In this document: positions 1 through 64,000 of the stretch, in pieces
Layout of the letters: the number at the start of each line of letters is the position of its first letter
How positions within the stretch are numbered: the stretch's first letter is position 1
From: Konateibacter massiliensis
GTDB taxonomy: Bacteria > Bacillota > Clostridia > Lachnospirales > Lachnospiraceae
Reading direction: 5' to 3'
DNA length: 64,000 bases
Assembly: GCF_900184995.1 (NCBI RefSeq)
Contig: NZ_LT860099.1
Coordinates: 2,546,332 to 2,610,331 of the forward strand
Notes under the pieces: generated by a model
Database searches by the model: none
Seen by the model: only the letters and a program-made list of their open reading frames with translations
Told to the model about the DNA's origin: nothing
Made by a program: the position numbers and the translations under genes

Positions 1-1118
1 GGTGTTATTTCATACAATGCTTTGATTTCAGCACTTCCGCCGCCGTTTGAATGAATACATTCCGCATTTTCACCGATTACTAGAAGTTTCCTTACATTTT
101 CCGCTTTTAGCGGCAGCCTCTTTTTCTCATTTTTCAAAAGAACCACTGACTCTCTTGCCGTCTCCAATGCTCTCTGCCTGTGTATAGGCGTATTATAAGC
201 ACCTGCTTTTCTCTCCCCACCCAACATATGCAGACGCATCATGAGCACCAGAATGTTGATTACTTTCTCGTCTACTTGCTCCTCAGCAATCTCACCTTTT
301 TCGATTTTCTCTCTCAATGGCTCTGCCATAAAATACTGGTCAAAATCGTAGGTGACTGACATCTCAATATCAAGCTGTGAGTTGGCGGCAAGCTCGGTAT
401 CGTGCACAGCTCCCCAATCAGAAATAACAACACCGTCGTATCCCCATTCTTTTCTCAAAATATCTTCCAAGAGATACTTACTCTGGCAGCAATGCTCTCC
501 TCTTATCTTATTATAGGCGCCCATTACGCTGTGGCTCTTTGCCTTTATAAGCGTGTCATAAAATGCAGGCAGGTAAATATCCCGCAGCGCCTTTTCCTCA
601 ATTTCTACATCGACGATAAGACGGTTTGTCTCCTGATTGTTCAGGGCAAAATGCTTGACACATGCCGCAACATCACAGCTTTGCACTCCCTCCACAAAAG
701 GAGCGGCAAGCTCCTTTGTGAGATAAGGGTCCTCACTGAAATATTCAAAGTTTCGTCCGCACAGGGGACTTCTTTTAATGTTGATGCCAGGTGCGAGAAT
801 AACGTCTTTTCCCCGTCCCCTGGCTTCCTCTCCAAGCACCTCTCCCATCTCATATGCAAGCCTTCTGTTCCATGTGGCGGCAAGGGCGCTGTTACAAGGC
901 AGATAGGTGACATAGTCGTCGGAGTATCCGATTGTTTTCCACTGCGCGGGCTCAAATTCGTGTCGCACTCCCATCGGTCCGTCCGACATCTTAAGCGGCG
1001 GTATTTCAAGGCGAGGCACGCCGGCGGTCTGGAAAAGCTGTTCGCCGTGAATCATACCGATTTTTTCTTCCAATGTCATCTGTTGTACAAGTTCTTTTGC
1101 TTTTTCTCTGTAATCCAT
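1..1118 (-). CDS. GH3 beta-glucosidase/beta-xylosidase, N-terminal part (cut by window edge)
   Basis: Glycoside hydrolase family 3 enzyme that removes terminal beta-linked glucose or xylose from oligosaccharides. The start is the ATG at 1118, preceded by GGAGAGG. The reading frame stays open to base 1, giving 372 residues without a stop. The N-terminal barrel opens with the family-typical MTLEEKIGM and MSDGPMGVR segments and holds KHFALNNQE. The VISDWGAVHD segment carries the predicted nucleophile Asp234. The frame reaches the GGGS loop at the start of the second domain. No signal peptide is seen, so it should act in the cytoplasm. It lies 11 bases downstream of the GH31 stop, so the two are almost certainly one operon. 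Substrate choice between glucose and xylose cannot be read from this part. Confidence 0.93.
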   Translation of the reverse strand, partial: MDYREKAKELVQQMTLEEKIGMIHGEQLFQTAGVPRLEIPPLKMSDGPMGVRHEFEPAQWKTIGYSDDYVTYLPCNSALAATWNRRLAYEMGEVLGEEARGRGKDVILAPGINIKRSPLCGRNFEYFSEDPYLTKELAAPFVEGVQSCDVAACVKHFALNNQETNRLIVDVEIEEKALRDIYLPAFYDTLIKAKSHSVMGAYNKIRGEHCCQSKYLLEDILRKEWGYDGVVISDWGAVHDTELAANSQLDIEMSVTYDFDQYFMAEPLREKIEKGEIAEEQVDEKVINILVLMMRLHMLGGERKAGAYNTPIHRQRALETARESVVLLKNEKKRLPLKAENVRKLLVIGENAECIHSNGGGSAEIKALYEIT

Positions 1119-1129
1119 CCGTCCCTCTC

Positions 1130-3460
1130 CTAACACTTTGCTATAATTTGTGTTTCTCCCTTTTTTGTCATAACAAGGGTGTCTCTTCCCTCTATTTTCA
1201 TCTGTCCGCCTTTTACAAAACTGAGCGTGCAGTTGATAAACCGAAGCGTCAGCTCTGATGTTCTGTCTAAGGTGCATACAATTTCATTCTTATTTTTTGC
1301 CAATGATACCTTTGTTAGTTTTTTTTGGTTTTGATATACTGTCACTTCTGCCTTGTCTTTTAGCTCAAATACCTGAAGTTCTAGATTATTGTCAAATGAG
1401 TAATTCACGTCCGGTGTCCGAAAACCAATCGGAATAATGCTGTTTTCCCGTACCCAGAGCGGGACGGACAGATAGCCATGGGATTCCTTTCTCCATGTGC
1501 CTCCCTCTGCTTTTTCTCCTGTCAGATAATTCGTCCACGAGCCCTTTGGCAGATAATATTCTGCAATTCCGTTTTCATTGAAAATAGGTGCTGCAAGCAG
1601 GCTGTCTCCGAGCATATATTGCTTATCCAAATACTGACAGTTCCTGTCTTTGTCAAATTCCAGCGCCATGCTTCGCATCATCGGTATTCCCGTCTCTGCT
1701 GTGTACACTGCCTGACTGTAGAAATAAGGGAGTAGCTTTAACTTTAATTTGGTAAAGAAGCGGACTACATCCACTGCTTCCTCATCATACGCCCAAGGAA
1801 CACGGTAGGAGGTGCTTCCGTGGAGACGGCTGTGTGTCGATAAAAGCCCAAATGCCGCCCACCGCTTGTAAACGTCAGGTGTAGACTTGCTTTCAAAGCC
1901 TCCGATGTCATGACTCCAAAAGCCAAATCCGCTGCTTGTAAGTGAAAGACCGCCCCTGAGGCTTTCCTCCATCGACTCGTAATCTGACCAGCAGTCCCCT
2001 CCCCAATGCACCGGAAATTTCTGTCCGCCAACAGTTGCGGAGCGCGCAAATAAAACAGCTTCCTCTTTTCCTCGCTTTTTTTCTAATACCTCATAAACCG
2101 CCTTATTATATAGGTAGGTGTAGTAGTTATGCATTTTAACCGGGTCTGCTCCATTATGGTAAACCGCATCAACCGGAATTCTCTCGCCGAAATCCGTCTT
2201 AAAGCAATCTACTCCCATATCGAGCAGCATTTCCAGCTTATCCTGATACCATCTGCAGGCTTCCGGGTTTGTAAAGTCCACGATTGCAAGCCCCGGCTGC
2301 CACATATCCCATTGCCACACATCACCGTTTGCACGTTTTAGGAAATATCCTTTTTCCATTCCTTCTGCAAACAACGCAGATTCCTGCCCGATATAGGAGT
2401 TAATCCATACACATATTTTAATGCCCTTTTCCTTGATTCTCCTTAACATTCCCTTCGGGTCAGGAAATACCCTCTCATCCCAGATAAAATCTGTCCAATG
2501 AAATTCTCTCATCCAGCAGCAATCAAAATGAAATACGCTGAGCGGAATGTCTCTCTCTAACATGCCGTCAATAAAGCTCATCACTGTTTTCTCATCATAA
2601 TCTGTCGTGAAGGAAGTAGAAAGCCACAAACCGAATGTCCATTGCGCCGGAAGTGACGGTTTTCCAGTGAGGCTGGTGTAGCGTTTCAGCACCTCTTTCA
2701 TGCTCGGACCGTCTATGACAAAATAGTCGAGACTTTCCCCGGCAACACTGAATTCCACCTTTGCCACCTGCTCTGTTGCAACCTCAAATTCAACCAGCTC
2801 CGGATGGTTTACAAATACTCCATACCCTCTGTTTGACAAGTAAAAAGGAATATTTTTATAAGACTGCTCCGTGCTTGTTCCCCCATCCTCGTTCCATATG
2901 CTGACAGACTGGCCGTTTTTCACAAAAGGAGTAAATCTCTCGCCTAATCCGTAAATCAGCTCGCCCACCGATAGCCCAAGCTGCTGACGCATATACGCAT
3001 TGTCTTTGCCCTTGTCATAGGCAAAGCCCTTCCAGTCCTCCTTTATATATGCCAGATCCCGCCACCCACTCTTCGTCAAAAGCTTGCTTCCTCTCTCATA
3101 ACGCATCGACCAATTTTCCAAATCAATAAGGAGGCTTAAATTTCCGCTTTTTACTGTCAGTATATTGTCTTCTTCTTTCGTTTCCAGACTTTGCGGCTGT
3201 GACAAATCCAGCTCAAATTCCGGTCCCTTATTTTGCACGCCCATGTGGTGGAAGGTCTGTACCCGGATAATCTCCGGCATCGGAGCCGTAATTTTTATCG
3301 TCAGATTGATTCCCCCCAAGGTATCTCCCTTATGCTGGATTCTTGACGTCGGTGCGCATAGTACAACTTGCTTCTCCTCTTTTCTTATCTCATATACATG
3401 CTGCGGAGAAAAGCACTCGTAGCCTTCTTTAAACAGCCAGCAACCATTTTGAAATTTCAT
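1130..3460 (-). CDS. yicI: GH31 alpha-xylosidase (YicI/XylS type)
   Basis: Family 31 retaining glycosidase, 776 residues, close to the length of E. coli YicI. YicI-type enzymes release alpha-1,6-xylose from the non-reducing end of xyloglucan oligosaccharides such as isoprimeverose. The N-terminal beta-sandwich is followed by a TIM barrel. The nucleophile segment CFKTDFGER puts Asp423 in place, and the HWGGDC segment gives acid/base Asp489. The Phe-Gly-Glu-Arg context after the nucleophile is the YicI-type signature rather than that of alpha-glucosidases. There is no signal peptide. It is followed at 11 bases by GH3 and is divergent from the sensor kinase at 3669, which probably controls it. 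Family and reaction class are firm; xylosidase specificity is strong inference from motif similarity. Confidence 0.93.
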   Translation of the reverse strand: MKFQNGCWLFKEGYECFSPQHVYEIRKEEKQVVLCAPTSRIQHKGDTLGGINLTIKITAPMPEIIRVQTFHHMGVQNKGPEFELDLSQPQSLETKEEDNILTVKSGNLSLLIDLENWSMRYERGSKLLTKSGWRDLAYIKEDWKGFAYDKGKDNAYMRQQLGLSVGELIYGLGERFTPFVKNGQSVSIWNEDGGTSTEQSYKNIPFYLSNRGYGVFVNHPELVEFEVATEQVAKVEFSVAGESLDYFVIDGPSMKEVLKRYTSLTGKPSLPAQWTFGLWLSTSFTTDYDEKTVMSFIDGMLERDIPLSVFHFDCCWMREFHWTDFIWDERVFPDPKGMLRRIKEKGIKICVWINSYIGQESALFAEGMEKGYFLKRANGDVWQWDMWQPGLAIVDFTNPEACRWYQDKLEMLLDMGVDCFKTDFGERIPVDAVYHNGADPVKMHNYYTYLYNKAVYEVLEKKRGKEEAVLFARSATVGGQKFPVHWGGDCWSDYESMEESLRGGLSLTSSGFGFWSHDIGGFESKSTPDVYKRWAAFGLLSTHSRLHGSTSYRVPWAYDEEAVDVVRFFTKLKLKLLPYFYSQAVYTAETGIPMMRSMALEFDKDRNCQYLDKQYMLGDSLLAAPIFNENGIAEYYLPKGSWTNYLTGEKAEGGTWRKESHGYLSVPLWVRENSIIPIGFRTPDVNYSFDNNLELQVFELKDKAEVTVYQNQKKLTKVSLAKNKNEIVCTLDRTSELTLRFINCTLSFVKGGQMKIEGRDTLVMTKKGETQIIAKC

Positions 3461-3577
3461 CCTTTTTCCTCCATTTATATTGTGTTTCTAACAGTATTTT
3501 TGTTATCCCCATTATATGGGATTTCCTTGTGGGTGAATACCGCACTTTTTGGAATAAAAATACTACACATATTTCAT

Positions 3578-3606
3578 TTGCCCCCAACCTTTTTATAGAT
3601 TATAAT
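3578..3606 (+). promoter_or_regulatory. Putative sigma-A promoter of the sensor/regulator pair
   Basis: TTGCCC at 3578-3583 and a perfect TATAAT at 3601-3606 are separated by 17 bases, 63 bases upstream of the histidine kinase start. The -35 box matches four of six consensus positions. Confidence 0.55.
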
Positions 3607-3668
3607 AAGGAAAGTGGGTTCTAAAACAGAATTTTTAAACATACTATACGAAAAGAGCGGGATTACAT

Positions 3669-5486
3669 ATGCATTTGTGGAAATTTTATATAAACTTTTT
3701 TTCAAAGCAAAACGTAAGACGGCAATTACTTACGATTTTCGTTTTTGTTATTATGATACCGATTTTCTTGGTCGGAAGTATTATGTTCTTTTTCTCTAAC
3801 AGACAGCTTATGCAAAGCTATCAATATCTCGTTGAATCGGACGCGATACGGGTGCGCTCTATTGTGCTGACAACCATGCTTCCCCTCTACGACATTTATG
3901 AGACACTGGCGGAAGATGAAGCACTGAAAGACCTTCTGAGCGCAGACTATCAATCCGATGAAGAGGTTTTAACTGCATACAATCAATACACCCGTTTTCA
4001 GGAACTTTTGGCGGCAAATGCCTCCCTGTCAACTCTTAAGCTTTATATGCCCCCTGAGTTGCTTCGCTCCCAGTCGGACCAACAATTTTTTTATCCAATT
4101 GATGATGCGGTGCGCGCAACAGACTGGTATTTAAAGGCATCCTCGACATCGGGCAACTTTTGGAAAAGCAGTCTCAGAAAGGACAAACTCGGAAATTCGT
4201 ACTGGGAGCTATCCTATTACTGCCACATTTATCTTCCTAAAGCCGATACCAATGCCATACTCGTGATGACGGTTTCCAACAACCATCTTCGAAGTCTGAT
4301 TAAGGATGGCGACTCCCGTGTTTACATTGCCGTAAACGAGGACCCCGTCTTTTACAGCACGGTGAGAAGCTACGAGGGCGGCGAATTTCCCGCGAGTATC
4401 GATTATGCTGCCCCCTATTACAGTGAGACGAGAGCGATGAAAATAGAAGGTTCTAACGCCCTAACTTCAGTTGTAAGCCTAGAAGCTTACCGGACCAATG
4501 ACACAATTTATATCCTTTCGGCAAATATGAACGCACTGCCGTATATATGGCGAACCACCTATGCGTTTTTGCTTGTACTGCTCTTTGCCGTTTTCATCCC
4601 TGCCCTGATTTTTATTTTATTTACCAAATATTTCAGTACCCGTATTCAGACACTCCGCCTCGCCATGCATAAGGTGAGCAACAATGATTATGAAATTGTT
4701 GATTCAGTCCAGGGTGACGACGAGCTGTCTGAGGCTTTTACAGATTTAAAAACAATGGTGGAAAAAATAAAAAAAGCGGAGGGAGAAATCTACATGGCGC
4801 AAATACGCGAGCAAAATTTCTCCAACCAGCAGCAGCAAATGGAGTTAAAGCTCCTAATCAACCAGATTAACCCGCATTTCCTCTACAATACACTGGAAAC
4901 CATACGAATGAAGGCGTTTTCAGACGGAAACAAGGAGGTTGCCACGGCAATTAAGCTGCTTGGCAAATCCATGCGGTATGTGTTAAACAATACAAAAACA
5001 AGCTCCACCACACTTGCAAAGGAAATCGACTACACCACAACCTATCTTTCCATACAGCTTCTTCGCTTTGAAGCAAGGCTGAATTACAGTTTGAGTATCG
5101 ATGACAACATCGACCCAGATAGCTACCAGATACTTCCTCTGCTGTTGCAACCTATTGTAGAAAATGCAATTTCCCACGGTATTGAACCTACCGGAAGAAA
5201 GGGACATATCATTATTCGTATTCGAAATGTTAGCAACGAGCTGCTTATCGCAGATGTTTTTGATAACGGAATGGGAATGTCAAAGGAGAGACTTAAAGAT
5301 ATCAAAAACAGTCTGAACGCCCCTCCTACGGATGAAGAGCATGGTATCGGGCTTTACAACATCAACAACCGCATTAAACTGTTTTACGGTGTAAAATATG
5401 GGCTTTTTATTAAGAGTAAGGAACATTTTGGTACCCTCGTTACACTTAAAATCCCTTTGCATAATTTATTGGAGGAAGACTTATGA
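3669..5486 (+). CDS. Sensor histidine kinase, YesM family
   Basis: Membrane sensor kinase of 605 residues. A first membrane segment lies at about 20-43, followed by an extracytoplasmic sensor region to about 295 and a second membrane segment at about 296-318. A HAMP linker follows, then the His_kinase domain with NPHFLYNTLE (phospho-acceptor His403), and a HATPase domain with N box around Asn499, DNGMGM at 532 and HGIGLYN. This is the LytS/YesM architecture found next to carbohydrate loci in Firmicutes. It overlaps the response regulator start by 4 bases (ATGA), so the pair is translationally coupled. By context it senses an oligosaccharide and drives the flanking GH31-GH3 and GH29/GH42/transporter genes. 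The ligand is not determinable here. Confidence 0.95.
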   Translation: MHLWKFYINFFSKQNVRRQLLTIFVFVIMIPIFLVGSIMFFFSNRQLMQSYQYLVESDAIRVRSIVLTTMLPLYDIYETLAEDEALKDLLSADYQSDEEVLTAYNQYTRFQELLAANASLSTLKLYMPPELLRSQSDQQFFYPIDDAVRATDWYLKASSTSGNFWKSSLRKDKLGNSYWELSYYCHIYLPKADTNAILVMTVSNNHLRSLIKDGDSRVYIAVNEDPVFYSTVRSYEGGEFPASIDYAAPYYSETRAMKIEGSNALTSVVSLEAYRTNDTIYILSANMNALPYIWRTTYAFLLVLLFAVFIPALIFILFTKYFSTRIQTLRLAMHKVSNNDYEIVDSVQGDDELSEAFTDLKTMVEKIKKAEGEIYMAQIREQNFSNQQQQMELKLLINQINPHFLYNTLETIRMKAFSDGNKEVATAIKLLGKSMRYVLNNTKTSSTTLAKEIDYTTTYLSIQLLRFEARLNYSLSIDDNIDPDSYQILPLLLQPIVENAISHGIEPTGRKGHIIIRIRNVSNELLIADVFDNGMGMSKERLKDIKNSLNAPPTDEEHGIGLYNINNRIKLFYGVKYGLFIKSKEHFGTLVTLKIPLHNLLEEDL

Positions 5487-7033
5487 ATGTATTGATTGCT
5501 GATGACGAAAGAATTGTTCTGAATGGTTTAAAATATATCATTGATTGGGGCAGCCTTGGCTTTTCCATATGTGATACATCGATGGACGGCGCAGAGGCTC
5601 TGGATAAAATACTGGCTTTGAAGCCTGATTTAGTTTTGCTTGATATCAGAATGCCAAAGCTCTCCGGCATTGAAGTCGTACAGCAGGCGGTGGCTCGCGG
5701 CTTCACCGGGAAATTTATTATATTGAGCGGTGTTTCCGATTTTAAGCTTGCACAGACTGCTATGCGCCACGGTGTCAATTTTTATTTGACAAAGCCTATT
5801 GATGAAGATGAGCTTGAGCAGGCAGTCCATTCTGTTGCGGAGCTTATCTCACAGGAAACGAAGAAGCAGTCCTCCTATTCCCAATATCGGACAAAGGCAA
5901 AGCAAGAGATTCTGAAGGACCTTCTTCAAAACACATGTGACTACTACTCCTTGGACCTAGACGACCTTCATCTGAATGCAAATGTATATCAGGTTGTCGC
6001 CTATGAAAATTACAATCAGGACTATTTTCATACTACATGGAATTTTGCTGATTTAATCCGTGTCACCAATCAGGATAATAACTCCTTTGATATTATTGAG
6101 CTAGATCAGCAAAACGTCGTTCTTTTGAAGGGGGACTATGCGATATCCAAGTTTATGAATATGCTGCGTCACTATCGGGTTGCACCGCAAAAAGGCTCGC
6201 CTCTTGATTCCATCTTTTTGATTTATGGGCAGAAGGTATCTCGGATACGGGATATCCACCACTCCTATCACGATGTTTATGAGCTGACCAAACGGCGTTT
6301 TTTCTGTCAGGAAAACCAGCATATCGTGGGATATGAGGAGCTGATAGCCGCTGAAAATATTCTGGATGACATCAAAAATACGATGGCTGAGGACTACGCA
6401 GAGCAGTTTTCCAACTACATACAGTCTAATAACCATACTTTGATTACCGTGCTGTTAAAGCAGCTCACGGCAGAGCTGACGTGTACAAGCTCCAACATCC
6501 CTGCTATCAAGCACGTTTTGATTGATATTTATATTCTGGTAAAGCAAAAGATTATGCAGATTTACCGCAATGTCGATATTCCGTTTATGGCAAACGCATC
6601 GGTCATCGATCTGCTTGACAGAAAATATTATCTATATGAGATTATCACATTTTTGGCGGAACAGTTTGATTTGTGGACGCACAGCGTGGGATATTCATCA
6701 GGAGAAAATGTGCTGGATGAAGTGCTTTACTACATTAAGAATAATTATCAAGAAAATATTAAACTGGAATCTATCGCTCCGCTGTTTGGCTATAACAGCT
6801 CCTATCTTGGAAAAATTTTTAGCAAAAAGCTGGGTGTGAATTTTAATTCTTATGTTGACCAGATACGGATTGATGAGGCAAAGAAACTGTTGAAGCTGGA
6901 CGATTTGAAGGTATATACCATCGCAGAACAGATTGGGTATAAGAATGTGGATTATTTCCACAAGAAGTTTAAAAAGTATGTGGGGATGAGTCCTCTGGAG
7001 TATCGCAAGACATTTCATGGGGAATTCGAATAA
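5483..7033 (+). CDS. Response regulator with AraC-type DNA-binding domain, YesN family
   Basis: Response regulator of 516 residues paired with the kinase just upstream. The receiver domain occupies about residues 1-120, with acidic pocket Asp7/Asp8, phospho-acceptor Asp54 in VLLDIRMP, and the conserved lysine in LTKPIDE. A long middle region without a recognised motif follows. The C-terminal ~100 residues carry two helix-turn-helix motifs of the AraC family (NSSYLGKIFSKKLG and IAEQIGYKNVDYFHKKFKK). It begins inside the kinase stop codon and is followed by a bidirectional terminator. It is expected to activate the divergent and nearby glycosidase and transporter genes when phosphorylated. Confidence 0.95.
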   Translation: MNVLIADDERIVLNGLKYIIDWGSLGFSICDTSMDGAEALDKILALKPDLVLLDIRMPKLSGIEVVQQAVARGFTGKFIILSGVSDFKLAQTAMRHGVNFYLTKPIDEDELEQAVHSVAELISQETKKQSSYSQYRTKAKQEILKDLLQNTCDYYSLDLDDLHLNANVYQVVAYENYNQDYFHTTWNFADLIRVTNQDNNSFDIIELDQQNVVLLKGDYAISKFMNMLRHYRVAPQKGSPLDSIFLIYGQKVSRIRDIHHSYHDVYELTKRRFFCQENQHIVGYEELIAAENILDDIKNTMAEDYAEQFSNYIQSNNHTLITVLLKQLTAELTCTSSNIPAIKHVLIDIYILVKQKIMQIYRNVDIPFMANASVIDLLDRKYYLYEIITFLAEQFDLWTHSVGYSSGENVLDEVLYYIKNNYQENIKLESIAPLFGYNSSYLGKIFSKKLGVNFNSYVDQIRIDEAKKLLKLDDLKVYTIAEQIGYKNVDYFHKKFKKYVGMSPLEYRKTFHGEFE

Positions 7034-7047
7034 ATTTCCTATCATAT

Positions 7048-7095
7048 AAAATAAGGGAAGAAACCCAACGCAACAGGATTTCTTCCCTTTTATTT
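7048..7095. terminator. Bidirectional terminator between convergent regulator and GH29
   Basis: An 11-bp stem (AAGGGAAGAAA at 7053-7063 with its complement at 7079-7089) has A-rich and T-rich flanks on both sides. It sits between the response regulator and the convergent GH29 gene and can serve both. Confidence 0.8.
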
Positions 7096-7123
7096 ATAAA
7101 TCACGCTCACATAATAATCGGGC

Positions 7124-8605
7124 TCAGCAAATCTGCACCCGAACGACCACCGGCAAATTGCTGTTTACCGTACCAGTCTGAATATGAAGACCCTCATGAT
7201 CCTTATGATAAACAGGCTTCTCATCATATCCCAGCACACTGACCGACTTTATCAACCCGTGAAACTCGGGCACATTCTGGTCCTTTGAATTTGCCAGTGA
7301 GCGAATTGTGACTTTTCCGTCCTCGGGGTACTTCATGACAAAGGCATAAATGCAGTCTCCCCTCGCAGTAAAGCGAATGTCTTCCTTTGTGTATTCGACC
7401 TCCTGCTGGTCGGTGAACTGCCCCTGTTGCTCTTTTGTTGTTCCTTCTTCGGATTTTCTCCACGGTCTGCTCCCATATATCGCCTCCGCATTTTGGTGCA
7501 TCCACGCACCGATTTCCTTTAGTATCTTTTTGTCGTCTTCAGGAATTGTACCGTCCGCCTTTGGCCCTACATTTAGGAGCATATTTCCATTCTTACTTAT
7601 GATATCCACGAAATTCCGAATAATCTGGCGGCTTGTTTTGTACTCCAATGTATCGGTGTAACACCACGAATTATTTGCAATTGCCGTGTCTGTCTGCCAA
7701 AGGTAAGGCTTTGCCTCGGAAAGCTTTCCGCGCTCCACCTCCACAATTCCGCTGCCAAACATCATCGCGTCATGCTTATAGCAGATTGCGACTTCCTGAT
7801 TCCACTCTTTTCCTCTGTTGTAGTAATATGACGCCAGCTTTTTCAGTGACTCCTTAAATGCCTCATGCTGTATCCACCAGTCAAAATACAGCAGAGACGG
7901 CTTATAGCGGTCTATAATCTCGCAGGTTCGCAACAGCCAGTCATCCAGAAATTCCTCAGAAGGATAAGGCTCACTTTGCAGATCCTGATTGTCCGGCTCC
8001 GGCATGGCAGGCCAGTAAAAATCTCCCCGCTTCATAGGCTCCTCGATATCACTGCCAAACTCCTTGCCATGCCCCATGAAAAACCAATGCTCCGCGCGAT
8101 GAGAGGAAGTGCAAAACATCATGTTTTCCTTCTCAATGCTCTCCTTCAGCTCGCCGAGTATATCCCGCTTCGGTCCCATCTCATAAGCATTGAACTTGGA
8201 CAGCTCACTTTGATACATCTGAAACCCGTCATGGTGTTCTGCCACCGGAAACACGTATTTTGCCCCCGCTTCCCGAAATAGCTTCGCCCACTCATCAGGA
8301 TCAAACTTTTCCGCCTGAAACATCGGTATAAAATCCTTATAGCCAAACTCTTTCTGCTCGCCAAATGTCTTTCTGTGGTATTCCCACTCTTCCTTCTCCT
8401 GTATATACATGTTTCTCGAATACCACTCGTTTGCATGAGCTGGAATGCTGTAAAGCCCCCAGTGGATAAAAATTCCGAATTTACCTTTTGCAAACCATGC
8501 AGGAGGTGCCATTTGGGTAAGTGAACTCCAGTCTGCATGAAACGGTCCTTTTTCTATAACTCTTTCAATCTCACTTTTATAGTACTGCTCTTTTTGCTTA
8601 TCCAT
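7124..8605 (-). CDS. GH29 alpha-L-fucosidase
   Basis: Family 29 alpha-L-fucosidase of 493 residues, a retaining enzyme that releases terminal L-fucose. The N-terminal half is the catalytic barrel, with FGIFIHWGLYSIPA near residue 43, the AEHHDGF signature near 122, and the LLYFDWW segment whose Asp242 is the expected nucleophile. The conserved NMLLNVGPKADGTIP segment closes the barrel. No signal peptide is present, so it acts on imported oligosaccharides. It lies 9 bases after the GH42 stop in the same direction, so they form one transcript. Fucose plus galactose removal matches fucosylated xyloglucan side chains, though host glycans are an alternative. Confidence 0.93.
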   Translation of the reverse strand: MDKQKEQYYKSEIERVIEKGPFHADWSSLTQMAPPAWFAKGKFGIFIHWGLYSIPAHANEWYSRNMYIQEKEEWEYHRKTFGEQKEFGYKDFIPMFQAEKFDPDEWAKLFREAGAKYVFPVAEHHDGFQMYQSELSKFNAYEMGPKRDILGELKESIEKENMMFCTSSHRAEHWFFMGHGKEFGSDIEEPMKRGDFYWPAMPEPDNQDLQSEPYPSEEFLDDWLLRTCEIIDRYKPSLLYFDWWIQHEAFKESLKKLASYYYNRGKEWNQEVAICYKHDAMMFGSGIVEVERGKLSEAKPYLWQTDTAIANNSWCYTDTLEYKTSRQIIRNFVDIISKNGNMLLNVGPKADGTIPEDDKKILKEIGAWMHQNAEAIYGSRPWRKSEEGTTKEQQGQFTDQQEVEYTKEDIRFTARGDCIYAFVMKYPEDGKVTIRSLANSKDQNVPEFHGLIKSVSVLGYDEKPVYHKDHEGLHIQTGTVNSNLPVVVRVQIC

Positions 8606-8614
8606 TTTTTATAC

Positions 8615-10675
8615 CTAATCTTTCAAGCGCATGCTTGCCTGCGTTTGCACATTGTCCTTTCTTTCTAATTTTATTATCCTGACGTCCTTTGCCTGCATAG
8701 TGATGCGCTCTCCCTTTGTAACTGCACGGTTGGTAAGCAGCTCCACACCGTCCTGCTCCATGCATATTTCCCTGCTTTCACCGGCATGATTTAAGAAAAA
8801 CAAAAAACTTCCCATTTCATTTATCCGCTTTGTTACCTCAACATTCGCTACAGGCGCAGCAAGTGGTTTAATCCCCTGCTCCTCACAGAGCTTTTTCAGA
8901 AAGTTCGTGTAAAATTCCTCGCTCGAGCGAGTTCCCACATAATATGCCCTGCCCCTTCCATAGGAATGAGCCGTGAGCGCCGGTGTTCCCTTATAAAAAT
9001 CCTTCTCATAGACTGCGAGTGCACCTGCCCCCTCCAAATGACTGATATCGCAGAGTAATTTTGCAGGATACGCCTCACCCTCGTAGATAAACTCATTTTC
9101 CATATCAGGAGGGAGAGCATCCGATTCCTCTACCCAGATTCCAAGAAGCTCGCGAAGCGGCCCCGGATATCCGCCGGTGACAACTAAATCATGCTTCTCC
9201 ACAATTCCACTGAAAAAAGTTGTGACAAAGGTTCCACCTGCCTCAACAAAACGTTTCAACTTCTCCTCATATCCGTTTTTTGTCATATACAAAGTCGGTG
9301 CAATGACTATCTTGTATGGCGTAAGCTCATCCTCCGGTCCGATGATATCCACCGGAATATTTTGACGGTGTAATGCTTCATAATAATTCATTACCTCGTC
9401 TTTATATTTCAGCTCACGGCTTGGTCCTGCGGAATACTCGATTGCCCACCAGTTATCCCAGTCAAAATAGAGGGCAACACTGTTTTTCGCCGTGGCTCCA
9501 AGTGTATTTTCTCCAATACCTTTCAACTCTTCCCCAAGCGCTTGTACCTCTCGGTATACGCGGGTATTTTTATGCCCGGCATGATCGATAACGGCTCCGT
9601 GCAGCTTCTCGCAGGCACCGACGGAGCGTCTCATCTGGAAAAACATCACGCCGTCCGCTCCGTGTGCCACCGCTTGATAGCTCAAAAGTCGCATCACATT
9701 CGGACGCTTGAGCGCATTGTAGGAAAGCCAGTTTGAAACGCTCGGAGTCTGCTCCATCAGCACAAACGGTTTTCCGCCCTTGATGCCTCGCATTAAATCA
9801 TGCTGAAATGCAATCTGCGCCGGACTGTCCTCATTTGCAGGGTAATTATCCCATGATATAAAATCAAGATAGTTTGCCCAATCCTTGTAGTCCAGCGGCT
9901 TATAGCTGCCCATAAAATTAGTCGTAATCGGAATATGCGGTGTAACCTTCTTGATTACCTCATACTCCGCCTGAAAGTTTTTTCGAAGGCTCTCCGAGTT
10001 AAATCGTCTGTAATCCAGGGAAATTCCCTGAAACTGCGTTCTGTCGTGCTCAAAATGCTCACTCAAAAGATTCGGCAGTACAATTTCCTCCCAATCATAG
10101 AAGGTATGTCCCCAGAAGGTTGTATTCCATGCACGGTTTAGTTCCTCAAGGGTCCCGTATTTTTCTTTCAGCCAAAGCCTGAATGCCTTTTCACAGTTTT
10201 CGCAGTAGCATTCTCCCCCAAATTCATTTGAGACATGCCATGCAACAATATTTTCATAGCTCTGATACCTCTCTGCCAGACGTCTCGCAAGCTCCACAGA
10301 ATATTTTTGATAAGTAGGACTGTTTGGGCAGGAGTTGTGCCGTCCGCCGAACTTTCTCTTCATTCCGTTAAATTCCACCCGCAAAATATCAGGATACTTT
10401 CTCGCCATCCATGCCGGATGCGCACCTGTCGAGGTGGCAAGGCAGACAAAAAAGCCATGCTCCCTGACCAGATCCATAATCTTATCCAACTTATCAAAGC
10501 GATACTCCTCCTCGCTTGGCTGCAGCGTCGCCCAGTTAAATACATTCAGAGTCAGTATATCAATGCCAGCCAGCTTCAGCAGCCGCATATCCTCCTCCCA
10601 GATGTCCTCTGTCCACTGCTCCGGATTATAATCACCGCCATATACTATTTTTGATACCTTGTCACTGTACTTCAT
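8615..10675 (-). CDS. GH42 beta-galactosidase
   Basis: Family 42 beta-galactosidase of 686 residues. The TIM barrel carries acid/base Glu151 in HVSNEFGG and nucleophile Glu308 in VLMEQTPS. Cys116, Cys156, Cys158 and Cys161 match the four-cysteine zinc site of clostridial-type GH42 enzymes. The trimerisation domain and small C-terminal beta domain follow. The start at 10675 has GAGAGGG upstream. No export signal is seen, so the enzyme is cytoplasmic. It is downstream of the binding-protein gene, separated by a 266-base gap rich in hairpins, and directly upstream of GH29. Confidence 0.95.
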   Translation of the reverse strand: MKYSDKVSKIVYGGDYNPEQWTEDIWEEDMRLLKLAGIDILTLNVFNWATLQPSEEEYRFDKLDKIMDLVREHGFFVCLATSTGAHPAWMARKYPDILRVEFNGMKRKFGGRHNSCPNSPTYQKYSVELARRLAERYQSYENIVAWHVSNEFGGECYCENCEKAFRLWLKEKYGTLEELNRAWNTTFWGHTFYDWEEIVLPNLLSEHFEHDRTQFQGISLDYRRFNSESLRKNFQAEYEVIKKVTPHIPITTNFMGSYKPLDYKDWANYLDFISWDNYPANEDSPAQIAFQHDLMRGIKGGKPFVLMEQTPSVSNWLSYNALKRPNVMRLLSYQAVAHGADGVMFFQMRRSVGACEKLHGAVIDHAGHKNTRVYREVQALGEELKGIGENTLGATAKNSVALYFDWDNWWAIEYSAGPSRELKYKDEVMNYYEALHRQNIPVDIIGPEDELTPYKIVIAPTLYMTKNGYEEKLKRFVEAGGTFVTTFFSGIVEKHDLVVTGGYPGPLRELLGIWVEESDALPPDMENEFIYEGEAYPAKLLCDISHLEGAGALAVYEKDFYKGTPALTAHSYGRGRAYYVGTRSSEEFYTNFLKKLCEEQGIKPLAAPVANVEVTKRINEMGSFLFFLNHAGESREICMEQDGVELLTNRAVTKGERITMQAKDVRIIKLERKDNVQTQASMRLKD

Positions 10676-10710
10676 GCTTTGCCCTCTCTATTTTAATTTT
10701 TGCTCATGTA

Positions 10711-10730
10711 AAAAGCGGACAAATCCGCAT
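10711..10730 (-). terminator. Short hairpin with T-run upstream of GH42
   Basis: Read on the minus strand, GCGGA pairs with TCCGC across a 4-base loop and is followed by TTTTT. It lies between the binding-protein gene and GH42 and may attenuate read-through. The stem is short. Confidence 0.35.
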
Positions 10731-10774
10731 TAACTCCCCAGCTCCCTTACTCATGAGAGATTTGGCTGCTTTTT

Positions 10775-10867
10775 CGCGCCGAATGCAGTCACGCAGTGAC
10801 ATTTACCTCTTGCATTCGTGCGCATAAATATTTGTATAACATAGGAAAATTCCTATGTTATACAAAT
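10775..10867 (+). repeat. Structured intergenic repeat, copy 1
   Basis: First of three copies (others at 17021 and 17571). The first half is an outer stem, GCGCCGAATGCA against TGCATTCGTGCGC, enclosing an inner hairpin GTCAC-GCA-GTGAC at 10788-10800. The second half, 10830-10867, is a perfect 18-bp palindrome arm pair built on TTTGTATAACATAGGAA. No reading frame crosses it. The family resembles a small non-autonomous palindromic element. Confidence 0.85.
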
Positions 10868-10903
10868 ACCCTTTATCGCTGCAAGCGCAGCAACAAAGGG
10901 TAT
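10867..10903. terminator. Hairpin downstream of the solute-binding protein
   Basis: ACCCTTT pairs with AAAGGGT around an inner GCTGC/GCAGC stem, 39 bases beyond the binding-protein stop. No clear T-run follows on the minus strand, so it may stabilise the upstream transcript rather than fully terminate it. Confidence 0.45.
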
Positions 10904-10941
10904 TCTTTGACAGGAAAGTCGGCACTCAGATGCCTTCCTCG

Positions 10942-12720
10942 CTATTTCTGCGAAGGATAGGCCTCGGCAGATGCCACTCTTGCCACATTTTGATCCTGTG
11001 CGTTCTGCATATCTACCGCTAACACTTCAGCATAGCCAAGTCCATTTGCCGTTGTCTGCATCGTCTCTAAGTAGGAAGCAAATTCGCTGTCATCATTGGC
11101 AAAAATCATTTTCCAAGCATTCTCAACGATAACCGCCTTACATTGTCCGCGTATTGTTGTAATATTGGAATCTGCCTCAGGTGTGGCATAGCTCGAGCCC
11201 GGCGCAACAATAATCAGATTGTTGTTCTGCAAATATTCCATTGTCGTGGACGCCTTTGTCTGTCCACTCCAATCCTCCGTTAACGGGGTTACGCTGTCTG
11301 CAATCGTAGTTTCCCATAGCTGCCAGTCATATGGCTCTCCGGTATTCGGGTCGATATCTCCAAGATTCACCGGCTTAAAGTTCAATGTTGAAACACCATC
11401 CTTCCAGTTTCCTCCGCCGTATTCCTCCGGAACTGCCACTTCATTGGAAGGAAGTGCTGTTTTTCCGTACTCGGTCAAGGTCGCTTTTCCGTCTGCATTC
11501 TTTTCCCAAGTCAAGCCTTCTATACCTGCCGCACCGTTTGCCTGACCGTTTAATTCCATTCCTTCTGCTGAGTACAGCCAGTCAATAAAGTCTGCCAGTC
11601 TCTCCGGATCCTTTGCAGTACTTCCGATTGCAATGACTCTCTGTGAGTTTCCTTCCGGGCAATTGCCGTAAGAGAATATTTGCATATCATCAATAGTAGC
11701 CATCATATAGCCTTTTCCTGCTGCCTTATTTTCCTGTGTGTTAAACTGGTTTTGTGCCAGCCAAGGCCATGGGCAATATAATACGGTACCCTTTTGATAT
11801 TTATTTTGCAATGTATCATAATTCTGAGTTGTTGAGTCAGGGTCAACCAATCCCCTCTTATTTGCTTCATATAAGAATTTTAAAACCTTTGTGTAGATTG
11901 AATCCGTGTCGATGATGCTCGAATAGTCAGAACCGTCTGCCTTTGCCAGCACAAAGCCGATTTCGTCATAGCCGTATAGGCAAGCAAACTGCTTTGCATT
12001 GTTCATCATGTTGTCATCCCAATCCTTAAACAAGGAAATCGCGTAAATCTTATCGTTGCCTTCCTTCGCTCTGGCAAGCTCCTGCATATCCTCCAACACA
12101 TCAAGGAAATCATCCAAGGTAGCCATCTGCGGATATCCGAGCTGTGCATAGTAATCCCAGCGTATATACGGTCCGAAGGTCGGCTCCAATCCTTCACTTG
12201 GCTCTGTGGCTGCCTCTGAGGAAATAGAATTCGGAAATGCCCAAATTCCTTCTTGGCTCAAGCCTGTATTCATTTTCTCAATTGCACTGCTGTAATTTTT
12301 CATAAGATCCTTATCCTTCATAAGGTCGGTGCAGTCCATAACAAGCCCTGATGTAATCAAATCGTTCAGCTTTCCGTTTGAATTGTCAAGAACAATCAGC
12401 TCACCCAAATCACCCGCTGCCGAGCGGGTCTGGTAAAGTGTTTCTCCTCCGCCTGCAACGTTTCTCGCGATAATATTTAGCTCCATGTTAAACTTATCCT
12501 TTACTACTTTAGCAAACCAACCGCTTTGTATTCCTTGATAGTTTGCCAGCTCGTCAAATACGTCAACGGTAATAAACTCCTTGTATTTGCTGTTCCCTGA
12601 GTCCGAGGCTGTTTCCTCCTGCGCGGTCTCCGCTGAGCTTGGCGTTGTTCCCCCGCATCCTGCCAGGCTTGTCACCACCAGCGTGGTACATAATAGTAAA
12701 CTTATAACCTTTTTCTTCAT
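10942..12720 (-). CDS. Extracellular sugar-binding lipoprotein of an ABC importer (LplA-like)
   Basis: Solute-binding protein of 592 residues with a lipoprotein signal peptide. A Lys-rich start and a hydrophobic stretch lead to the lipobox LAGC with Cys22 as the lipidated residue, then a Ser/Thr/Glu-rich linker. The long family-1-type fold and its place right after LplB/YtcP-like permeases mark it as the receptor for an oligosaccharide importer. No ATPase is encoded nearby, so a shared MsmX-type ATPase elsewhere in the genome is expected. The gene starts after GGAGGGTAAGAA and is followed by a hairpin and repeat copy 1, which may let it be expressed more than the enzymes downstream. The ligand is inferred to be a plant oligosaccharide. 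Confidence 0.92.
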   Translation of the reverse strand: MKKKVISLLLCTTLVVTSLAGCGGTTPSSAETAQEETASDSGNSKYKEFITVDVFDELANYQGIQSGWFAKVVKDKFNMELNIIARNVAGGGETLYQTRSAAGDLGELIVLDNSNGKLNDLITSGLVMDCTDLMKDKDLMKNYSSAIEKMNTGLSQEGIWAFPNSISSEAATEPSEGLEPTFGPYIRWDYYAQLGYPQMATLDDFLDVLEDMQELARAKEGNDKIYAISLFKDWDDNMMNNAKQFACLYGYDEIGFVLAKADGSDYSSIIDTDSIYTKVLKFLYEANKRGLVDPDSTTQNYDTLQNKYQKGTVLYCPWPWLAQNQFNTQENKAAGKGYMMATIDDMQIFSYGNCPEGNSQRVIAIGSTAKDPERLADFIDWLYSAEGMELNGQANGAAGIEGLTWEKNADGKATLTEYGKTALPSNEVAVPEEYGGGNWKDGVSTLNFKPVNLGDIDPNTGEPYDWQLWETTIADSVTPLTEDWSGQTKASTTMEYLQNNNLIIVAPGSSYATPEADSNITTIRGQCKAVIVENAWKMIFANDDSEFASYLETMQTTANGLGYAEVLAVDMQNAQDQNVARVASAEAYPSQK

Positions 12721-12768
12721 TTCTTACCCTCCATTTATTATATTGTTAGAAGCAATAAAACCCGCTTT

Positions 12769-13683
12769 TTAACCTTTTACTGATCCAATCATGATTCCCT
12801 TTACAAAAAATCTCTGGAACATCGGATAGATACATAAAATCGGCAGCACCACGATGACAGATACCGTCATTCGTATGGACGTTCCGGTCTGCTGGGTGGC
12901 AACCACAGAGGAGCTAAGCATTCCTCCCGAGCTGTTTTTCATCATAGATGCCAGTGAATTTGCCTGATTGATGTATGTATAGAGCAAATATTGTAACGAA
13001 TACAGCTTTTGGTCTGTGATGTAAATCAGCGTATCCTGATAGCTGTTCCACTGATTTACCGCCGAAAAAATAGCCACTGTTGCCAAGATCGGCGTACATG
13101 TCGGCAGTACAATTTTGTAAAATACTTTAAAAATTCCTGCACCGTCAATTTCTGCTGCCTCCTGCAATGCCTTCGGTAAAGATTCCACATAGGTTTTTAC
13201 TAAAATAATGTTAAACGGCTGTACAATCGTCGGTATTACATACACCCAGAAAGTATTTGTCAAATGTAGATTTTTCATTGTGATAAACAATGGAATTAAT
13301 CCTGCGTTAAAATACATCGTGATAACGACAAAGCGATACCAGAACTTTCTTTTCCACATCCTCTCCTGTGTAAACATAAACCCCAGAAAAGCAGAACCGA
13401 TTACCGTCAAAAGTGTACCAATTGTCATCTTTGCCAGCGAAACAAGTGCCGCCGGTCCAAGCCCTTTTAATTCTACCAGCTTTTTATAATTTTCAAAATG
13501 AATTTCCTTCGGTAACAGATTGATTGCCCCGCTTGCGCTCAAATTGTTGGCGCTGATTGTGTTGATAACCAGATAGTAAAACGGGTAAATACAAATTATC
13601 GTAAAAATTCCAAACAGAAGATAATTGACAATATTAAAAGTCACGTCACTGCTGCTCTGCCGTTTTCGTCTTAAATTTTTCAT
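12769..13683 (-). CDS. Carbohydrate ABC transporter permease (YtcP/LplC type)
   Basis: Inner-membrane permease of 304 residues with about six membrane segments and the EAA-type loop (LPKALQEAAEIDGAGIF) that docks the ATPase. The ATG at 13683 is chosen because GGTGAGG precedes it; a longer frame to 13737 would overlap the upstream gene by about 40 bases without a ribosome site. It is 13 bases after the partner permease stop and 48 bases before the binding protein. The C terminus RFFVKGIMIGSVKG is typical of the YtcP group. Confidence 0.94.
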   Translation of the reverse strand: MKNLRRKRQSSSDVTFNIVNYLLFGIFTIICIYPFYYLVINTISANNLSASGAINLLPKEIHFENYKKLVELKGLGPAALVSLAKMTIGTLLTVIGSAFLGFMFTQERMWKRKFWYRFVVITMYFNAGLIPLFITMKNLHLTNTFWVYVIPTIVQPFNIILVKTYVESLPKALQEAAEIDGAGIFKVFYKIVLPTCTPILATVAIFSAVNQWNSYQDTLIYITDQKLYSLQYLLYTYINQANSLASMMKNSSGGMLSSSVVATQQTGTSIRMTVSVIVVLPILCIYPMFQRFFVKGIMIGSVKG

Positions 13684-13696
13684 CTTCCTCACCTTC

Positions 13697-14644
13697 CTAA
13701 ATAATGGACTCACCACGAACCTTTTTGGACACAACATTTACCAGTGTAAGCAAAGCAATACTCACGATACTTTTCAGCATGCTGATTGCCGTTGCAAGCG
13801 AGTAGCTGCTTCCTGTCATACCGATATTATATACATACAAATCCAGCACCTGAATATGTTGTTTATTAAAGGAGTTCTGGAATACATAATACTGATCCAG
13901 TCCGTTGTTCAAAAAGTTTGCAATACTCAACATCAGCATAATAAAGAAGGTAGGCAAAAGCGCCGGCATCGTGATATGCCTCATAAGCTGAAAACGGTTT
14001 GCGCCGTCAATGCTTGCCGCCTCATACTGCTCCTGATCAATGCTCGCAATTGAGGCAAGGTAGATGATAGCCCCCCAGCCAAGATTTTTCCAAACGTTCC
14101 ACATCATCATCCACAAATAGGTGTGTGAGTCGCTGTCCAAAAATTTAATCGGCTCTGCTATCATTCCCCAGTTCTGCAATATGGTGTTTACCATACCGCT
14201 GGAAGAAAAAAGGCTGAACGCCACCGAGTAGATAAGTACCCAGCTTATGAAGTTCGGAAGTGTTGTAAAGGTTTGAACAAATGTCTTAAACTTTTTACAC
14301 TTGATTTCATTTAAAAAAATTGCAAAGCCGACCGGCAAAAACGAGGTCAGAATGCCAAGAAGACTCATTGCAAAGGTGTTTTGCATTACTTGCATAAGTT
14401 GTGCAACCTGCGTCTTGTTTGTAAAGAGCATCTTAAACCATCGCAGCCCTACAAACTCGCTCTGCGCAAGACTCCTAGGCGGTTTATAATCAAAAAAGGA
14501 ATAAATCCATCCGTGCAGCGGAAAATAAGAAAATAAAAATACCAAAATAATAAAGGGCAAAATCCATAAAAAATAGGTGATGCTCCTCCAATTATTTTTT
14601 TTCTTAAAAGACATCTGCTTCACAGCAGTATTTGCATCTTTCAT
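13697..14644 (-). CDS. Carbohydrate ABC transporter permease (YteP/LplB type)
   Basis: Partner permease of 315 residues with about six membrane segments and an EAA loop (QEQYEAASIDGANRF). It heads the operon YteP-YtcP-binding protein-GH42-GH29. The start is the ATG at 14644, 12 bases after AAGGAGG; an upstream in-frame TTG directly abuts the ribosome site and is unlikely. The gene is divergent from the YesL-like gene at 14899, with 254 bases between them for shared regulation, probably by the YesN-like regulator at 5483. Confidence 0.94.
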   Translation of the reverse strand: MKDANTAVKQMSFKKKNNWRSITYFLWILPFIILVFLFSYFPLHGWIYSFFDYKPPRSLAQSEFVGLRWFKMLFTNKTQVAQLMQVMQNTFAMSLLGILTSFLPVGFAIFLNEIKCKKFKTFVQTFTTLPNFISWVLIYSVAFSLFSSSGMVNTILQNWGMIAEPIKFLDSDSHTYLWMMMWNVWKNLGWGAIIYLASIASIDQEQYEAASIDGANRFQLMRHITMPALLPTFFIMLMLSIANFLNNGLDQYYVFQNSFNKQHIQVLDLYVYNIGMTGSSYSLATAISMLKSIVSIALLTLVNVVSKKVRGESII

Positions 14645-14898
14645 AATATGTAACAACCTCCTTAAACCCAGATCTTTGCTGCCTGTATTCCTATCTTACC
14701 ATTTGCATCTTCCAATAAATACCTGAAAATAAAGACTTTTTTCCAGACCAAATTAGAGATTTTCTATTTTTTCATATAAAAACACTATTTTTTCATGTAA
14801 TTCAGTGCTTATTTTTACAGTAGCGCCTCCCGCTCACTCTATACTAAGATGAAGGAAAGACAGTTGGCTAAAAATGCTTTTTATTAGGAGGAAACACC

Positions 14899-15534
14899 AT
14901 GAAAACTTTTACAAAACCCGGTCTTCGGGGTTCCGTGATGGATTTTATCAATACACTCTGCAATTTTATTGCATTAAATATTATTTTTTTAATTACCTGC
15001 CTCCCTGTCATTACGACCGGTGTAGCACTTACCGCCCTCTATCAGGTTACACTAAAGGAGGCAAAAGGAGAATATGGTTATCTTGTGCGAACTTATCTGA
15101 GGGAATTTAAGAACAATTGGAAGACGGGAACACTGGCATTTCTAGCATTGTTCGGAATAGGTGCCGTGCTTTTGTTTAATCTGGCATTTTGGTTTTCTAT
15201 GGGAAGTATTTTATCAATGGTGATTGTGGGCATTCTGATTGTCGCATGTATCTGCTATATACTCGTATTTACTTACATTTTTCCTTTGCTTGCCCGTTTC
15301 GAAAACGGTACAATCCAGAGCCTGAAAAATGCATTTTATCTGGCACTTGTCCATAAAAAAATGACTTTATGGTTGCTTTTGATTGACGCCCTTACCCTTT
15401 CACTTTGTCTGTTTTTTCCGCCGATGAAGCTTTTTATGGTGCTGTTTGGATTTGCCTTTCTTGCTTACTGTAAGGCTTTTTTATTTAATCAAATTTTTGC
15501 CGAGTATGAGGAAGAAGAGTTTCCTAAGATATAA
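14899..15534 (+). CDS. YesL-like DUF624 membrane protein
   Basis: Integral membrane protein of 211 residues with about five hydrophobic segments, belonging to the DUF624/YesL family. Members sit next to YtcP/YteP transporters and YesMN systems in Firmicutes; their exact role is not established. The NTLCNFIALNIIFLITCLPVIT start and the LYQVTLKEAKGEYG cytoplasmic loop are family-typical. The start is preceded by GGAGGAAA. The gene ends inside a terminator stem: its stop codon is part of a 26-bp perfect inverted repeat. Confidence 0.88.
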   Translation: MKTFTKPGLRGSVMDFINTLCNFIALNIIFLITCLPVITTGVALTALYQVTLKEAKGEYGYLVRTYLREFKNNWKTGTLAFLALFGIGAVLLFNLAFWFSMGSILSMVIVGILIVACICYILVFTYIFPLLARFENGTIQSLKNAFYLALVHKKMTLWLLLIDALTLSLCLFFPPMKLFMVLFGFAFLAYCKAFLFNQIFAEYEEEEFPKI

Positions 15535-15576
15535 AAAAGTGTGAGTAAAGCTCACACTTTTTTATATCTTAGGAAA
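15520..15576. terminator. 26-bp perfect inverted repeat, bidirectional terminator
   Basis: Bases 15520-15545 are an exact inverse of 15551-15576 with a 5-base loop. The core is AAAAAAGTGTGAG paired with its complement, giving T-runs in both directions. It covers the last codons and stop of the YesL-like gene and faces the end of the convergent GTPase gene. Confidence 0.9.
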
Positions 15577-15600
15577 TTCGCAGAAAAAACCACACTGATA

Positions 15601-16902
15601 TCACTTCTGAAACATCTCCTCTAGCCTGTCAAGCGGAAATGGCGTCGCTGCAAGCGGTTTCACTGCAATGGACATTAAAAGTGCGGGGTTATCATCCGCG
15701 GCAATGCGATTTGAGCTTAGTGCTCCGCAAGATTTACATCTGTGGATAAGCGCCCACTCTCCCCCTTTGCGTGCCCAGACACTGACCGGTTCCATCGTCC
15801 CTCTGCACAAAGAGGCGCGGTCACCCGGCTCATTGTCCACATGTATGCTGGACAGGCACTTCGGACAGTGATTGCGGTGTCTGCTTCCCGCTCCTTCGGG
15901 CACAACGAGGGTGCCGCACACCTCACAGGTAAAGCTTTCCAGACACGCCGTATGCCGATAGTCAATTTTAGGCGCATGGCAAGGTGCTTCTTTCGCATCA
16001 CTTATCCTTTGATATACGTCATACCGCTCTCTTCTTATTTCCTTTTTCCGCAGCGCTTCCAAAACCTGACAGCCATCCTCATAGACATGGGTGCAATTTC
16101 TAAAATAACAATTCCCGGAATGTTCCGCAATCTCAGAAAATACCTCATTCCTCTCCTCGGCAGTTACTGCCTGCAAAGCAAAATCGCGAAATCCCGGCGT
16201 ATCTATCCAAGCCGTCCCATCAAAACCCTGTTTTAATACGCCGGCATGAGTGCTTGCAGGCGCGGTATAAGGCTTCTTCATTTCGGATTGTTCCTGTATA
16301 CTCTGATTAATCAGGCTTGTTTTTCCGCAGCCACGGTCTCCGATGACAAGCACTGCTTTTCCTTTGACTTTCTCAATTAAATTCTCCTGACGCTCACATG
16401 CCGAACCGGTAAATACAAAATCCACACAGGATAAATAAATCTTTATTTTATCTTGCAGTAACTCCTGTGCGCTCTCTCCTATTAAATCCCATTTGCTTAC
16501 AAACACGCCAATCTCAACTCCAGCACGTCTGGCGGCGATGATTGCCACTTCCAAATAGCCTGCCTGATTAAGCAAATAGTTTGCCGTGACAAGTACCAAA
16601 AGAAGCTGTGCATTTGAAGCTATCAAAATATCCTCCCCGGGCGAGCGGCGGTTTCCCCTGTATATCTCGGTCTTTCGCGGAAGAACGCAACTCACCTTAT
16701 ATTGCTCATTCTCCATTTCTTTTACCTCGACCAAATCTCCGATACCCAGCACATTTTTGCCTGACGCCAAAGACCCCGGAAGTATACAGAGAAGCTCCTC
16801 CTTGTCTGATTGCACTAAAACTTGCTTATTCATAATATTTATAATGGTAGCCTGAAAGGTTACAGCATTTGAACGGTCATTCTTTTTTTCTTTCTTTTTC
16901 AT
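15601..16902 (-). CDS. RsgA-like ribosome GTPase fused to an RNHCP zinc domain
   Basis: A 433-residue protein in two parts. Residues ~1-300 are a circularly permuted RsgA/YjeQ GTPase: an OB-fold, the G4-like SKWD at 136-139, the P-loop GDRGCGKT at 188-195, the G3 DTPGF at 234-238, and a zinc knuckle with Cys265, Cys270, His272 and Cys278. RsgA proteins assist 30S subunit maturation. Residues ~320-425 are an RNHCP domain: Cys-x2-Cys pairs, the RNHCPKCL motif, HVDNEPGDR and the DDNPALL tail. Ordinary RsgA is about 290 residues, so this is an extended paralogue. G4 has Ser in place of the usual Asn, which could change nucleotide preference. The start lies a few bases after GGAGGAAACAA. Confidence 0.9.
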   Translation of the reverse strand: MKKKEKKNDRSNAVTFQATIINIMNKQVLVQSDKEELLCILPGSLASGKNVLGIGDLVEVKEMENEQYKVSCVLPRKTEIYRGNRRSPGEDILIASNAQLLLVLVTANYLLNQAGYLEVAIIAARRAGVEIGVFVSKWDLIGESAQELLQDKIKIYLSCVDFVFTGSACERQENLIEKVKGKAVLVIGDRGCGKTSLINQSIQEQSEMKKPYTAPASTHAGVLKQGFDGTAWIDTPGFRDFALQAVTAEERNEVFSEIAEHSGNCYFRNCTHVYEDGCQVLEALRKKEIRRERYDVYQRISDAKEAPCHAPKIDYRHTACLESFTCEVCGTLVVPEGAGSRHRNHCPKCLSSIHVDNEPGDRASLCRGTMEPVSVWARKGGEWALIHRCKSCGALSSNRIAADDNPALLMSIAVKPLAATPFPLDRLEEMFQK

Positions 16903-17020
16903 ATCTGTTGTTTCCTCCTGATTTATTCGAGATAATGCGGGGCATATTGCTATCCCTTAGTATCATTATAGGTTTTATGTATCGAAGCGGCAACCTACCA
17001 GATAATTCAGAAAAGAGTAT

Positions 17021-17097
17021 GCGCCGCACCGAATGCAGTCACGTAGTGACATCTTTCTCTTGCATTCGTGCGCATCAATAATTTTCTATGATACAAA
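17021..17097 (+). repeat. Structured intergenic repeat, copy 2 (internally deleted)
   Basis: The GAATGCAGTCACGTAGTGAC...TTGCATTCGTGCGCAT half is intact, including the inner GTCAC/GTGAC hairpin. Of the second palindrome only the right arm (CTATGATACAAAAA) remains, so about 30 bases are missing relative to copy 3. Same orientation as the other copies. Confidence 0.85.
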
Positions 17098-17138
17098 AAG
17101 CAGGAGCTCCATAAATTTCACGGTGCTCCTGCCTTTTT
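17095..17138 (-). terminator. Terminator of the CD3324-family gene
   Basis: GCAGGAGC at 17100-17107 pairs with GCTCCTGC at 17125-17132. On the minus strand it directly follows the stop codon at 17138 and runs into a T-rich stretch. Confidence 0.7.
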
Positions 17139-17416
17139 TATTTATATTCTATTTTTAATCTCGCAATGATTTTTTGTATGCTTTTAGGAGACAGATAAAA
17201 CAATTCAGAGAGCTCATCGACAGAGGCTCCACTTCTGTATTTTCTGTAAATATCCATATTCCTGTATGAAATCAGCTCTTTGCTGTCGGTATTTTCGCCC
17301 CAAGCCTTACGGTTTGTTTCCTTTCGCGGTATATAAATATATTCACCATCAACATAGCTTTGTATCATTTCGATTACTTCCTGTGGCAGCACATCGGCTG
17401 CTTTAATATAGCTCAT
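17138..17416 (-). CDS. CD3324-family small DNA-binding protein
   Basis: A 92-residue protein with the family pattern MSYIKAADVLP, then YVDGEYIYIPRKE, a WGE segment and a C-terminal helix-turn-helix (ELSELFYLSPKSIQKII). The family is widespread in Clostridia and resembles small Mor-like transcription factors; no target is known from the sequence. The ATG at 17416 is preceded by AAGGAGAG. A longer frame to 17524 would start at TTG with no ribosome site and is not used. The gene stands alone, with its own terminator, and is bracketed by repeat copies 2 and 3. Confidence 0.82.
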   Translation of the reverse strand: MSYIKAADVLPQEVIEMIQSYVDGEYIYIPRKETNRKAWGENTDSKELISYRNMDIYRKYRSGASVDELSELFYLSPKSIQKIIARLKIEYK

Positions 17417-18020
17417 GATGCTCTCTCCTTCAATCTTTAATCCCAGAGATCGAGCAAAGGCTATACAATTATCAAATATTTTGATGTTATGCATCGCCTT
17501 TGCTACGCATAAGCCACCGCACAATAATTATTATTCTTCAAAAAAATTCCTCCATTCTAATTAGCTTTGTCGCGCCGAATGCAGTCACGTAGTGACACCT
17601 TCCTCTTGCATTCGTGCGCATGAATAGTTTTTGTATCATAGGAAGTTCAAAAAACTTTCCTATGGTACAAAAAAGCAGATAGCTCCATCTATCAGAGTTA
17701 TCTGCGTACTTACAGCGAATCAGTATACAAAACAAAGCATCCGAATCAACCTGTATGTCTTCCAACATCACAGCATGAATCTTCACTACCATAACAGAAA
17801 GTACGCTCCACGCGCCTTCTATCCCACAAATAAAATTATCGGCAGTCTAAGTGTATCCATTCGCAAAATAAGTACAACAAATAGCCCCTCATAATATGAG
17901 AGTCTTAAAATTTATTGTTCATTACTTTATCGAACCGATGCCACAAAAACGCCTCCTTTTATCCTATATTTCTTTCATCATAACAAGTCTGTTCAGAAAA
18001 TTCAAGCCCTTTTTATAATT
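17417..18020. other. 604-base gap without a supported gene
   Basis: It holds repeat copy 3 (17571-17672), a small hairpin GCAGATA/TATCTGC just after it, and A/T-rich sequence. Short frames across it read through the repeat and show no family resemblance or ribosome site. Confidence 0.6.
17571..17672 (+). repeat. Structured intergenic repeat, copy 3
   Basis: The first half is CGCGCCGAATGCA against TGCATTCGTGCGC with inner hairpin GTCAC-GTA-GTGAC. The second half pairs TTTTTGTATCATAGGAA with TTTCCTATGGTACAAAAA at 17628-17673, with one mismatch and one bulge. Downstream, copies 2 and 3 also share a GCAG..AGCTCCAT tract, so the element may extend further. Confidence 0.85.
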
Positions 18021-19034
18021 TTACCGACACACAGAATTTCGCTTAATAAGCGACGTGGAAACCTCCGTCTTGACCGGTGATAAACCCGGTTCAGCCAAAA
18101 GCTTGATAAGCCGCTCAACTGCAAGCTCGCCCATATATTGCTTCGGTACCTGAATCGTGGTGAGGGACGGTTCTATCACCGTGCTGCTTGGAAGATTGTC
18201 AAAACCGACAATGGAGATATCTTCCGGAATTCGAAAACCATTTTCCTTCAGCGCCTTGACGGCACCGATGGCGATATGGTCGTTATCAGCAAAATAGCAC
18301 TCCGCAAGCTCCTCCTTATTACGGATTAATTCCAGCATATCCGAATATGCCCCGTCCACAGAAGGAGAGAGCGCATGAACAATGCTTTTGGAAGAAGAAA
18401 AGCCCGAGGAGCGGATTGCCTTGTAAAAGCCGGATGCCCTGTCCGAAAAATTGCTGATTTGAAACGAAGATTTTAAGTATCCCGGCTGCTTTTTGCACTT
18501 TTGAATTAAGTATCTTGTCGCAAGATAAGCCCCCTGTTCATTGTTAATCAAAACACAATCACAGGGCACCGTCTCAAAGTAAGCGTCCAAGAGGACAAAC
18601 GGAATCGGAAGTGTCACAAACAGCTTCAAATCCTCAGCCGTCATTTCTGTCCCCAGCAAAATAATACCGCAGCAGTCCGAATACTGAATATCCTCTATCT
18701 GCTTTTTCAATGTGTCGTCATCCTCGTAAATATAGATACTCTTTAATTTGTAATTGGCATTTTTACAGCCAAGAGAAACCCCATCGGATACCTGGGAAAA
18801 GAACGGTGTATCACCCACGATTGTGCCGTGTTTTTTATATATAACAAAATAAATTGTACCGGGTACGCTTTGCTTTTCCGTAATGCGCCCAAAATCGTAA
18901 CCATATTTTTCAGCAGTGTCAAATACCAGTTGTCTTGTCTTTGTGCTGACACCCGGTTTATTATTTAACGCCATCGACACAGCGGCGGCGGATAGATTTA
19001 GCTTTTTCGCAAGCTCCTTCGCAGTGATTCCCAT
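18021..19034 (-). CDS. LacI-family transcriptional repressor
   Basis: A 337-residue LacI/GalR regulator. The N-terminal helix-turn-helix (TAKELAKKLNLSAAAVSMALNN) and hinge lead into a periplasmic-binding-protein-like effector domain ending in SLTTIQVPKQYMGELAVERL. It is divergent from the isomerase/split-transketolase operon at 19233, with 198 bases between the starts. It is therefore the likely repressor of that operon, released by its sugar or a phosphorylated intermediate. A palindrome at 19196 and tandem motifs at 19098 are operator candidates. Confidence 0.93.
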   Translation of the reverse strand: MGITAKELAKKLNLSAAAVSMALNNKPGVSTKTRQLVFDTAEKYGYDFGRITEKQSVPGTIYFVIYKKHGTIVGDTPFFSQVSDGVSLGCKNANYKLKSIYIYEDDDTLKKQIEDIQYSDCCGIILLGTEMTAEDLKLFVTLPIPFVLLDAYFETVPCDCVLINNEQGAYLATRYLIQKCKKQPGYLKSSFQISNFSDRASGFYKAIRSSGFSSSKSIVHALSPSVDGAYSDMLELIRNKEELAECYFADNDHIAIGAVKALKENGFRIPEDISIVGFDNLPSSTVIEPSLTTIQVPKQYMGELAVERLIKLLAEPGLSPVKTEVSTSLIKRNSVCR

Positions 19035-19097
19035 CTCAGCTCCTCCAAAATAATTGTATTTGACTCTATTATGACTGATATATTTTTGATTTGCAAT

Positions 19098-19132
19098 AAT
19101 TAAGTTAATAATTAAGTTAATTTTACTTAATT
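19098..19132. promoter_or_regulatory. Tandem and inverted AATTAAGTTAAT motifs, candidate operator
   Basis: AATTAAGTTAAT occurs twice in immediate tandem (19098-19109 and 19110-19121). The second copy also forms an inverted repeat with ACTTAATT at 19125-19132. It lies in the intergenic region between the LacI gene and the operon. Confidence 0.45.
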
Positions 19133-19195
19133 ATGTAATGCTATTCAGTTTTGAAAAAGATAAACTTAGCCTAGAAAGTGACAAATAAATCGTGT

Positions 19196-19217
19196 GTTTT
19201 GGTAATTTTACCAAAAC
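19196..19217. promoter_or_regulatory. 22-bp perfect palindrome, candidate LacI-family operator
   Basis: GTTTTGGTAA is followed after two bases by its exact inverse TTACCAAAAC. It sits just upstream of the ribosome site of the first operon gene, where a bound repressor would block transcription. It could also form a leader hairpin. Confidence 0.6.
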
Positions 19218-19232
19218 AGAAGGGAGAAGCAA

Positions 19233-20633
19233 ATGGATAAGATTAAGTTAGGATATGCCCCAACAAGAAGAAGTATCTTTAGTGCACCGGATGCAATTAA
19301 GTACAGGGACTTAACCGCAAACCGGCTGGAGGAACTGGGCGTTGATTTTGTGGACATCAAGGACATCAACGAGGAGGGACTTTTGTATAACGATGATGAT
19401 ATGTACAAAATTGCAGAAAAGTTTAGACAGGAAAAAATTGACGGTTTGTTTATTCCCCATTGCAACTTTGGTACGGAGTACGAATGTGCAAGACTTGCCA
19501 AGGAACTAAACGTGCCGGTTCTCCTTTGGGGACCGCTTGATGAAAGACCTGATGAAAATGGTGTCAGACTGCGTGACACACAATGCGGACTTTTTGCAAC
19601 AGGTAAGGTTTTGAGAAGATTTCGAATTCCTTTTACCTATATGACAAACTGCCGTTTAAACGATCCTGTATTTGAGAGAGGACTGAGAGATTTTATGGCG
19701 GTCTGTAATGTAGTAAAAGCATTTCGAAGCATTCGTATTTTGCAAATCTCAACGAGACCGTTCGATTTTTGGACTACCATGTGCAACGAAGGGGAGCTGC
19801 TTGAAAAATTTAATATCCAGCTTGCACCTATTCCGATGCCGGAGCTTACAGACGAGGTAAGGCGAGCGAAGGAAGAAGCAACAGAGGTCCAAAAGGTTGT
19901 GCAGTATTGCCGTGACAACATGGAAATATGCATCAAGGACAACGAGCTTGAGACGGTTGCCGCTTTGAAGGTAGCGATGAAAAACCTCGCTGTAAAATAT
20001 GGCTGCAAGGCAATCGCAATCCAATGCTGGAACCAGTTGCAGAACGAGCTTGGCATTATGCCATGCGCCGCCAACTCCCTGCTTAACGATGAGGGTATTC
20101 CGGTTGTATGCGAGACCGATATTCACGGCGCGATTACCTCACTCTTGGTGGAAGCTGCCGGAATGGGCGAGACAAGGAGCTTTTTTGCTGACTGGACTAT
20201 CCGCCATCCTGACGTGGAAAACGGAGAATTGTTGCAACATTGCGGACCGTGGCCTATCTCCATTGCAAAGGAAAAAGCAAAGCTGACCTATCCGCTCGCA
20301 TTTGACCACCCGGGAAGCATCACCGCAGAGGCAAGACACGGCGATATCTCACTTGTTCGTTTTGACGGCGATAACGGAGAATACTCCATGCTTCTCGGCA
20401 ATGCAAAGGGTATCGACGGACCAAAAGGAATGGGTACTTATCTATGGATTGAGGTAGACAACATAAAGAGACTCGAGGCAAAAATTGTGGAGGGACCGTA
20501 TATCCACCACTGCGTCGGCATCCACAAAGATGTAGTTCCAGTGCTCTATGAAGCATGTAAATACATAGGTGTAACACCTGATTTGTATGACCCAGTTGAG
20601 GAAGAGGTAAAAGCCTATCTGCGCGGTGAATGA
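19233..20633 (+). CDS. L-fucose isomerase-like sugar isomerase
   Basis: A 466-residue protein of the L-fucose/L-arabinose isomerase superfamily, metal-dependent aldose-ketose isomerases. The N-terminal Rossmann-like domain (IDGLFIPHCNFGTEYE) and the CETDIHGAITSLL segment with acidic metal-ligand candidates are visible. The C-terminal domain has HHCVGIHKD. It heads an operon with a split transketolase (28-base gap) and an FGGY kinase. That context suggests it makes a ketose that is then phosphorylated and cleaved by the transketolase. D-apiose is the best-matching known substrate for this logic; L-fucose itself is unlikely because no aldolase is present. Substrate is inference; family is firm. 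Confidence 0.85.
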   Translation: MDKIKLGYAPTRRSIFSAPDAIKYRDLTANRLEELGVDFVDIKDINEEGLLYNDDDMYKIAEKFRQEKIDGLFIPHCNFGTEYECARLAKELNVPVLLWGPLDERPDENGVRLRDTQCGLFATGKVLRRFRIPFTYMTNCRLNDPVFERGLRDFMAVCNVVKAFRSIRILQISTRPFDFWTTMCNEGELLEKFNIQLAPIPMPELTDEVRRAKEEATEVQKVVQYCRDNMEICIKDNELETVAALKVAMKNLAVKYGCKAIAIQCWNQLQNELGIMPCAANSLLNDEGIPVVCETDIHGAITSLLVEAAGMGETRSFFADWTIRHPDVENGELLQHCGPWPISIAKEKAKLTYPLAFDHPGSITAEARHGDISLVRFDGDNGEYSMLLGNAKGIDGPKGMGTYLWIEVDNIKRLEAKIVEGPYIHHCVGIHKDVVPVLYEACKYIGVTPDLYDPVEEEVKAYLRGE

Positions 20634-20660
20634 TTATAATAAGAAAGGAACGATGGTAAG

Positions 20661-21485
20661 ATGAGTGAACTTAGTAAATTGGCATATGATTTGCGAAAAG
20701 ACGTCGTTGAGATGATTATAGAAGGTAAGGGCGGTCATATCGGCGGAGACATGAGTGTTATGGAGATTCTTGTGGCACTTTACATGAAGCAGATGAACAT
20801 CAGCCCCGAAAATATGGACGATGAAAACCGCGACCGCTTTGTTATGAGCAAGGGACATTCCGTAGAGGCATATTACGCGGTTCTGGCAAAAAAAGGATTT
20901 TTTGATATTAATACCTGCATCAAAGAATTCAGTAAATTTGGCTCTCCATTCATTGGACACCCAAACAACAAACTTCCGGGCATCGAGATGAATTCCGGTT
21001 CCCTCGGGCATGGACTCCCGGTATGTGTCGGGATGGCACTTGCGGGAAAAATGGACAGAAAAGACTACCGCGTGTACACGGTTATGGGAGACGGCGAACT
21101 CGCAGAAGGCTCCGTTTGGGAAGCTGCTATGGCGGCAAACCAGTTTAAACTAGACAACCTCTGTGCCGTGGTGGATCGAAACAGACTTCAAATTTCCGGA
21201 AACACAGAATTAGTCATGGGACACGACGATCTGCATGAGCGTTTCAGAAGCTTTGGCTGGCATGTCATTGATGTCGCGGACGGAAACGATATTGATCAAT
21301 TAAACGAAGCCTTTGAGGAGGCTAAAACGGCAAAGGGACAGCCGACGGTTCTGATTGCCAACACGGTAAAGGGAAAAGGCTCCCCCGTTATGGAAAACAA
21401 AGCCGGCTGGCACCATAAGGTTCCAACTGTAGAAGAACGCATACAAATCTTAAAAGATTTTGAAGAAAAAAAGGAGGCGCTCTAA
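20661..21485 (+). CDS. Transketolase, N-terminal (thiamine-diphosphate) subunit
   Basis: A 274-residue protein equal to the N-terminal third of a transketolase. It holds the KGGHIGGDMS substrate segment, the GSLGHGLPVCVG loop and the thiamine diphosphate-binding motif GDGELAEGS, ending with IANTVKGKG. It cannot act alone; the other half is the next gene, 2 bases downstream. Split transketolases occur in ordinary pentose metabolism and in dedicated routes such as D-apulose 4-phosphate cleavage. A complete one-chain transketolase is encoded at 29423, so this pair is probably specialised. Confidence 0.93.
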   Translation: MSELSKLAYDLRKDVVEMIIEGKGGHIGGDMSVMEILVALYMKQMNISPENMDDENRDRFVMSKGHSVEAYYAVLAKKGFFDINTCIKEFSKFGSPFIGHPNNKLPGIEMNSGSLGHGLPVCVGMALAGKMDRKDYRVYTVMGDGELAEGSVWEAAMAANQFKLDNLCAVVDRNRLQISGNTELVMGHDDLHERFRSFGWHVIDVADGNDIDQLNEAFEEAKTAKGQPTVLIANTVKGKGSPVMENKAGWHHKVPTVEERIQILKDFEEKKEAL

Positions 21486-21487
21486 TT

Positions 21488-22423
21488 ATGAATACAATTC
21501 CAAACCGTAAAGTTATCTGTGATGTATTATTGGAAAAGGCAGAAAAAGACAAAGATATTGTCGTGCTGTGCAGTGATTCAAGGGGTTCTGCCTCCCTCGC
21601 ACCGTTTGCAGAGGCATTTCCTGACCAGTTTGTGGAGATGGGAATTGCAGAGCAAAACCTCGTAAGCGTCTCGGCTGGTCTTGCAAGATGCGGCAAAAAA
21701 GCATTTGCAGCCTCTCCGGCATGCTTTCTCTCAACAAGAAGCTACGAACAGTGCAAGGTAGACGTTGCCTACTCCGACACAAACGTGACCCTAATCGGAA
21801 TCAGCGGTGGTATCAGCTACGGCGCACTCGGCATGAGCCACCATTCCGCGCAGGATATCGCTGCTATGTCCTCCGTTCCAAACATGAGAGTCTACCTCCC
21901 AAGTGACCGTTTTCAGACTGAAAAGCTGATCAAAGCTCTGTTAAAGGACGAAAGACCTGCCTATATACGAGTGGGAAGAAATCCGGTTCCTGATATTTAT
22001 GAGGAAAATAACTGTCCTTTTGAGATGGATAAAGCAACCGTACTTTCCGAAGGTAACGATGTCGCCATTATCGCATGCGGTGAGATGGTAAAACCTTCTT
22101 TAGACGCCGCAGAGCTATTAAGAGCAGACGGCATTCACGCCTTTGTTCTTGATATGTACTGCGTAAAGCCGCTTGATGAAGCCGCTATTATAAAAGCTGC
22201 CAGCAGCGCAAAAGCCGTTCTTACAGTCGAGGAGCACGCACTGTTTGGTGGACTCGGCTCTATGGTTTCTCAGGTAATCGGCAGGGAATGCCCGAAAAGG
22301 GTGGTAAACATAGCCCTCCCTGACGCACCGGTTATCACAGGTACTTCAAACGAAGTATTTGATTATTACGGAATGAATGCCCAGGGTATCGCAAAGCGGG
22401 CAAAAGAAATCTTATCCCTGTAG
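21488..22423 (+). CDS. Transketolase, C-terminal (pyrimidine-binding and C) subunit
   Basis: A 311-residue protein that completes the split enzyme. It has the pyrimidine-binding domain with the catalytic glutamate in EMGIAEQNLV, the SYGALGMSHHSAQD segment with paired histidines, and the C-terminal domain (CGEMVKPSLDAAELL). It starts 2 bases after the upstream subunit stop, so both are made together. The predicted reaction moves a two-carbon ketol unit from a phosphorylated ketose to an aldose phosphate. Confidence 0.93.
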   Translation: MNTIPNRKVICDVLLEKAEKDKDIVVLCSDSRGSASLAPFAEAFPDQFVEMGIAEQNLVSVSAGLARCGKKAFAASPACFLSTRSYEQCKVDVAYSDTNVTLIGISGGISYGALGMSHHSAQDIAAMSSVPNMRVYLPSDRFQTEKLIKALLKDERPAYIRVGRNPVPDIYEENNCPFEMDKATVLSEGNDVAIIACGEMVKPSLDAAELLRADGIHAFVLDMYCVKPLDEAAIIKAASSAKAVLTVEEHALFGGLGSMVSQVIGRECPKRVVNIALPDAPVITGTSNEVFDYYGMNAQGIAKRAKEILSL

Positions 22424-22433
22424 GAGGCAGAGA

Positions 22434-23921
22434 ATGGAGAAAAAATATATTCTTTCCCTCGACCAGAGCACGCAGGGAACAAAAGCACTTCTCTTTGACC
22501 AGAAGGGCACCCTGCTTTTTCGTGCAGATGTGCCACATAAACAGATTATAAACGAAGAAGGCTGGGTCAGCCACGACCTAAATGAAATTTACCGCAACAC
22601 CATACAGGTTATAAGAGATGTGGTAAACAGGGCGGGAATTGACAAGGAAGAGATAGCCGGAATCGGAATCAGCAACCAGCGAGAGACATCCGCGGTATGG
22701 AGCAGACTTACCGGAAAACCTGTCGATTACGCGATTGTATGGCAGTGCTCCCGCGCAAAGGATATTTGCAAGGAGGTAGAGCTTCAGGGTACATCGAACC
22801 TGATACGCGAAAAAACAGGTATGAACCTGTCTCCCTTTTTCCCTGCTTCGAAATTTGCATGGTTTTTGCAGAATGTCTCTCTTGCCAAGGAGCTAAACAA
22901 AAATCATAATTTGATGTTCGGAACAATTGATACATGGCTTGTTTACAAGCTGACAAGGGGAGCTTCCTATAAGACGGATTACTCCAATGCCTCCCGAACC
23001 CAGCTATTTAATATCAATACCTTGGAGTGGGACAATGAAATTTGTTCGCTGTTTGGACTAAAATCCGATGACCTGGCACAGGTGTGCGACTCAAATGCAA
23101 ACTACGGGAAAACGGATTTAGAAGGGTTTTTAGACAATCCAATTCCGATACACAGTGTGCTGGGAGATTCCCACGGCGCCCTCTACGGTCAGGGTTGTCT
23201 GGAAAGAGGCATGATAAAGGCAACCTACGGAACCGGCTCCTCTGTCATGGTAAATGTCGGCACAACACCAGTTTACAGCAGCCATGGTGTTGTCACCTCC
23301 ATCGCATGGGGCATGGACGGCAAGATAAACTATGTGATGGAGGGAAATATCAACTACACAGGTGCCGTCATAACCTGGCTTCAAAAGGATTTAAAATTAA
23401 TCCAATCCGCCGGTGAGACAACAGCCTTGGCTGAAGCTGCCAATCCGGAGGATAAAACTTATATTGTCCCTGCTTTCACAGGGCTTGGCGCTCCTTACTG
23501 GGACAATGAGGCAAAAGCCATCATAAGCGGAATCAGCAGAACGACCGGGCAGGCTGAAATTGTAAAGGCAGCATTAGAGTGTATTGCTTATCAGATAACC
23601 GATATCATAAAAGTCATGGAGCAGGACTCCGGCGTAGCAATCAATGAGCTTCGAGTTGACGGCGGCCCTACTAAAAACAGATTTTTGATGCAGTTTCAAA
23701 GTGACATTACCGATATCAACATACAGATTCCGGATGTGGAGGAGCTTTCCGGCATCGGAGCTGCATATGCGGCTGGTATTGTATTGGGGCTGTTTGATAA
23801 AAATATTTTTAGCAGAATAGAGCGACATAGCTATGAATCGAAGATGACCGGTGATGTACGCGATGAAAAATATAACGGTTGGAAGGCGGCTGTTGGTATG
23901 ACATTGGCTAAAAAAGTGTGA
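22434..23921 (+). CDS. FGGY-family kinase, glycerol-kinase-like
   Basis: A 495-residue sugar kinase. The start at 22434 follows AGGAGG 10 bases after the transketolase stop. The N-terminal domain carries LSLDQSTQGTKALLFD (phosphate 1) and ISNQRETSAVW. The middle has GDSHGALYGQGCLE and TYGTGSSVMVN. The C-terminal FGGY signature lies around VDGGPTKNRFLMQFQSD. The whole chain tracks glycerol kinase more closely than xylulokinase, suggesting a small or branched ketose or polyol as substrate. In this operon it should phosphorylate the ketose made by the isomerase before transketolase cleavage. Its stop codon lies inside the terminator stem. Confidence 0.92.
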   Translation: MEKKYILSLDQSTQGTKALLFDQKGTLLFRADVPHKQIINEEGWVSHDLNEIYRNTIQVIRDVVNRAGIDKEEIAGIGISNQRETSAVWSRLTGKPVDYAIVWQCSRAKDICKEVELQGTSNLIREKTGMNLSPFFPASKFAWFLQNVSLAKELNKNHNLMFGTIDTWLVYKLTRGASYKTDYSNASRTQLFNINTLEWDNEICSLFGLKSDDLAQVCDSNANYGKTDLEGFLDNPIPIHSVLGDSHGALYGQGCLERGMIKATYGTGSSVMVNVGTTPVYSSHGVVTSIAWGMDGKINYVMEGNINYTGAVITWLQKDLKLIQSAGETTALAEAANPEDKTYIVPAFTGLGAPYWDNEAKAIISGISRTTGQAEIVKAALECIAYQITDIIKVMEQDSGVAINELRVDGGPTKNRFLMQFQSDITDINIQIPDVEELSGIGAAYAAGIVLGLFDKNIFSRIERHSYESKMTGDVRDEKYNGWKAAVGMTLAKKV

Positions 23922-23938
23922 GCTTCGCTCACACTTTT
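23912..23938 (+). terminator. Terminator overlapping the kinase stop codon
   Basis: AAAAGTGTGAGC pairs perfectly with GCTCACACTTTT across a 3-base loop. The TGA stop of the kinase (23919-23921) is part of the left arm. Confidence 0.85.
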
Positions 23939-23996
23939 CGCCCAAGTAGGTTGCAAAGCAATTACTTCCTATTTATATTAAAACTAAGCGAAATCA

Positions 23997-24028
23997 AGGG
24001 CTGAAGACACTTAAAAGTCTTCAGCCCT
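23997..24028. terminator. 12-bp perfect hairpin at the galactokinase 3' end
   Basis: AGGGCTGAAGAC pairs with GTCTTCAGCCCT over an 8-base loop, 15 bases from the galactokinase stop. It lacks a strong T-run, so termination strength is uncertain. Confidence 0.6.
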
Positions 24029-24042
24029 GTCTATTTCTAAAA

Positions 24043-25332
24043 TTATATTAATTTTAATACATTAATCGCTCCATATGGTCTTATTATCATCTTATATGTC
24101 GAGTTTTTTAGAAATTTATTTTCCATAAATGCAACATACTCATCCATATCCTCCAAGGAAACGATTGCCATAATAACTCCTGCAAATCCTCCTCCGTGGA
24201 CACGACACACTCCTCTTCCTTTTTTATCCAAAAACATTTTTGTCAATGTCAACGCAAGAGGTATGCCTTGCTCATTATAGTTCTCAATTGAGTAACAATT
24301 TTGCAGCAACTTCCATGAAGAGTTACCTGACTCTGCTACCAGATGCAGAAACTGATCAAAATTATTTTTTTGAAGTGCTTCCACCTGCTTATCAACTCTT
24401 CCGTTTTCATCACAAAAATGTATAGCTCTTAAAACGGCTCTGTCTCCCACTTGTTTTCTTAATTCTTCTATATTATTAACAATATCTTCCAAAGAAATCT
24501 CTGCACATACAGTTTTTCCGAAATAATTTGCCACTGATTTCATCTCTTTTGGCACCAGCGAGTATTCCTCACTCAAATCTGCATGGCTTTTCCCTGTATT
24601 AACGATTACAATTCCATATCCCTCCTGATAAAAATCAATATTCATCTGAGATACAATCGGCATTTCTTCATTTTTAAAATCAATATGTATAATTCCGCCT
24701 ACTGCGCAAGCCATCTGGTCCAGCAAGCCGGAGCTCTTGTTCCAATTATGATTTTCTGCATACTGACCAATCTTAGCATATTCAACCATATCAAGCGAAT
24801 TGTCATTAAACAAATCATTGATAATTGCACATAATAGCATCTCAAAAGATGCCGAAGAACTGACACCTGCCGCAGAAATTACATTGCTTGATATATACGC
24901 ATGGAACCCGCCTATTTTATGCCCTCTTTTCTGAACGCCTTCTAGCAAGCCACACACAAGTTTTGCTGTGCTGCTTTCAATGCTAGCCTGCAAGGTATTA
25001 ACATTGATTGAAAAATCTAAGTCATAATCTACACTTACAATATTAATTGTATCACCATCCTGAATAGATGCCACACCAACACAATCCAGATTAATACTGC
25101 CAGCCAAAACCTTTCCATTATTATGATCCGTATGATTACCGCCAAGCTCAGTTCGGCCCGGCGCACTATAAATTTCAATATTCTCTCCTGCACCATATCG
25201 TTTTTCATAGCCTGTAATTAAATCTTCATATCTTTTTCTGTTCTCATCCACCTGCTCCCGCCCATACATTTTAGAAAACAGTTCTTCACACTCTTTTGTC
25301 TTTAAGGTTTCAAAAATCTCATTCGTTTTCAT
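24043..25332 (-). CDS. galK: Galactokinase
   Basis: A GHMP kinase of 429 residues that converts galactose to galactose 1-phosphate with ATP, the first Leloir step. The galactokinase signature is seen near residue 57 (APGRTELGGNHTDHNNG), followed by the GHMP ATP motif (SAAGVSSSASFE) near 153 and the C-terminal CRVHGGGFAGVI. It stands alone without galT or galE in this window. It would serve galactose released by the GH42 enzyme and is matched by the mutarotase at 28279. Three TTGYGCAW-like motifs in its upstream region are candidate control sites. Confidence 0.95.
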   Translation of the reverse strand: MKTNEIFETLKTKECEELFSKMYGREQVDENRKRYEDLITGYEKRYGAGENIEIYSAPGRTELGGNHTDHNNGKVLAGSINLDCVGVASIQDGDTINIVSVDYDLDFSINVNTLQASIESSTAKLVCGLLEGVQKRGHKIGGFHAYISSNVISAAGVSSSASFEMLLCAIINDLFNDNSLDMVEYAKIGQYAENHNWNKSSGLLDQMACAVGGIIHIDFKNEEMPIVSQMNIDFYQEGYGIVIVNTGKSHADLSEEYSLVPKEMKSVANYFGKTVCAEISLEDIVNNIEELRKQVGDRAVLRAIHFCDENGRVDKQVEALQKNNFDQFLHLVAESGNSSWKLLQNCYSIENYNEQGIPLALTLTKMFLDKKGRGVCRVHGGGFAGVIMAIVSLEDMDEYVAFMENKFLKNSTYKMIIRPYGAINVLKLI

Positions 25333-25368
25333 ATTGTTGGTAACCCCTTTCGTTTTAGCAGTTTAATA

Positions 25369-25508
25369 TTGCGCAATTTTTATTTATTTGTCCAATCATT
25401 TGCACTTTACCAAAATTATATCAAGTTAGGTTTTTATTGTCAATCTTTGATTGTTTTAAGAATTTAATTGTTTTTATTTTTTTGTGCAACTTTTAATTTA
25501 TTGCGCAT
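25369..25508. promoter_or_regulatory. Three TTGYGCAW motifs upstream of galK
   Basis: TTGCGCAA at 25369-25376, TTGTGCAA at 25482-25489 and TTGCGCAT at 25501-25508 lie in the 239-base A/T-rich gap before galK. They are near-palindromic and could bind a regulator. Confidence 0.35.
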
Positions 25509-25571
25509 TTATTGTGTTATATTTTATTATAACCGGGTTTTTATAAAGCGCAAAGGTTTACATAAAATTAT

Positions 25572-26492
25572 CTACTTTTCATCTTCACAATAAATCTCAT
25601 AGACAATTCTCTTATCCTTGTCACGGTATCCAAAATAAAAATGTCCGTCCTCGCTTTGCTCGTCTCCCAGTGCATAAATCATCTGGAAACCATCTTCTGT
25701 TGATTGTGCCGTTGGAGTCTCATAATTCTGCAAAACAGCTTTTGCTTGCTCATAATCTTTCTCATCCTCATAGGACCATGAGATTTTTAAATTTAAATAT
25801 TCGTCGTCAAAGATGGCGCGGTAACGGTAGAAATAATCAATATCTTGGATATTCTCAGGCAATTTCTCCGGAAGCACGGAAAATTCCTCCGCTGCAAGCA
25901 TCTCCTCCGTCCATTCATTCCATTTTGCATAGTTCTTAGGATTTGTTGTACTTTCCGGAAGCACCATTAACGAAAAGATTCCCATCATAAATATAAGCGG
26001 AAATATAGCAAGTATTATCATCTGTAGAATGATTTGCACCGTTTTTAACACGATATGTTCTTTTTTTATAAACAATACAGCAATCAGTATTCCCGGTATC
26101 ACTGCCGTAATAAGAGCTATCAGGCCTACCGATTGAAGTGTCATTTTATCCATTAAAGAAAAATAATCTATCATCTGAGCTTCCATGCATATAAAATAAA
26201 TATTTAAACCAACATATAAAACAACCGAAACAATTCGCAATACCTTCATAACTATTTTAAATGCATAACCTAACTTTGCCTGAAATAAAAAACTGCTTGC
26301 CTTTTCATCTTTTAGATTCTCTTGGTTTATTTCGCTTTCCATTTCCCCTTCCATCTCCTCATGCATGGCTTTACATGCAGGGCAGGTCGCAATATGTTCC
26401 TCCAGTAAAGTATTTGTCTCTTCGCTGGTCAGCTTCTCTATATAGTTTGGCAATAAATCACTTACGATACTGCAAGGTATTTTATGCTCCAT
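25572..26492 (-). CDS. Anti-sigma factor with N-terminal zinc finger
   Basis: A 306-residue membrane protein whose first ~50 residues carry the zf-HC2 zinc-finger pattern: a histidine followed by CPAC (EEHIATCPAC). Three to four hydrophobic segments lie between about 80 and 180. An extracytoplasmic C-terminal domain has no recognised family. The gene overlaps the ECF sigma factor by 11 bases, the standard arrangement in which the membrane protein holds the sigma factor until a signal arrives. Signal and targets are unknown. Confidence 0.85.
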   Translation of the reverse strand: MEHKIPCSIVSDLLPNYIEKLTSEETNTLLEEHIATCPACKAMHEEMEGEMESEINQENLKDEKASSFLFQAKLGYAFKIVMKVLRIVSVVLYVGLNIYFICMEAQMIDYFSLMDKMTLQSVGLIALITAVIPGILIAVLFIKKEHIVLKTVQIILQMIILAIFPLIFMMGIFSLMVLPESTTNPKNYAKWNEWTEEMLAAEEFSVLPEKLPENIQDIDYFYRYRAIFDDEYLNLKISWSYEDEKDYEQAKAVLQNYETPTAQSTEDGFQMIYALGDEQSEDGHFYFGYRDKDKRIVYEIYCEDEK

Positions 26493-26979
26493 GCTTATTC
26501 ATCTCCTTCATAATTTTTTGTTTACTTCGATAAAATGAAACCCTTGCCCAGTTCTCTGATTTTTCTAATATCTTCCCAATTTGTGCAAAACTAAGCTCCC
26601 CAGCCAGCCTAAGATATACAACCTCTCTGTTTACCTCATCTAGTTGTTTCAATCTTGTATAAAATTCAGCCACCTCAAGATTTGCAATACACCATTCCTC
26701 CAGATTTTCCTTCAGGGCAACCTCGCAAACAGCCTCTATCGGTATTTCACTTCTTCTTTTGGAGCGAAGCTCCTTATACCATAGATTTTTACCTATCTGG
26801 CAGAGCCAGACCGAAACTTTACACTCACTGCGAAACTTCTCAATCCCTTTCATCGCCTGATAGAAGGTTTCCTGCGTCAGCTCCTCCGCCATCGCCGCAT
26901 CATTGGTCAGACATAGCAAATACCGATATACCAGTTCGGAATACTCCTCATATATTTCCTCGATATCATCTATTTGCAT
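26482..26979 (-). CDS. ECF-type RNA polymerase sigma factor
   Basis: A 165-residue sigma-70 family factor of the extracytoplasmic-function group. Region 2 is YSELVYRYLLCLTNDAAMAEELTQETF and region 4 is VYLRLAGELSFAQIGKILEKSENWARV. The ATG at 26979 follows AAAGGGGGTG; a longer frame lacks a ribosome site. It is translationally coupled to the downstream anti-sigma gene. Confidence 0.92.
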   Translation of the reverse strand: MQIDDIEEIYEEYSELVYRYLLCLTNDAAMAEELTQETFYQAMKGIEKFRSECKVSVWLCQIGKNLWYKELRSKRRSEIPIEAVCEVALKENLEEWCIANLEVAEFYTRLKQLDEVNREVVYLRLAGELSFAQIGKILEKSENWARVSFYRSKQKIMKEMNKHGA

Positions 26980-27139
26980 CTGCGCACCCCCTTTATTATA
27001 AGTTCCGTGAGAAGTCAATTCGTTACATCTATTTTGTTAATAATATCGTTTTTTTATAATCAATGTATAATTATTATACATCATATGGATGATTTTTCCT
27101 TTTAAAACATGACATTATTACTGTTTTTTAATAATCCAA

Positions 27140-27168
27140 TTGACAAAACGCAACCTGTTGCATATAAT
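27140..27168 (+). promoter_or_regulatory. Consensus sigma-A promoter of the MarR-flavodoxin operon
   Basis: A perfect TTGACA at 27140-27145 and a perfect TATAAT at 27163-27168 are separated by exactly 17 bases. Such a strong promoter must be repressed, which fits the operator overlapping it. Confidence 0.88.
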
Positions 27169-27182
27169 AAGCAATAGGTTGC
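27150..27182. promoter_or_regulatory. Inverted operator pair at the MarR promoter
   Basis: GCAACCTGTTGC (27150-27161), itself palindromic at its ends, lies in the promoter spacer. GCAATAGGTTGC (27171-27182) lies just after the -10 box and is its inverse with one mismatch. Together they form a 33-base inverted repeat covering the -10 box, the expected site of MarR autorepression. Confidence 0.7.
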
Positions 27183-27207
27183 ACTTTTTTAAATGGAGGT
27201 ATATTTT

Positions 27208-27672
27208 ATGAATATAGAAACAAAGCAATATTTGTTTGGCAGTATTTTTTTGTTGTCGAACAAGCTGCAAACATTAGGCGATAACTATTTACAAGAGATT
27301 ACGTTAAAACAGTGGTTTTTGATGATGATGATACATAATCTAGATAAAGAGCAGCCATCCGTCACCGAAGTGGCGGCTTATATCAGCAGCACACGGCAAA
27401 ACGTGCGCAAGATGTTAGATGTGCTGGCCTCTAAAGGATATGTAGAGCTTACCGTCAATGCACAAGACAAACGAAATCTATCGGTAGCCTTGACCCCTAA
27501 AGCCTACCAATTCTTTACGCAGTTTGAGGAGAAAGGAGATGTTTTTTTACAAACTCTCTTTGGCGGCATTGATACAAAGCTGCTGGAAAACTGCAGGCAA
27601 ACCTTTGAAATGCTATTTGAAAATATGGAAAGGATGGAACATATCAATGAAGAAAATCGCAGTAATCTATAA
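27208..27672 (+). CDS. MarR-family transcriptional regulator
   Basis: A 154-residue winged-helix repressor. The DNA-binding part is EVAAYISSTRQNVRKMLDVLASKGYVEL, followed by the wing DKRNLSVALTPKA. The ATG at 27208 follows TGGAGG. It overlaps the flavodoxin gene by 26 bases and sits behind a consensus promoter with an inverted repeat, so it very likely represses itself and the flavodoxin. The inducer may be a redox-active or toxic compound, by family analogy. Confidence 0.9.
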   Translation: MNIETKQYLFGSIFLLSNKLQTLGDNYLQEITLKQWFLMMMIHNLDKEQPSVTEVAAYISSTRQNVRKMLDVLASKGYVELTVNAQDKRNLSVALTPKAYQFFTQFEEKGDVFLQTLFGGIDTKLLENCRQTFEMLFENMERMEHINEENRSNL

Positions 27673-28204
27673 ATCAAAATACGGCTTTACCAAAACGTAT
27701 GCCCAGTGGATTTCAGACGAATTAAAAGCAGACCTGCTGGAAGCCGATAAAACGAAACCTGCTGCATTGCAGGAATATGATGTGATTGTCTATGGCGGCG
27801 GACTGTATGCAGGCGGTGTCAGCGGTATTTCTTTGATTACAAAGAACTTTGCCAGCATCAACAGCAAAGCAATTTTTCTTTTTACCGTGGGTGCAGCTGA
27901 CGTGGCAGACCGGCAGAACACTGATTCAATCCGCAAGTCTCTCGCACGTGTCCTTACACCCGAGATGCAGGAAAAAATTAAAATTTATCATTTACGAGGC
28001 GGAATGGACTACGCTAACATGAGTTTTATGCACCGCACCATGATGGGAATGATGATGAAAATGCTTCATAAAAAGTCAGAATCTGAGTTGACCAGCGAAG
28101 AAAAATCAATGATTGAAACCTACGGGCAGAAAGTAGACTTTACAGATCGCTCAACAATTACCCCTTTGGTGCAAGCTATCAAAGCAGCAACAGAAGCTCA
28201 TTAA
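27647..28204 (+). CDS. Flavodoxin-domain protein (HemG-like)
   Basis: A 185-residue flavodoxin-fold protein. The FMN phosphate loop is at the N terminus (YKSKYGFTKTYA), and VYGGGLYAGGVSG and FTVGAADV match later FMN loops. The C-terminal MHRTMMGMMMKML segment resembles the HemG/flavodoxin_5 group. It probably carries electrons from FMN to a small-molecule acceptor; the substrate is unknown. The start lies within the MarR coding end, so translation is coupled. Confidence 0.88.
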   Translation: MKKIAVIYKSKYGFTKTYAQWISDELKADLLEADKTKPAALQEYDVIVYGGGLYAGGVSGISLITKNFASINSKAIFLFTVGAADVADRQNTDSIRKSLARVLTPEMQEKIKIYHLRGGMDYANMSFMHRTMMGMMMKMLHKKSESELTSEEKSMIETYGQKVDFTDRSTITPLVQAIKAATEAH

Positions 28205-28208
28205 TTTT

Positions 28209-28256
28209 AAAAAGCCCAATTTACAAGGCATTCTCAGCATTGCAAATTGGGCTTTT
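28209..28256. terminator. Bidirectional terminator between flavodoxin and galM
   Basis: AAAAGCCCAATTT pairs with AAATTGGGCTTTT, giving T-runs in both directions between two convergent genes. Confidence 0.85.
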
Positions 28257-28278
28257 ATCTAAAATCACCTATTCTATC

Positions 28279-29331
28279 TTACAAAAATTTATAAATCGTA
28301 GTCGTATTGTATTCCTCTCCCGCCTTTAACACCGGGCTTTCAAAGCCTGCCTGATGAATGGCATCCGGAAAATATTGTGTCTCCAAGCAAAGACCGCTTC
28401 TCTTTTGATAGGAAGCGCCCTCTTTACCTGCACCACTGCTCGTGTTGATAAAGTTTCCGACATAGAGCTGCACACCGGGAAGATCTGTGTAAACCTCCAT
28501 CTTTCGTCCGGTTTTCGGATCCTCCACCTCAGCAATCTTCTCAATTCCCTTACCGTCTTTATCCAAAGCATAGTTATGGTCATAGCCTCCTGTGAATACA
28601 AGCTGCTCATAGTCCGCCTGAACGTCATCTCCGATCGCCTTCGCCTTTGTAAAGTCCATCGGTGTGCCTGCTACATCCCAAAGCTCACCTGTAGGAATTG
28701 CAGTGCTGTCCACAACCGGAACAAATTTTGATGCCTTTATCCACAACATGTGGTCCAAAATAGATTTCTCTGTGTGTCCTGCCAGATTGAAATAGCTGTG
28801 ATTTGTCATATTCGCAATCGTATCCTGATCGCTGATTCCCTTATACTGGATGGAGACTGCATTGTCCTCTGTCAGCTTATAAGCGACAGACACCTTGAAT
28901 TCTCCCGGAAATCCCTGGTCTTTATCAGGACTCACCAAAGAAAATACAACTTCATTCTCTGTTTCATTTAGCGTGTAATCCCATACTCTCTTGTTGTAGC
29001 CGTCAAATCCGCCGTGAAGGTTGTTTTCTCCCTCATTTTTATCAAGCTCATAAGTCTCGCCGTTAATTTCAAACTTAGAACCTGCAATACGGTTTCCGTT
29101 TCGTCCGATTGTGGAGCCGAAATAGCCAGGGTTATCCATATATCCCTCTAAGTTGTCGTAGCCAAGAACAACATCTGCCAGCTTCCCATTCTGATCCGGT
29201 ACAAAAAGTTTTGTCAAAATTGCCCCGTAATTAATCAGATGCATTTGCATGCCGTTTTTGTTTTCTACGATAAATTCGCTTATCTCTTCCCCTTTGTTTG
29301 TCTTTCCATAACCTTCCTGTAAAATGCTCAT
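28279..29331 (-). CDS. galM: Galactose mutarotase (aldose 1-epimerase)
   Basis: A 350-residue beta-sandwich enzyme interconverting alpha and beta anomers of galactose and other aldoses. Family segments include GSTIGRNGNRIAGSKF near the N terminus, the catalytic His-containing NMTNHSYFNLAG, and the C-terminal LCLETQYFPDAIHQ with the catalytic glutamate. The ATG at 29331 is preceded by GGGAGG. It ends the arabinose/pentose-phosphate operon, 91 bases after transketolase, with a hairpin in between. It could serve L-arabinose anomers as well as galactose. Confidence 0.93.
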   Translation of the reverse strand: MSILQEGYGKTNKGEEISEFIVENKNGMQMHLINYGAILTKLFVPDQNGKLADVVLGYDNLEGYMDNPGYFGSTIGRNGNRIAGSKFEINGETYELDKNEGENNLHGGFDGYNKRVWDYTLNETENEVVFSLVSPDKDQGFPGEFKVSVAYKLTEDNAVSIQYKGISDQDTIANMTNHSYFNLAGHTEKSILDHMLWIKASKFVPVVDSTAIPTGELWDVAGTPMDFTKAKAIGDDVQADYEQLVFTGGYDHNYALDKDGKGIEKIAEVEDPKTGRKMEVYTDLPGVQLYVGNFINTSSGAGKEGASYQKRSGLCLETQYFPDAIHQAGFESPVLKAGEEYNTTTIYKFL

Positions 29332-29358
29332 TTGGTGTCCTCCCATAAATTGAATTTA

Positions 29359-29399
29359 GGAATAGAACGTATTCCCTATGCGTGAATGCGTTCTATTCC
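29359..29399. other. 11-bp hairpin in the tkt-galM gap
   Basis: GGAATAGAACG pairs exactly with CGTTCTATTCC. On the operon strand it has no following T-run, so it may be a processing or stability element separating tkt from galM. Confidence 0.55.
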
Positions 29400-29422
29400 A
29401 TTTTTTTAATCTATTTATTTCT

Positions 29423-31411
29423 TTATAAAATCTCTTTTACTGTCTTTACCACATTTTCAACGGTAAAGCCAAATTTCTTAAACAAAATGTCTGCCGGTGC
29501 ACTTGCGCCAAAGCCTTTCATTGTTACATATGCGCCGTCAAGTCCGACATATTTACCCCAGCCAAAGTCACTTAATGCTTCGACTGCCACTCTCTTTCTG
29601 ACAGCCTTCGGAAGTACAGCTTCCTTGTATTCTGCTGACTGCTGCTCAAATACGTCCATACATGGCATACTTACTACTCTTACGTCAACGCCATCCTTTG
29701 CAAGGGCTTCCTTTGCCTCGATGGAAAGGGATACCTCTGAACCGCTTGCAATCAAAATTGCATCCGGAACTGCCTTTGTGGAATCTGCGATAACATATCC
29801 GCCCTTTAATGCTTCCTTACCGGAGCCTGCCAACTGCGGAAGGTTCTGTCTTGTCAGCGCCAAAGCAGTCGGTGTCTTTTTATTTGAAATTGCATAATAC
29901 CAAGCTGCTGCTGTTTCTGTCGCATCTGCCGGTCTGAAAACACTGAAATTTGGTAGTGCACGAAGCATTGCAAGCTGCTCAATCGGCTCGTGAGTAGGTC
30001 CGTCCTCGCCAACTCCGATACTGTCATGAGTCAGTACATAGGTAAGCGGAAGTCCCATCAGTGCGGACAATCTTGCCATCGGCTTCACGTAATCACTGAA
30101 TACAAAGAAGGTGGACACATAAGCCTGTAAGCCTCCGTGAAGCATCAAACCGTTTCCGATTGCCGCCATCGCAAGCTCTCTTACACCAAAGTGCAGATTT
30201 CTTCCTGCGTAGTTGTCCTTGGAGAAGTCTCCGGCATCCTTCATGTTTGTCTTTGTGGATGGCGCAAGGTCTGCTGAGCCTCCGATAAGGTTAGGAAGCT
30301 TGTCCTTAATGCGGTTAATCATAACCCCAGAAAGATTACGAGTCGCATCTGCCTTTTCATCGTATTTCCAGAAATCCTCGTCGTCAATCAGCTTATCCGC
30401 TGCATTCACGTCATAATATTTATCCCATAATTCCTTCATTTCAGGATATTTCTTGGCATAAGCTGCAAACAGCTCGTTCCATGCATCTTCTGTCTTTGCA
30501 TTCTCCTCTGCAATCGCTTTGTAGTTATCATAGACATCCTGCGGAACATAGAACGCTTCCTTTGCTTCCCACTCCAAGAATTCCTTCAGAGCCTCTACGT
30601 TATCTGCTCCCAAAGGCTCGCCGTGAGCACTTGCTTTTCCTACCTTTGCAGGACAGCCATAGCCGATTTGCGTCTTAACGGTAATCATCGTAGGTCTTGT
30701 TGTGTCTTTCTTTGCTTCCTCGATTGCTCTTCCGATTTCCTCTAAGTCATTTCCATCTTCCACAACAAGTGTCTGGAAGCCGAATGCCTCAAATCTCTTT
30801 TTTACGTCTTCTGTAAACGCGATATCGGTGCTTCCCTCGATTGAAATCTTATTGGAATCATATAAAACAATAAGCTTTCCAAGTCCTAATGTTCCGGCAA
30901 GGGAAAAAGCCTCTGATGAGATACCCTCCATCATACAGCCGTCGCCGCCGAGCACATAGGTGTAATGGTCTACTACCTTCATATCATCCTTGTTGAAAAC
31001 GGAAGCCAAATGTGCCTCACCCATCGCCATACCGACAGCCATTGCCATACCTGCTCCAAGAGGTCCTGTTGTCGCTTCCACACCAACTGTATGTCCAAAT
31101 TCAGGATGTCCCGGTGTCAGAGAGCCGTCCTGTCTGAAATTAGCGAGGTCGTCAATGGACAAATCTCCATATCCGAATAAATGTAATAAAGAATATAAAA
31201 GTGTTGAACCATGTCCGCCTGAAAGCACGAATCTGTCTCTGTTTGCCCACTGTGGATTTTTCGGATTGTGCTTCATGTGCTTTGCCCATAATTCATATGC
31301 CATTGCTGCCGAGCCAAGTGGTAATCCCGGATGTCCTGAGTTTGCTTTTTGAACCGCGTCAGCTGCTAATACTCTGATGGCATTAACAGATTTTGTATCA
31401 ATATTTCCCAT
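29423..31411 (-). CDS. tkt: Transketolase
   Basis: A complete one-chain transketolase of 662 residues, the usual size. The thiamine diphosphate domain has KANSGHPGLPLGSA, TGPLGAGMAMAVGMA and GDGCMMEGISSEA. The pyrimidine domain has the catalytic glutamate in HFGVRELAM and the THDSIGVGEDGPTHEP segment. It exchanges two-carbon units between xylulose 5-phosphate and ribose 5-phosphate or erythrose 4-phosphate. It lies 14 bases after transaldolase in the arabinose operon, supplying the non-oxidative pentose phosphate steps needed to use arabinose. Confidence 0.97.
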   Translation of the reverse strand: MGNIDTKSVNAIRVLAADAVQKANSGHPGLPLGSAAMAYELWAKHMKHNPKNPQWANRDRFVLSGGHGSTLLYSLLHLFGYGDLSIDDLANFRQDGSLTPGHPEFGHTVGVEATTGPLGAGMAMAVGMAMGEAHLASVFNKDDMKVVDHYTYVLGGDGCMMEGISSEAFSLAGTLGLGKLIVLYDSNKISIEGSTDIAFTEDVKKRFEAFGFQTLVVEDGNDLEEIGRAIEEAKKDTTRPTMITVKTQIGYGCPAKVGKASAHGEPLGADNVEALKEFLEWEAKEAFYVPQDVYDNYKAIAEENAKTEDAWNELFAAYAKKYPEMKELWDKYYDVNAADKLIDDEDFWKYDEKADATRNLSGVMINRIKDKLPNLIGGSADLAPSTKTNMKDAGDFSKDNYAGRNLHFGVRELAMAAIGNGLMLHGGLQAYVSTFFVFSDYVKPMARLSALMGLPLTYVLTHDSIGVGEDGPTHEPIEQLAMLRALPNFSVFRPADATETAAAWYYAISNKKTPTALALTRQNLPQLAGSGKEALKGGYVIADSTKAVPDAILIASGSEVSLSIEAKEALAKDGVDVRVVSMPCMDVFEQQSAEYKEAVLPKAVRKRVAVEALSDFGWGKYVGLDGAYVTMKGFGASAPADILFKKFGFTVENVVKTVKEIL

Positions 31412-31425
31412 TTTGTTCCTCCTAA

Positions 31426-32082
31426 TTAATTGTCACCAAAAACTTTTTTATAATCTGCCTGAAATTTCTCAATACCTTGATCTGTCAATGGATGCTTTGT
31501 CATCTGCTCCAAGGTAGCATACGGAACCGTTGCAATGTCTGCACCCGCCAACGCACAGTCAATCACGTGGATTGGATTACGCACACTTGCTGCTATAATC
31601 TCGGTCTCAATACCGTGTACTTGGAAAATATCTGCAATTGTGCTGATCAAGTCAATACCAGGCATGGAAATGTCATCAAGTCGTCCAAGGAATGGTGAAA
31701 CATAAGTAGCTCCTGCTCTTGCTGCAAGAAGTGCCTGAGGTGCGCTGAAAATCAATGTAACATTTGTCTTAATTCCTTCGCTGCTTAATACCTTTGTTGC
31801 CTTTAAGCCCTCTACTGTCATAGGAATTTTAACTACCATGTTCGGATGGATTTTTGCAATCTCTCTTCCCTCTTTAATCATTCCTTCTGCATCAAGCGTT
31901 GTCGCTTTTACTTCACCGCTGATTGGTCCATCTACGATAGCAGCAATTTCAGCAATTACTTCATTAAACACTCTTCCCTCTTTTGCAATCAAAGATGGAT
32001 TTGTTGTTACACCGCAGATAATTCCCATATCATTTGCTTTTTGAATATCTTCTACCTTCGCTGTGTCAATAAAAAACTTCAT
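31426..32082 (-). CDS. tal: Transaldolase, small (TalC/FSA-like) type
   Basis: A 218-residue class I aldolase of the short transaldolase group. [13 protein letters not shown] opens the barrel, [13 protein letters not shown] follows, and the Schiff-base lysine lies in VVKIPMT. It transfers dihydroxyacetone units between sugar phosphates; some relatives act as fructose 6-phosphate aldolases. The position between AraD and transketolase argues for the pentose phosphate role. Confidence 0.94.
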
Positions 32083-32187
32083 ATCACATTTTCCTCTCTT
32101 CCTTGAAATCCATAGTCGCTATTAGCTTACCACTATGCTGATTTTCTGTCTACTACAATCCTTACTTTTTTCGTATTATTATGTTAT

Positions 32188-32877
32188 TTAATTTTGTCCG
32201 TAGTATGCATTTGCACCGTGTTTTCTCAGATAATGTTTATCCTGTAAAACCTGCGGTGCTGGCTGCACTCCTGCATTTAATCTCTCCGTGCGGGAAGCCA
32301 TCTTTGCAACCTCCTCCAGCACAACTGCATTGTGCACCGCCTCGTGAGCATCTTTTCCCCATGTGAAAGGTCCGTGATTGCTGCACAGTACGCCAGGAAT
32401 ACTCATCGGGTCAATTCCCTTAAAGGTATCGATAATGACAAGCCCTGTATTTTTTTCATACTCACCGTTGATTTCATCTGCGGTAAGTCCTCTTGCACAA
32501 GGGATTTCACCGTAAAAATAATCGGCATGTGTTGTTCCGTAGCACGGAATCCCTCTTGTTGCCTGCGCCCATGAGGTTGCCCAAGGAGAATGTGTATGCA
32601 CGATACCGCCCACCTTCTCAAATGCCTTGTAAAGCTCAAGATGTGTCGCAGTGTCGGAGGAAGGCTTATACTTACCTTCCACCGTATTGCCCTCCAAATC
32701 CACTACTACCATATCCTCCGGCTTTAAATCATCGTAATCGACACCGCTTGGCTTAATAACAAACAAGCCCTTTTCCCTGTCAATTCCGCTTACATTTCCC
32801 CATGTATAGGTGATAAGCCCACGTTTTGGCAATTCCATATTTGCTTCATAAACCTGTTCTTTTAACTCTTTTAACAT
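32188..32877 (-). CDS. araD: L-ribulose-5-phosphate 4-epimerase
   Basis: A 229-residue zinc-dependent epimerase of the class II aldolase fold, converting L-ribulose 5-phosphate to D-xylulose 5-phosphate. TWGNVSGID, the paired zinc histidines in [22 protein letters not shown] and the later SNHGPFTWG are all typical. It lies 25 bases after the FGGY kinase. It completes the conversion of L-arabinose to xylulose 5-phosphate. Confidence 0.95.
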
Positions 32878-32902
32878 AACTGTTCCTTTCCGGATTTTAT
32901 TC

Positions 32903-34501
32903 CTATAAGCAGTTTACCGCCGCACGTTCAATATCAAGTCCCTTCTTGTATCTATCCATAAATACCTCAAAGCCTGCCACGTCATCAGAATCCGGTGCTA
33001 CCTCCTCGGAAACACTGTCTGCAAACACCTTTTCAGTTAAATACTCAGCAAGAGTCTCATCCTTCTTTCCTGCCATGTATGCTGCGAGCAGCGCAATTCC
33101 CCATGCACCGCCTTCACCTGCCGTCTCCATGACCGAAACCGGAACGCCTGCTGCGGCTGCCAGAATTTTTTGTCCTACGCCCTTTGTCTTAAACAGTCCA
33201 CCGTGTCCTAAGATTTGGTCAATCTTTACATTTTCTTCCTTCATCAAAATATCCAGACCAATTTTCATCGCACCAAGAGATGTATACAAGTGTACTCTCA
33301 TAAAGTTCGCAAGATTGAACTTGCTGTCCGGTGTTCTCACAAACAGCGGGCGTCCCTCAGAAAATCCTGTCATATGCTCACCTGAATGATAGCAGTAAGA
33401 TAAAAGACCTCCGCAATCCTTATCGCCCTCTAATGCCTTATTATAAAGAACTCCGTATAATTCATTATTGTCAACTGATACGCCGAATGCGTCCAGAGAC
33501 TGTTTAAACAGCTTAATCCAATCATTTAAGTCGGTCGTACAGTTGTTAGAATGTGCCATCGCCACCAAATCGCCTGACGGTGTCGTTACCATATCAAGCT
33601 CCTCATGAAGCCTAGATAACTCTTTTTCCAATACTATCATTGCAAATACGGATGTTCCGGCAGATACGTTTCCAGTTCTCTTCGCCACTGTGTTAGTCGC
33701 AACCATTCCGGTTCCTGCATCTCCCTCAGGCGGACATAACAAAATTCCTGCCTCCAAAAATCCCTCTGAATCGAGAAGCTTGGCTCCTTCTGCGGTCAAC
33801 TTACCTGCTTCATCTCCTGCCAAAAGCACCTTTGGCAAAATTTGATTTAATTTCCATTCATATCCTTTATCTGACACAAGACTGTCAAACTTTTCAAGAA
33901 GTCCCTTGCTGTATTCCTTCTTCTCCATATCAATCGGGAACATTCCGGAGGCATCGCCGATTCCTAACACCTTCTCACCTGTCAGCTTCCAGTGTACATA
34001 GCCCGCAAGCGTGGTAAAAAATGTGATGTCCTTTACATGCTCTTCTTTATTTAGGATTGCCTGATACAGATGAGCGATACTCCATCTTTGCGGAATGTTG
34101 TACTGGAATAAATCTGTAAGCTCCTTGGAAGCTGCACCTGTTATATTATTTCTCCATGTGCGGAATGGTACCAATAGCGTATCATTTTTGTCAAATGCCA
34201 GATAACCGTGCATCATGGCACTAAATCCAATTCCGCCAAGCTTATGAAGCGACGTTTCATATTTTGCCTTAACATCTTTTTTTAGGTCATCGTAGCAGCT
34301 TTGAAGACCGTTCCAGATTTCGTCCTCATCATAGGTCCAGATACCATCTGCCAGCTTATTTTCCCATTCATAGCTTCCGCTTGCAATCGGATCGTGCTTC
34401 TCATCAATCAATACAGCTTTGATACGTGTGGAACCAAACTCGATTCCTAAAACTGCTTTACCCTCTTCAATACATTTTATTGCGTTTGCCTTATTTTCCA
34501 T
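32903..34501 (-). CDS. FGGY-family kinase, predicted L-ribulokinase
   Basis: A 532-residue FGGY kinase with the phosphate motif [15 protein letters not shown], the [12 protein letters not shown] segment, [14 protein letters not shown] and [18 protein letters not shown] near the C terminus. It is diverged from classical AraB and resembles the ribulokinase type found in clostridial arabinose operons. Its place between araA and araD makes L-ribulose the expected substrate. The assignment to ribulokinase rests on context. Confidence 0.88.
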
Positions 34502-34541
34502 ACGATACCTCTTTTATTCGTTATAGTAGTCTTCCTGCTTC

Positions 34542-36038
34542 TTACTTAAATGCAACGGAATTCCATCTCAATTCGTTCTTGAAGTTTCTGATCGTCGTAT
34601 CCTTGTCAATTACAACACTTTCAATTCCCATTCCTGCTGCCCAGTCTACCATCTGCTCTGTTGTCAGGTCATAGGAGAATGCTGTATGGTGCGCTCCGCC
34701 TGCAAGTATCCAAGCTTCTGCTCCTGTTGAAAGGCTTGGCTGCGGTTTCCAGAATGCGGAAGCTACCGGGAGTTTCGGCATATCGATATCCTGCGGCATA
34801 CACTCTACCTCGTTAATAATCAGTCTGAAGCGGTTTCCTAAGTCAATCAGGGAAGTTGCAATACCTTTGCCCGGCTTTGATGTAAATACAAGACGTGCAG
34901 GATCTTCACGTTTACCCATGGAAAGAGGAGAAACCTTAATTCCCGGTTTTACAGCGCTGATGCTAGGGCAAACCTCTAACATATGAGCCTGAAGAATTCC
35001 TTCTTTGCCCGGTACAAGGTTGTAAGTGTAATCTTCCATAAAGGAGGTTCCCTTCGCATCCTTTACACCCTCTGACATAATCTTCATCAAACGAACCATA
35101 GCTGCTGTCTTCCAGTCACCTTCTCCGCCGAAGCCGTAGCCTTTTTCCATCAATCTCTGGATTGCAAGTCCCGGTAACTGCTGTAAGCCGGATAGCATTT
35201 CAAAGTTTGTAACAATCGCCTGATAGTTTTTCTCTGTCAGGAACTTTTCAAAGCCGATTTCGATACCTGCCTGAATTCCCACATGCTTTCTAAATTCCTT
35301 CTCGTCTCTGCCTTCCAGTAAGATTTCATATCTATCATAATATTCATCCACAAGTGCGTTGATATCGCCCTCGGATACGTCATTTACATATGCCGCAATG
35401 TCTGTGATATTGTATGCGTCGATTTCCCAGCCAAATTTGATATGAGCCTCTACCTTGTCACCTTCGGTAACGGCTACGTTTCTCATGTTATCGCCAACTC
35501 TTAACACACGGATATGGCTGCTCTCCATCAGTCCGATAGCTGTTCTCATCCAAGAAGCAATTCTCTCCTGCACCTGCTTATCATCCCAGAAGCCTACAAT
35601 AATCTTTCTCTCAATTCCCATACGGCTTACGATATGTCCGAATTCTCTGTCGCCATGCGCTGACTGGTTTGTATTCATAAAGTCCATATCGATGGAATCA
35701 TAAGGGATTTCCTGATTGAACTGTGTGTGTAAATGAAGCAATGGTTTTCTAAACTCCTGAAGTCCGAGTATCCATGATTTTGCCGGTGAAAATGTGTGCA
35801 TCCAAGTGATAACGCCCGCGCATTCTTCATCTGCGTTCGCATCGTTAAAGGTTTTACGGATCGATACATTATCGATTAAGGTTGGCTTTAATACAACCTC
35901 AAAAGGCAGTACGCCGGACTTGTTCAATCCTTCTACCATAATTCTTGTGTGCTCTGCCACCTCTCTTAAGCAGTCATCTCCGTAAAGATCCTGTGAACCT
36001 GTTGCAAACCAAAATTTGTACTGTTTTCCTTTATTCAT
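34542..36038 (-). CDS. araA: L-arabinose isomerase
   Basis: A 498-residue manganese-dependent isomerase converting L-arabinose to L-ribulose. FWFATGSQDLYG opens the chain, TWMHTFSPAKSWI and GFGGEGDWKTAAM (metal-ligand glutamate) follow, and FMEDYTYNL and GAHHTAFSYDL are family marks. Length equals E. coli AraA. The start follows AAGGAGG. It is 83 bases after araR, with no strong terminator between them. Confidence 0.97.
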   Translation of the reverse strand: MNKGKQYKFWFATGSQDLYGDDCLREVAEHTRIMVEGLNKSGVLPFEVVLKPTLIDNVSIRKTFNDANADEECAGVITWMHTFSPAKSWILGLQEFRKPLLHLHTQFNQEIPYDSIDMDFMNTNQSAHGDREFGHIVSRMGIERKIIVGFWDDKQVQERIASWMRTAIGLMESSHIRVLRVGDNMRNVAVTEGDKVEAHIKFGWEIDAYNITDIAAYVNDVSEGDINALVDEYYDRYEILLEGRDEKEFRKHVGIQAGIEIGFEKFLTEKNYQAIVTNFEMLSGLQQLPGLAIQRLMEKGYGFGGEGDWKTAAMVRLMKIMSEGVKDAKGTSFMEDYTYNLVPGKEGILQAHMLEVCPSISAVKPGIKVSPLSMGKREDPARLVFTSKPGKGIATSLIDLGNRFRLIINEVECMPQDIDMPKLPVASAFWKPQPSLSTGAEAWILAGGAHHTAFSYDLTTEQMVDWAAGMGIESVVIDKDTTIRNFKNELRWNSVAFK

Positions 36039-36121
36039 TGTAATCCTCCTTATATTGTGCGGAATTTTCTCTCCCGCTTATTGAGGCGGTAACTTTGCCC
36101 CGCCATTTTTTCTGTTTTTTG

Positions 36122-37207
36122 TTACACTTCATCTATCTTCTTAACGGATTTCCTCTCGGTTAGCTCCGGTAAAAATTCATAGGTTGCATCTGCAAGCTCA
36201 CCCTCTATCATTTTAATCAGGTTTGATGCCACTTTTTTGCCAAGCTCCGTCTTTGGATGTGATACGGAGGTCAGAGGTACCTTGCAGTTAGCGGCTATCT
36301 CGGAATTATCGACACTGACGATGGATAAATCCTCCGGTATTCGAATATCATTCTTACCGCATATCTTGACGATTTCCTGCGCTGCCAAATCATTGTAGCA
36401 GACACAAGCGGTGGTTTCCCTTAATCTCTTCAGTACTCGCTTTGACTCGTAGGATAAATTCCTTAAATCCTCCGTGTCAATCCAGAGCACATTTTCGTCG
36501 TAAAGCCGAAGCCCTGCATCAGCAAGCGCCTGTACATAACCGGCATACCTCAAATGTCCCTGTCTGTCGTCCGACTTAAAAATTCCTGCAATTCTTGTAT
36601 GCCCTGCTTCAATTAAATATTTTGCTGCCTTATAACCGGTTGCCCTGTCGTCAAGCACCACATAGGGCAGGTTAATCTGCGGATAATTGCTGTTAAAAAA
36701 TATGGTCGGGATATCGCGCTGTATAATCTCGTTATAAAGCTCCACGTTTGGATTTGGGATACCGCTCTTTGTCGGCTCTACAATGATGCCATCCGCCATA
36801 TTCCTGTCCAGAATATTTTTAATCACACTGTACTCCTTCTCCACACTGTTGTGTGTAAAGGCGATTTGAAGTGTGTAGCCGGCATCGGAGATAACCTCCT
36901 CCATTCCCTTTATAATGCTTGGAAAAATATAGTCGTCCACGTAGGTGGTAACAACCGCTATATTCATGGTGTTCTCGGTCCTTCTCTTAAATACATTGCT
37001 GATATAAGTACCGCTTCCCTGGCGCCGCTCGATTATTTTTTCCTTTTCCAGTTCGCTGATGGCGTGTCTCACGGTCTGGCGGCTCATCTGGAACATTTCC
37101 GCCAGCTCATTTTCCGAATTGAGCTTTTCACCCGGATTGATTGCCCCACTCTCCACCTGAGACTTTACCCAATCAACGATTCTCCTATATTTGGGCTGTT
37201 GTGTCAT
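36122..37207 (-). CDS. araR: AraR-type arabinose repressor (GntR helix-turn-helix with LacI-like effector domain)
   Basis: A 361-residue regulator, nearly the same length as B. subtilis AraR. Residues ~1-75 are a GntR winged helix (ENELAEMFQMSRQTVRHAISEL and RRQGSGTYIS). The remainder is a LacI/GalR-type sugar-binding domain. The ATG at 37207 follows GGGGAGG. It heads the araA-kinase-araD-tal-tkt-galM cluster and should repress it without arabinose. Repeated CAAGTTGTATTG motifs upstream are candidate binding sites. Confidence 0.93.
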   Translation of the reverse strand: MTQQPKYRRIVDWVKSQVESGAINPGEKLNSENELAEMFQMSRQTVRHAISELEKEKIIERRQGSGTYISNVFKRRTENTMNIAVVTTYVDDYIFPSIIKGMEEVISDAGYTLQIAFTHNSVEKEYSVIKNILDRNMADGIIVEPTKSGIPNPNVELYNEIIQRDIPTIFFNSNYPQINLPYVVLDDRATGYKAAKYLIEAGHTRIAGIFKSDDRQGHLRYAGYVQALADAGLRLYDENVLWIDTEDLRNLSYESKRVLKRLRETTACVCYNDLAAQEIVKICGKNDIRIPEDLSIVSVDNSEIAANCKVPLTSVSHPKTELGKKVASNLIKMIEGELADATYEFLPELTERKSVKKIDEV

Positions 37208-37350
37208 GTTCTTCCTCCCCAAAATCACTTGTATAACCAAGTATGCTGTTTCTGCTTTCTTATTTTTCTGTTTTTATGTAATAATTATAATTGCGAATAT
37301 TTATTATTTACATTTATATAAATAATATACAATGTACAGCAGCAACTTGT

Positions 37351-37410
37351 CAATACAATTTGTATGAATTTTTCTTCAAGTTGTATTGTTTTTATTGTCA
37401 AGTTGTATTG
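37351..37410. promoter_or_regulatory. Candidate AraR operators upstream of araR
   Basis: CAAGTTGTATTG occurs at 37377-37388 and 37399-37410, exactly 22 bases apart (two helical turns). An inverted relative, CAATACAATTTG, lies at 37351-37362. The direct copies share TCAAGTTGTATTGTTTT. The spacing suits cooperative binding and looping. Confidence 0.55.
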
Positions 37411-37469
37411 TTTTAGTTTTTTGATGAATTGGGACAAATTAATTTTACTCCAGGAGGCACGCATAAATA

Positions 37470-37512
37470 CAAAAAAGATTGTGTATCAATTTATAAACTG
37501 ATACACAACCTT
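37470..37512 (-). terminator. Terminator of the 54-residue gene
   Basis: A 14-bp stem (AAGATTGTGTATCA with its complement, one G-T pair) is followed on the minus strand by a T-run. It begins 9 bases after the stop at 37521. Confidence 0.8.
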
Positions 37513-37520
37513 GTTCCTTG

Positions 37521-37685
37521 CTAACGCTTCTGATTCACAGGGTGAATTCCCTCTTCTCTTACATTGTGCTGCTGATTCTGATTTTCCGGCTTCACCTTGT
37601 CGGTAACGGACTTAAAGCAATCCTGCTCTTTTTGCTCCGCTTTCTTTTCCTGCTTTTTCTTCATTTTAGATTCCTTTCTGCTCAT
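37521..37685 (-). CDS. Small charged protein of 54 residues, unknown function
   Basis: A short gene starting at the ATG at 37685 with a weak ribosome site (AGAAAG). The product is strongly hydrophilic: a Lys/Glu/Gln-rich N-terminal half (MKKKQEKKAEQKEQ) and a polar tail (ENQNQQHNV, HPVNQKR). One cysteine is present and no membrane segment. No family is recognised. Support comes from the strong terminator directly after its stop and its tandem position 59 bases downstream of the esterase stop, perhaps in the same transcript. The opposite-strand frame is hydrophobic and looks like its shadow. Confidence 0.6.
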   Translation of the reverse strand: MSRKESKMKKKQEKKAEQKEQDCFKSVTDKVKPENQNQQHNVREEGIHPVNQKR

Positions 37686-37744
37686 TTCTTTCTAAAATAA
37701 GATTTGCAGTTTTTCTTGTTTCTATACTTATCTTCTCCTCATTT

Positions 37745-38713
37745 TTATTCATGCATTTTAATAAACCTCTTAATCTCATTCCAAGCATCACACCCCTCTT
37801 TGATATACGGGGTAATAATATAAAAAGTATGGTACATTCCCCAATATTTTATAAAGCGCACCTCAACACCTGCCTCTTTTGCCTTCCGGACAATCGCTAC
37901 GCTGTCACTCAAAAGAAGCTCATCAGAGCCGGTCTGAATCAGCATAGGCGGCATACCCCTGTAATCGCCGTAGGCGGGAGAAATATATGGCAGCGTTAAA
38001 TCATAATCCCCTGCATAGATGATAGGAACCGGATACTTTGGCGCCCTTTTTGTGCTTGCCGAGCCAAAAAAAGCATCTTTTTTGATTTTCGTGGAATAGG
38101 ATTCTCCGCTTGCCAGAAAATCTGCCCATGGAGACGATAAGATCAACAGTTTCGGAAGCTGTTTTTCATGATCCCGCAGATAAAGCGTCAAGGCGAGTGC
38201 AAGCCCTCCTCCCGCTGAATCCCCGCAGACAACTATATCTTTTGCACTGTAACCGTTTTTCAGCAGCCATTCATAACCATCTAGCGCATCCTCCAAGGCA
38301 CTTGGATAAAGATGATCCGGAGCCGTTCTATAATTCAGCGAAAAAACATCGGCATTATCATAGCTCTTTGAATACCGAAGCGCCATCTCGTTATAAGTAT
38401 CCTTAAATGTCTCGACATATCCGCCGCCGTGAAGCTGATAAACGATTTTTTTATGGCTGGTATTCTCCTTTTTTAATAGGTAACCCTTTGCCTTTTTCAG
38501 TATAATTTCCGTATTTGTGTATCCCTTTGGCACTCTCCATCGTCCAAACTTGTACGTCTTTGCCTGCGTTTTCATCTTGGATGCCATAATTGACTTGCCC
38601 GTTATAAGGCTATACACCTGATTCATTACGCAAATTCCGTTATTTATTATTTTTCCTAAAAATGGTATTGATAAATTCCATCTGCTAAACATAAGCACAA
38701 AAATATTTTTCAT
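37745..38713 (-). CDS. Alpha/beta hydrolase, HSL-like esterase
   Basis: A 322-residue serine hydrolase of the hormone-sensitive-lipase group. The oxyanion motif HGGG is at 95-98 and the nucleophile Ser166 lies in GDSAGG. The acid and histidine are in the C-terminal part (near LLLSDSVAIV and MYHTFYI). A hydrophobic N-terminal stretch could anchor it to the membrane. The ATG at 38713 is preceded by AGAGGTG and is preferred over upstream ATGs. It hydrolyses short-chain esters; removing acetyl groups from plant glycans is possible given the neighbourhood but unproven. Confidence 0.85.
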   Translation of the reverse strand: MKNIFVLMFSRWNLSIPFLGKIINNGICVMNQVYSLITGKSIMASKMKTQAKTYKFGRWRVPKGYTNTEIILKKAKGYLLKKENTSHKKIVYQLHGGGYVETFKDTYNEMALRYSKSYDNADVFSLNYRTAPDHLYPSALEDALDGYEWLLKNGYSAKDIVVCGDSAGGGLALALTLYLRDHEKQLPKLLILSSPWADFLASGESYSTKIKKDAFFGSASTKRAPKYPVPIIYAGDYDLTLPYISPAYGDYRGMPPMLIQTGSDELLLSDSVAIVRKAKEAGVEVRFIKYWGMYHTFYIITPYIKEGCDAWNEIKRFIKMHE

Positions 38714-38898
38714 CAAAATGCACCTCTTACTGTCATTCATGATATTAGTGTAACATAAGTTCGCATAAAGCACTTCCTATTTTATATAAATTTTATACAA
38801 TTTAGTAGTTTTATGTTAAACAATGTTGAGTTATTCCATAATTCCAGTAAAAAATACTCTGCGAGGTGCGTATAAATAGTTTGTTATAGCAAAATGCC

Positions 38899-40641
38899 TT
38901 ATGCAATAATTACTGAGTTGCCTTTTTGCTGCTTACACTGCTTTTTCGTTTTGGCAATTGCCTGGGAAAGAACCCCAGTCTCAGCAAAGTTGCCGGCACA
39001 GTTCGTAACAGCGGCAATAGACAAAGTTGCAATAGGGAAATTTTCTAAAAAACCATTGCGGTCCTTGGAAACAATATATCCCCGTTCCCAATCGGAAGGG
39101 GAGTAGAGGGACTTAATCTGCCCGGCAAACGTATGAATAATATTGTCACACAGCTTTGGTAAACGTTCCATGTCCCGGGTGATGATTACAAAGTCATCCC
39201 CACCGATATGGCCCATGAAATCCTTCTCAGAACAGCAAAGCCTCATCGCCTGAGCCAGAGCCTTGAGCATGCAGTCACCGTATTCAAAACCATAAGCATC
39301 ATTGTAGGCTTTGAAATTGTCCAAATCCAGATAGACAACAGCGTAGGGCTCCGTCTCATGAATCACTGCACCGATGGTGCGCTGGATGGCATTGTTGCCG
39401 GGCAGACCTGTGAGAGGGCTGGCATCTGCGGCGTTTCTTTCCCGTATACTGATGGCAGCAAGCAGCAAATCCCGAACGGTAACCACGCCCAAATACCGCC
39501 CCTGATTTACCACGACGATAGCGTCGTAGACACTGGAAAAATCCCGCTCCATGGCTAAGGCTGCCACCTCATCCACAGTAGCGCAATGATCTACTGCTAT
39601 GAAATCCTGCCCTAGCAGCTCACCCACAGTTCGGCGTAAAGAAAGGTTATACCCAAACTGTCCGCTGAAGCTACCCAGCAGATGGCTGCGGGTAAGAATG
39701 CCATGAATATGGTTTTCACTATCCACCACGCAAAGTTCCGTAAGTGAGGAATCAGCTTTCATTCTTTCATATATAGGAAGAGCCTGCTCCTTTGGGGAGA
39801 TTGGCGGCTTTCGCTGGCAGATCAATCCAACGGTATCACCCCCTAACGGCAAGGAGGCAGGAGCCTGTTTTTCCTGCCAAAGCTGCTGAAGCAGAAGTTC
39901 CACCTCCTCACCAAGAGTTTGAAACTCCTCATCGGGCCGTGCCAGAAAAAAGCCCTGACCATAATCCACACCAAGGTCAATGAGGGTAGACAATTCCTGC
40001 CGGGTCTCAATTCCTTTCGCAATAATCTGAATCCCTGCTTCCCGGCAGAAGTTCACGATTCCCATAATAACGGACCGCTTCCTTCTATCCATATCGACCC
40101 CCTGAACAATGGACATATCAATTTTCAAGTAGTTGGGTGAAAAGACACAAGCCCGGGCAAGCCCCGAGTAACCGGAGCCAAAATCGTCGATGGCAATTTG
40201 AAACCCCTGCTGCTGATAGTGGTCGATGGCCTCTGTAAAAACAGAAAGTGAGCTGACAGCATTCTTTTCTGTAATTTCAAAAATAATGTCGTTTGGATTT
40301 AGTTTTAGCTTTGAAAGTTTTTCACGGGTAAATCCAGCGATGAATTCAGGATCATAGACAGTATTGGGGTCCACATTGAGGAAAAGCCTCATTCCAGCAG
40401 GTTTTGTACGGGCACCTTTCAGTGCCTGTATACGGCAAAGTTTTTCCAATTCCCATAGTTTCCTCGTTTTTGTTGCCAGTTCAAAAAGCTGCTCAATGTT
40501 CAGACAGCAATCAGAAAGGGTTATGCGGCTTAGGGCCTCATACCCCCAAATAGCACCGTCCCGAAATGAAACAATGGGCTGGTAAACCGACCGAATATGC
40601 TCGCCGCCGATAATCTCAAATAGTGTACTTGTAGGATTCAT
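38899..40641 (-). CDS. EAL-CBS-GGDEF cyclic-di-GMP signalling protein
   Basis: A 580-residue cytoplasmic protein with three parts. Residues ~1-245 are an EAL phosphodiesterase with expected catalytic residues in place: Glu35 (EAL), Asn89, Glu122, Asp152/Asp153 (DDFGSG), Lys173 and Glu212. The common AEG before that last Glu is AKG here. Residues ~270-400 are two CBS repeats, which often bind adenine nucleotides. Residues ~405-580 are a GGDEF domain with active-site form GGDDF at 480-484. The ATG at 40641 follows AGGAGA. The protein may degrade or make cyclic-di-GMP depending on the CBS ligand. Coding GC looks higher than in neighbours. It is monocistronic. Confidence 0.92.
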   Translation of the reverse strand: MNPTSTLFEIIGGEHIRSVYQPIVSFRDGAIWGYEALSRITLSDCCLNIEQLFELATKTRKLWELEKLCRIQALKGARTKPAGMRLFLNVDPNTVYDPEFIAGFTREKLSKLKLNPNDIIFEITEKNAVSSLSVFTEAIDHYQQQGFQIAIDDFGSGYSGLARACVFSPNYLKIDMSIVQGVDMDRRKRSVIMGIVNFCREAGIQIIAKGIETRQELSTLIDLGVDYGQGFFLARPDEEFQTLGEEVELLLQQLWQEKQAPASLPLGGDTVGLICQRKPPISPKEQALPIYERMKADSSLTELCVVDSENHIHGILTRSHLLGSFSGQFGYNLSLRRTVGELLGQDFIAVDHCATVDEVAALAMERDFSSVYDAIVVVNQGRYLGVVTVRDLLLAAISIRERNAADASPLTGLPGNNAIQRTIGAVIHETEPYAVVYLDLDNFKAYNDAYGFEYGDCMLKALAQAMRLCCSEKDFMGHIGGDDFVIITRDMERLPKLCDNIIHTFAGQIKSLYSPSDWERGYIVSKDRNGFLENFPIATLSIAAVTNCAGNFAETGVLSQAIAKTKKQCKQQKGNSVIIA

Positions 40642-40814
40642 ATGTATCTTTCTCCTCATAATTTTTTCTGGTCTAGTCAGCCCCTCTTGCATGGTCAGCG
40701 TTTGTTCGCCTCCATCATGCCCTCAACCATATATATTTTGTATTACTCTCAATAATATATGTGCTGTGTAAACTTATTCATCAATTTAAAGTAAAATAAA
40801 AGTAAACTTTCATA

Positions 40815-40850
40815 AGAACAGGACCGCAACAAATGTCGCCGTCCTGTTCT
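40815..40850. terminator. 10-bp hairpin downstream of the tannase-like gene
   Basis: AGAACAGGAC pairs with GTCCTGTTCT across a 16-base loop, 15 bases after the tannase-like stop. The T-run is weak. Confidence 0.5.
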
Positions 40851-40864
40851 ATCCCTAAACTATC

Positions 40865-42361
40865 TTATATTCTGCCTTCATCTTCCGCACAAATCCTATC
40901 AATCCAAGCAAACAATTCAGCTATATCATAATCACCGCTGTGGAAAACTCCCCACGGCAGTTCAAAATCAACTTGATTGTTATGATTGTCAAGAATCAAT
41001 GCCAGGATTGCCGGTATTGCCAGCGAAGTATCTCTGTCAAATACACCATGACGTATTCTCCAATACTTTGCTGTATCTGCCTTACCGATATATTGGGTGG
41101 GATTGAGCATGCGAATGATTTTCTCATCCGCCATTGCACCATTCACCTCACTGTGTTCCTTCGAATATGCGGTAAAATGCTTTGCCGTAATTTTCTCCGT
41201 CCCAAATTCTTCATTTTCAGGACTTTTTAAGTCCAGCGCATCAAATGAGGGAACCTCTTTCATACGGGTAATTTTTTTAATAAATCCGTCCCAATTTAAA
41301 TCCACCACTTTTTTATCTTTAACCGTCAGATACTCCTGTTCATCCATTATACTTTGGACAGCCGCAAAATCACTCAAGAATTCCTGCGTATTGCGCGTAT
41401 CCAGCTCCTTCTGTGCAGAAGCAATCACAAGATTTTTGATATATTCCTTAAAGGTGCCTTCTCCATCAACATCCAAAGACAGTTCTCTGCCTTTTTTATC
41501 CTTTAGATATAAGCTGTTTAGATACGCAGGAAACAGCTTTTTCAACTCCTTCGAAATCTCTATCTGCTTTTCGGTAAGCATACCGTCAATTGCCACATTC
41601 TTTACGTTGCCTTCCGTTCTGACATGCTTAATGCGATGATAATCATGATATCCGCAAAACAGCCATTCATAAGCTATATCTGCATTTTCAAGATTGTGGA
41701 TTGGACAATAGCAGCTTGCTGCAAATATATCATCCTTTTCCTCTGCCGCACCGATTGCTTTCAGATAAGGCTCATAGTCCGCACTGTTTCCCGACGCTCC
41801 GGTTATTGCAGACAGAGCACCACCGGCACTTGTACCGTTCGTAATAATGTGGTCGGTATTGCCGGGAATCAGCTCTCTGTTATGGCGGAGAAAACGGATT
41901 GCCGCCTTCATGTCCACAATCAAAGCAGGCGCTTTCCCTACCATCTTTCCACTTTTGCTGCTGATATCCCCAGTCTTGCTTCCCACAAAAAACTCAGTAC
42001 TGCTTACACCCGATGTCCTTCCGCGAACACCCGCACTGGCGACAACATATCCATGCTGCAATGCCCGAAAAATAGAGTTTGTTCTTCCAAGAAAATCTTT
42101 CCCCGGTTCATCCGCAGGTCCCGGCATATAACCGCCAACCGTATTTGGCATAAAAATCGGTGCCGTATGCAGCGAATATCCATTGATTGTCTTTCCCTGA
42201 TAATACGCCTCAGGTACAAACAAATTCATTTTTTGTATGGAATCAACCGGCATCGCGCAGTAAGAAATGTCCCTGAACGCTCGAAATATAACACTACGGT
42301 TATCCATGCTGCAAGTATCCACTTTATAGTTTCGTGAGTTAAAAATAAGTATATCTTTCAT
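40865..42361 (-). CDS. Tannase/feruloyl-esterase-like alpha/beta hydrolase
   Basis: A 498-residue serine hydrolase resembling the subtype B tannase group. The nucleophile Ser178 lies in [13 protein letters not shown], and the [11 protein letters not shown] and HLHTAPIF-like oxyanion regions (here [11 protein letters not shown]) are present. A large lid insertion between about 200 and 400 is typical of tannases, and the C-terminal [14 protein letters not shown] segment carries the expected acid and histidine region. No signal peptide is present, so it acts inside the cell. It lies 29 bases after the EIIBC gene, so its substrate should be an acylated or phenolic glycoside imported by that phosphotransferase. 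Family is likely; substrate is inferred. Confidence 0.82.
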
Positions 42362-42390
42362 AAATTCGTCTATCCTTAAATTAGTTTGAA

Positions 42391-43842
42391 TTAGCCTAAA
42401 ATCTCAGCATCTTTATCTTTGTAAATAATGAGCTGCGTTACAAATGTAAACACGCCTGCAATCAGAACTGCTATCACATATTTAATCATGTCTGAAATAC
42501 TGCCTGTTGCCGGATTAACAAAGTTCGGGAATGAAAACAATCCGCTTCCGCCAAACATAAAGATTTTTGTCTGAAGAAGTCCTAAAATAGCTCCGCCGAT
42601 TGCACCACCTACAATGTTTAAAACCAGCGGCTTCTTGAGCGGTATCATGACAGAGTACATCAAAGGCTCACCAATGCCGCAAACCTGTGAAATGGTTGCC
42701 GGAATTGCAAGGTCACGTACTTTTCTGTTTTTGCGGGAGGCAATGCAAAGTGCAATACCCTGAAACATACCAATCATAGGTCCAATGCTGCCGCATGCCA
42801 ACATATAATCAAATCCGTTGATTGCAATTGTAGAAAGTCCGAGGGAAATGATTACCCAATGAAGGCCGAACATAACTAAAATACCAAATCCTCCGCCAAT
42901 CAATGCACCTGCCACAACACCGCCTACAACAGGAATATGATAAAGGAATGTCACAAAATTAGCAATTACTCCGCAAATTGCCATGGAAACAGGTCCGATA
43001 ACAATATAAGTAAGCACAACTGCGCAAACCAGCGAAAATAGAGGTGTTAAAACGCCGCGAACTGCAACCGGAATACTCTTTTTACATAACTTTTCAATTC
43101 TAGATGCTACATAAACAGCCAAAATAATCGGAACAACGCTGGATGTATATCCGGTTCCCGGCATAACAATCGGAATGCCTAAGAAAGTATTATAATAATT
43201 CATTTCAAACGCAGTTCCCGCAAAAATTGTTCCGGCAATATTCAATGTGGTAGCAATATTAACCATGCCCGGATAAACCAACGCACAACCGATTGCCGCA
43301 CCCACAAATTCGTTACTCTTAAATTTCCTTGCAGATGTAAAACCTAAAAGAATCGGCAGGAAGTAGAAAAATCCATCACTAAGTGCATACAGCACCATGT
43401 AAAATCCACTTTCTGTTGTAAACCATCCAAGTGTAGGTCCAAGGGAAACAAGACCCTTTACTATACCTGCCGCAGCCAATACCCCAAGCGTAGGCGCCAG
43501 AATACCGGAAATAATATTCATCAGGTTGTTAATCACACCCTTTTTTTCGCCTTGGGCACTGTCCGTATCCTGATTACTGTCAGAAGGTCCAAGATTGTAT
43601 TTGGCACAAATGGCATCAAAAACGTCACCTACTTCATTTCCAATTACAACCTGATATTGCCCACCTGCCTGAATGATTTTCAGTATCCCCTCCGTTTGCT
43701 CCAATGTCTTTGTGTCTGCTTTACTCTCATCTACCAGCGTAAAGCGCAAACGCGTAACACAATGTGTTAGTGCAGAGATATTCTCTGTCCCTCCAACACT
43801 TTTGACTATCGTCTCCGATAGCTTATCATAGTTCTTTGCCAT
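42391..43842 (-). CDS. Phosphotransferase system EIIBC, beta-glucoside/sucrose family
   Basis: A 483-residue membrane permease. The N-terminal EIIB domain (~1-85) has the phospho-cysteine Cys28 in [10 protein letters not shown]. The EIIC domain follows with about ten membrane segments and the substrate-site region [10 protein letters not shown]. No EIIA domain is attached, so a free glucose-type EIIA must supply phosphate. The ATG at 43842 follows AAGGAGG. It is divergent from an RpiR regulator and precedes a tannase-like gene. It imports and phosphorylates a glycoside, possibly a plant phenolic glycoside. Confidence 0.94.
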
Positions 43843-43900
43843 ACTAATGTCCTCCTTGCTTTGCATTGCCGCTTTAGAATGAATGTTTTATTCTTATTGC

Positions 43901-43917
43901 ATGAATATATTATTCAT
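43901..43917. promoter_or_regulatory. Palindrome between EIIBC and RpiR, candidate operator
   Basis: ATGAATA and its exact inverse TATTCAT are separated by three bases. A similar inverted pair (AGAAT...ATTCT) lies 15-20 bases upstream. Likely RpiR binding region. Confidence 0.5.
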
Positions 43918-44054
43918 TATTTTATCAAATAAGTAAATATCTATTTTTCACAAACATTGCAAATAAAATTTGTCTATTGTTCCTAACCAAAATTCAAATC
44001 ATAATAAATAAAATATTTACTCAAACAACTATTTTGAATAACTTTAATACGTGC

Positions 44055-44060
44055 TATAAT
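44055..44060 (+). promoter_or_regulatory. -10 box upstream of the RpiR gene
   Basis: A perfect TATAAT lies 36 bases upstream of the start. The -35 region (TTTTGA, 17 bases upstream) is weak. Confidence 0.4.
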
Positions 44061-44096
44061 AATACAAAAGCATATTACTTCAGAAAGAGGTGCCAC

Positions 44097-44849
44097 ATGA
44101 ATCCATTTCAGCTTATGGAGCTACATAAAAATAGCTTTACCAAAAACGATCAGCTAATCTATAAAACTATTACAAAAAATCCTGAACAGATTATATATAA
44201 ATCCTCCAGCGTCATGGCTCAAACCTGCGGCGTATCGCAACCGGCGCTTTCCCGTTTTGTTAAAAGTCTCGGCTATTCCCGTTATCAGGAATTTCGTTCT
44301 GCCGTTACTGCTTCTTTGGCACACCAAGAAGACATAAAAGCGAAAGGCACCAGTCATCTTGCCTATTTCAACAATATGTATCAACTGCTTGGCGAAACAG
44401 AAAAGGTACTCACAGACTCTTACATGCGCTCCATTGCCAAGTATGTACTTAAGTTTCAAAATATATTTGCGACCGGAACAGGAAAGAGCTTTGCTCCGGC
44501 CATATTATTGGAGCAGCTTATGCGAAAGAATTATATTTTTATCCACTCAACACCAAATGATTCTATGGAGGATCTTTCCGGTTACCTAGATAAAAAAGAC
44601 CTGCTGATTGTCTTTTCCGTCCATGCACGAGACACCAATATAGAGCCAATTATCAACACAAAAGCTAAAATAATGCTGGTCACAGCAAATCCGAATCACG
44701 CCTATTCGCACATGGTCGACAAAAACGTGTTTCTGCCCTTTGTATCCATTGACCCTGAAACCAGTTCCGTCTCCCCCATTCTTTTTAATATATTTGTTGA
44801 GCTTTTGACATCTTATATTTCAAAGGAAACCAAATTGCCGGAATTATAA
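44097..44849 (+). CDS. RpiR/MurR-family regulator of the EIIBC-tannase operon
   Basis: A 250-residue regulator with an N-terminal RpiR helix-turn-helix (SSVMAQTCGVSQPALSRFVKSLGYSRYQEF) and a C-terminal SIS domain that binds phosphosugars (FATGTGKSFAPAILLEQL). The ATG at 44097 follows AGAGG. Divergent from the EIIBC gene, it should sense the phosphorylated sugar imported by that system. A second member is at 53521 beside another EIIBC. Confidence 0.92.
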   Translation: MNPFQLMELHKNSFTKNDQLIYKTITKNPEQIIYKSSSVMAQTCGVSQPALSRFVKSLGYSRYQEFRSAVTASLAHQEDIKAKGTSHLAYFNNMYQLLGETEKVLTDSYMRSIAKYVLKFQNIFATGTGKSFAPAILLEQLMRKNYIFIHSTPNDSMEDLSGYLDKKDLLIVFSVHARDTNIEPIINTKAKIMLVTANPNHAYSHMVDKNVFLPFVSIDPETSSVSPILFNIFVELLTSYISKETKLPEL

Positions 44850-44931
44850 ACTCCACAATTTAATTTTTTTCGTATCAGCTCAATGACATGTTCCTCTGTT
44901 TCCTTTGGTACAAACCATTTATATATTGACA

Positions 44932-44976
44932 TAAAAAGACAGGTGCATTTTTTGTAAAAATGCACCTGTTTTTTTT
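44932..44976. terminator. Bidirectional terminator between RpiR and GH78
   Basis: ACAGGTGCATTTTT at 44939-44952 pairs perfectly with AAAAATGCACCTGT at 44956-44969 over a 3-base loop, with T-runs on both strands. It overlaps the GH78 stop. Confidence 0.88.
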
Positions 44977-47626
44977 AGAATTCCAATTTTGTTAATACCA
45001 CAACATAATCTCCTGATCCGGCTTCTGCCTCCCAAATTTGGGAATCCTTCTCAAGCTCAAACTTCAACCCATCACTCTCCAAAATTTGCTTTCCATCAAG
45101 CCTGATTGTAGCCGTCGTATTTGCCGGTATATGGAGAAATACTTTTCTTGCTTCCTCCGTTTCCTCCCATCTGACCGACAGCTTACCGTAAACCGTCTCA
45201 CAGGAAGCCTGCACAAATTCCAATCCGCCTCCAAAATGCGGATGAATTATGCTGTGCTCATAACCCGGCATCGCCTCATCAATCTCAATTCCCGCCACAA
45301 CCCGGTACAGCCATTCACCTATCGCACCGTAGGCGTAGTGGTTGAAGGAATTCATATCAGGGCTCCACATACTTCCGTCCGGCTTTATGCCGTCCCAGTG
45401 CTCCCAAATGGTCGTCGCACCCTGCTTCACCTGATACAGCCATGACGGAAAATCGTCCTTTAGCAAAAGCTCATACGCCTCCTCTAAAGCTCCGTTTTCG
45501 CTGAGTGCATGGCAAAAATACGGTGTTCCCACAAATCCTGTCACCAGATGTCCGTCTTCTTTTGCCAAAAGCTCTTTTAGCTTTTCAACCGTCTGCTTAC
45601 GGTACTGTTGTGGAACGAGCTTAAAGTACAGTGCAATAATATGCGCTGTCTGCGTCTGTGCCGTCATCCTTCCGTCACTGTCAAAAAAGGTACGCTGAAA
45701 CTTATCTACAATGCAATTGTATAGCTCACCGTATTGCCTTGCTTCTTCCTCTTTTCCAAGAACCCTCGAGGCCTTTACAAACAGGTCTGTGGAATAAGCG
45801 AAATATGCCGTACAGGTCAAATCATTCGGCGTCGCACCGAAATAACTTCCCTCCTCGGCGTCCAGCGCAACCCAGTCACCGAATTGAAGTCCATAGTTCC
45901 AAATATAGTCCTCCGCACGATTTTTCATAAAGTCAATCCAGCCCTTCATGCTCTCATACTGCTCCGCTAAAATCTGTTTATCCCCAAAGCACAAATACAA
46001 ATTCCAAGGCACAATTACCGCTGCATCCGCCCATGCTGCCGCTGAGTGGGTTTTCTGATCTGCAAGCAGCTCTTCCTCTCCCCGCTTTGTCAAAATATCG
46101 GGAATGACATGGGGCACTCCGCCTCCCGGCAGCTGGTCTGCCGCCAAATCATTCAACCATTTTCTAAAAAATGAATATGTGTTCATCAGATAAGTCGCAG
46201 TTCTGGCAAAAATCTGTGCATCTCCCGTCCATCCAAGCCGCTCATCCCGCTGCGGGCAATCCGTCGGCACGTCCACAAAATTGCTCTTCATTCCCCAGCG
46301 TATGTTATGCCAGAGCTGATTGATATCCTGATTGGAACACTCAAAGGTTCCTGTCTCCTCCATATTGGAGTGAATTGCGTGTGCCGCAAAACTTTTGAGC
46401 GTCGGCTCTCCGGGAAATGAAACTACCTTAGCATAGCGAAAGCCCATAAAGGTAAACGATGGAGAGTAGGTAATCTTTCCCTCTCTTCCGAACGTGTATC
46501 GCAAGGTCTCCTTGGCTCCTCTTAGATTATCCAGATAGACATTGCCGTCCTTATCCAGAGTTTCAAAGCATTGCAGCTCGATTATATCCCCCTGCTTCCC
46601 ATATGCCGTCACTTGAATGAGACCGCTCATATTTTGCCCAAAGTCTATAACGGTATCTCCGCCCGGCGTCACAAGAAGCTCCTTTGCCTTTAGACATTCT
46701 TTTCTTTGTACCCGACAGCCACTCTGTGCCCTTAAATACTTCTTATCATATTCCACTTCCGAAACGCATTTCCAAGAGGTGTCCATTTCTCCTGACTCTG
46801 CCCATCCGGAAATTTCTTTTCCTGCATTGTAAATTTCTCCGTCATAAATTTCCGCAAATTCTACCGGGGAGTCATGTCCCACCCAGTTTTCGTCTGTGCA
46901 AATTGTCTCCTCACTTCCATCCTCGTAGCGAATGACAATCTGGCACAAAAAGGCTGTCCGCTCTCCGTAGTGGTTTCTCCTGTGTTCAAAACCCATCACT
47001 CCCTTATACCATCCTGCGCCGAGGCTTGCTCCGATGCCGTTTTCTCCGTCCTTAAGGCAATCCCTCACATCATAAGTCTGATACAGCAAATGACGGTTGT
47101 AAGAAGTCCAGCCGGGTGTCAGCAAATCTTCTCCTACTTTCCTGCCATTTAGATAAAACTCGTAAATCCCAAGTGCCGTCGTAAAAGCAAAGGCTTCCTT
47201 TATTTTTCCCTTTACGCAAAAAGTGCTTCTCACATACGTTCCCTTGGAGTTTTCCTTTTCTTCCTGCATTTTTGCCGAGACAAACTTTGCCTGCCAGTCC
47301 TTCTTTCTTAGTCCGGTTACAAAATAGGCAACTGCACTCCAATCGCTTTCCTCCTTGTTTGCCCATACTTTTACCCGCGCATAATATTTTGTTGCACTTT
47401 TTATTTGCAATTTATTTGGTGTAATATGGACCGACTTGTTACTGTCTGTTTTTCCGCTGTCAAATACAGTCTCTTCAAAGCCTTTATCAAGTGCAATCTG
47501 CAAATGGTAAGCGCTTTGCTTTACATTTCTCTCTGTACTTTCCAATACCCAGCTAAATTGCGGCACTTCTTCAATTCCAACCGGATTCATCTCATAGTTT
47601 ATCTTTACAGCTTTTATTTGCAACAT
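44975..47626 (-). CDS. GH78 alpha-L-rhamnosidase
   Basis: An 883-residue alpha-L-rhamnosidase (inverting, family 78). N-terminal fibronectin-like and two beta-sandwich domains precede the alpha/alpha barrel. The barrel carries the hallmark DERLGWTGDAQ at about 461-471, with general-acid candidate Glu462 region. A C-terminal beta domain contains GGGLEFVQASCETVYGKL-like sequence. The ATG at 47626 follows GGAGG. No signal peptide, so cytoplasmic. It is immediately downstream of an AraC regulator. It releases rhamnose from rhamnogalacturonan fragments or plant glycosides; no rhamnose catabolic genes are in the window. Confidence 0.94.
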   Translation of the reverse strand: MLQIKAVKINYEMNPVGIEEVPQFSWVLESTERNVKQSAYHLQIALDKGFEETVFDSGKTDSNKSVHITPNKLQIKSATKYYARVKVWANKEESDWSAVAYFVTGLRKKDWQAKFVSAKMQEEKENSKGTYVRSTFCVKGKIKEAFAFTTALGIYEFYLNGRKVGEDLLTPGWTSYNRHLLYQTYDVRDCLKDGENGIGASLGAGWYKGVMGFEHRRNHYGERTAFLCQIVIRYEDGSEETICTDENWVGHDSPVEFAEIYDGEIYNAGKEISGWAESGEMDTSWKCVSEVEYDKKYLRAQSGCRVQRKECLKAKELLVTPGGDTVIDFGQNMSGLIQVTAYGKQGDIIELQCFETLDKDGNVYLDNLRGAKETLRYTFGREGKITYSPSFTFMGFRYAKVVSFPGEPTLKSFAAHAIHSNMEETGTFECSNQDINQLWHNIRWGMKSNFVDVPTDCPQRDERLGWTGDAQIFARTATYLMNTYSFFRKWLNDLAADQLPGGGVPHVIPDILTKRGEEELLADQKTHSAAAWADAAVIVPWNLYLCFGDKQILAEQYESMKGWIDFMKNRAEDYIWNYGLQFGDWVALDAEEGSYFGATPNDLTCTAYFAYSTDLFVKASRVLGKEEEARQYGELYNCIVDKFQRTFFDSDGRMTAQTQTAHIIALYFKLVPQQYRKQTVEKLKELLAKEDGHLVTGFVGTPYFCHALSENGALEEAYELLLKDDFPSWLYQVKQGATTIWEHWDGIKPDGSMWSPDMNSFNHYAYGAIGEWLYRVVAGIEIDEAMPGYEHSIIHPHFGGGLEFVQASCETVYGKLSVRWEETEEARKVFLHIPANTTATIRLDGKQILESDGLKFELEKDSQIWEAEAGSGDYVVVLTKLEF

Positions 47627-47709
47627 AAAAAAACCTCCATTTCCTTCTCTGTTTTCTATGTTAAAACTATCATAAAAAACGGAGGCAGACAATGTCGGTT
47701 TTTTCGCTA

Positions 47710-48600
47710 TTACTGACCATTCTTACGCTTATTCAGTTTTCGGTAAGAGGCAGGTGTCATACCTTCCTCTTTTTCAAACAGCTTGTAGAAAAAATTTAAG
47801 TTTGCGTAGCCGCAAAGCCTTGCTATCTCTGATACAGATAAGTCAGTATTGTCTAAATAGTACTTTGCCTGCTTCATTTTCTGCTGCTGAATATGGTCTA
47901 AGAAACTTTTTCCGGTATGGCGCTTTAACAGCGTCGTTAAATAGTTGGGGCTTAAATTGAATTCCTTCGCGGTATCAGACAACGTACAGCTCTTGTAATT
48001 TTTCTCAATGTAGGACAAAAGCTTTAATATATTGGCCCGCTCCGGCGTCTCTGTTTTCTCTGCCTCTTTTTTCACCGTTCTCAAAAGCTCCGTAAACAAA
48101 ATCACCATGTAGCTGTTCCACACCTCAAGATAGCCCACATTTTTTTCAGAAAACTCAAATAAAATGGCTTCCATCACCGTGCTGACCCTTTTATTCTGAT
48201 GGGAGGGAAAATAAATATAATGCTCCTCCTTGCGGTTTCGAAGCACGGCTTCCACCAGAAATGTCGCGACACCTCCCTGATTGGATAAGCGGTTTAAGAA
48301 GGACGTGTCAAAAAACTCAGGCTCCATAAGGATATTTACCAAGACACCGTCACCTGTCATATCCTGCACGGCATGCGCCGCCATGGTATCCATGATACAC
48401 ACATCGCCCATTTCACTGATAATCTCATTCCCCTCAATTATTTGGCGAAATCTTCCGCTGGAAACGTAGTTTAATTCAATATAATTATGCCGGTGCATCT
48501 TTGCACCGGCAAATCCTCTCGGCGGGATAAATACTGTAATATTCTCTCCCGCCTCCATAAACTGCTTGCTGCGCAGTACTTCAAACTGTTTCTTTTCCAT
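47710..48600 (-). CDS. AraC-family regulator
   Basis: A 296-residue regulator with an N-terminal cupin-like sensing domain (HRHNYIELNYVSSG) and a C-terminal pair of helix-turn-helix motifs (LSDTAKEFNLSPNYLTTLLKR and VSEIARLCGYANLNFFYKLF). It lies 83 bases upstream of GH78 and probably activates it. The start at 48600 is chosen for the AGGAGA site upstream; an alternative ATG at 48624 overlaps the FtsX-type gene stop by 8 bases and would couple the two. Confidence 0.9.
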   Translation of the reverse strand: MEKKQFEVLRSKQFMEAGENITVFIPPRGFAGAKMHRHNYIELNYVSSGRFRQIIEGNEIISEMGDVCIMDTMAAHAVQDMTGDGVLVNILMEPEFFDTSFLNRLSNQGGVATFLVEAVLRNRKEEHYIYFPSHQNKRVSTVMEAILFEFSEKNVGYLEVWNSYMVILFTELLRTVKKEAEKTETPERANILKLLSYIEKNYKSCTLSDTAKEFNLSPNYLTTLLKRHTGKSFLDHIQQQKMKQAKYYLDNTDLSVSEIARLCGYANLNFFYKLFEKEEGMTPASYRKLNKRKNGQ

Positions 48601-48616
48601 GTTTCCGGATTTCTCC

Positions 48617-51600
48617 TTACTCATTCGACTTAAGCGCCTCTATCATATCCACATGCTTTAACTTATTGTGCATCACCCACATAACCATCGAAGAGAACAG
48701 CAGTGTCAGCAAGCCCGCATAGACATAGCTGTGCACATGCAAGTAAGTACCAAACGTCATGTTATCCATCGAAGCCGTGTCAAGCACAAACCAGTGAAGG
48801 AATTTTCCGAGAAAGCTTCCAAAAAAAATACCAAACAGGGATAAAATCACATTCTCCCGGTAAATATACATGGTGACTTCATTGTCGTAGAAGCCTAATA
48901 CCTTAATTGTTGAAAGCTCTCTGATACGCTCGGACACGTTGATATTCGTCAGGTTATAGAGTACGACAAAGGCAAGTATCGCCGCCGCTATGATGATTAC
49001 AACAACTACCGTGTTTAAGCTTCCCATTGAGTCGTCAAACAGCTCAATCGTTGAAGAGTTAAACGCAATCGCCTTGATTCCCGCATACTCATTCATGACG
49101 GAGGACAAATTCTCCTCCCACGTCTTATCCTGCTCGTAACGAAGCAATGCAGCGTTGTAAACAGTCTCCTCACTGCCAAAACATTTTTCATACGTCTCTG
49201 CCGTCATATAAATATAATGCCCTGCGTAGTTTTCCGCAATTTTCGTAACCGGAATCTCAAATTCCTGATTGTCTGAATCGGTGACTGTGAGAGTGTCTCC
49301 CTCCCGCACACCGAACAAATCCGCAAGCTTCGCGGTGATAACAGCTCCCTCATCAGGGATATCATAGCCGGTATCGCTTCCCTCTTCTCTTAGAAGAACA
49401 TAGTCCGAAAAACGCTCCGGCTCCTTCGGAACAATCAAAACTGCCTGCTGTGGATTTACTCCCGTCTGCTTTACGTCAAACTGCTCCTGCTTCACCATTA
49501 TAAGGTCGTCAATTCCCTCGGCACCCGCAATGGCTTCCTCTGCCTTAGTTTTATCTTCCTGCGCTGCGTCCTCGTCAAACACCACCATTCCCTGATAGTG
49601 CATAAGCGTCTTAAACTGTAAATCAGCCAAGTCGGATACCGAATCATTAACGCCAAAGCCTGTCATCATGAGTCCCATACAACCCGCAATTCCAAACACA
49701 GTCATAATCATACGCTGTTTGTAGCGGAATAAGTTTCTCATCGTTACTTTTTGAACAAAGTTCAGTCGGTTCCAAATCGGGGTAACCCGCTCTAAGAAAA
49801 TTCGTTTTCCCACCTTCGGAGATTTGGGGCGCATCAGGATGGCAGGTGTTCCCTTTAACTCCTGACGAAGCACCGCCCATACGGAAATTCCCGTGCAGAA
49901 TACTGCAATTCCAAAGGATGTCAATGCCGACCACCAATACCACACATACTGTGCATTCGGAAAATCATACATGGAACTGTACGCGGTGATAATAATTCTC
50001 GGAACTCCGTAAAATCCGGCGATCAATCCAAGCGCAGTTCCCACACCGCTTGCGCCGAGAGCATAAACATAGTACTTGATAGAAATTTCTGCATCCGTAT
50101 AGCCTTGTGCCTTTAATGTTCCAATCTGGACTCTCTGCTCCTCAATCATACGCGTCACGGTCGTAAGGCTGACCAATGCCGCTATTGCAAAGAAAAATGC
50201 CGGAAATACAATGGCGATGGAAGCTAATCTCTCTCCGTTATCCTTATATTCGCTGTAGCCTGCGTTGTCTTCCCTCGAAAATGCATAATAGGAAGGCACC
50301 TTTAAATCCGCAAGCTCTTTTTCTGCATCCGCTATCTCTTCTTCTGCATCTGCGATATCCTGCAGGGCATCTGCCTTTTCCTCATTGTACTCGGCAAGAC
50401 CATCCTCATATTCCTGCTCTGCGTCAGCAAGTTCCTGCTTCTTCTCCTCAAGCTCTTTTACACCGTCGTTGTACTCAGTCCATCCGTCCTCTATCTGCTG
50501 CTTTGCGTCGGCAAGCTGCTGTTCACCGTCCGCTTTCGCATCCTCAAACTCTTGATTTTTTACAATAATTGTATCCTGACCGGTATTTATCTGCTCCTGC
50601 GCATCGGCAAGCTGCTTAGAAGCTGCCTCTAGCTCCTCCTGCTTTTTGACAAGCTCCTGCTTCGTATCTGAAATCGTCGCAAGTCCGTTGTCTATCTGAG
50701 CAATAATACCGTTTAACGTGGAGACAAGTGTATCTCCACTGACTACTCCTGCAAAATAACCCGCCAGCAAGTCGCCGAAGGTCTGCCCGTTTCCAAGGTC
50801 AATCCCAGAACCTGCCTGTATCAAAGCACTTTGCTGCTCTGCGGGGATATATGCCGCCGGAACCTGAATGACTTGCTCTATTTGAGCCAAAAACTCCTCC
50901 ATCTGGGACTTTTGTGTCTTTAGCTCGGTCTCTTTCTCCTCTATCTGCTTCAAGCCCTCTTTTATCTGTTTCTTGCCATCCTCTATCTGCTTTCGGCTCT
51001 CATCTATCGTGTTTTGTCCGTCCGCGAGCTGATTTCCTCCTATATCAAGCTGCTTTTTTCCGTCTGCAATCTGCTCATCAAAAAGTGCCTTGTTATCCTC
51101 GTACTCCTTCTCACCGTCCGTAAGCTCTTGCTTTGCATCAAGAAGCTGCTCTTCTGCGTCTGCAAGCTTAACCTTTCCGTCCTCAATCTGCTCCTTCGCA
51201 TCGGCAAGCTCTTCCTCTGCATCGGCAAGCTCCTGCTTTCCGTCTGCTATTTCCTGCTTCGCGTCATCGATTTCCTCCTGTGCCTCCACCTTGATATCCG
51301 CAAGACGTGTAACCGCCCGCTCATCAAAAGCAGCCTCTATCGTGTCCGCATAGGCGCTTATCTTATCCTTATATGTATCGCTGTAAGGATACAGTCCTCG
51401 CAAGCTCTTAAAGGTCATATACGCATCGGTATAGACGGAAATGTTAAAATCCGCCTTGCTGATAACACCGTAGCCGTCCAAAGTGCCTTTCCCAATCGTG
51501 CTGCTTCCAAGCTGCTTATCCGAAACGTACATCGGGCTTTTTACAAATCCGACAATCGTATACTCTGTTTTGTGAAACTGCTCAGACAAATCCGTATCCT

Positions 51601-52069
51601 CACTGTCAGGAACAAACGTCACCGTATCGCCAATCACATACAGATTCTGCGTTCTGGCTCCTGCTATTAAAGCAATTTCACCGCTGTTTTCAGGCAGACG
51701 CCCGGATATGATTTCAAATTGATTTATCGTATCCGCCTTGTCATAAGAATAAATTTTAAACAATTTATCTTCCTTCTGAGTGATAACATCCTGGCTGTAA
51801 CCTACATTTATCTGGTCAATGTCCTCCTGCTGCCACAGTATATCGATGTCCTCGTCCTCAAGTCCCATCGTGGACACCACATGAATATCCATAAGATTTT
51901 GATTATCAAAATAGAGTGCTGCCGTCTTCAGCATATCCGGTCCTGATGAATTCAGTCCTGAGAAAAACGAAACGCCTAGCAAAATCAGCAGCATAATTGA
52001 AATAAATCTTGCCTTTGAGGTCAGAATCTCCTGCAAGATAAGTTTTTTTAGTGCTTTTTTCTTTCCCAT
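48617..52069 (-). CDS. FtsX/MacB-type ABC exporter permease with giant coiled-coil insert
   Basis: An 1150-residue membrane protein. A first membrane segment at about 21-43 is followed by an extracytoplasmic domain. Residues ~252-400 and ~455-590 form two long coiled-coil arms rich in LADAEEE/DAKQEL-type heptads. A non-helical tip at ~400-455 separates them, so the pair should fold as an antiparallel hairpin. A first FtsX domain (~610-740, three membrane segments), a second extracytoplasmic region and a second FtsX domain at the C terminus complete the chain. It is 9 bases after its ATPase partner. The hairpin may reach through the cell wall to a partner or the substrate. Cargo is unknown. 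Confidence 0.92.
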   Translation of the reverse strand: MGKKKALKKLILQEILTSKARFISIMLLILLGVSFFSGLNSSGPDMLKTAALYFDNQNLMDIHVVSTMGLEDEDIDILWQQEDIDQINVGYSQDVITQKEDKLFKIYSYDKADTINQFEIISGRLPENSGEIALIAGARTQNLYVIGDTVTFVPDSEDTDLSEQFHKTEYTIVGFVKSPMYVSDKQLGSSTIGKGTLDGYGVISKADFNISVYTDAYMTFKSLRGLYPYSDTYKDKISAYADTIEAAFDERAVTRLADIKVEAQEEIDDAKQEIADGKQELADAEEELADAKEQIEDGKVKLADAEEQLLDAKQELTDGEKEYEDNKALFDEQIADGKKQLDIGGNQLADGQNTIDESRKQIEDGKKQIKEGLKQIEEKETELKTQKSQMEEFLAQIEQVIQVPAAYIPAEQQSALIQAGSGIDLGNGQTFGDLLAGYFAGVVSGDTLVSTLNGIIAQIDNGLATISDTKQELVKKQEELEAASKQLADAQEQINTGQDTIIVKNQEFEDAKADGEQQLADAKQQIEDGWTEYNDGVKELEEKKQELADAEQEYEDGLAEYNEEKADALQDIADAEEEIADAEKELADLKVPSYYAFSREDNAGYSEYKDNGERLASIAIVFPAFFFAIAALVSLTTVTRMIEEQRVQIGTLKAQGYTDAEISIKYYVYALGASGVGTALGLIAGFYGVPRIIITAYSSMYDFPNAQYVWYWWSALTSFGIAVFCTGISVWAVLRQELKGTPAILMRPKSPKVGKRIFLERVTPIWNRLNFVQKVTMRNLFRYKQRMIMTVFGIAGCMGLMMTGFGVNDSVSDLADLQFKTLMHYQGMVVFDEDAAQEDKTKAEEAIAGAEGIDDLIMVKQEQFDVKQTGVNPQQAVLIVPKEPERFSDYVLLREEGSDTGYDIPDEGAVITAKLADLFGVREGDTLTVTDSDNQEFEIPVTKIAENYAGHYIYMTAETYEKCFGSEETVYNAALLRYEQDKTWEENLSSVMNEYAGIKAIAFNSSTIELFDDSMGSLNTVVVVIIIAAAILAFVVLYNLTNINVSERIRELSTIKVLGFYDNEVTMYIYRENVILSLFGIFFGSFLGKFLHWFVLDTASMDNMTFGTYLHVHSYVYAGLLTLLFSSMVMWVMHNKLKHVDMIEALKSNE

Positions 52070-52078
52070 ACCTATCTC

Positions 52079-52780
52079 CTACCACTCAATTTCATCTACC
52101 GGCATAGGCTTCTCATTTGTCTCAATGCTTCGAACCTTTGCGTTATGAATGTGAATCACACGGTTTGCCATAGGTGCAATCGCTGAATTATGCGTGATTA
52201 CAATAACCGTGGTTCCCGTATTTTTGCATGTATCCTGCAACAGCTTTAAAATCTGCTTTCCCGTCTCATAGTCGAGTGCACCCGTCGGCTCATCGCAGAG
52301 CAGTAATTTCGGGTTTTTCGCAAGCGCCCTTGCAATCGCGACTCTCTGCTGCTCACCGCCGGATAACTGTGCAGGAAAATTCAGTTTTCTATCGCTCAAA
52401 CCAACCTGATCCAGCACCTCATCTACGTTCAGTGCGTTCGGGGATACCTGAGTTGCAAGCTCCACATTTTCCTTCGCTGTCAGGTTCGGAACCAGATTGT
52501 AAAACTGGAATACAAAACCCACATCCTCCCTGCGGTATTTCGTCAGCTTTTTGGGCGGGAAAGTCGCAATGTCAACTCCGTCCACAAATACCTGCCCCTC
52601 ATCCGGGGAATCCATTCCTCCTAAAATATTTAAAACCGTTGATTTTCCGGCACCGCTCGGTCCCAAAATCACGGCAAACTCGCCTTGTTCAATCTCAAAG
52701 CTGATACCCTTGTTGGCGATAATCGTACTTTCACCCATCTTATATCTTCTATGTTCGTCTACAATTTTCACATAGCTCAT
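52079..52780 (-). CDS. ABC transporter ATPase (MacB/LolD-like)
   Basis: A 233-residue ATPase with Walker [10 protein letters not shown], signature [15 protein letters not shown], Walker [13 protein letters not shown] and the switch histidine in VIVITHN. It powers the FtsX-type permease encoded next. The ATG at 52780 is preferred because an upstream ATG directly abuts the ribosome site. Divergent from a TetR regulator. Confidence 0.95.
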
Positions 52781-52857
52781 AAATAACTGCATTCCTTTCC
52801 AATACCTAATGTCCCACTTGTGTCATATACAAAATAATAGTATACTACTAAGTAAAA

Positions 52858-52874
52858 AACAAGATTCTCTTGTT
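52858..52874. promoter_or_regulatory. Inverted repeat between TetR and the ABC operon
   Basis: AACAAGA and its exact inverse TCTTGTT are separated by three bases in the 124-base divergent intergenic region. Likely TetR operator. Confidence 0.5.
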
Positions 52875-52904
52875 AACTTACACAAAAAGGAGTATTTGTG
52901 TCAC

Positions 52905-53477
52905 ATGTATAAAAAACAGACAAGCGCTATCGCAATAAAATCTCAGAGGTGGATTGCCGATTCTCTTATCCGTCTGCTGGAAAATTACAGTTTTAGTGAA
53001 ATTACAATCACCCAAATCTGTCAGGAAGCCAATCTCGTTCGAAAAACATTTTACCGCAATTTCGAATCAAAGGAAGACGTTTTACATTATGTATTGGACG
53101 AGCTTTTTGGGGAATTTCAGCAGAAAAATGAAATTTCAGCCGCCGCCACATTTGAGATATTCACTCACTATTATGAATTCTGGGCGAGTGAAAAGCAGCT
53201 TTTGACCTATCTTCACCGAGACGGTCTGTTTTATTTGCTGAATCAGAAATATATTGAATATGCAGACTCCATCCGCATGTATTTATTGCAGGCAAACAAT
53301 GATATACAAACAGGTCTGGAGCCTTATGCCATCCGCTTTATTGCAGGCGGTATGGTTGCCATCCTGGAGCATTGGCTGGTATGTGGATTTGATGAGTCGA
53401 TCGACAGTCTGACGAAATTGACAGAGACGCTGCTGCTTAGTGCGAATGTGTATTTGAATTCTTCTTGCAGACGTTGA
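52905..53477 (+). CDS. TetR/AcrR-family regulator
   Basis: A 190-residue repressor. The N-terminal helix-turn-helix is SEITITQICQEANLVRKTFYRNFESKEDVL, followed by an all-helical ligand domain. The start at 52905 lies after AAAGGAG. Divergent from the ABC exporter operon, it likely represses it and itself. Inducer unknown. Confidence 0.9.
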   Translation: MYKKQTSAIAIKSQRWIADSLIRLLENYSFSEITITQICQEANLVRKTFYRNFESKEDVLHYVLDELFGEFQQKNEISAAATFEIFTHYYEFWASEKQLLTYLHRDGLFYLLNQKYIEYADSIRMYLLQANNDIQTGLEPYAIRFIAGGMVAILEHWLVCGFDESIDSLTKLTETLLLSANVYLNSSCRR

Positions 53478-53493
53478 TATGATGTATTATAAT
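53465..53493 (+). promoter_or_regulatory. Putative promoter of the second RpiR gene
   Basis: TTGCAG at 53465-53470 and TATAAT at 53488-53493 are 17 bases apart, just upstream of the RpiR gene. The -35 box lies within the TetR coding end. Confidence 0.6.
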
Positions 53494-53520
53494 TGAGAAA
53501 AAATCGCGGGGTGGATGTAT

Positions 53521-54342
53521 ATGCCTTTATTGTATAATCGTCTGGTAACGACCATCAATGAAACAACCATAGATAGTATCGAATACCATATAGCTGGTGT
53601 TATGATGGAGAGTATCGGAAGCATTAATTCTTTCTCAATCGGTGAAATGGCAAAGCTTTGCAGCGTATCAAAATCTACCATTTCCAAATTTGTCCGTAAA
53701 CTCGGATTTGATGATTATATTGACTTTAAGCTTGAAGCTGTGCGTGAACACGAGAAAGCTGTCTATATAAAAAATCAAAATACAAGTAATATTACAGACT
53801 GTATATTGGCACATAGTGTTGACTATTACCGCAAAATTTTAGATTATGATATCAATCATCTCTTTCAAACAATAGACAAACAACCCATTGAACAATTGGT
53901 AGATGATATTTATCATTATAAAAAGGTAGCAGCGTTTGGAGAAGTTTATTCGGAGACAATCTGCTTAAATCTTCAGTACAAAATGGCATTTTATCAAAAG
54001 TTTATCTATACGACACTAAATGACCAAAAGCAAACGGAGTATATTCGAAATGCCGACGAGGATACACTGCTTATTATTTTTTCAAATTCCGGAAGGTATA
54101 TCAACGTACATGCCATGCAGGACGGAATGCCTCAAAAAGATTGTTTTAACCAGTCAAAAGGAAAAGTAGTCCTGATTACGTCCAATAAAGAAATGAGACA
54201 AAACAGTTGGGTAGATAGCCTGATTTATTATGAGCATTCCACAAATGTACAGAACCACCCTATTCTGTATCAGCTTCTGATTGAGATGATTGCCGTTAAA
54301 TACCAGCAGAAATATGGCTTTCCACAAGACAAAAAAATTTAA
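53521..54342 (+). CDS. RpiR/MurR-family regulator of the GH95-EIIBC genes
   Basis: A 273-residue regulator with an RpiR helix-turn-helix (IGEMAKLCSVSKSTISKFVRKLGFDDYIDF) and a C-terminal SIS-like domain (LLIIFSNSGRYINV). The ATG at 53521 follows GGGGTGG. It is upstream of, and codirectional with, GH95 and EIIBC, which it probably controls in response to a phosphosugar. Confidence 0.88.
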   Translation: MPLLYNRLVTTINETTIDSIEYHIAGVMMESIGSINSFSIGEMAKLCSVSKSTISKFVRKLGFDDYIDFKLEAVREHEKAVYIKNQNTSNITDCILAHSVDYYRKILDYDINHLFQTIDKQPIEQLVDDIYHYKKVAAFGEVYSETICLNLQYKMAFYQKFIYTTLNDQKQTEYIRNADEDTLLIIFSNSGRYINVHAMQDGMPQKDCFNQSKGKVVLITSNKEMRQNSWVDSLIYYEHSTNVQNHPILYQLLIEMIAVKYQQKYGFPQDKKI

Positions 54343-54396
54343 AGAGTCTTTGAAGAGTTTCTAAATTGCGAACTTTTCGAAAGCTCTTTTTTTTTT
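54342..54396 (+). terminator. Imperfect hairpin with T-run after the RpiR gene
   Basis: AAAGAGTCTTTGAAGAGTT pairs imperfectly with AACTTTTCGAAAGCTCTTT, then a run of Ts. It directly precedes a TATAAT box at 54399-54404, so GH95 probably has its own promoter. Confidence 0.65.
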
Positions 54397-54398
54397 GC

Positions 54399-54404
54399 TA
54401 TAAT
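54399..54404 (+). promoter_or_regulatory. -10 box of the GH95-EIIBC operon
   Basis: A perfect TATAAT lies 31 bases upstream of the GH95 start. A weak -35 candidate (TTCGAA) sits 17 bases further upstream within the terminator arm, so folding and promoter use may compete. Confidence 0.45.
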
Positions 54405-54435
54405 CGGTTTAGCAACACGGAAAGGAGAATGGCAA

Positions 54436-56736
54436 ATGAATAAAATCTGCATGCATAAAGAGGCAAAAAACTGGAATGAAGCACTTCCTGTCGGCAATGG
54501 TTTTATGGGCGCGATGGTCTTTGGAGGCGTCGGGACAGAAAGAATACAGATAAATGAAGATTCCGTTTGGTCCGGTGGTTTTATTGAGCGGACTAATCCG
54601 GATGCACGAGACTATTTTTCCAAAATCAGAGATTTGCTTATGGCTGAGAAAACAGGTGAAGCAGAAAGACTTGCAGAACAAAGCATGTTTGGAGCTTATC
54701 CTCACATGCGTCACTATCAATCGCTTGGTGATATTTGGTTACATTTTCCCAAGGAAAAGGGAAAAAAAGCACTGACTCAATTGGAAAACGGACTGATGTA
54801 CCAGGCTTGGGTACCAAAAACAGTCAAAGACTACAAGCGAAGCTTAGACATTGAACAATCTGTTGGCACAATTCAATATCGGTACGAAGAAAGAATGTAC
54901 GAGCGTGAATTTTTTGCATCTAACCCGGATAAGGTAATCGTATACAAGTTAAATGCAAAAACGGCAAAAACATTGAATTTCGAAACAGCTCTGACCAGAA
55001 AAGACAACCGTGGAGGCAGAAGTGTATCTTACTGCGACGGCGTAGAAGTTCTGGATAATGAAATAATACGATTATATGGTCAGCAGGGAGGCGAAAATGG
55101 AATTGGGTTTGAGTTAATGGTCATGATAGCTTCAACCGGAGGACGGCAGTACCGAATGGGTGGACGTATTGTCGTGGAAAATGCAGACAGTGCAACACTC
55201 TATATCACGGCAAGAACCACTTATCGAAGCACATCCCCAAGAGAATGGTGCCTGCAAACCTTAAAAGAGGCCGCAATTCAGGAATACACTGCTCTGCGCC
55301 AAAGGCATATAAACGACTACCAAAAGTATTATAAGCAAAGCATGCTGCTACTTGAAGGGGATGAGAAGCTGGAAAGTCAAAGCACACCCGAACGATTACA
55401 GCGAATGCGCGAAGGATATACCGATATCGGTCTGGTAAATACCTATTACAATTATGCAAAATATTTGCTTATCAGTTCAAGCAGAGAGCACAGTCTACCG
55501 GCAACACTGCAAGGAATCTGGAACGAGGATTTTGCGCCTATGTGGGGCTCTCGCTATACAATTAATATCAATATTCAGATGAACTACTGGCTTGCAGAAA
55601 AATGGGGCCTGCCCGAATTGCATATGCCGTTGTTTGAACATCTGAAGCAAATGCAAAAAAACGGTAAACAGGTAGCAGACAAAATGTATGGTGCAAGAGG
55701 CTTTTGCTGTCATCACAACACAGATATATGGGGTGACTGCGCTCCGCAGGACAGCAACATTGCCGCCACAATCTGGCCGTTGGGAGCCGCATGGTTGTGC
55801 CTGCACATTGTGGAGCATTACCAATATACAAAAGACCCGCTATTTATTCAAAGATATTACCCGGTATTAAAGGATAGTGTATTATTTTTCCTTGATTATA
55901 TGTTTCAAAATGATGAGGGTAACTGGGTTACCGGTCCTTCCTGCTCACCGGAAAACACATATGTGAGTGAGAATGGAGAATACAGCAATCTGTGTAACGG
56001 ACCTGTTATGGATTTGGAAATTCTGCATCAGCTTTTTACCGGATATCTCAAAATAACGGATGAAATTGGCGGCGAGAACGATATCAGCCAGGAAGTAAAG
56101 GAACGGCTGGATGGTATGCCGGGAATTAAAATCGGAAAGTATGGACAGATACAGGAATGGCAGAAGGATTATGAGGAGGCAGAGATTGGGCACCGACATA
56201 TTTCCCAACTCTTTGCACTCTATCCGGGAGAACAAATTCGGGCAGACCAGACACCCGAACTTGCCAAAGCCGCAGAGCTTACGCTTAGAAGAAGACTCGA
56301 AAACGGCGGTGGTCATACAGGCTGGAGCAGAGCATGGATTATTCTGTTTTTTGCAAGACTGCATAAAAGTGAGGACGCATGGTATCATCTGGAAGAGCTT
56401 CTGAAGAATGCAACGCTCGATAACCTTTTTGATAACCACCCGCCATTTCAGATTGACGGTAATTTTGGGGGTGCCTGCGGTTTACTTGAAATGCTTGTAC
56501 AAGACTACGGGAAGCAGATTTATCTCTTACCGTCATTGCCAAAGCAATTAAAAACCGGAAAGTTGCTTGGAATTCGAACAAAATGCGGAGGAATACTTAA
56601 TCTTTACTGGTCAAATGGAACAATCACAAAATGGGATTTAAAAGCTGAAAGAGATTTAGATGTAACGATTGTAGGTGAAGCAAATGTTTCACATTACATA
56701 GCCTTAAAGAAAAACGAGGCATTTTATTGGGAATAA
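54436..56736 (+). CDS. GH95 alpha-L-fucosidase or alpha-L-galactosidase
   Basis: A 766-residue inverting glycosidase. The N-terminal beta domain opens with WNEALPVGNGFMGAMVFGG and INEDSVWSGG, typical of the family. The alpha/alpha barrel carries the TININIQMNYW segment with paired asparagines and GHRHISQLFALYPGEQI. The DGNFGGACGLLEML segment holds the conserved aspartate. The family includes alpha-1,2-L-fucosidases and alpha-L-galactosidases, which cannot be separated here. No signal peptide, so it acts on imported substrate. It is followed after 19 bases by an EIIBC, suggesting that a phosphorylated disaccharide is the substrate. Confidence 0.93.
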   Translation: MNKICMHKEAKNWNEALPVGNGFMGAMVFGGVGTERIQINEDSVWSGGFIERTNPDARDYFSKIRDLLMAEKTGEAERLAEQSMFGAYPHMRHYQSLGDIWLHFPKEKGKKALTQLENGLMYQAWVPKTVKDYKRSLDIEQSVGTIQYRYEERMYEREFFASNPDKVIVYKLNAKTAKTLNFETALTRKDNRGGRSVSYCDGVEVLDNEIIRLYGQQGGENGIGFELMVMIASTGGRQYRMGGRIVVENADSATLYITARTTYRSTSPREWCLQTLKEAAIQEYTALRQRHINDYQKYYKQSMLLLEGDEKLESQSTPERLQRMREGYTDIGLVNTYYNYAKYLLISSSREHSLPATLQGIWNEDFAPMWGSRYTININIQMNYWLAEKWGLPELHMPLFEHLKQMQKNGKQVADKMYGARGFCCHHNTDIWGDCAPQDSNIAATIWPLGAAWLCLHIVEHYQYTKDPLFIQRYYPVLKDSVLFFLDYMFQNDEGNWVTGPSCSPENTYVSENGEYSNLCNGPVMDLEILHQLFTGYLKITDEIGGENDISQEVKERLDGMPGIKIGKYGQIQEWQKDYEEAEIGHRHISQLFALYPGEQIRADQTPELAKAAELTLRRRLENGGGHTGWSRAWIILFFARLHKSEDAWYHLEELLKNATLDNLFDNHPPFQIDGNFGGACGLLEMLVQDYGKQIYLLPSLPKQLKTGKLLGIRTKCGGILNLYWSNGTITKWDLKAERDLDVTIVGEANVSHYIALKKNEAFYWE

Positions 56737-56755
56737 GGAGAAGGAGGAATCTGAA

Positions 56756-58192
56756 ATGAAATATGAAAAAATGATTCAAGAAGTTATAGCCGGTGTTGGG
56801 GGTGCCGAAAATATTACAAGCGTCTATCACTGTGTTACCAGACTTCGCTTTCATTTAAAAGATGAGGGAAAGGCAAATGATGATGCAATCAAAAATATTG
56901 AAGGGGTACTGTCTGTGATTAAGGCAGGCGGTCAATACCAAGTCGTAGTCGGTCAAAAGGTTGGTGAGGTCTATAAGGAACTGATTTCTTTTCTTGGGTT
57001 GGAGGAACAGGATTCCAATTTGATTGACGCGTCTGAAATGAAAGCCGGTATGAAGGAGAAAAAAGTAAAAAGCAGTCTGTTTGATTTAATTTCCGGAATT
57101 TTTACCCCAATATTGGGTATTATGGTTGGTTCTGGTGTTATTAAAGGTGTTCTTGCGCTGCTGACAGCCACCGGCATTCTTGCCTCAACTTCCGGAACAT
57201 ACCAGATATTGTATATGATTGGTGATGGATTTTTTACCTTTATGCCTATCCTTTTGGGATACACTGCAATGAAAAAATTTGGCGGTACTCCCTTTATTGG
57301 TTTGGCAATCGGCTGTGCGCTGGTATATCCGAGCATAACAACCATTCTCGCCGGGGAACCACTATATACCCTATTTTCCGGCACTATCCTTGAGTCACCG
57401 GTTTACATTACTTTTCTTGGAATACCTGTTATTTTAAAAAGCTATACCAGTACAGTATTCCCTGTTGTTGTAATCTGTTATCTGGCTTCTAAGCTTGAAA
57501 AGTTTTTTAACAAACGTATCAATGATATGTTTAAAATGTTTGCGGTACCGGCTTTAACACTTACTTTCAGCCTCGTTGCTGGATTCTTGGTTATCGGCCC
57601 GTTTGTATCCATTGTCAGTGATTTACTTGGAGCGGCTATCAGTGCCTTGTACAGCGTCAGTGCCGTTGCCTGCGGATTTTTGTACGGCTCGTTGATTCAA
57701 CTCTGTGTTGTATTTGGAGTTCATTGGGGGTTTGTGGCAATTTCCATCAACAACCTTTCCACTATGGGCTATGATCCAGTCACAATTGCAGGTTTAAGCT
57801 CTGCTTTTGGACAGGCGGGCGTTGTGCTTGTTATATTGTTAAAGACCAGAAACCAGAAAATAAAGAGTGTATGTGCACCTGCAATTCTTTCTGCAATGCT
57901 TGGAATCACAGAACCGGCAATCTATGGCGTGACCCTGCAAAATAAAATGTCATTTATCCTTGCCTCAATTGCTTCGGGTTTAGGCGGTGCAATTATTGGT
58001 ATGGGAGGAGTAAAGCAGTACTTCTACGGCACAAACGGAATCTTTGGATGGCTCCAGGTTATTAACCCGAATACAGGTTTCGATTCTTCCGTAGCAGCTT
58101 CCATTATTGCCTGCGTAGTAAGCTTTGTGGTTTCTATCTTATTAATGGCTACGATTGGTAAGAATAGTATACCTGATTTGAAGAAAGTTTAA
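56756..58192 (+). CDS. Phosphotransferase system EIIBC, beta-glucoside/sucrose family (second copy)
   Basis: A 478-residue permease. EIIB has phospho-cysteine Cys26 in [14 protein letters not shown] has about ten membrane segments and GITEPAIYGV near the sugar site. As in the copy at 42391, no EIIA domain is attached. The start follows AAGGAGG. It is transcribed with the cytoplasmic GH95, so the pair probably imports a fucose- or L-galactose-containing glycoside. Confidence 0.94.
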   Translation: MKYEKMIQEVIAGVGGAENITSVYHCVTRLRFHLKDEGKANDDAIKNIEGVLSVIKAGGQYQVVVGQKVGEVYKELISFLGLEEQDSNLIDASEMKAGMKEKKVKSSLFDLISGIFTPILGIMVGSGVIKGVLALLTATGILASTSGTYQILYMIGDGFFTFMPILLGYTAMKKFGGTPFIGLAIGCALVYPSITTILAGEPLYTLFSGTILESPVYITFLGIPVILKSYTSTVFPVVVICYLASKLEKFFNKRINDMFKMFAVPALTLTFSLVAGFLVIGPFVSIVSDLLGAAISALYSVSAVACGFLYGSLIQLCVVFGVHWGFVAISINNLSTMGYDPVTIAGLSSAFGQAGVVLVILLKTRNQKIKSVCAPAILSAMLGITEPAIYGVTLQNKMSFILASIASGLGGAIIGMGGVKQYFYGTNGIFGWLQVINPNTGFDSSVAASIIACVVSFVVSILLMATIGKNSIPDLKKV

Positions 58193-58212
58193 ATAAAAAT
58201 TAGGGATTAAAA

Positions 58213-58258
58213 AACACACTGCACTGGTATCCTATTACAATACCAGCGCAGTGCTTTT
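58213..58258. terminator. Terminator between EIIBC and the RbsC-type permease
   Basis: CACTG-CACTGGTAT pairs with ATACCAG-CGCAGTG over a 9-base loop, with a short T-run. It separates two convergent genes. Confidence 0.7.
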
Positions 58259-58285
58259 GACTTTTCATAGACATTTATCTATTTT

Positions 58286-59236
58286 TTACGCTTCCTTCAA
58301 CTTCTGCGCCTTCTGATAATTATCATACGCAATCGCCGCAACAAGTAAAACACCTTTTGCAATATACTGCGAGTAAATTGACAAACCCATCATCTGCATT
58401 CCGTTTGCGAGCATTCCCAAAATTAATACACCAAGCACAACGTTCAGCACATTTCCGCCTCCTCCGCTGAAGGATATGCCGCCGAGTATGCAGGCGGTAA
58501 AGCAGGTGAACATTGCATCTACTGCGATTCCTGCGCTAGCGCTTCCGGTTCTGGCGGTCAGAACAACTGAGGCAATGGCTACAAATATACCCGCCACGAT
58601 AAATGCAATAATTCTGACTGCACTTGTGTTAATACCTCCAAGTCTCGCCGCCTCCTCATTTCCGCCAAGTGCGTAGATATATCTTCCAAAGTAAGTCTTG
58701 TTTAACATAAGATAGCCTATCCCAACACTGATAATCATAAGTATAACGCAAATCGGTACAATCCCTATATATCCCTGTCCGATAAGCTTAAACTGCGTCG
58801 GAAAATTAAAATAGGTTTCAGAGTTGGAAGAAACATAGGCGATACCCTGATAAATTGTCATCGTCGCCATTGTTGCAACCATAGGATGAACCTTTAGCTT
58901 TACTGCAAAAAGACCGTTTACGGAACCAAGCAGTCCTCCCGCTATCAGTGCCACAATCACTGCGATAAAAACCGGTGCATTTAGCTGTGTCAAAAGCTTT
59001 CCAAGTATAACGCTCACAAGACCAATCTGATAGGAAACAGACAAGTCTGCCCCACTGCTTATCATAATCATAGCGATACCAATTGTCGCGATAATCAAAT
59101 AGGAATTTTGCACAAGTATATTTGTCAGATTCAACAGGGTAAAAAATCTTGGTGCCGCAATGGAAAAAAAGACTAACACCATGAGTAACACAATTAATAT
59201 ATAATATTTTTCCAAAATCCTTCTAGCTGATTTCAT
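58286..59236 (-). CDS. Sugar ABC transporter permease (RbsC type)
   Basis: A 316-residue membrane permease with about eight to ten hydrophobic segments. It has the family segments AIGIAMIMISSGADLSVSYQIG and YALGGNEEAARLGGIN and GGISFSGGGG. It forms the membrane channel of a monosaccharide importer with the ATPase 12 bases upstream. Specific sugar unknown. Confidence 0.93.
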   Translation of the reverse strand: MKSARRILEKYYILIVLLMVLVFFSIAAPRFFTLLNLTNILVQNSYLIIATIGIAMIMISSGADLSVSYQIGLVSVILGKLLTQLNAPVFIAVIVALIAGGLLGSVNGLFAVKLKVHPMVATMATMTIYQGIAYVSSNSETYFNFPTQFKLIGQGYIGIVPICVILMIISVGIGYLMLNKTYFGRYIYALGGNEEAARLGGINTSAVRIIAFIVAGIFVAIASVVLTARTGSASAGIAVDAMFTCFTACILGGISFSGGGGNVLNVVLGVLILGMLANGMQMMGLSIYSQYIAKGVLLVAAIAYDNYQKAQKLKEA

Positions 59237-59248
59237 TCTTATATCCTC

Positions 59249-60727
59249 CTAATCAATGGACATCAGTTTTAATAGTTCCACCTGGGAAAACTCTTCCCTG
59301 CTGATTTCCCCTTTTATTCTTCCCTCTGAGAGAGCATAGATGCGGTCCGACATGCCCAGCAATTCCTCCATATCAGAGCTTATCATCAAAATTGCCTTTC
59401 CCTCATCTGCAAGCTCCGATAGCAGATTGTAAATTTCTGCCCGTGCCCCCACATCGATTCCTCTTGTCGGCTCATCAAAAATAATCACCTTTGAATTTGT
59501 AATAAGAGTTCGCGCAAGTACGACCTTCTGCTGATTCCCTCCGCTTAAATTGCGGACCAACTGGTTGATAAACGGGGTTTTTATTTTTAGCTTTTCCACA
59601 TATTCCACGCCCTGCTCCTCTACCTTTTTGTCGTTAACAAATAAAAGTCTTGATATTTCCGGCAGATGTGTCAAGGCAATATTCCAATCAATCCCAAAGT
59701 CCAAAAGACAGCCCTGCCTTTTCCTATCCTCCGGGATAAGTCCAATTCCATTTTGAATTGCATCTCTTGGCGAATTGATTACAATCTCTTTTCCCTCTAT
59801 TTTAATGGTGCCCGATTCCATTTTATCCGCTCCAAAAATCATTCTGGCAAGCTCCGTTCTTCCCGCTCCCACCAGGCCTGCAAGCCCTACAATTTCTCCT
59901 TCATTTACATGCAGAGTGATATCCCTATCCTTTCCTCCGCACACCTTTTCAAGCTCTAACATCGGCTTGTTTGTTCTTTTTGTTCTATTTGGGTAGATTT
60001 CCTTCAATTCCCGGCCTACCATATATTTAATCAGTTCCTGCTTATTTGTATCTTCCGTTTTTAAAGTTGTAATATACTGACCGTCTCGCATAACGGTAAC
60101 TCTGTCTGTAATAGTAAAAATTTCGTCCATTCTATGTGATATGTAAATAACCGAAACCTTTCTCTTTTTTAATTCCCGTATCAGGTCAAATAAAATTTCT
60201 ACCTCGTTCGTCGTCAGCGGTGCCGTCGGTTCATCCAGAACTAAAATTCTGACGTCTTTTGAAACTGCCTTCGCAATCTCGACAAGCTGCTGCTGGGCGG
60301 TGGACAGCTGAAAAACAAATTTGTCAGGTTCAATATTAATGTGAAGATTCTCAAATACCTCTTTTGTTTTACTGGTCAATAATTTAAAATTTACAAATCT
60401 TCCATATTCTGTTCCAAAGCACACATTTTCAGCCACAGTCAACCCATCAATCAGATTAAGTTCCTGATAAACAACCTCAATTCCATACTCTCTTGACAGT
60501 TTAGGAGACATTTCGTTGTACACGTTTCCTCCTATTTCTATTGTTCCCTCCTCGGGTGTAATTGCACCACTTAAGCATTTGATCAGGGTTGATTTGCCTG
60601 CACCATTTTCACCAATCAGGGCATGTACCTCCCCTTCCTTCAGCTCAAAGGAAAGCTTGTCGAGTGCTACCACTCCCGGATAACGCTTTGTCACATTTTT
60701 TAAGGACAATATTGTATTATCGCTCAT
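59249..60727 (-). CDS. Sugar ABC transporter ATPase (RbsA/MglA type, double domain)
   Basis: A 492-residue protein with two ATPase domains. The N half is intact: Walker A GENGAGKST, LSTAQQQLVEIAKA and Walker B ILVLDEPTAPL. The C half has the family's usual altered P-loop GLVGAGRTE with LSGGNQQKVVLARTL and IIFDEPTRGID. The ATG at 60727 follows AGGAG. It is the functional counterpart of the degenerate paralogue at 61997. Confidence 0.95.
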   Translation of the reverse strand: MSDNTILSLKNVTKRYPGVVALDKLSFELKEGEVHALIGENGAGKSTLIKCLSGAITPEEGTIEIGGNVYNEMSPKLSREYGIEVVYQELNLIDGLTVAENVCFGTEYGRFVNFKLLTSKTKEVFENLHINIEPDKFVFQLSTAQQQLVEIAKAVSKDVRILVLDEPTAPLTTNEVEILFDLIRELKKRKVSVIYISHRMDEIFTITDRVTVMRDGQYITTLKTEDTNKQELIKYMVGRELKEIYPNRTKRTNKPMLELEKVCGGKDRDITLHVNEGEIVGLAGLVGAGRTELARMIFGADKMESGTIKIEGKEIVINSPRDAIQNGIGLIPEDRKRQGCLLDFGIDWNIALTHLPEISRLLFVNDKKVEEQGVEYVEKLKIKTPFINQLVRNLSGGNQQKVVLARTLITNSKVIIFDEPTRGIDVGARAEIYNLLSELADEGKAILMISSDMEELLGMSDRIYALSEGRIKGEISREEFSQVELLKLMSID

Positions 60728-60807
60728 GTTCAAAACTCCTTACCTTTATGGAAGCGGAAGGGCTGCTGTTATACCAGCCCCTCCGTTTCTGATTTTTAGC
60801 ACTTCAA

Positions 60808-61887
60808 TTAATATCCGTATTCTGCCAGATTATCCGCTGTAATTTGTGCCATATCTACTGCTGAAAAGTTGTCAACTTTCTCTCCCTTTAGAAGACTATC
60901 TATGATTCCTGCTATTTCCTTAACATTATCCTCGGTTTTGCCACCATTTAAGACGGAACCCTTTAATACGCCTGCCTTCATATAGTTTGCAAGTTCGGAA
61001 TTCATCTCCGTTCCGAATATACCCATCTGCGTCACGTCCTCCACAGGGCTTCCCTCTGAAATTGCATAGGCTATCACGCCAAGCACCATCTCTCCGCCTG
61101 TTGTCAAAATACAATCAATCTGTCCATATTTGCTGAACATATTCTCTGTGGCTTCCTGCGCCTTTATCGTGGAGGCTTCAATTCCTGCGGACTCTAAGAT
61201 ATTAAATCTCTTATCCTCCTTTAGGGAAGCTTCCATTGCCTCATATCGTTCCTTCTGCTCCGCACTGTCTGTATTTCCAAATAATACTGTGCTGATAACA
61301 CCCTCTCCTGCATCTGCGCCGTACTGGTCATCTGCCCAGGATTTTGCAAGTGCTGCAATCGCCTCACCACACATTGTCTCATCGCTTCCGCGGAAAACAT
61401 CAACAGACTCTTCACCCGGATTTTGAACAAATGCCAGTACCTTGACACCCGCTTTCTGGGCTGCTGCACAGGCATCGGAAACCTCCGCACCACTGCTTGC
61501 CCATACGAAAATCAAGTCAGCACCGCCTGCAACTGCATTTTCAATCTGCTGAATCATTGTCAATGCATCTCCGTTTGAGGACTGTGACTCATAGGCATAT
61601 CCTAACATCGTACAGTTTTCCTTTAGAAGGTCATCAAAATATTTAAAGAATTCACCTTCCAAGCTAAAAAACATCGCCGCAACCTTTGTCGTTTCCCCCG
61701 TGTTTGCCGTGGCTGCCGTATCGGTACTTTCTGCTGTCTCCTCTGTCTTTGTATCTGTCGCAGTGTTTTCTGCTGTGGTACTTTCTGCAGAAGTACTGCT
61801 TTCTTGTGTTGCCGTCTTACTTGTGCACCCTGCAAGCATGGATACAGTCAACGCTGCTGTTAAAACCAAACTCAATACTTTTTTCAT
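60808..61887 (-). CDS. Sugar-binding lipoprotein (RbsB type)
   Basis: A 359-residue periplasmic-binding-protein type I receptor. The lipoprotein signal ends at MLAGC with lipidated Cys21. A 45-residue Thr/Glu/Ala/Ser-rich linker follows, then the sugar-binding lobes (VAAMFFSLEGEFFKYFDDLL and IDCILTTGGEMVLGVI). It supplies sugar to RbsA/RbsC and, by position, may also present it to the kinase system upstream. The start follows GGGAGGACAAG. Confidence 0.93.
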   Translation of the reverse strand: MKKVLSLVLTAALTVSMLAGCTSKTATQESSTSAESTTAENTATDTKTEETAESTDTAATANTGETTKVAAMFFSLEGEFFKYFDDLLKENCTMLGYAYESQSSNGDALTMIQQIENAVAGGADLIFVWASSGAEVSDACAAAQKAGVKVLAFVQNPGEESVDVFRGSDETMCGEAIAALAKSWADDQYGADAGEGVISTVLFGNTDSAEQKERYEAMEASLKEDKRFNILESAGIEASTIKAQEATENMFSKYGQIDCILTTGGEMVLGVIAYAISEGSPVEDVTQMGIFGTEMNSELANYMKAGVLKGSVLNGGKTEDNVKEIAGIIDSLLKGEKVDNFSAVDMAQITADNLAEYGY

Positions 61888-61996
61888 GTTTCTTGTCCTC
61901 CCATTTTTTGTTTCTGCTTCTTTTTACACTCTTATTATAATTTTATTATCAATGCTCCATAAGGGGGCAACCTTACGAAAAAGGAGGGCTATTTTA

Positions 61997-63424
61997 TCAT
62001 TTTTTAAGTACTTCTATTTTTTTGCCCTTTATTTTATAAATTCGATTGCAAACCTGCTTTAAATCGCTGCTGTTTACTGACAAAAATAAGAAGGATTTTT
62101 TCTCGGCAAGGCATTTTTCTATATTTTCAATCATTCCATCCCATCTTGCATCATCCACATGTGCCCAAAACTCCTCCGCCACAATTAATTTAGAGCTGTT
62201 CATACTCAGCCTGTGAAAAATAATACCCTCCCTCTCCTTCCAGCTGCAATCGTCAATCCGCTCCTTCGGCGGCATCTTATTTTTCTCCCGGTATTTTGCA
62301 TAGATAAACTCCATAAAGGTTCGGTTCAAAAACAGCCTGCCCTTGCTTGTCCTCTTCATGCTGTTAATAATCAGATTTTCCTTGACCGAGAGATTGTGAA
62401 ACAAATTGTTTTGAATATCAATCATATCAAGCTCATAAACTCCTTCAAAAACTGCCCGTTCATAACTATCCGGAACGTAAAATTTATTGTTTATCCACAT
62501 ATACCAGTTCTGAAGCTGTCTTTTTCCCAGAATTTCTTCCAAAAAAGCATTAAGCTCCCCCGTGTTTTCAAAGATAATGCCTACACACTCCCCTTTTGCA
62601 ATAAAAATCGGCTCTTTGCTCTGCCCTTCCCTGATTCGCAGTCGGAATAACTCGTCATCCTTTTTCTTACCTATCCAGTCTGCCTGCCTTGTGTGGCTCG
62701 TCTGATTTACCATTTTACTTAAAATTTCTTTGTCCTCCGGTGTATCAAAAAAGGTTCTGACATTTTTTCCATGGTGCATTACAACAAGCTTATCCATATA
62801 TTTTATTGTATTCATACATTTTCCTGTAATCCAGAGTATAGAAGTCCCCTTGCTCTGCAAAAATCGAATTGCCGAGAAGAGTTTGTCTCGCTCAGCAGGT
62901 GTATAGATGTCAGCCATGTCATTTATGATAACAAGCCTTGCTTTTCTGCAGTACGCCTTTGCAAGCTTTACAATCTGCCTGTCAATCTTTGATATTTGTC
63001 CCGCTAACTTTTCGGGCGGAATACCGACTCCCATCATGTTGAGAATGTGTTCTGTCTCCCGATAAAGTATCCTTCTTGGCAAAGTGAAGCTAAACATATT
63101 TTGTTTCCACGACAAAAATATATTTTCGGCAACGGACATTCCCAAAACCAAGCCGGTATGGTCGGATACGGCAAATATGCCAAGCTTATCAGGCTTTATC
63201 GGCTCCCTAATGTCAAGAGGTTCTTCATTTATATAGATTCTGCCCGCCAACGCTGTATTCTGCCCCATTAAAAGCTCCGCGACCTCCTTTCTGCCACAGC
63301 CAAAATTGCCGTACAGTATGACAAACTCTCCCTCCAAAATATTTAATTTAAAATCAGACAATACCGCAGCACCCTTACTTTTCATCTCAATGTGCTCCAG
63401 CCTTACTATTTCATTTTTTATCAT
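61997..63424 (-). CDS. Degenerate RbsA-like double ATPase, predicted inactive
   Basis: A 475-residue protein with the two-domain layout of RbsA but eroded motifs. In the N half the P-loop is GNFGCGRK at 39-46 (no GKS/T), the signature region is AGQISKIDRQ at 141-150 instead of LSGGQ, and Walker B is VIINDM at 165-170 with no catalytic Glu. In the C half the P-loop region is GIIFENTGE at 282-290 and the Walker-B-like strand is KLIVAEEF at 412-419. ATP hydrolysis is improbable. It overlaps the histidine kinase gene by 14 bases and precedes the RbsB-type gene by 109 bases. A role as a signalling or scaffold partner of the kinase or transporter is inferred; a decaying transporter gene is the alternative. 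Confidence 0.82.
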   Translation of the reverse strand: MIKNEIVRLEHIEMKSKGAAVLSDFKLNILEGEFVILYGNFGCGRKEVAELLMGQNTALAGRIYINEEPLDIREPIKPDKLGIFAVSDHTGLVLGMSVAENIFLSWKQNMFSFTLPRRILYRETEHILNMMGVGIPPEKLAGQISKIDRQIVKLAKAYCRKARLVIINDMADIYTPAERDKLFSAIRFLQSKGTSILWITGKCMNTIKYMDKLVVMHHGKNVRTFFDTPEDKEILSKMVNQTSHTRQADWIGKKKDDELFRLRIREGQSKEPIFIAKGECVGIIFENTGELNAFLEEILGKRQLQNWYMWINNKFYVPDSYERAVFEGVYELDMIDIQNNLFHNLSVKENLIINSMKRTSKGRLFLNRTFMEFIYAKYREKNKMPPKERIDDCSWKEREGIIFHRLSMNSSKLIVAEEFWAHVDDARWDGMIENIEKCLAEKKSFLFLSVNSSDLKQVCNRIYKIKGKKIEVLKK

Positions 63425-64000
63425 ATTCTGCCTTTTCCTTTACAACCCGTGGCAAAACAATTTCCGCCTCTGTCCCGATACCCTTTACGGAAGAAAACGT
63501 CAGTCCATATTCCTCCCCATAAATCATCTGGATTCTCTGATTAATATTTGAAAGGGCAATTCCTCCCCTCCTATCCTCACTCTCCAGAATCTCCTTGTTT
63601 GTCCGCAGTCCTTCCTGTACTTTCCTCAGTATCTCCTCCGGCATTCCCGGCCCGTTATCCCAAACCGTGATAATAATTCTCTTTTCTGTTGCAAAAAGGT
63701 GCACCGTTACCTTGCCACCATTTATGTTTTTCTCAATACCATGGTAAATCGAATTTTCTACCAATGGCTGTAAAATCAACTTTGGCATTTGCGCATTCTC
63801 AATTAAATGCTTTTCGGTGTGATAGACCGTCTCGTATGCAATTCGCTGCTTAAACCGAAATTTCTGGATTCGAATATAACTTTCAATATTCTCAAGCTCC
63901 TCTCTGATGGTCACCAAATCGCTCTTTTTGCTGATGTTGTAGCGAAAATAGTCTGCAAGCGACTCCGACATCATCGCGGCATCCATGTCTCCATGCATAA
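63411..64000 (-). CDS. Sensor histidine kinase, LytS/YesM type, C-terminal part (cut by window edge)
   Basis: The C-terminal ~196 residues of a sensor kinase; the frame runs off the right edge. The SLADYFRYNIS segment just after the missing phospho-acceptor helix, the N box LVENSIYHGIEKN, the G1 box DNGPGMPEE and GGIALSNINQRI are intact. The family normally pairs with an AraC-type response regulator, presumably beyond the window. Its last 14 bases overlap the start of the degenerate RbsA-like gene, so they are translationally coupled. Confidence 0.92.
   Translation of the reverse strand, partial: MHGDMDAAMMSESLADYFRYNISKKSDLVTIREELENIESYIRIQKFRFKQRIAYETVYHTEKHLIENAQMPKLILQPLVENSIYHGIEKNINGGKVTVHLFATEKRIIITVWDNGPGMPEEILRKVQEGLRTNKEILESEDRRGGIALSNINQRIQMIYGEEYGLTFSSVKGIGTEAEIVLPRVVKEKAEYDKK

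Follow-up and report, generated by a model that had tools for sequence, protein, structure and literature searches.

An intact gene for an apparently dead ATPase lies beside the gene for a sensor-less histidine kinase in the genome of Konateibacter massiliensis, which suggests that this protein informs the kinase about the state of the sugar transporter. The protein is a tandem ABC protein resembling RbsA, and for this copy and its relatives we use the name dRbsA. The likeliest role of dRbsA, we infer, is to couple transporter state to the kinase, and there is good support for the dRbsA module being both widespread and constrained.

The window locus and its RbsA-like protein

The window, the whole stretch of 64,000 nucleotides that was analysed, was extended into the genome at this locus as L003 (window coordinate = L003 coordinate + 55999), and the minus-strand gene order was AraC-type regulator, kinase, dRbsA, RbsB, RbsA, and RbsC. 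The dRbsA frame (61997-63424, minus strand), identified from the frame list, profiles, motifs, and predicted fold, was intact and 475 aa long, and its 5' end overlapped the 3' end of the kinase gene by 14 bp (63411-63424, minus strand); the original prediction of such an RbsA-like frame overlapping a kinase gene was confirmed by the coordinates. The YesM/LytS-type histidine kinase, with matches to His_kinase (PF06580, 94.1 bits) and HATPase_c (47.4 bits), is present in the window as its C-terminal part (63411-64000, minus strand), the whole gene of 281 codons (63411-64256) running 256 bp past the window end. The response regulator, of 548 aa with receiver and AraC-type HTH domains, ended 14 bp upstream of the kinase gene. 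Downstream of dRbsA, and also on the minus strand, were an RbsB-like sugar-binding lipoprotein (Peripla_BP_4; 60808-61887), an ordinary CUT2 ATPase of the RbsA/AraG type whose N-half motifs are intact (59249-60733), and an RbsC/AraH-type CUT2 permease (PF02653; 58286-59236), so that the predicted link to an RbsABC transporter was borne out between 61887 and 58286. A scan of 60700-62100 for promoters and terminators gave numbers near chance (2 versus 2.8 expected and 2 versus 1.1, respectively).

On the plus strand and convergent with rbsC, the window also contained genes for an apparently RpiR-like regulator, a GH95 glycosidase, and a PTS EIIBC (53515-58192), which probably form a separate operon. 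Several dRbsA loci (L003 11031-15586, L024 11232-13259, L025 11060-13087, and L070 1416-3443) had, upstream of the regulator, oxidoreductase-like genes, judged by the start of their sequences, and xylose-isomerase-like TIM-barrel genes (by Pfam for the L003 copy). These genes give a hint of the pathway that may be controlled.

The profile matches and the predicted fold described the window dRbsA as a single chain with two ABC domains. The Pfam ABC_tran model matched only the N half (44 bits), and the best-scoring NCBIfam model, AraG, gave 108.5 bits, compared with 541 for the neighbouring RbsA; the AraG cutoff of 689 does not discriminate between them, because the real RbsA falls below it too. 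An AlphaFold model of the protein (pLDDT 84.9, pTM 0.79) had ABC ATPases as its top Foldseek matches, several of them tandem, such as DppD. When the RbsA sequence was compared with solved structures, the 60 matches listed out of 144 included none named as a CUT2 importer.

The chain carries near its start the family signature NEIVRLEHI (63389-63415; family consensus KEEILRMERV), this and all following positions being on the minus strand. In the N half, the Walker A motif GNFGCGRKE (63284-63310) had Lys changed to Arg and Ser to Lys, the signature region ISKIDRQIVKLAKA (ISKIDRQ; 62954-62995) and the Walker B motif RLVIINDMAD (62909-62938) were lost, and the H-loop ILWITGKCM (62813-62839) was without its His. 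In the C half, the LSGGNQQ signature was lost (CSWKEREGIIFHR, CSWKEREG; 62210-62248), and the Walker B region (LIVAEEFWAHVD, VAEEFWAHVD; 62153-62188) had lost its Asp and kept one acidic residue. A competent N-half site was absent, with no Walker A Lys, Walker B Asp-Glu, or H-loop His, and no LSGG signature in the C half. Kept in both halves was the segment following the Q-loop, LGMSVAENIFLSW in the N half (63107-63145), the expected permease-docking face, and NLFHNLSVKENLIIN in the C half (62363-62407). The original claim that the motifs are lost in both halves stands insofar as both are degenerate, but it went too far for the Walker A glycines of the N half, which are still present, and for the one remaining Walker B acid of the C half.

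Spread of the family and loss of catalytic motifs

A search of 61 genomes, with 16 other neighbourhoods read, yielded six dRbsA genes including that of the window, each in the order regulator-kinase-dRbsA and one of them an additional copy from the genome that contains the window. With a profile built on these six, at least 27 of 397 genomes of the same taxonomic family held a dRbsA confirmed in its neighbourhood. A 30-member profile found dRbsA in 13/392 genomes of the order (no member below 451 bits, the next match scoring 334 bits), 13/391 of the class, and 4/299 of the phylum, each count including the window's own genome; these numbers are lower bounds, because divergent members score far lower. 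From a scan of named genomes using two patterns (the N-terminal signature and the post-Q segment), 80 of 273 relatives were kept, among them representatives of Anaerocolumna, Mobilisporobacter, Diplocloster, Robinsoniella, Ruminiclostridium cellobioparum, Caproicibacter fermentans, Tepidanaerobacter, and Paenibacillus dakarensis, and four of the 80 (L242, L244, L246, and L247) scored as ordinary RbsA. For the motif counts, removal of sequences shorter than 400 aa or below 150 bits, and of duplicates by the last 250 residues, left a set of 118 dRbsA, outside which stand the later-found divergent members L279, L281, L282, and L283 and a 251-aa sequence, L280. The last is a half-length gene with the N half only (L280 8276-9031, the same as L287 2276-3031), located upstream of a regulator and a short kinase and adjoining a divergently oriented RbsA-RbsC-binding protein set. 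In the literature, no description of a catalytically dead RbsA linked with a kinase was found in the titles and abstract starts of the matches listed, a search that covered few subscription journals.

The C-half Walker B Asp was found in 0/118 dRbsA versus 102/103 RbsA, and the two C-half signature glycines in 1/118 and 2/118 versus 103/103 each. At the N-half site, the Walker A Lys was kept in 43/118 versus 99/103, with the window copy among the 75 without it, while the Walker B Asp (22/118), the catalytic Glu (35/118), and the H-loop His (7/118) were each present in 103/103 RbsA. All seven checks were passed by no dRbsA and by 81 of the 103 RbsA, the other 22 missing one or two. The uniform erosion of the original prediction thus holds in that the losses are common to the 118 relatives, but not in degree, since 43 of them keep the Walker A Lys and the loss is graded: five dRbsA retained Lys, Asp, and His together at the N-half site, and a near-canonical GLSGAGKS/T-like site was retained in L024, L025, L070, L073, and L077. 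Given the 43 members with the Walker A Lys and the 35 with the Walker B Glu, ATP binding, and rarely more, is possible in dRbsA. A close homologue with intact motifs, which the original prediction took as a sign of ordinary transport or decay, was approached by a single metagenome copy (L237, 2677-4155; 436 bits with the dRbsA profile and 369 with that of RbsA) that retained the N-half Lys, Asp, Glu, and His, had lost the C-half signature, and already stood behind a regulator and a kinase. It looks like an intermediate.

If dRbsA were a decaying RbsA duplicate, retained merely through its operon position, a very divergent copy such as that of the window would be expected: its identity to 29 aligned relatives was 16-24%, and its branch of 2.66 was among the longest in a quick tree of 48 dRbsA and 25 RbsA, in which the placement of this and three other long branches (L095, L245, and L032) is unsure. 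The same tree split dRbsA from RbsA by one branch with an SH-aLRT of 99. Against decay stand the 118 relatives of at least 400 aa and the dN/dS values of 0.094, 0.081, and 0.099 in the three closest pairs. Two further pairs gave 0.24 and 0.16, and nine of the 14 pairs computed were saturated at silent sites; purifying selection was thus seen in close pairs of family members, the window copy being without a close relative. Against decay, too, are newly conserved positions (L027 numbering), namely L91 (118/118), E4 (116/118), and R7 (114/118), the latter two being most often Y and E in RbsA; in a 30-member alignment made before the pattern scan, E5, L92, N101, and N350 were invariant as well. 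Based on the shared motif loss, the low dN/dS, and the new conserved positions, decay was rejected for the family, and we regard it as very improbable in general. The selection for a non-catalytic role that had been proposed therefore has strong support at the level of the family.

Linkage to kinases without a sensor domain

The link to a kinase proved fixed when homologues were checked, with a kinase gene directly upstream of dRbsA in 113/118 loci (112 by the original gap rule, 113 once a wider overlap was allowed), and the order regulator-kinase-dRbsA was recovered by script in 108/118. The two genes overlapped or lay no more than 30 bp apart in 107 of 112 measured junctions, lengths being taken from the first possible start codon, which may make some overlaps too long. 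For the RbsA control, a kinase was located within 300 bp upstream in only 2/103, and their coordinates make it likely that these two are L183 and L186, both of them rearranged. RbsA, RbsC, and a binding protein were all present in 84/118 dRbsA loci, a count that includes 30 loci cut by a contig or locus edge, where the absence of a gene is ambiguous; in some loci (e.g. L080, L086, and L093), neither RbsA nor RbsC was just downstream of dRbsA.

The five loci without a kinase directly upstream were L157, L183, L186, L187, and L236, the last at a contig end. Around the dRbsA of L157 (6115-7569), no kinase, regulator, or transporter gene was found within the 14 kb read. In L183, L186, and L187, dRbsA was followed by a large gene and then, further down the locus, by the regulator, kinase, and RbsA. 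In L183 the product of the large gene is a chemoreceptor that carries HAMP and MCP signalling domains, and it is possible that in this layout the same sensor is linked to chemotaxis.

Two helices connected by a loop of 2-26 residues were predicted for 103 of the 113 partner kinases; of the other ten, five had one helix and five had none. The helix-less group comprised L076 (split), L239 and L182 (short or cut), L204 (of near-normal length), and the window copy, which is truly short, had no predicted membrane helix, and gave a modest structure model (pLDDT 75, pTM 0.64) with a helical N-terminus. At L076 (5779-6590), the partner kinase lies in two frames next to an open dRbsA, from either a real break or a sequencing error. 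Judged from their sequences, nearly all partner kinases appear to be without an extracellular sensor domain. Five kinases of CUT2 loci without dRbsA (L029, L031, L033, L035, and L038) were 499-610 aa long with loops of 151-259 residues, and the one among them that was scanned had a dCache-like match just below the Pfam cutoff. A long kinase (L219, 494 aa) was also found inside a dRbsA locus, in addition to the short partner. The original prediction had allowed for a sugar-loaded receptor acting directly on the kinase, in the manner of XylFII and LytS. Such direct sensing is not supported, because the loop of nearly all partner kinases is too short for an extracellular domain and that of the window has no predicted membrane helix.

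The association was also read in reverse, from 30 YesM-type kinase loci in three genomes. A dRbsA-like operon gene accompanied 9/9 short kinases (260-362 aa) and 0/21 long ones (488-642 aa, read 1.5 kb to each side), a split with a chance of about 7 in 100 million by a hand calculation, a figure qualified by the non-independence of genes in one genome. Four of the nine loci carry divergent dRbsA (149-232 bits) that were beyond the reach of the first searches; dRbsA lay within the locus for eight of the nine, and for L258 it was located on the far side of the regulator, in the larger stretch L280. The three genomes contained 93 YesM-type kinase matches, 61 long ones being outside the reverse test, and 11 of the frames were shorter than 400 aa. 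Outside the 30, the short kinase G017:C79 also had a dRbsA-like gene, and a 212-aa kinase fragment in the window's genome (G000:C7:2289223), with a cut regulator, had none, which brings the short frames linked to dRbsA to 10/11.

One locus with a divergent member (L282 2510-7434, or L286 12510-17434) contained a regulator, a 260-aa kinase in which no helix was predicted, dRbsA, and an RbsC-like gene that shares 4 bp with dRbsA; RbsA was absent from the 17.5 kb read. It may represent a receptor made from a permease.

Conserved segments and a proposed mechanism

The segment that follows the Q-loop faces the permease coupling helix in ABC importers, for example in MalK. Of 415 sliding 12-column windows along dRbsA, the best conserved was this segment in the N half (DLTVADNIFVLR), followed by the family-specific N-terminus (MKEEILRMERVT), the post-Q-loop segment of the C half, and the former N-half signature region. 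Relative to RbsA, the information in these four windows was 0.97, 1.36, 0.98, and 0.77, respectively, compared with 0.45-0.78 for the catalytic motifs and 0.72 for all columns; the two scan patterns favour the N-terminus and the N-half post-Q segment and so somewhat inflate the conservation of these two among the 118. The fourth rank of the N-half signature region indicates that the docking segments are not the sole constraint on dRbsA. Over 75 loci, dRbsA distances correlated with those of the kinase at 0.92, the regulator at 0.89, RbsC at 0.77, and RbsA at 0.73, and RbsC in turn correlated less with the kinase (0.69) than with dRbsA. The partial correlations of dRbsA were 0.55 for the kinase, 0.16 for RbsA, and 0.03 for RbsC, so that the distance test alone gives no support for a contact with RbsC; the L282/L286 locus does point toward such a contact.

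These data bear on two other roles. A cytosolic sensor, in which ATP/ADP or a metabolite bound in the cleft of the tandem NBDs gates the kinase and leaves the permease untouched, would explain why dRbsA varies together with kinase and regulator while hardly any link to RbsC remains, why some members keep the Walker A Lys or a near-canonical site, and why L157 stands apart from transporter genes. We consider it unlikely, as the Lys is missing in most of the family, conservation is higher in the expected docking segments than in the nucleotide pocket, and RbsA, RbsC, and binding protein accompany dRbsA in 84/118 loci. That last count, and the retained docking segments, would suit equally a structural subunit that pairs with RbsA on RbsC as an asymmetric importer with no signalling, and fused CUT2-type ATPases normally have one site that is degenerate (PMC11466899). 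RbsA itself already supplies the two NBDs of a transporter, however, and dRbsA tracks the kinase more than RbsA and is predicted by the sensor-less kinases, leaving this role distinctly improbable.

For the preferred coupling of transporter state to the kinase, we propose that a CUT2 (RbsA-type) tandem ATPase was duplicated and became a dedicated input subunit of a two-component system. Presumably inactive on nucleotides, dRbsA would dock on the cytosolic face of RbsC through its kept post-Q-loop segments, replacing RbsA or beside it, and would bind the N-terminal region of the sensor-less YesM-type kinase. Delivery of sugar by the binding protein would change the conformation of RbsC, dRbsA would relay this change to the kinase without ATP cycling, and the kinase would phosphorylate the AraC-type regulator, which may then adjust the transporter and catabolic genes. 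By analogy, dRbsA would report to its kinase much as BceAB does for BceS, and on balance we think this somewhat probable. The kinases of the window and of L282/L286 have no helix of their own and need another route to the membrane. A tentative version, to which we give rather less than even weight, is an importer turned receptor, with the dead ATPase as an adaptor on RbsC and the permease as the transmembrane sugar sensor of the kinase, as at L282/L286, where no working ATPase gene is nearby.

In the Bce systems, BceS has no extracellular sensor and depends on BceAB, with flux sensing proposed (PMC10314905; PMC7828314). The dRbsA module resembles this arrangement in its sensor-domain-less kinase, linked ABC transporter, occurrence in Bacillota, and grouping of kinase, regulator, and transporter genes, and the window kinase goes beyond it in having no predicted helix at all. 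Bce involves an exporter-type transporter whose ATPase works and whose permease has a large extracellular loop, and it is directed at antimicrobial peptides, whereas the dRbsA module has a linked CUT2 sugar importer with an RbsC/AraH-type permease, a dead tandem ATPase as an extra subunit, and a YesM-type kinase. XylFII and LytS likewise associate a CUT2-type sugar-binding protein with a LytS/YesM-type kinase, but XylFII acts through the ligand-binding domain of LytS outside the cell (PMC6321045), a domain that the dRbsA-linked kinases do not have. With RbsA, AraG, and XylG, dRbsA shares two ABC domains per chain, length, and the post-Q-loop segments. A degenerate second site is natural to these ATPases, and the model of B. 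subtilis RbsA, an RbsA-C2-B assembly, has one such site (PMC11466899). dRbsA differs in its lost N-half Walker B, C-half signature, and H-loop and in its fixed kinase link.

These results make dRbsA a candidate input for YesM-type kinases without a sensor domain, and the rule that a short YesM kinase predicts a dead RbsA can be applied to any genome. The genes are presumably annotated as ordinary sugar ABC ATPases, and for Lachnospiraceae and related bacteria the number of transporters and the sugar uptake predicted could therefore be wrong. If the proposed mechanism is true, transporter-coupled signalling would extend from antibiotic exporters to sugar importers by way of a dedicated pseudo-enzyme subunit.
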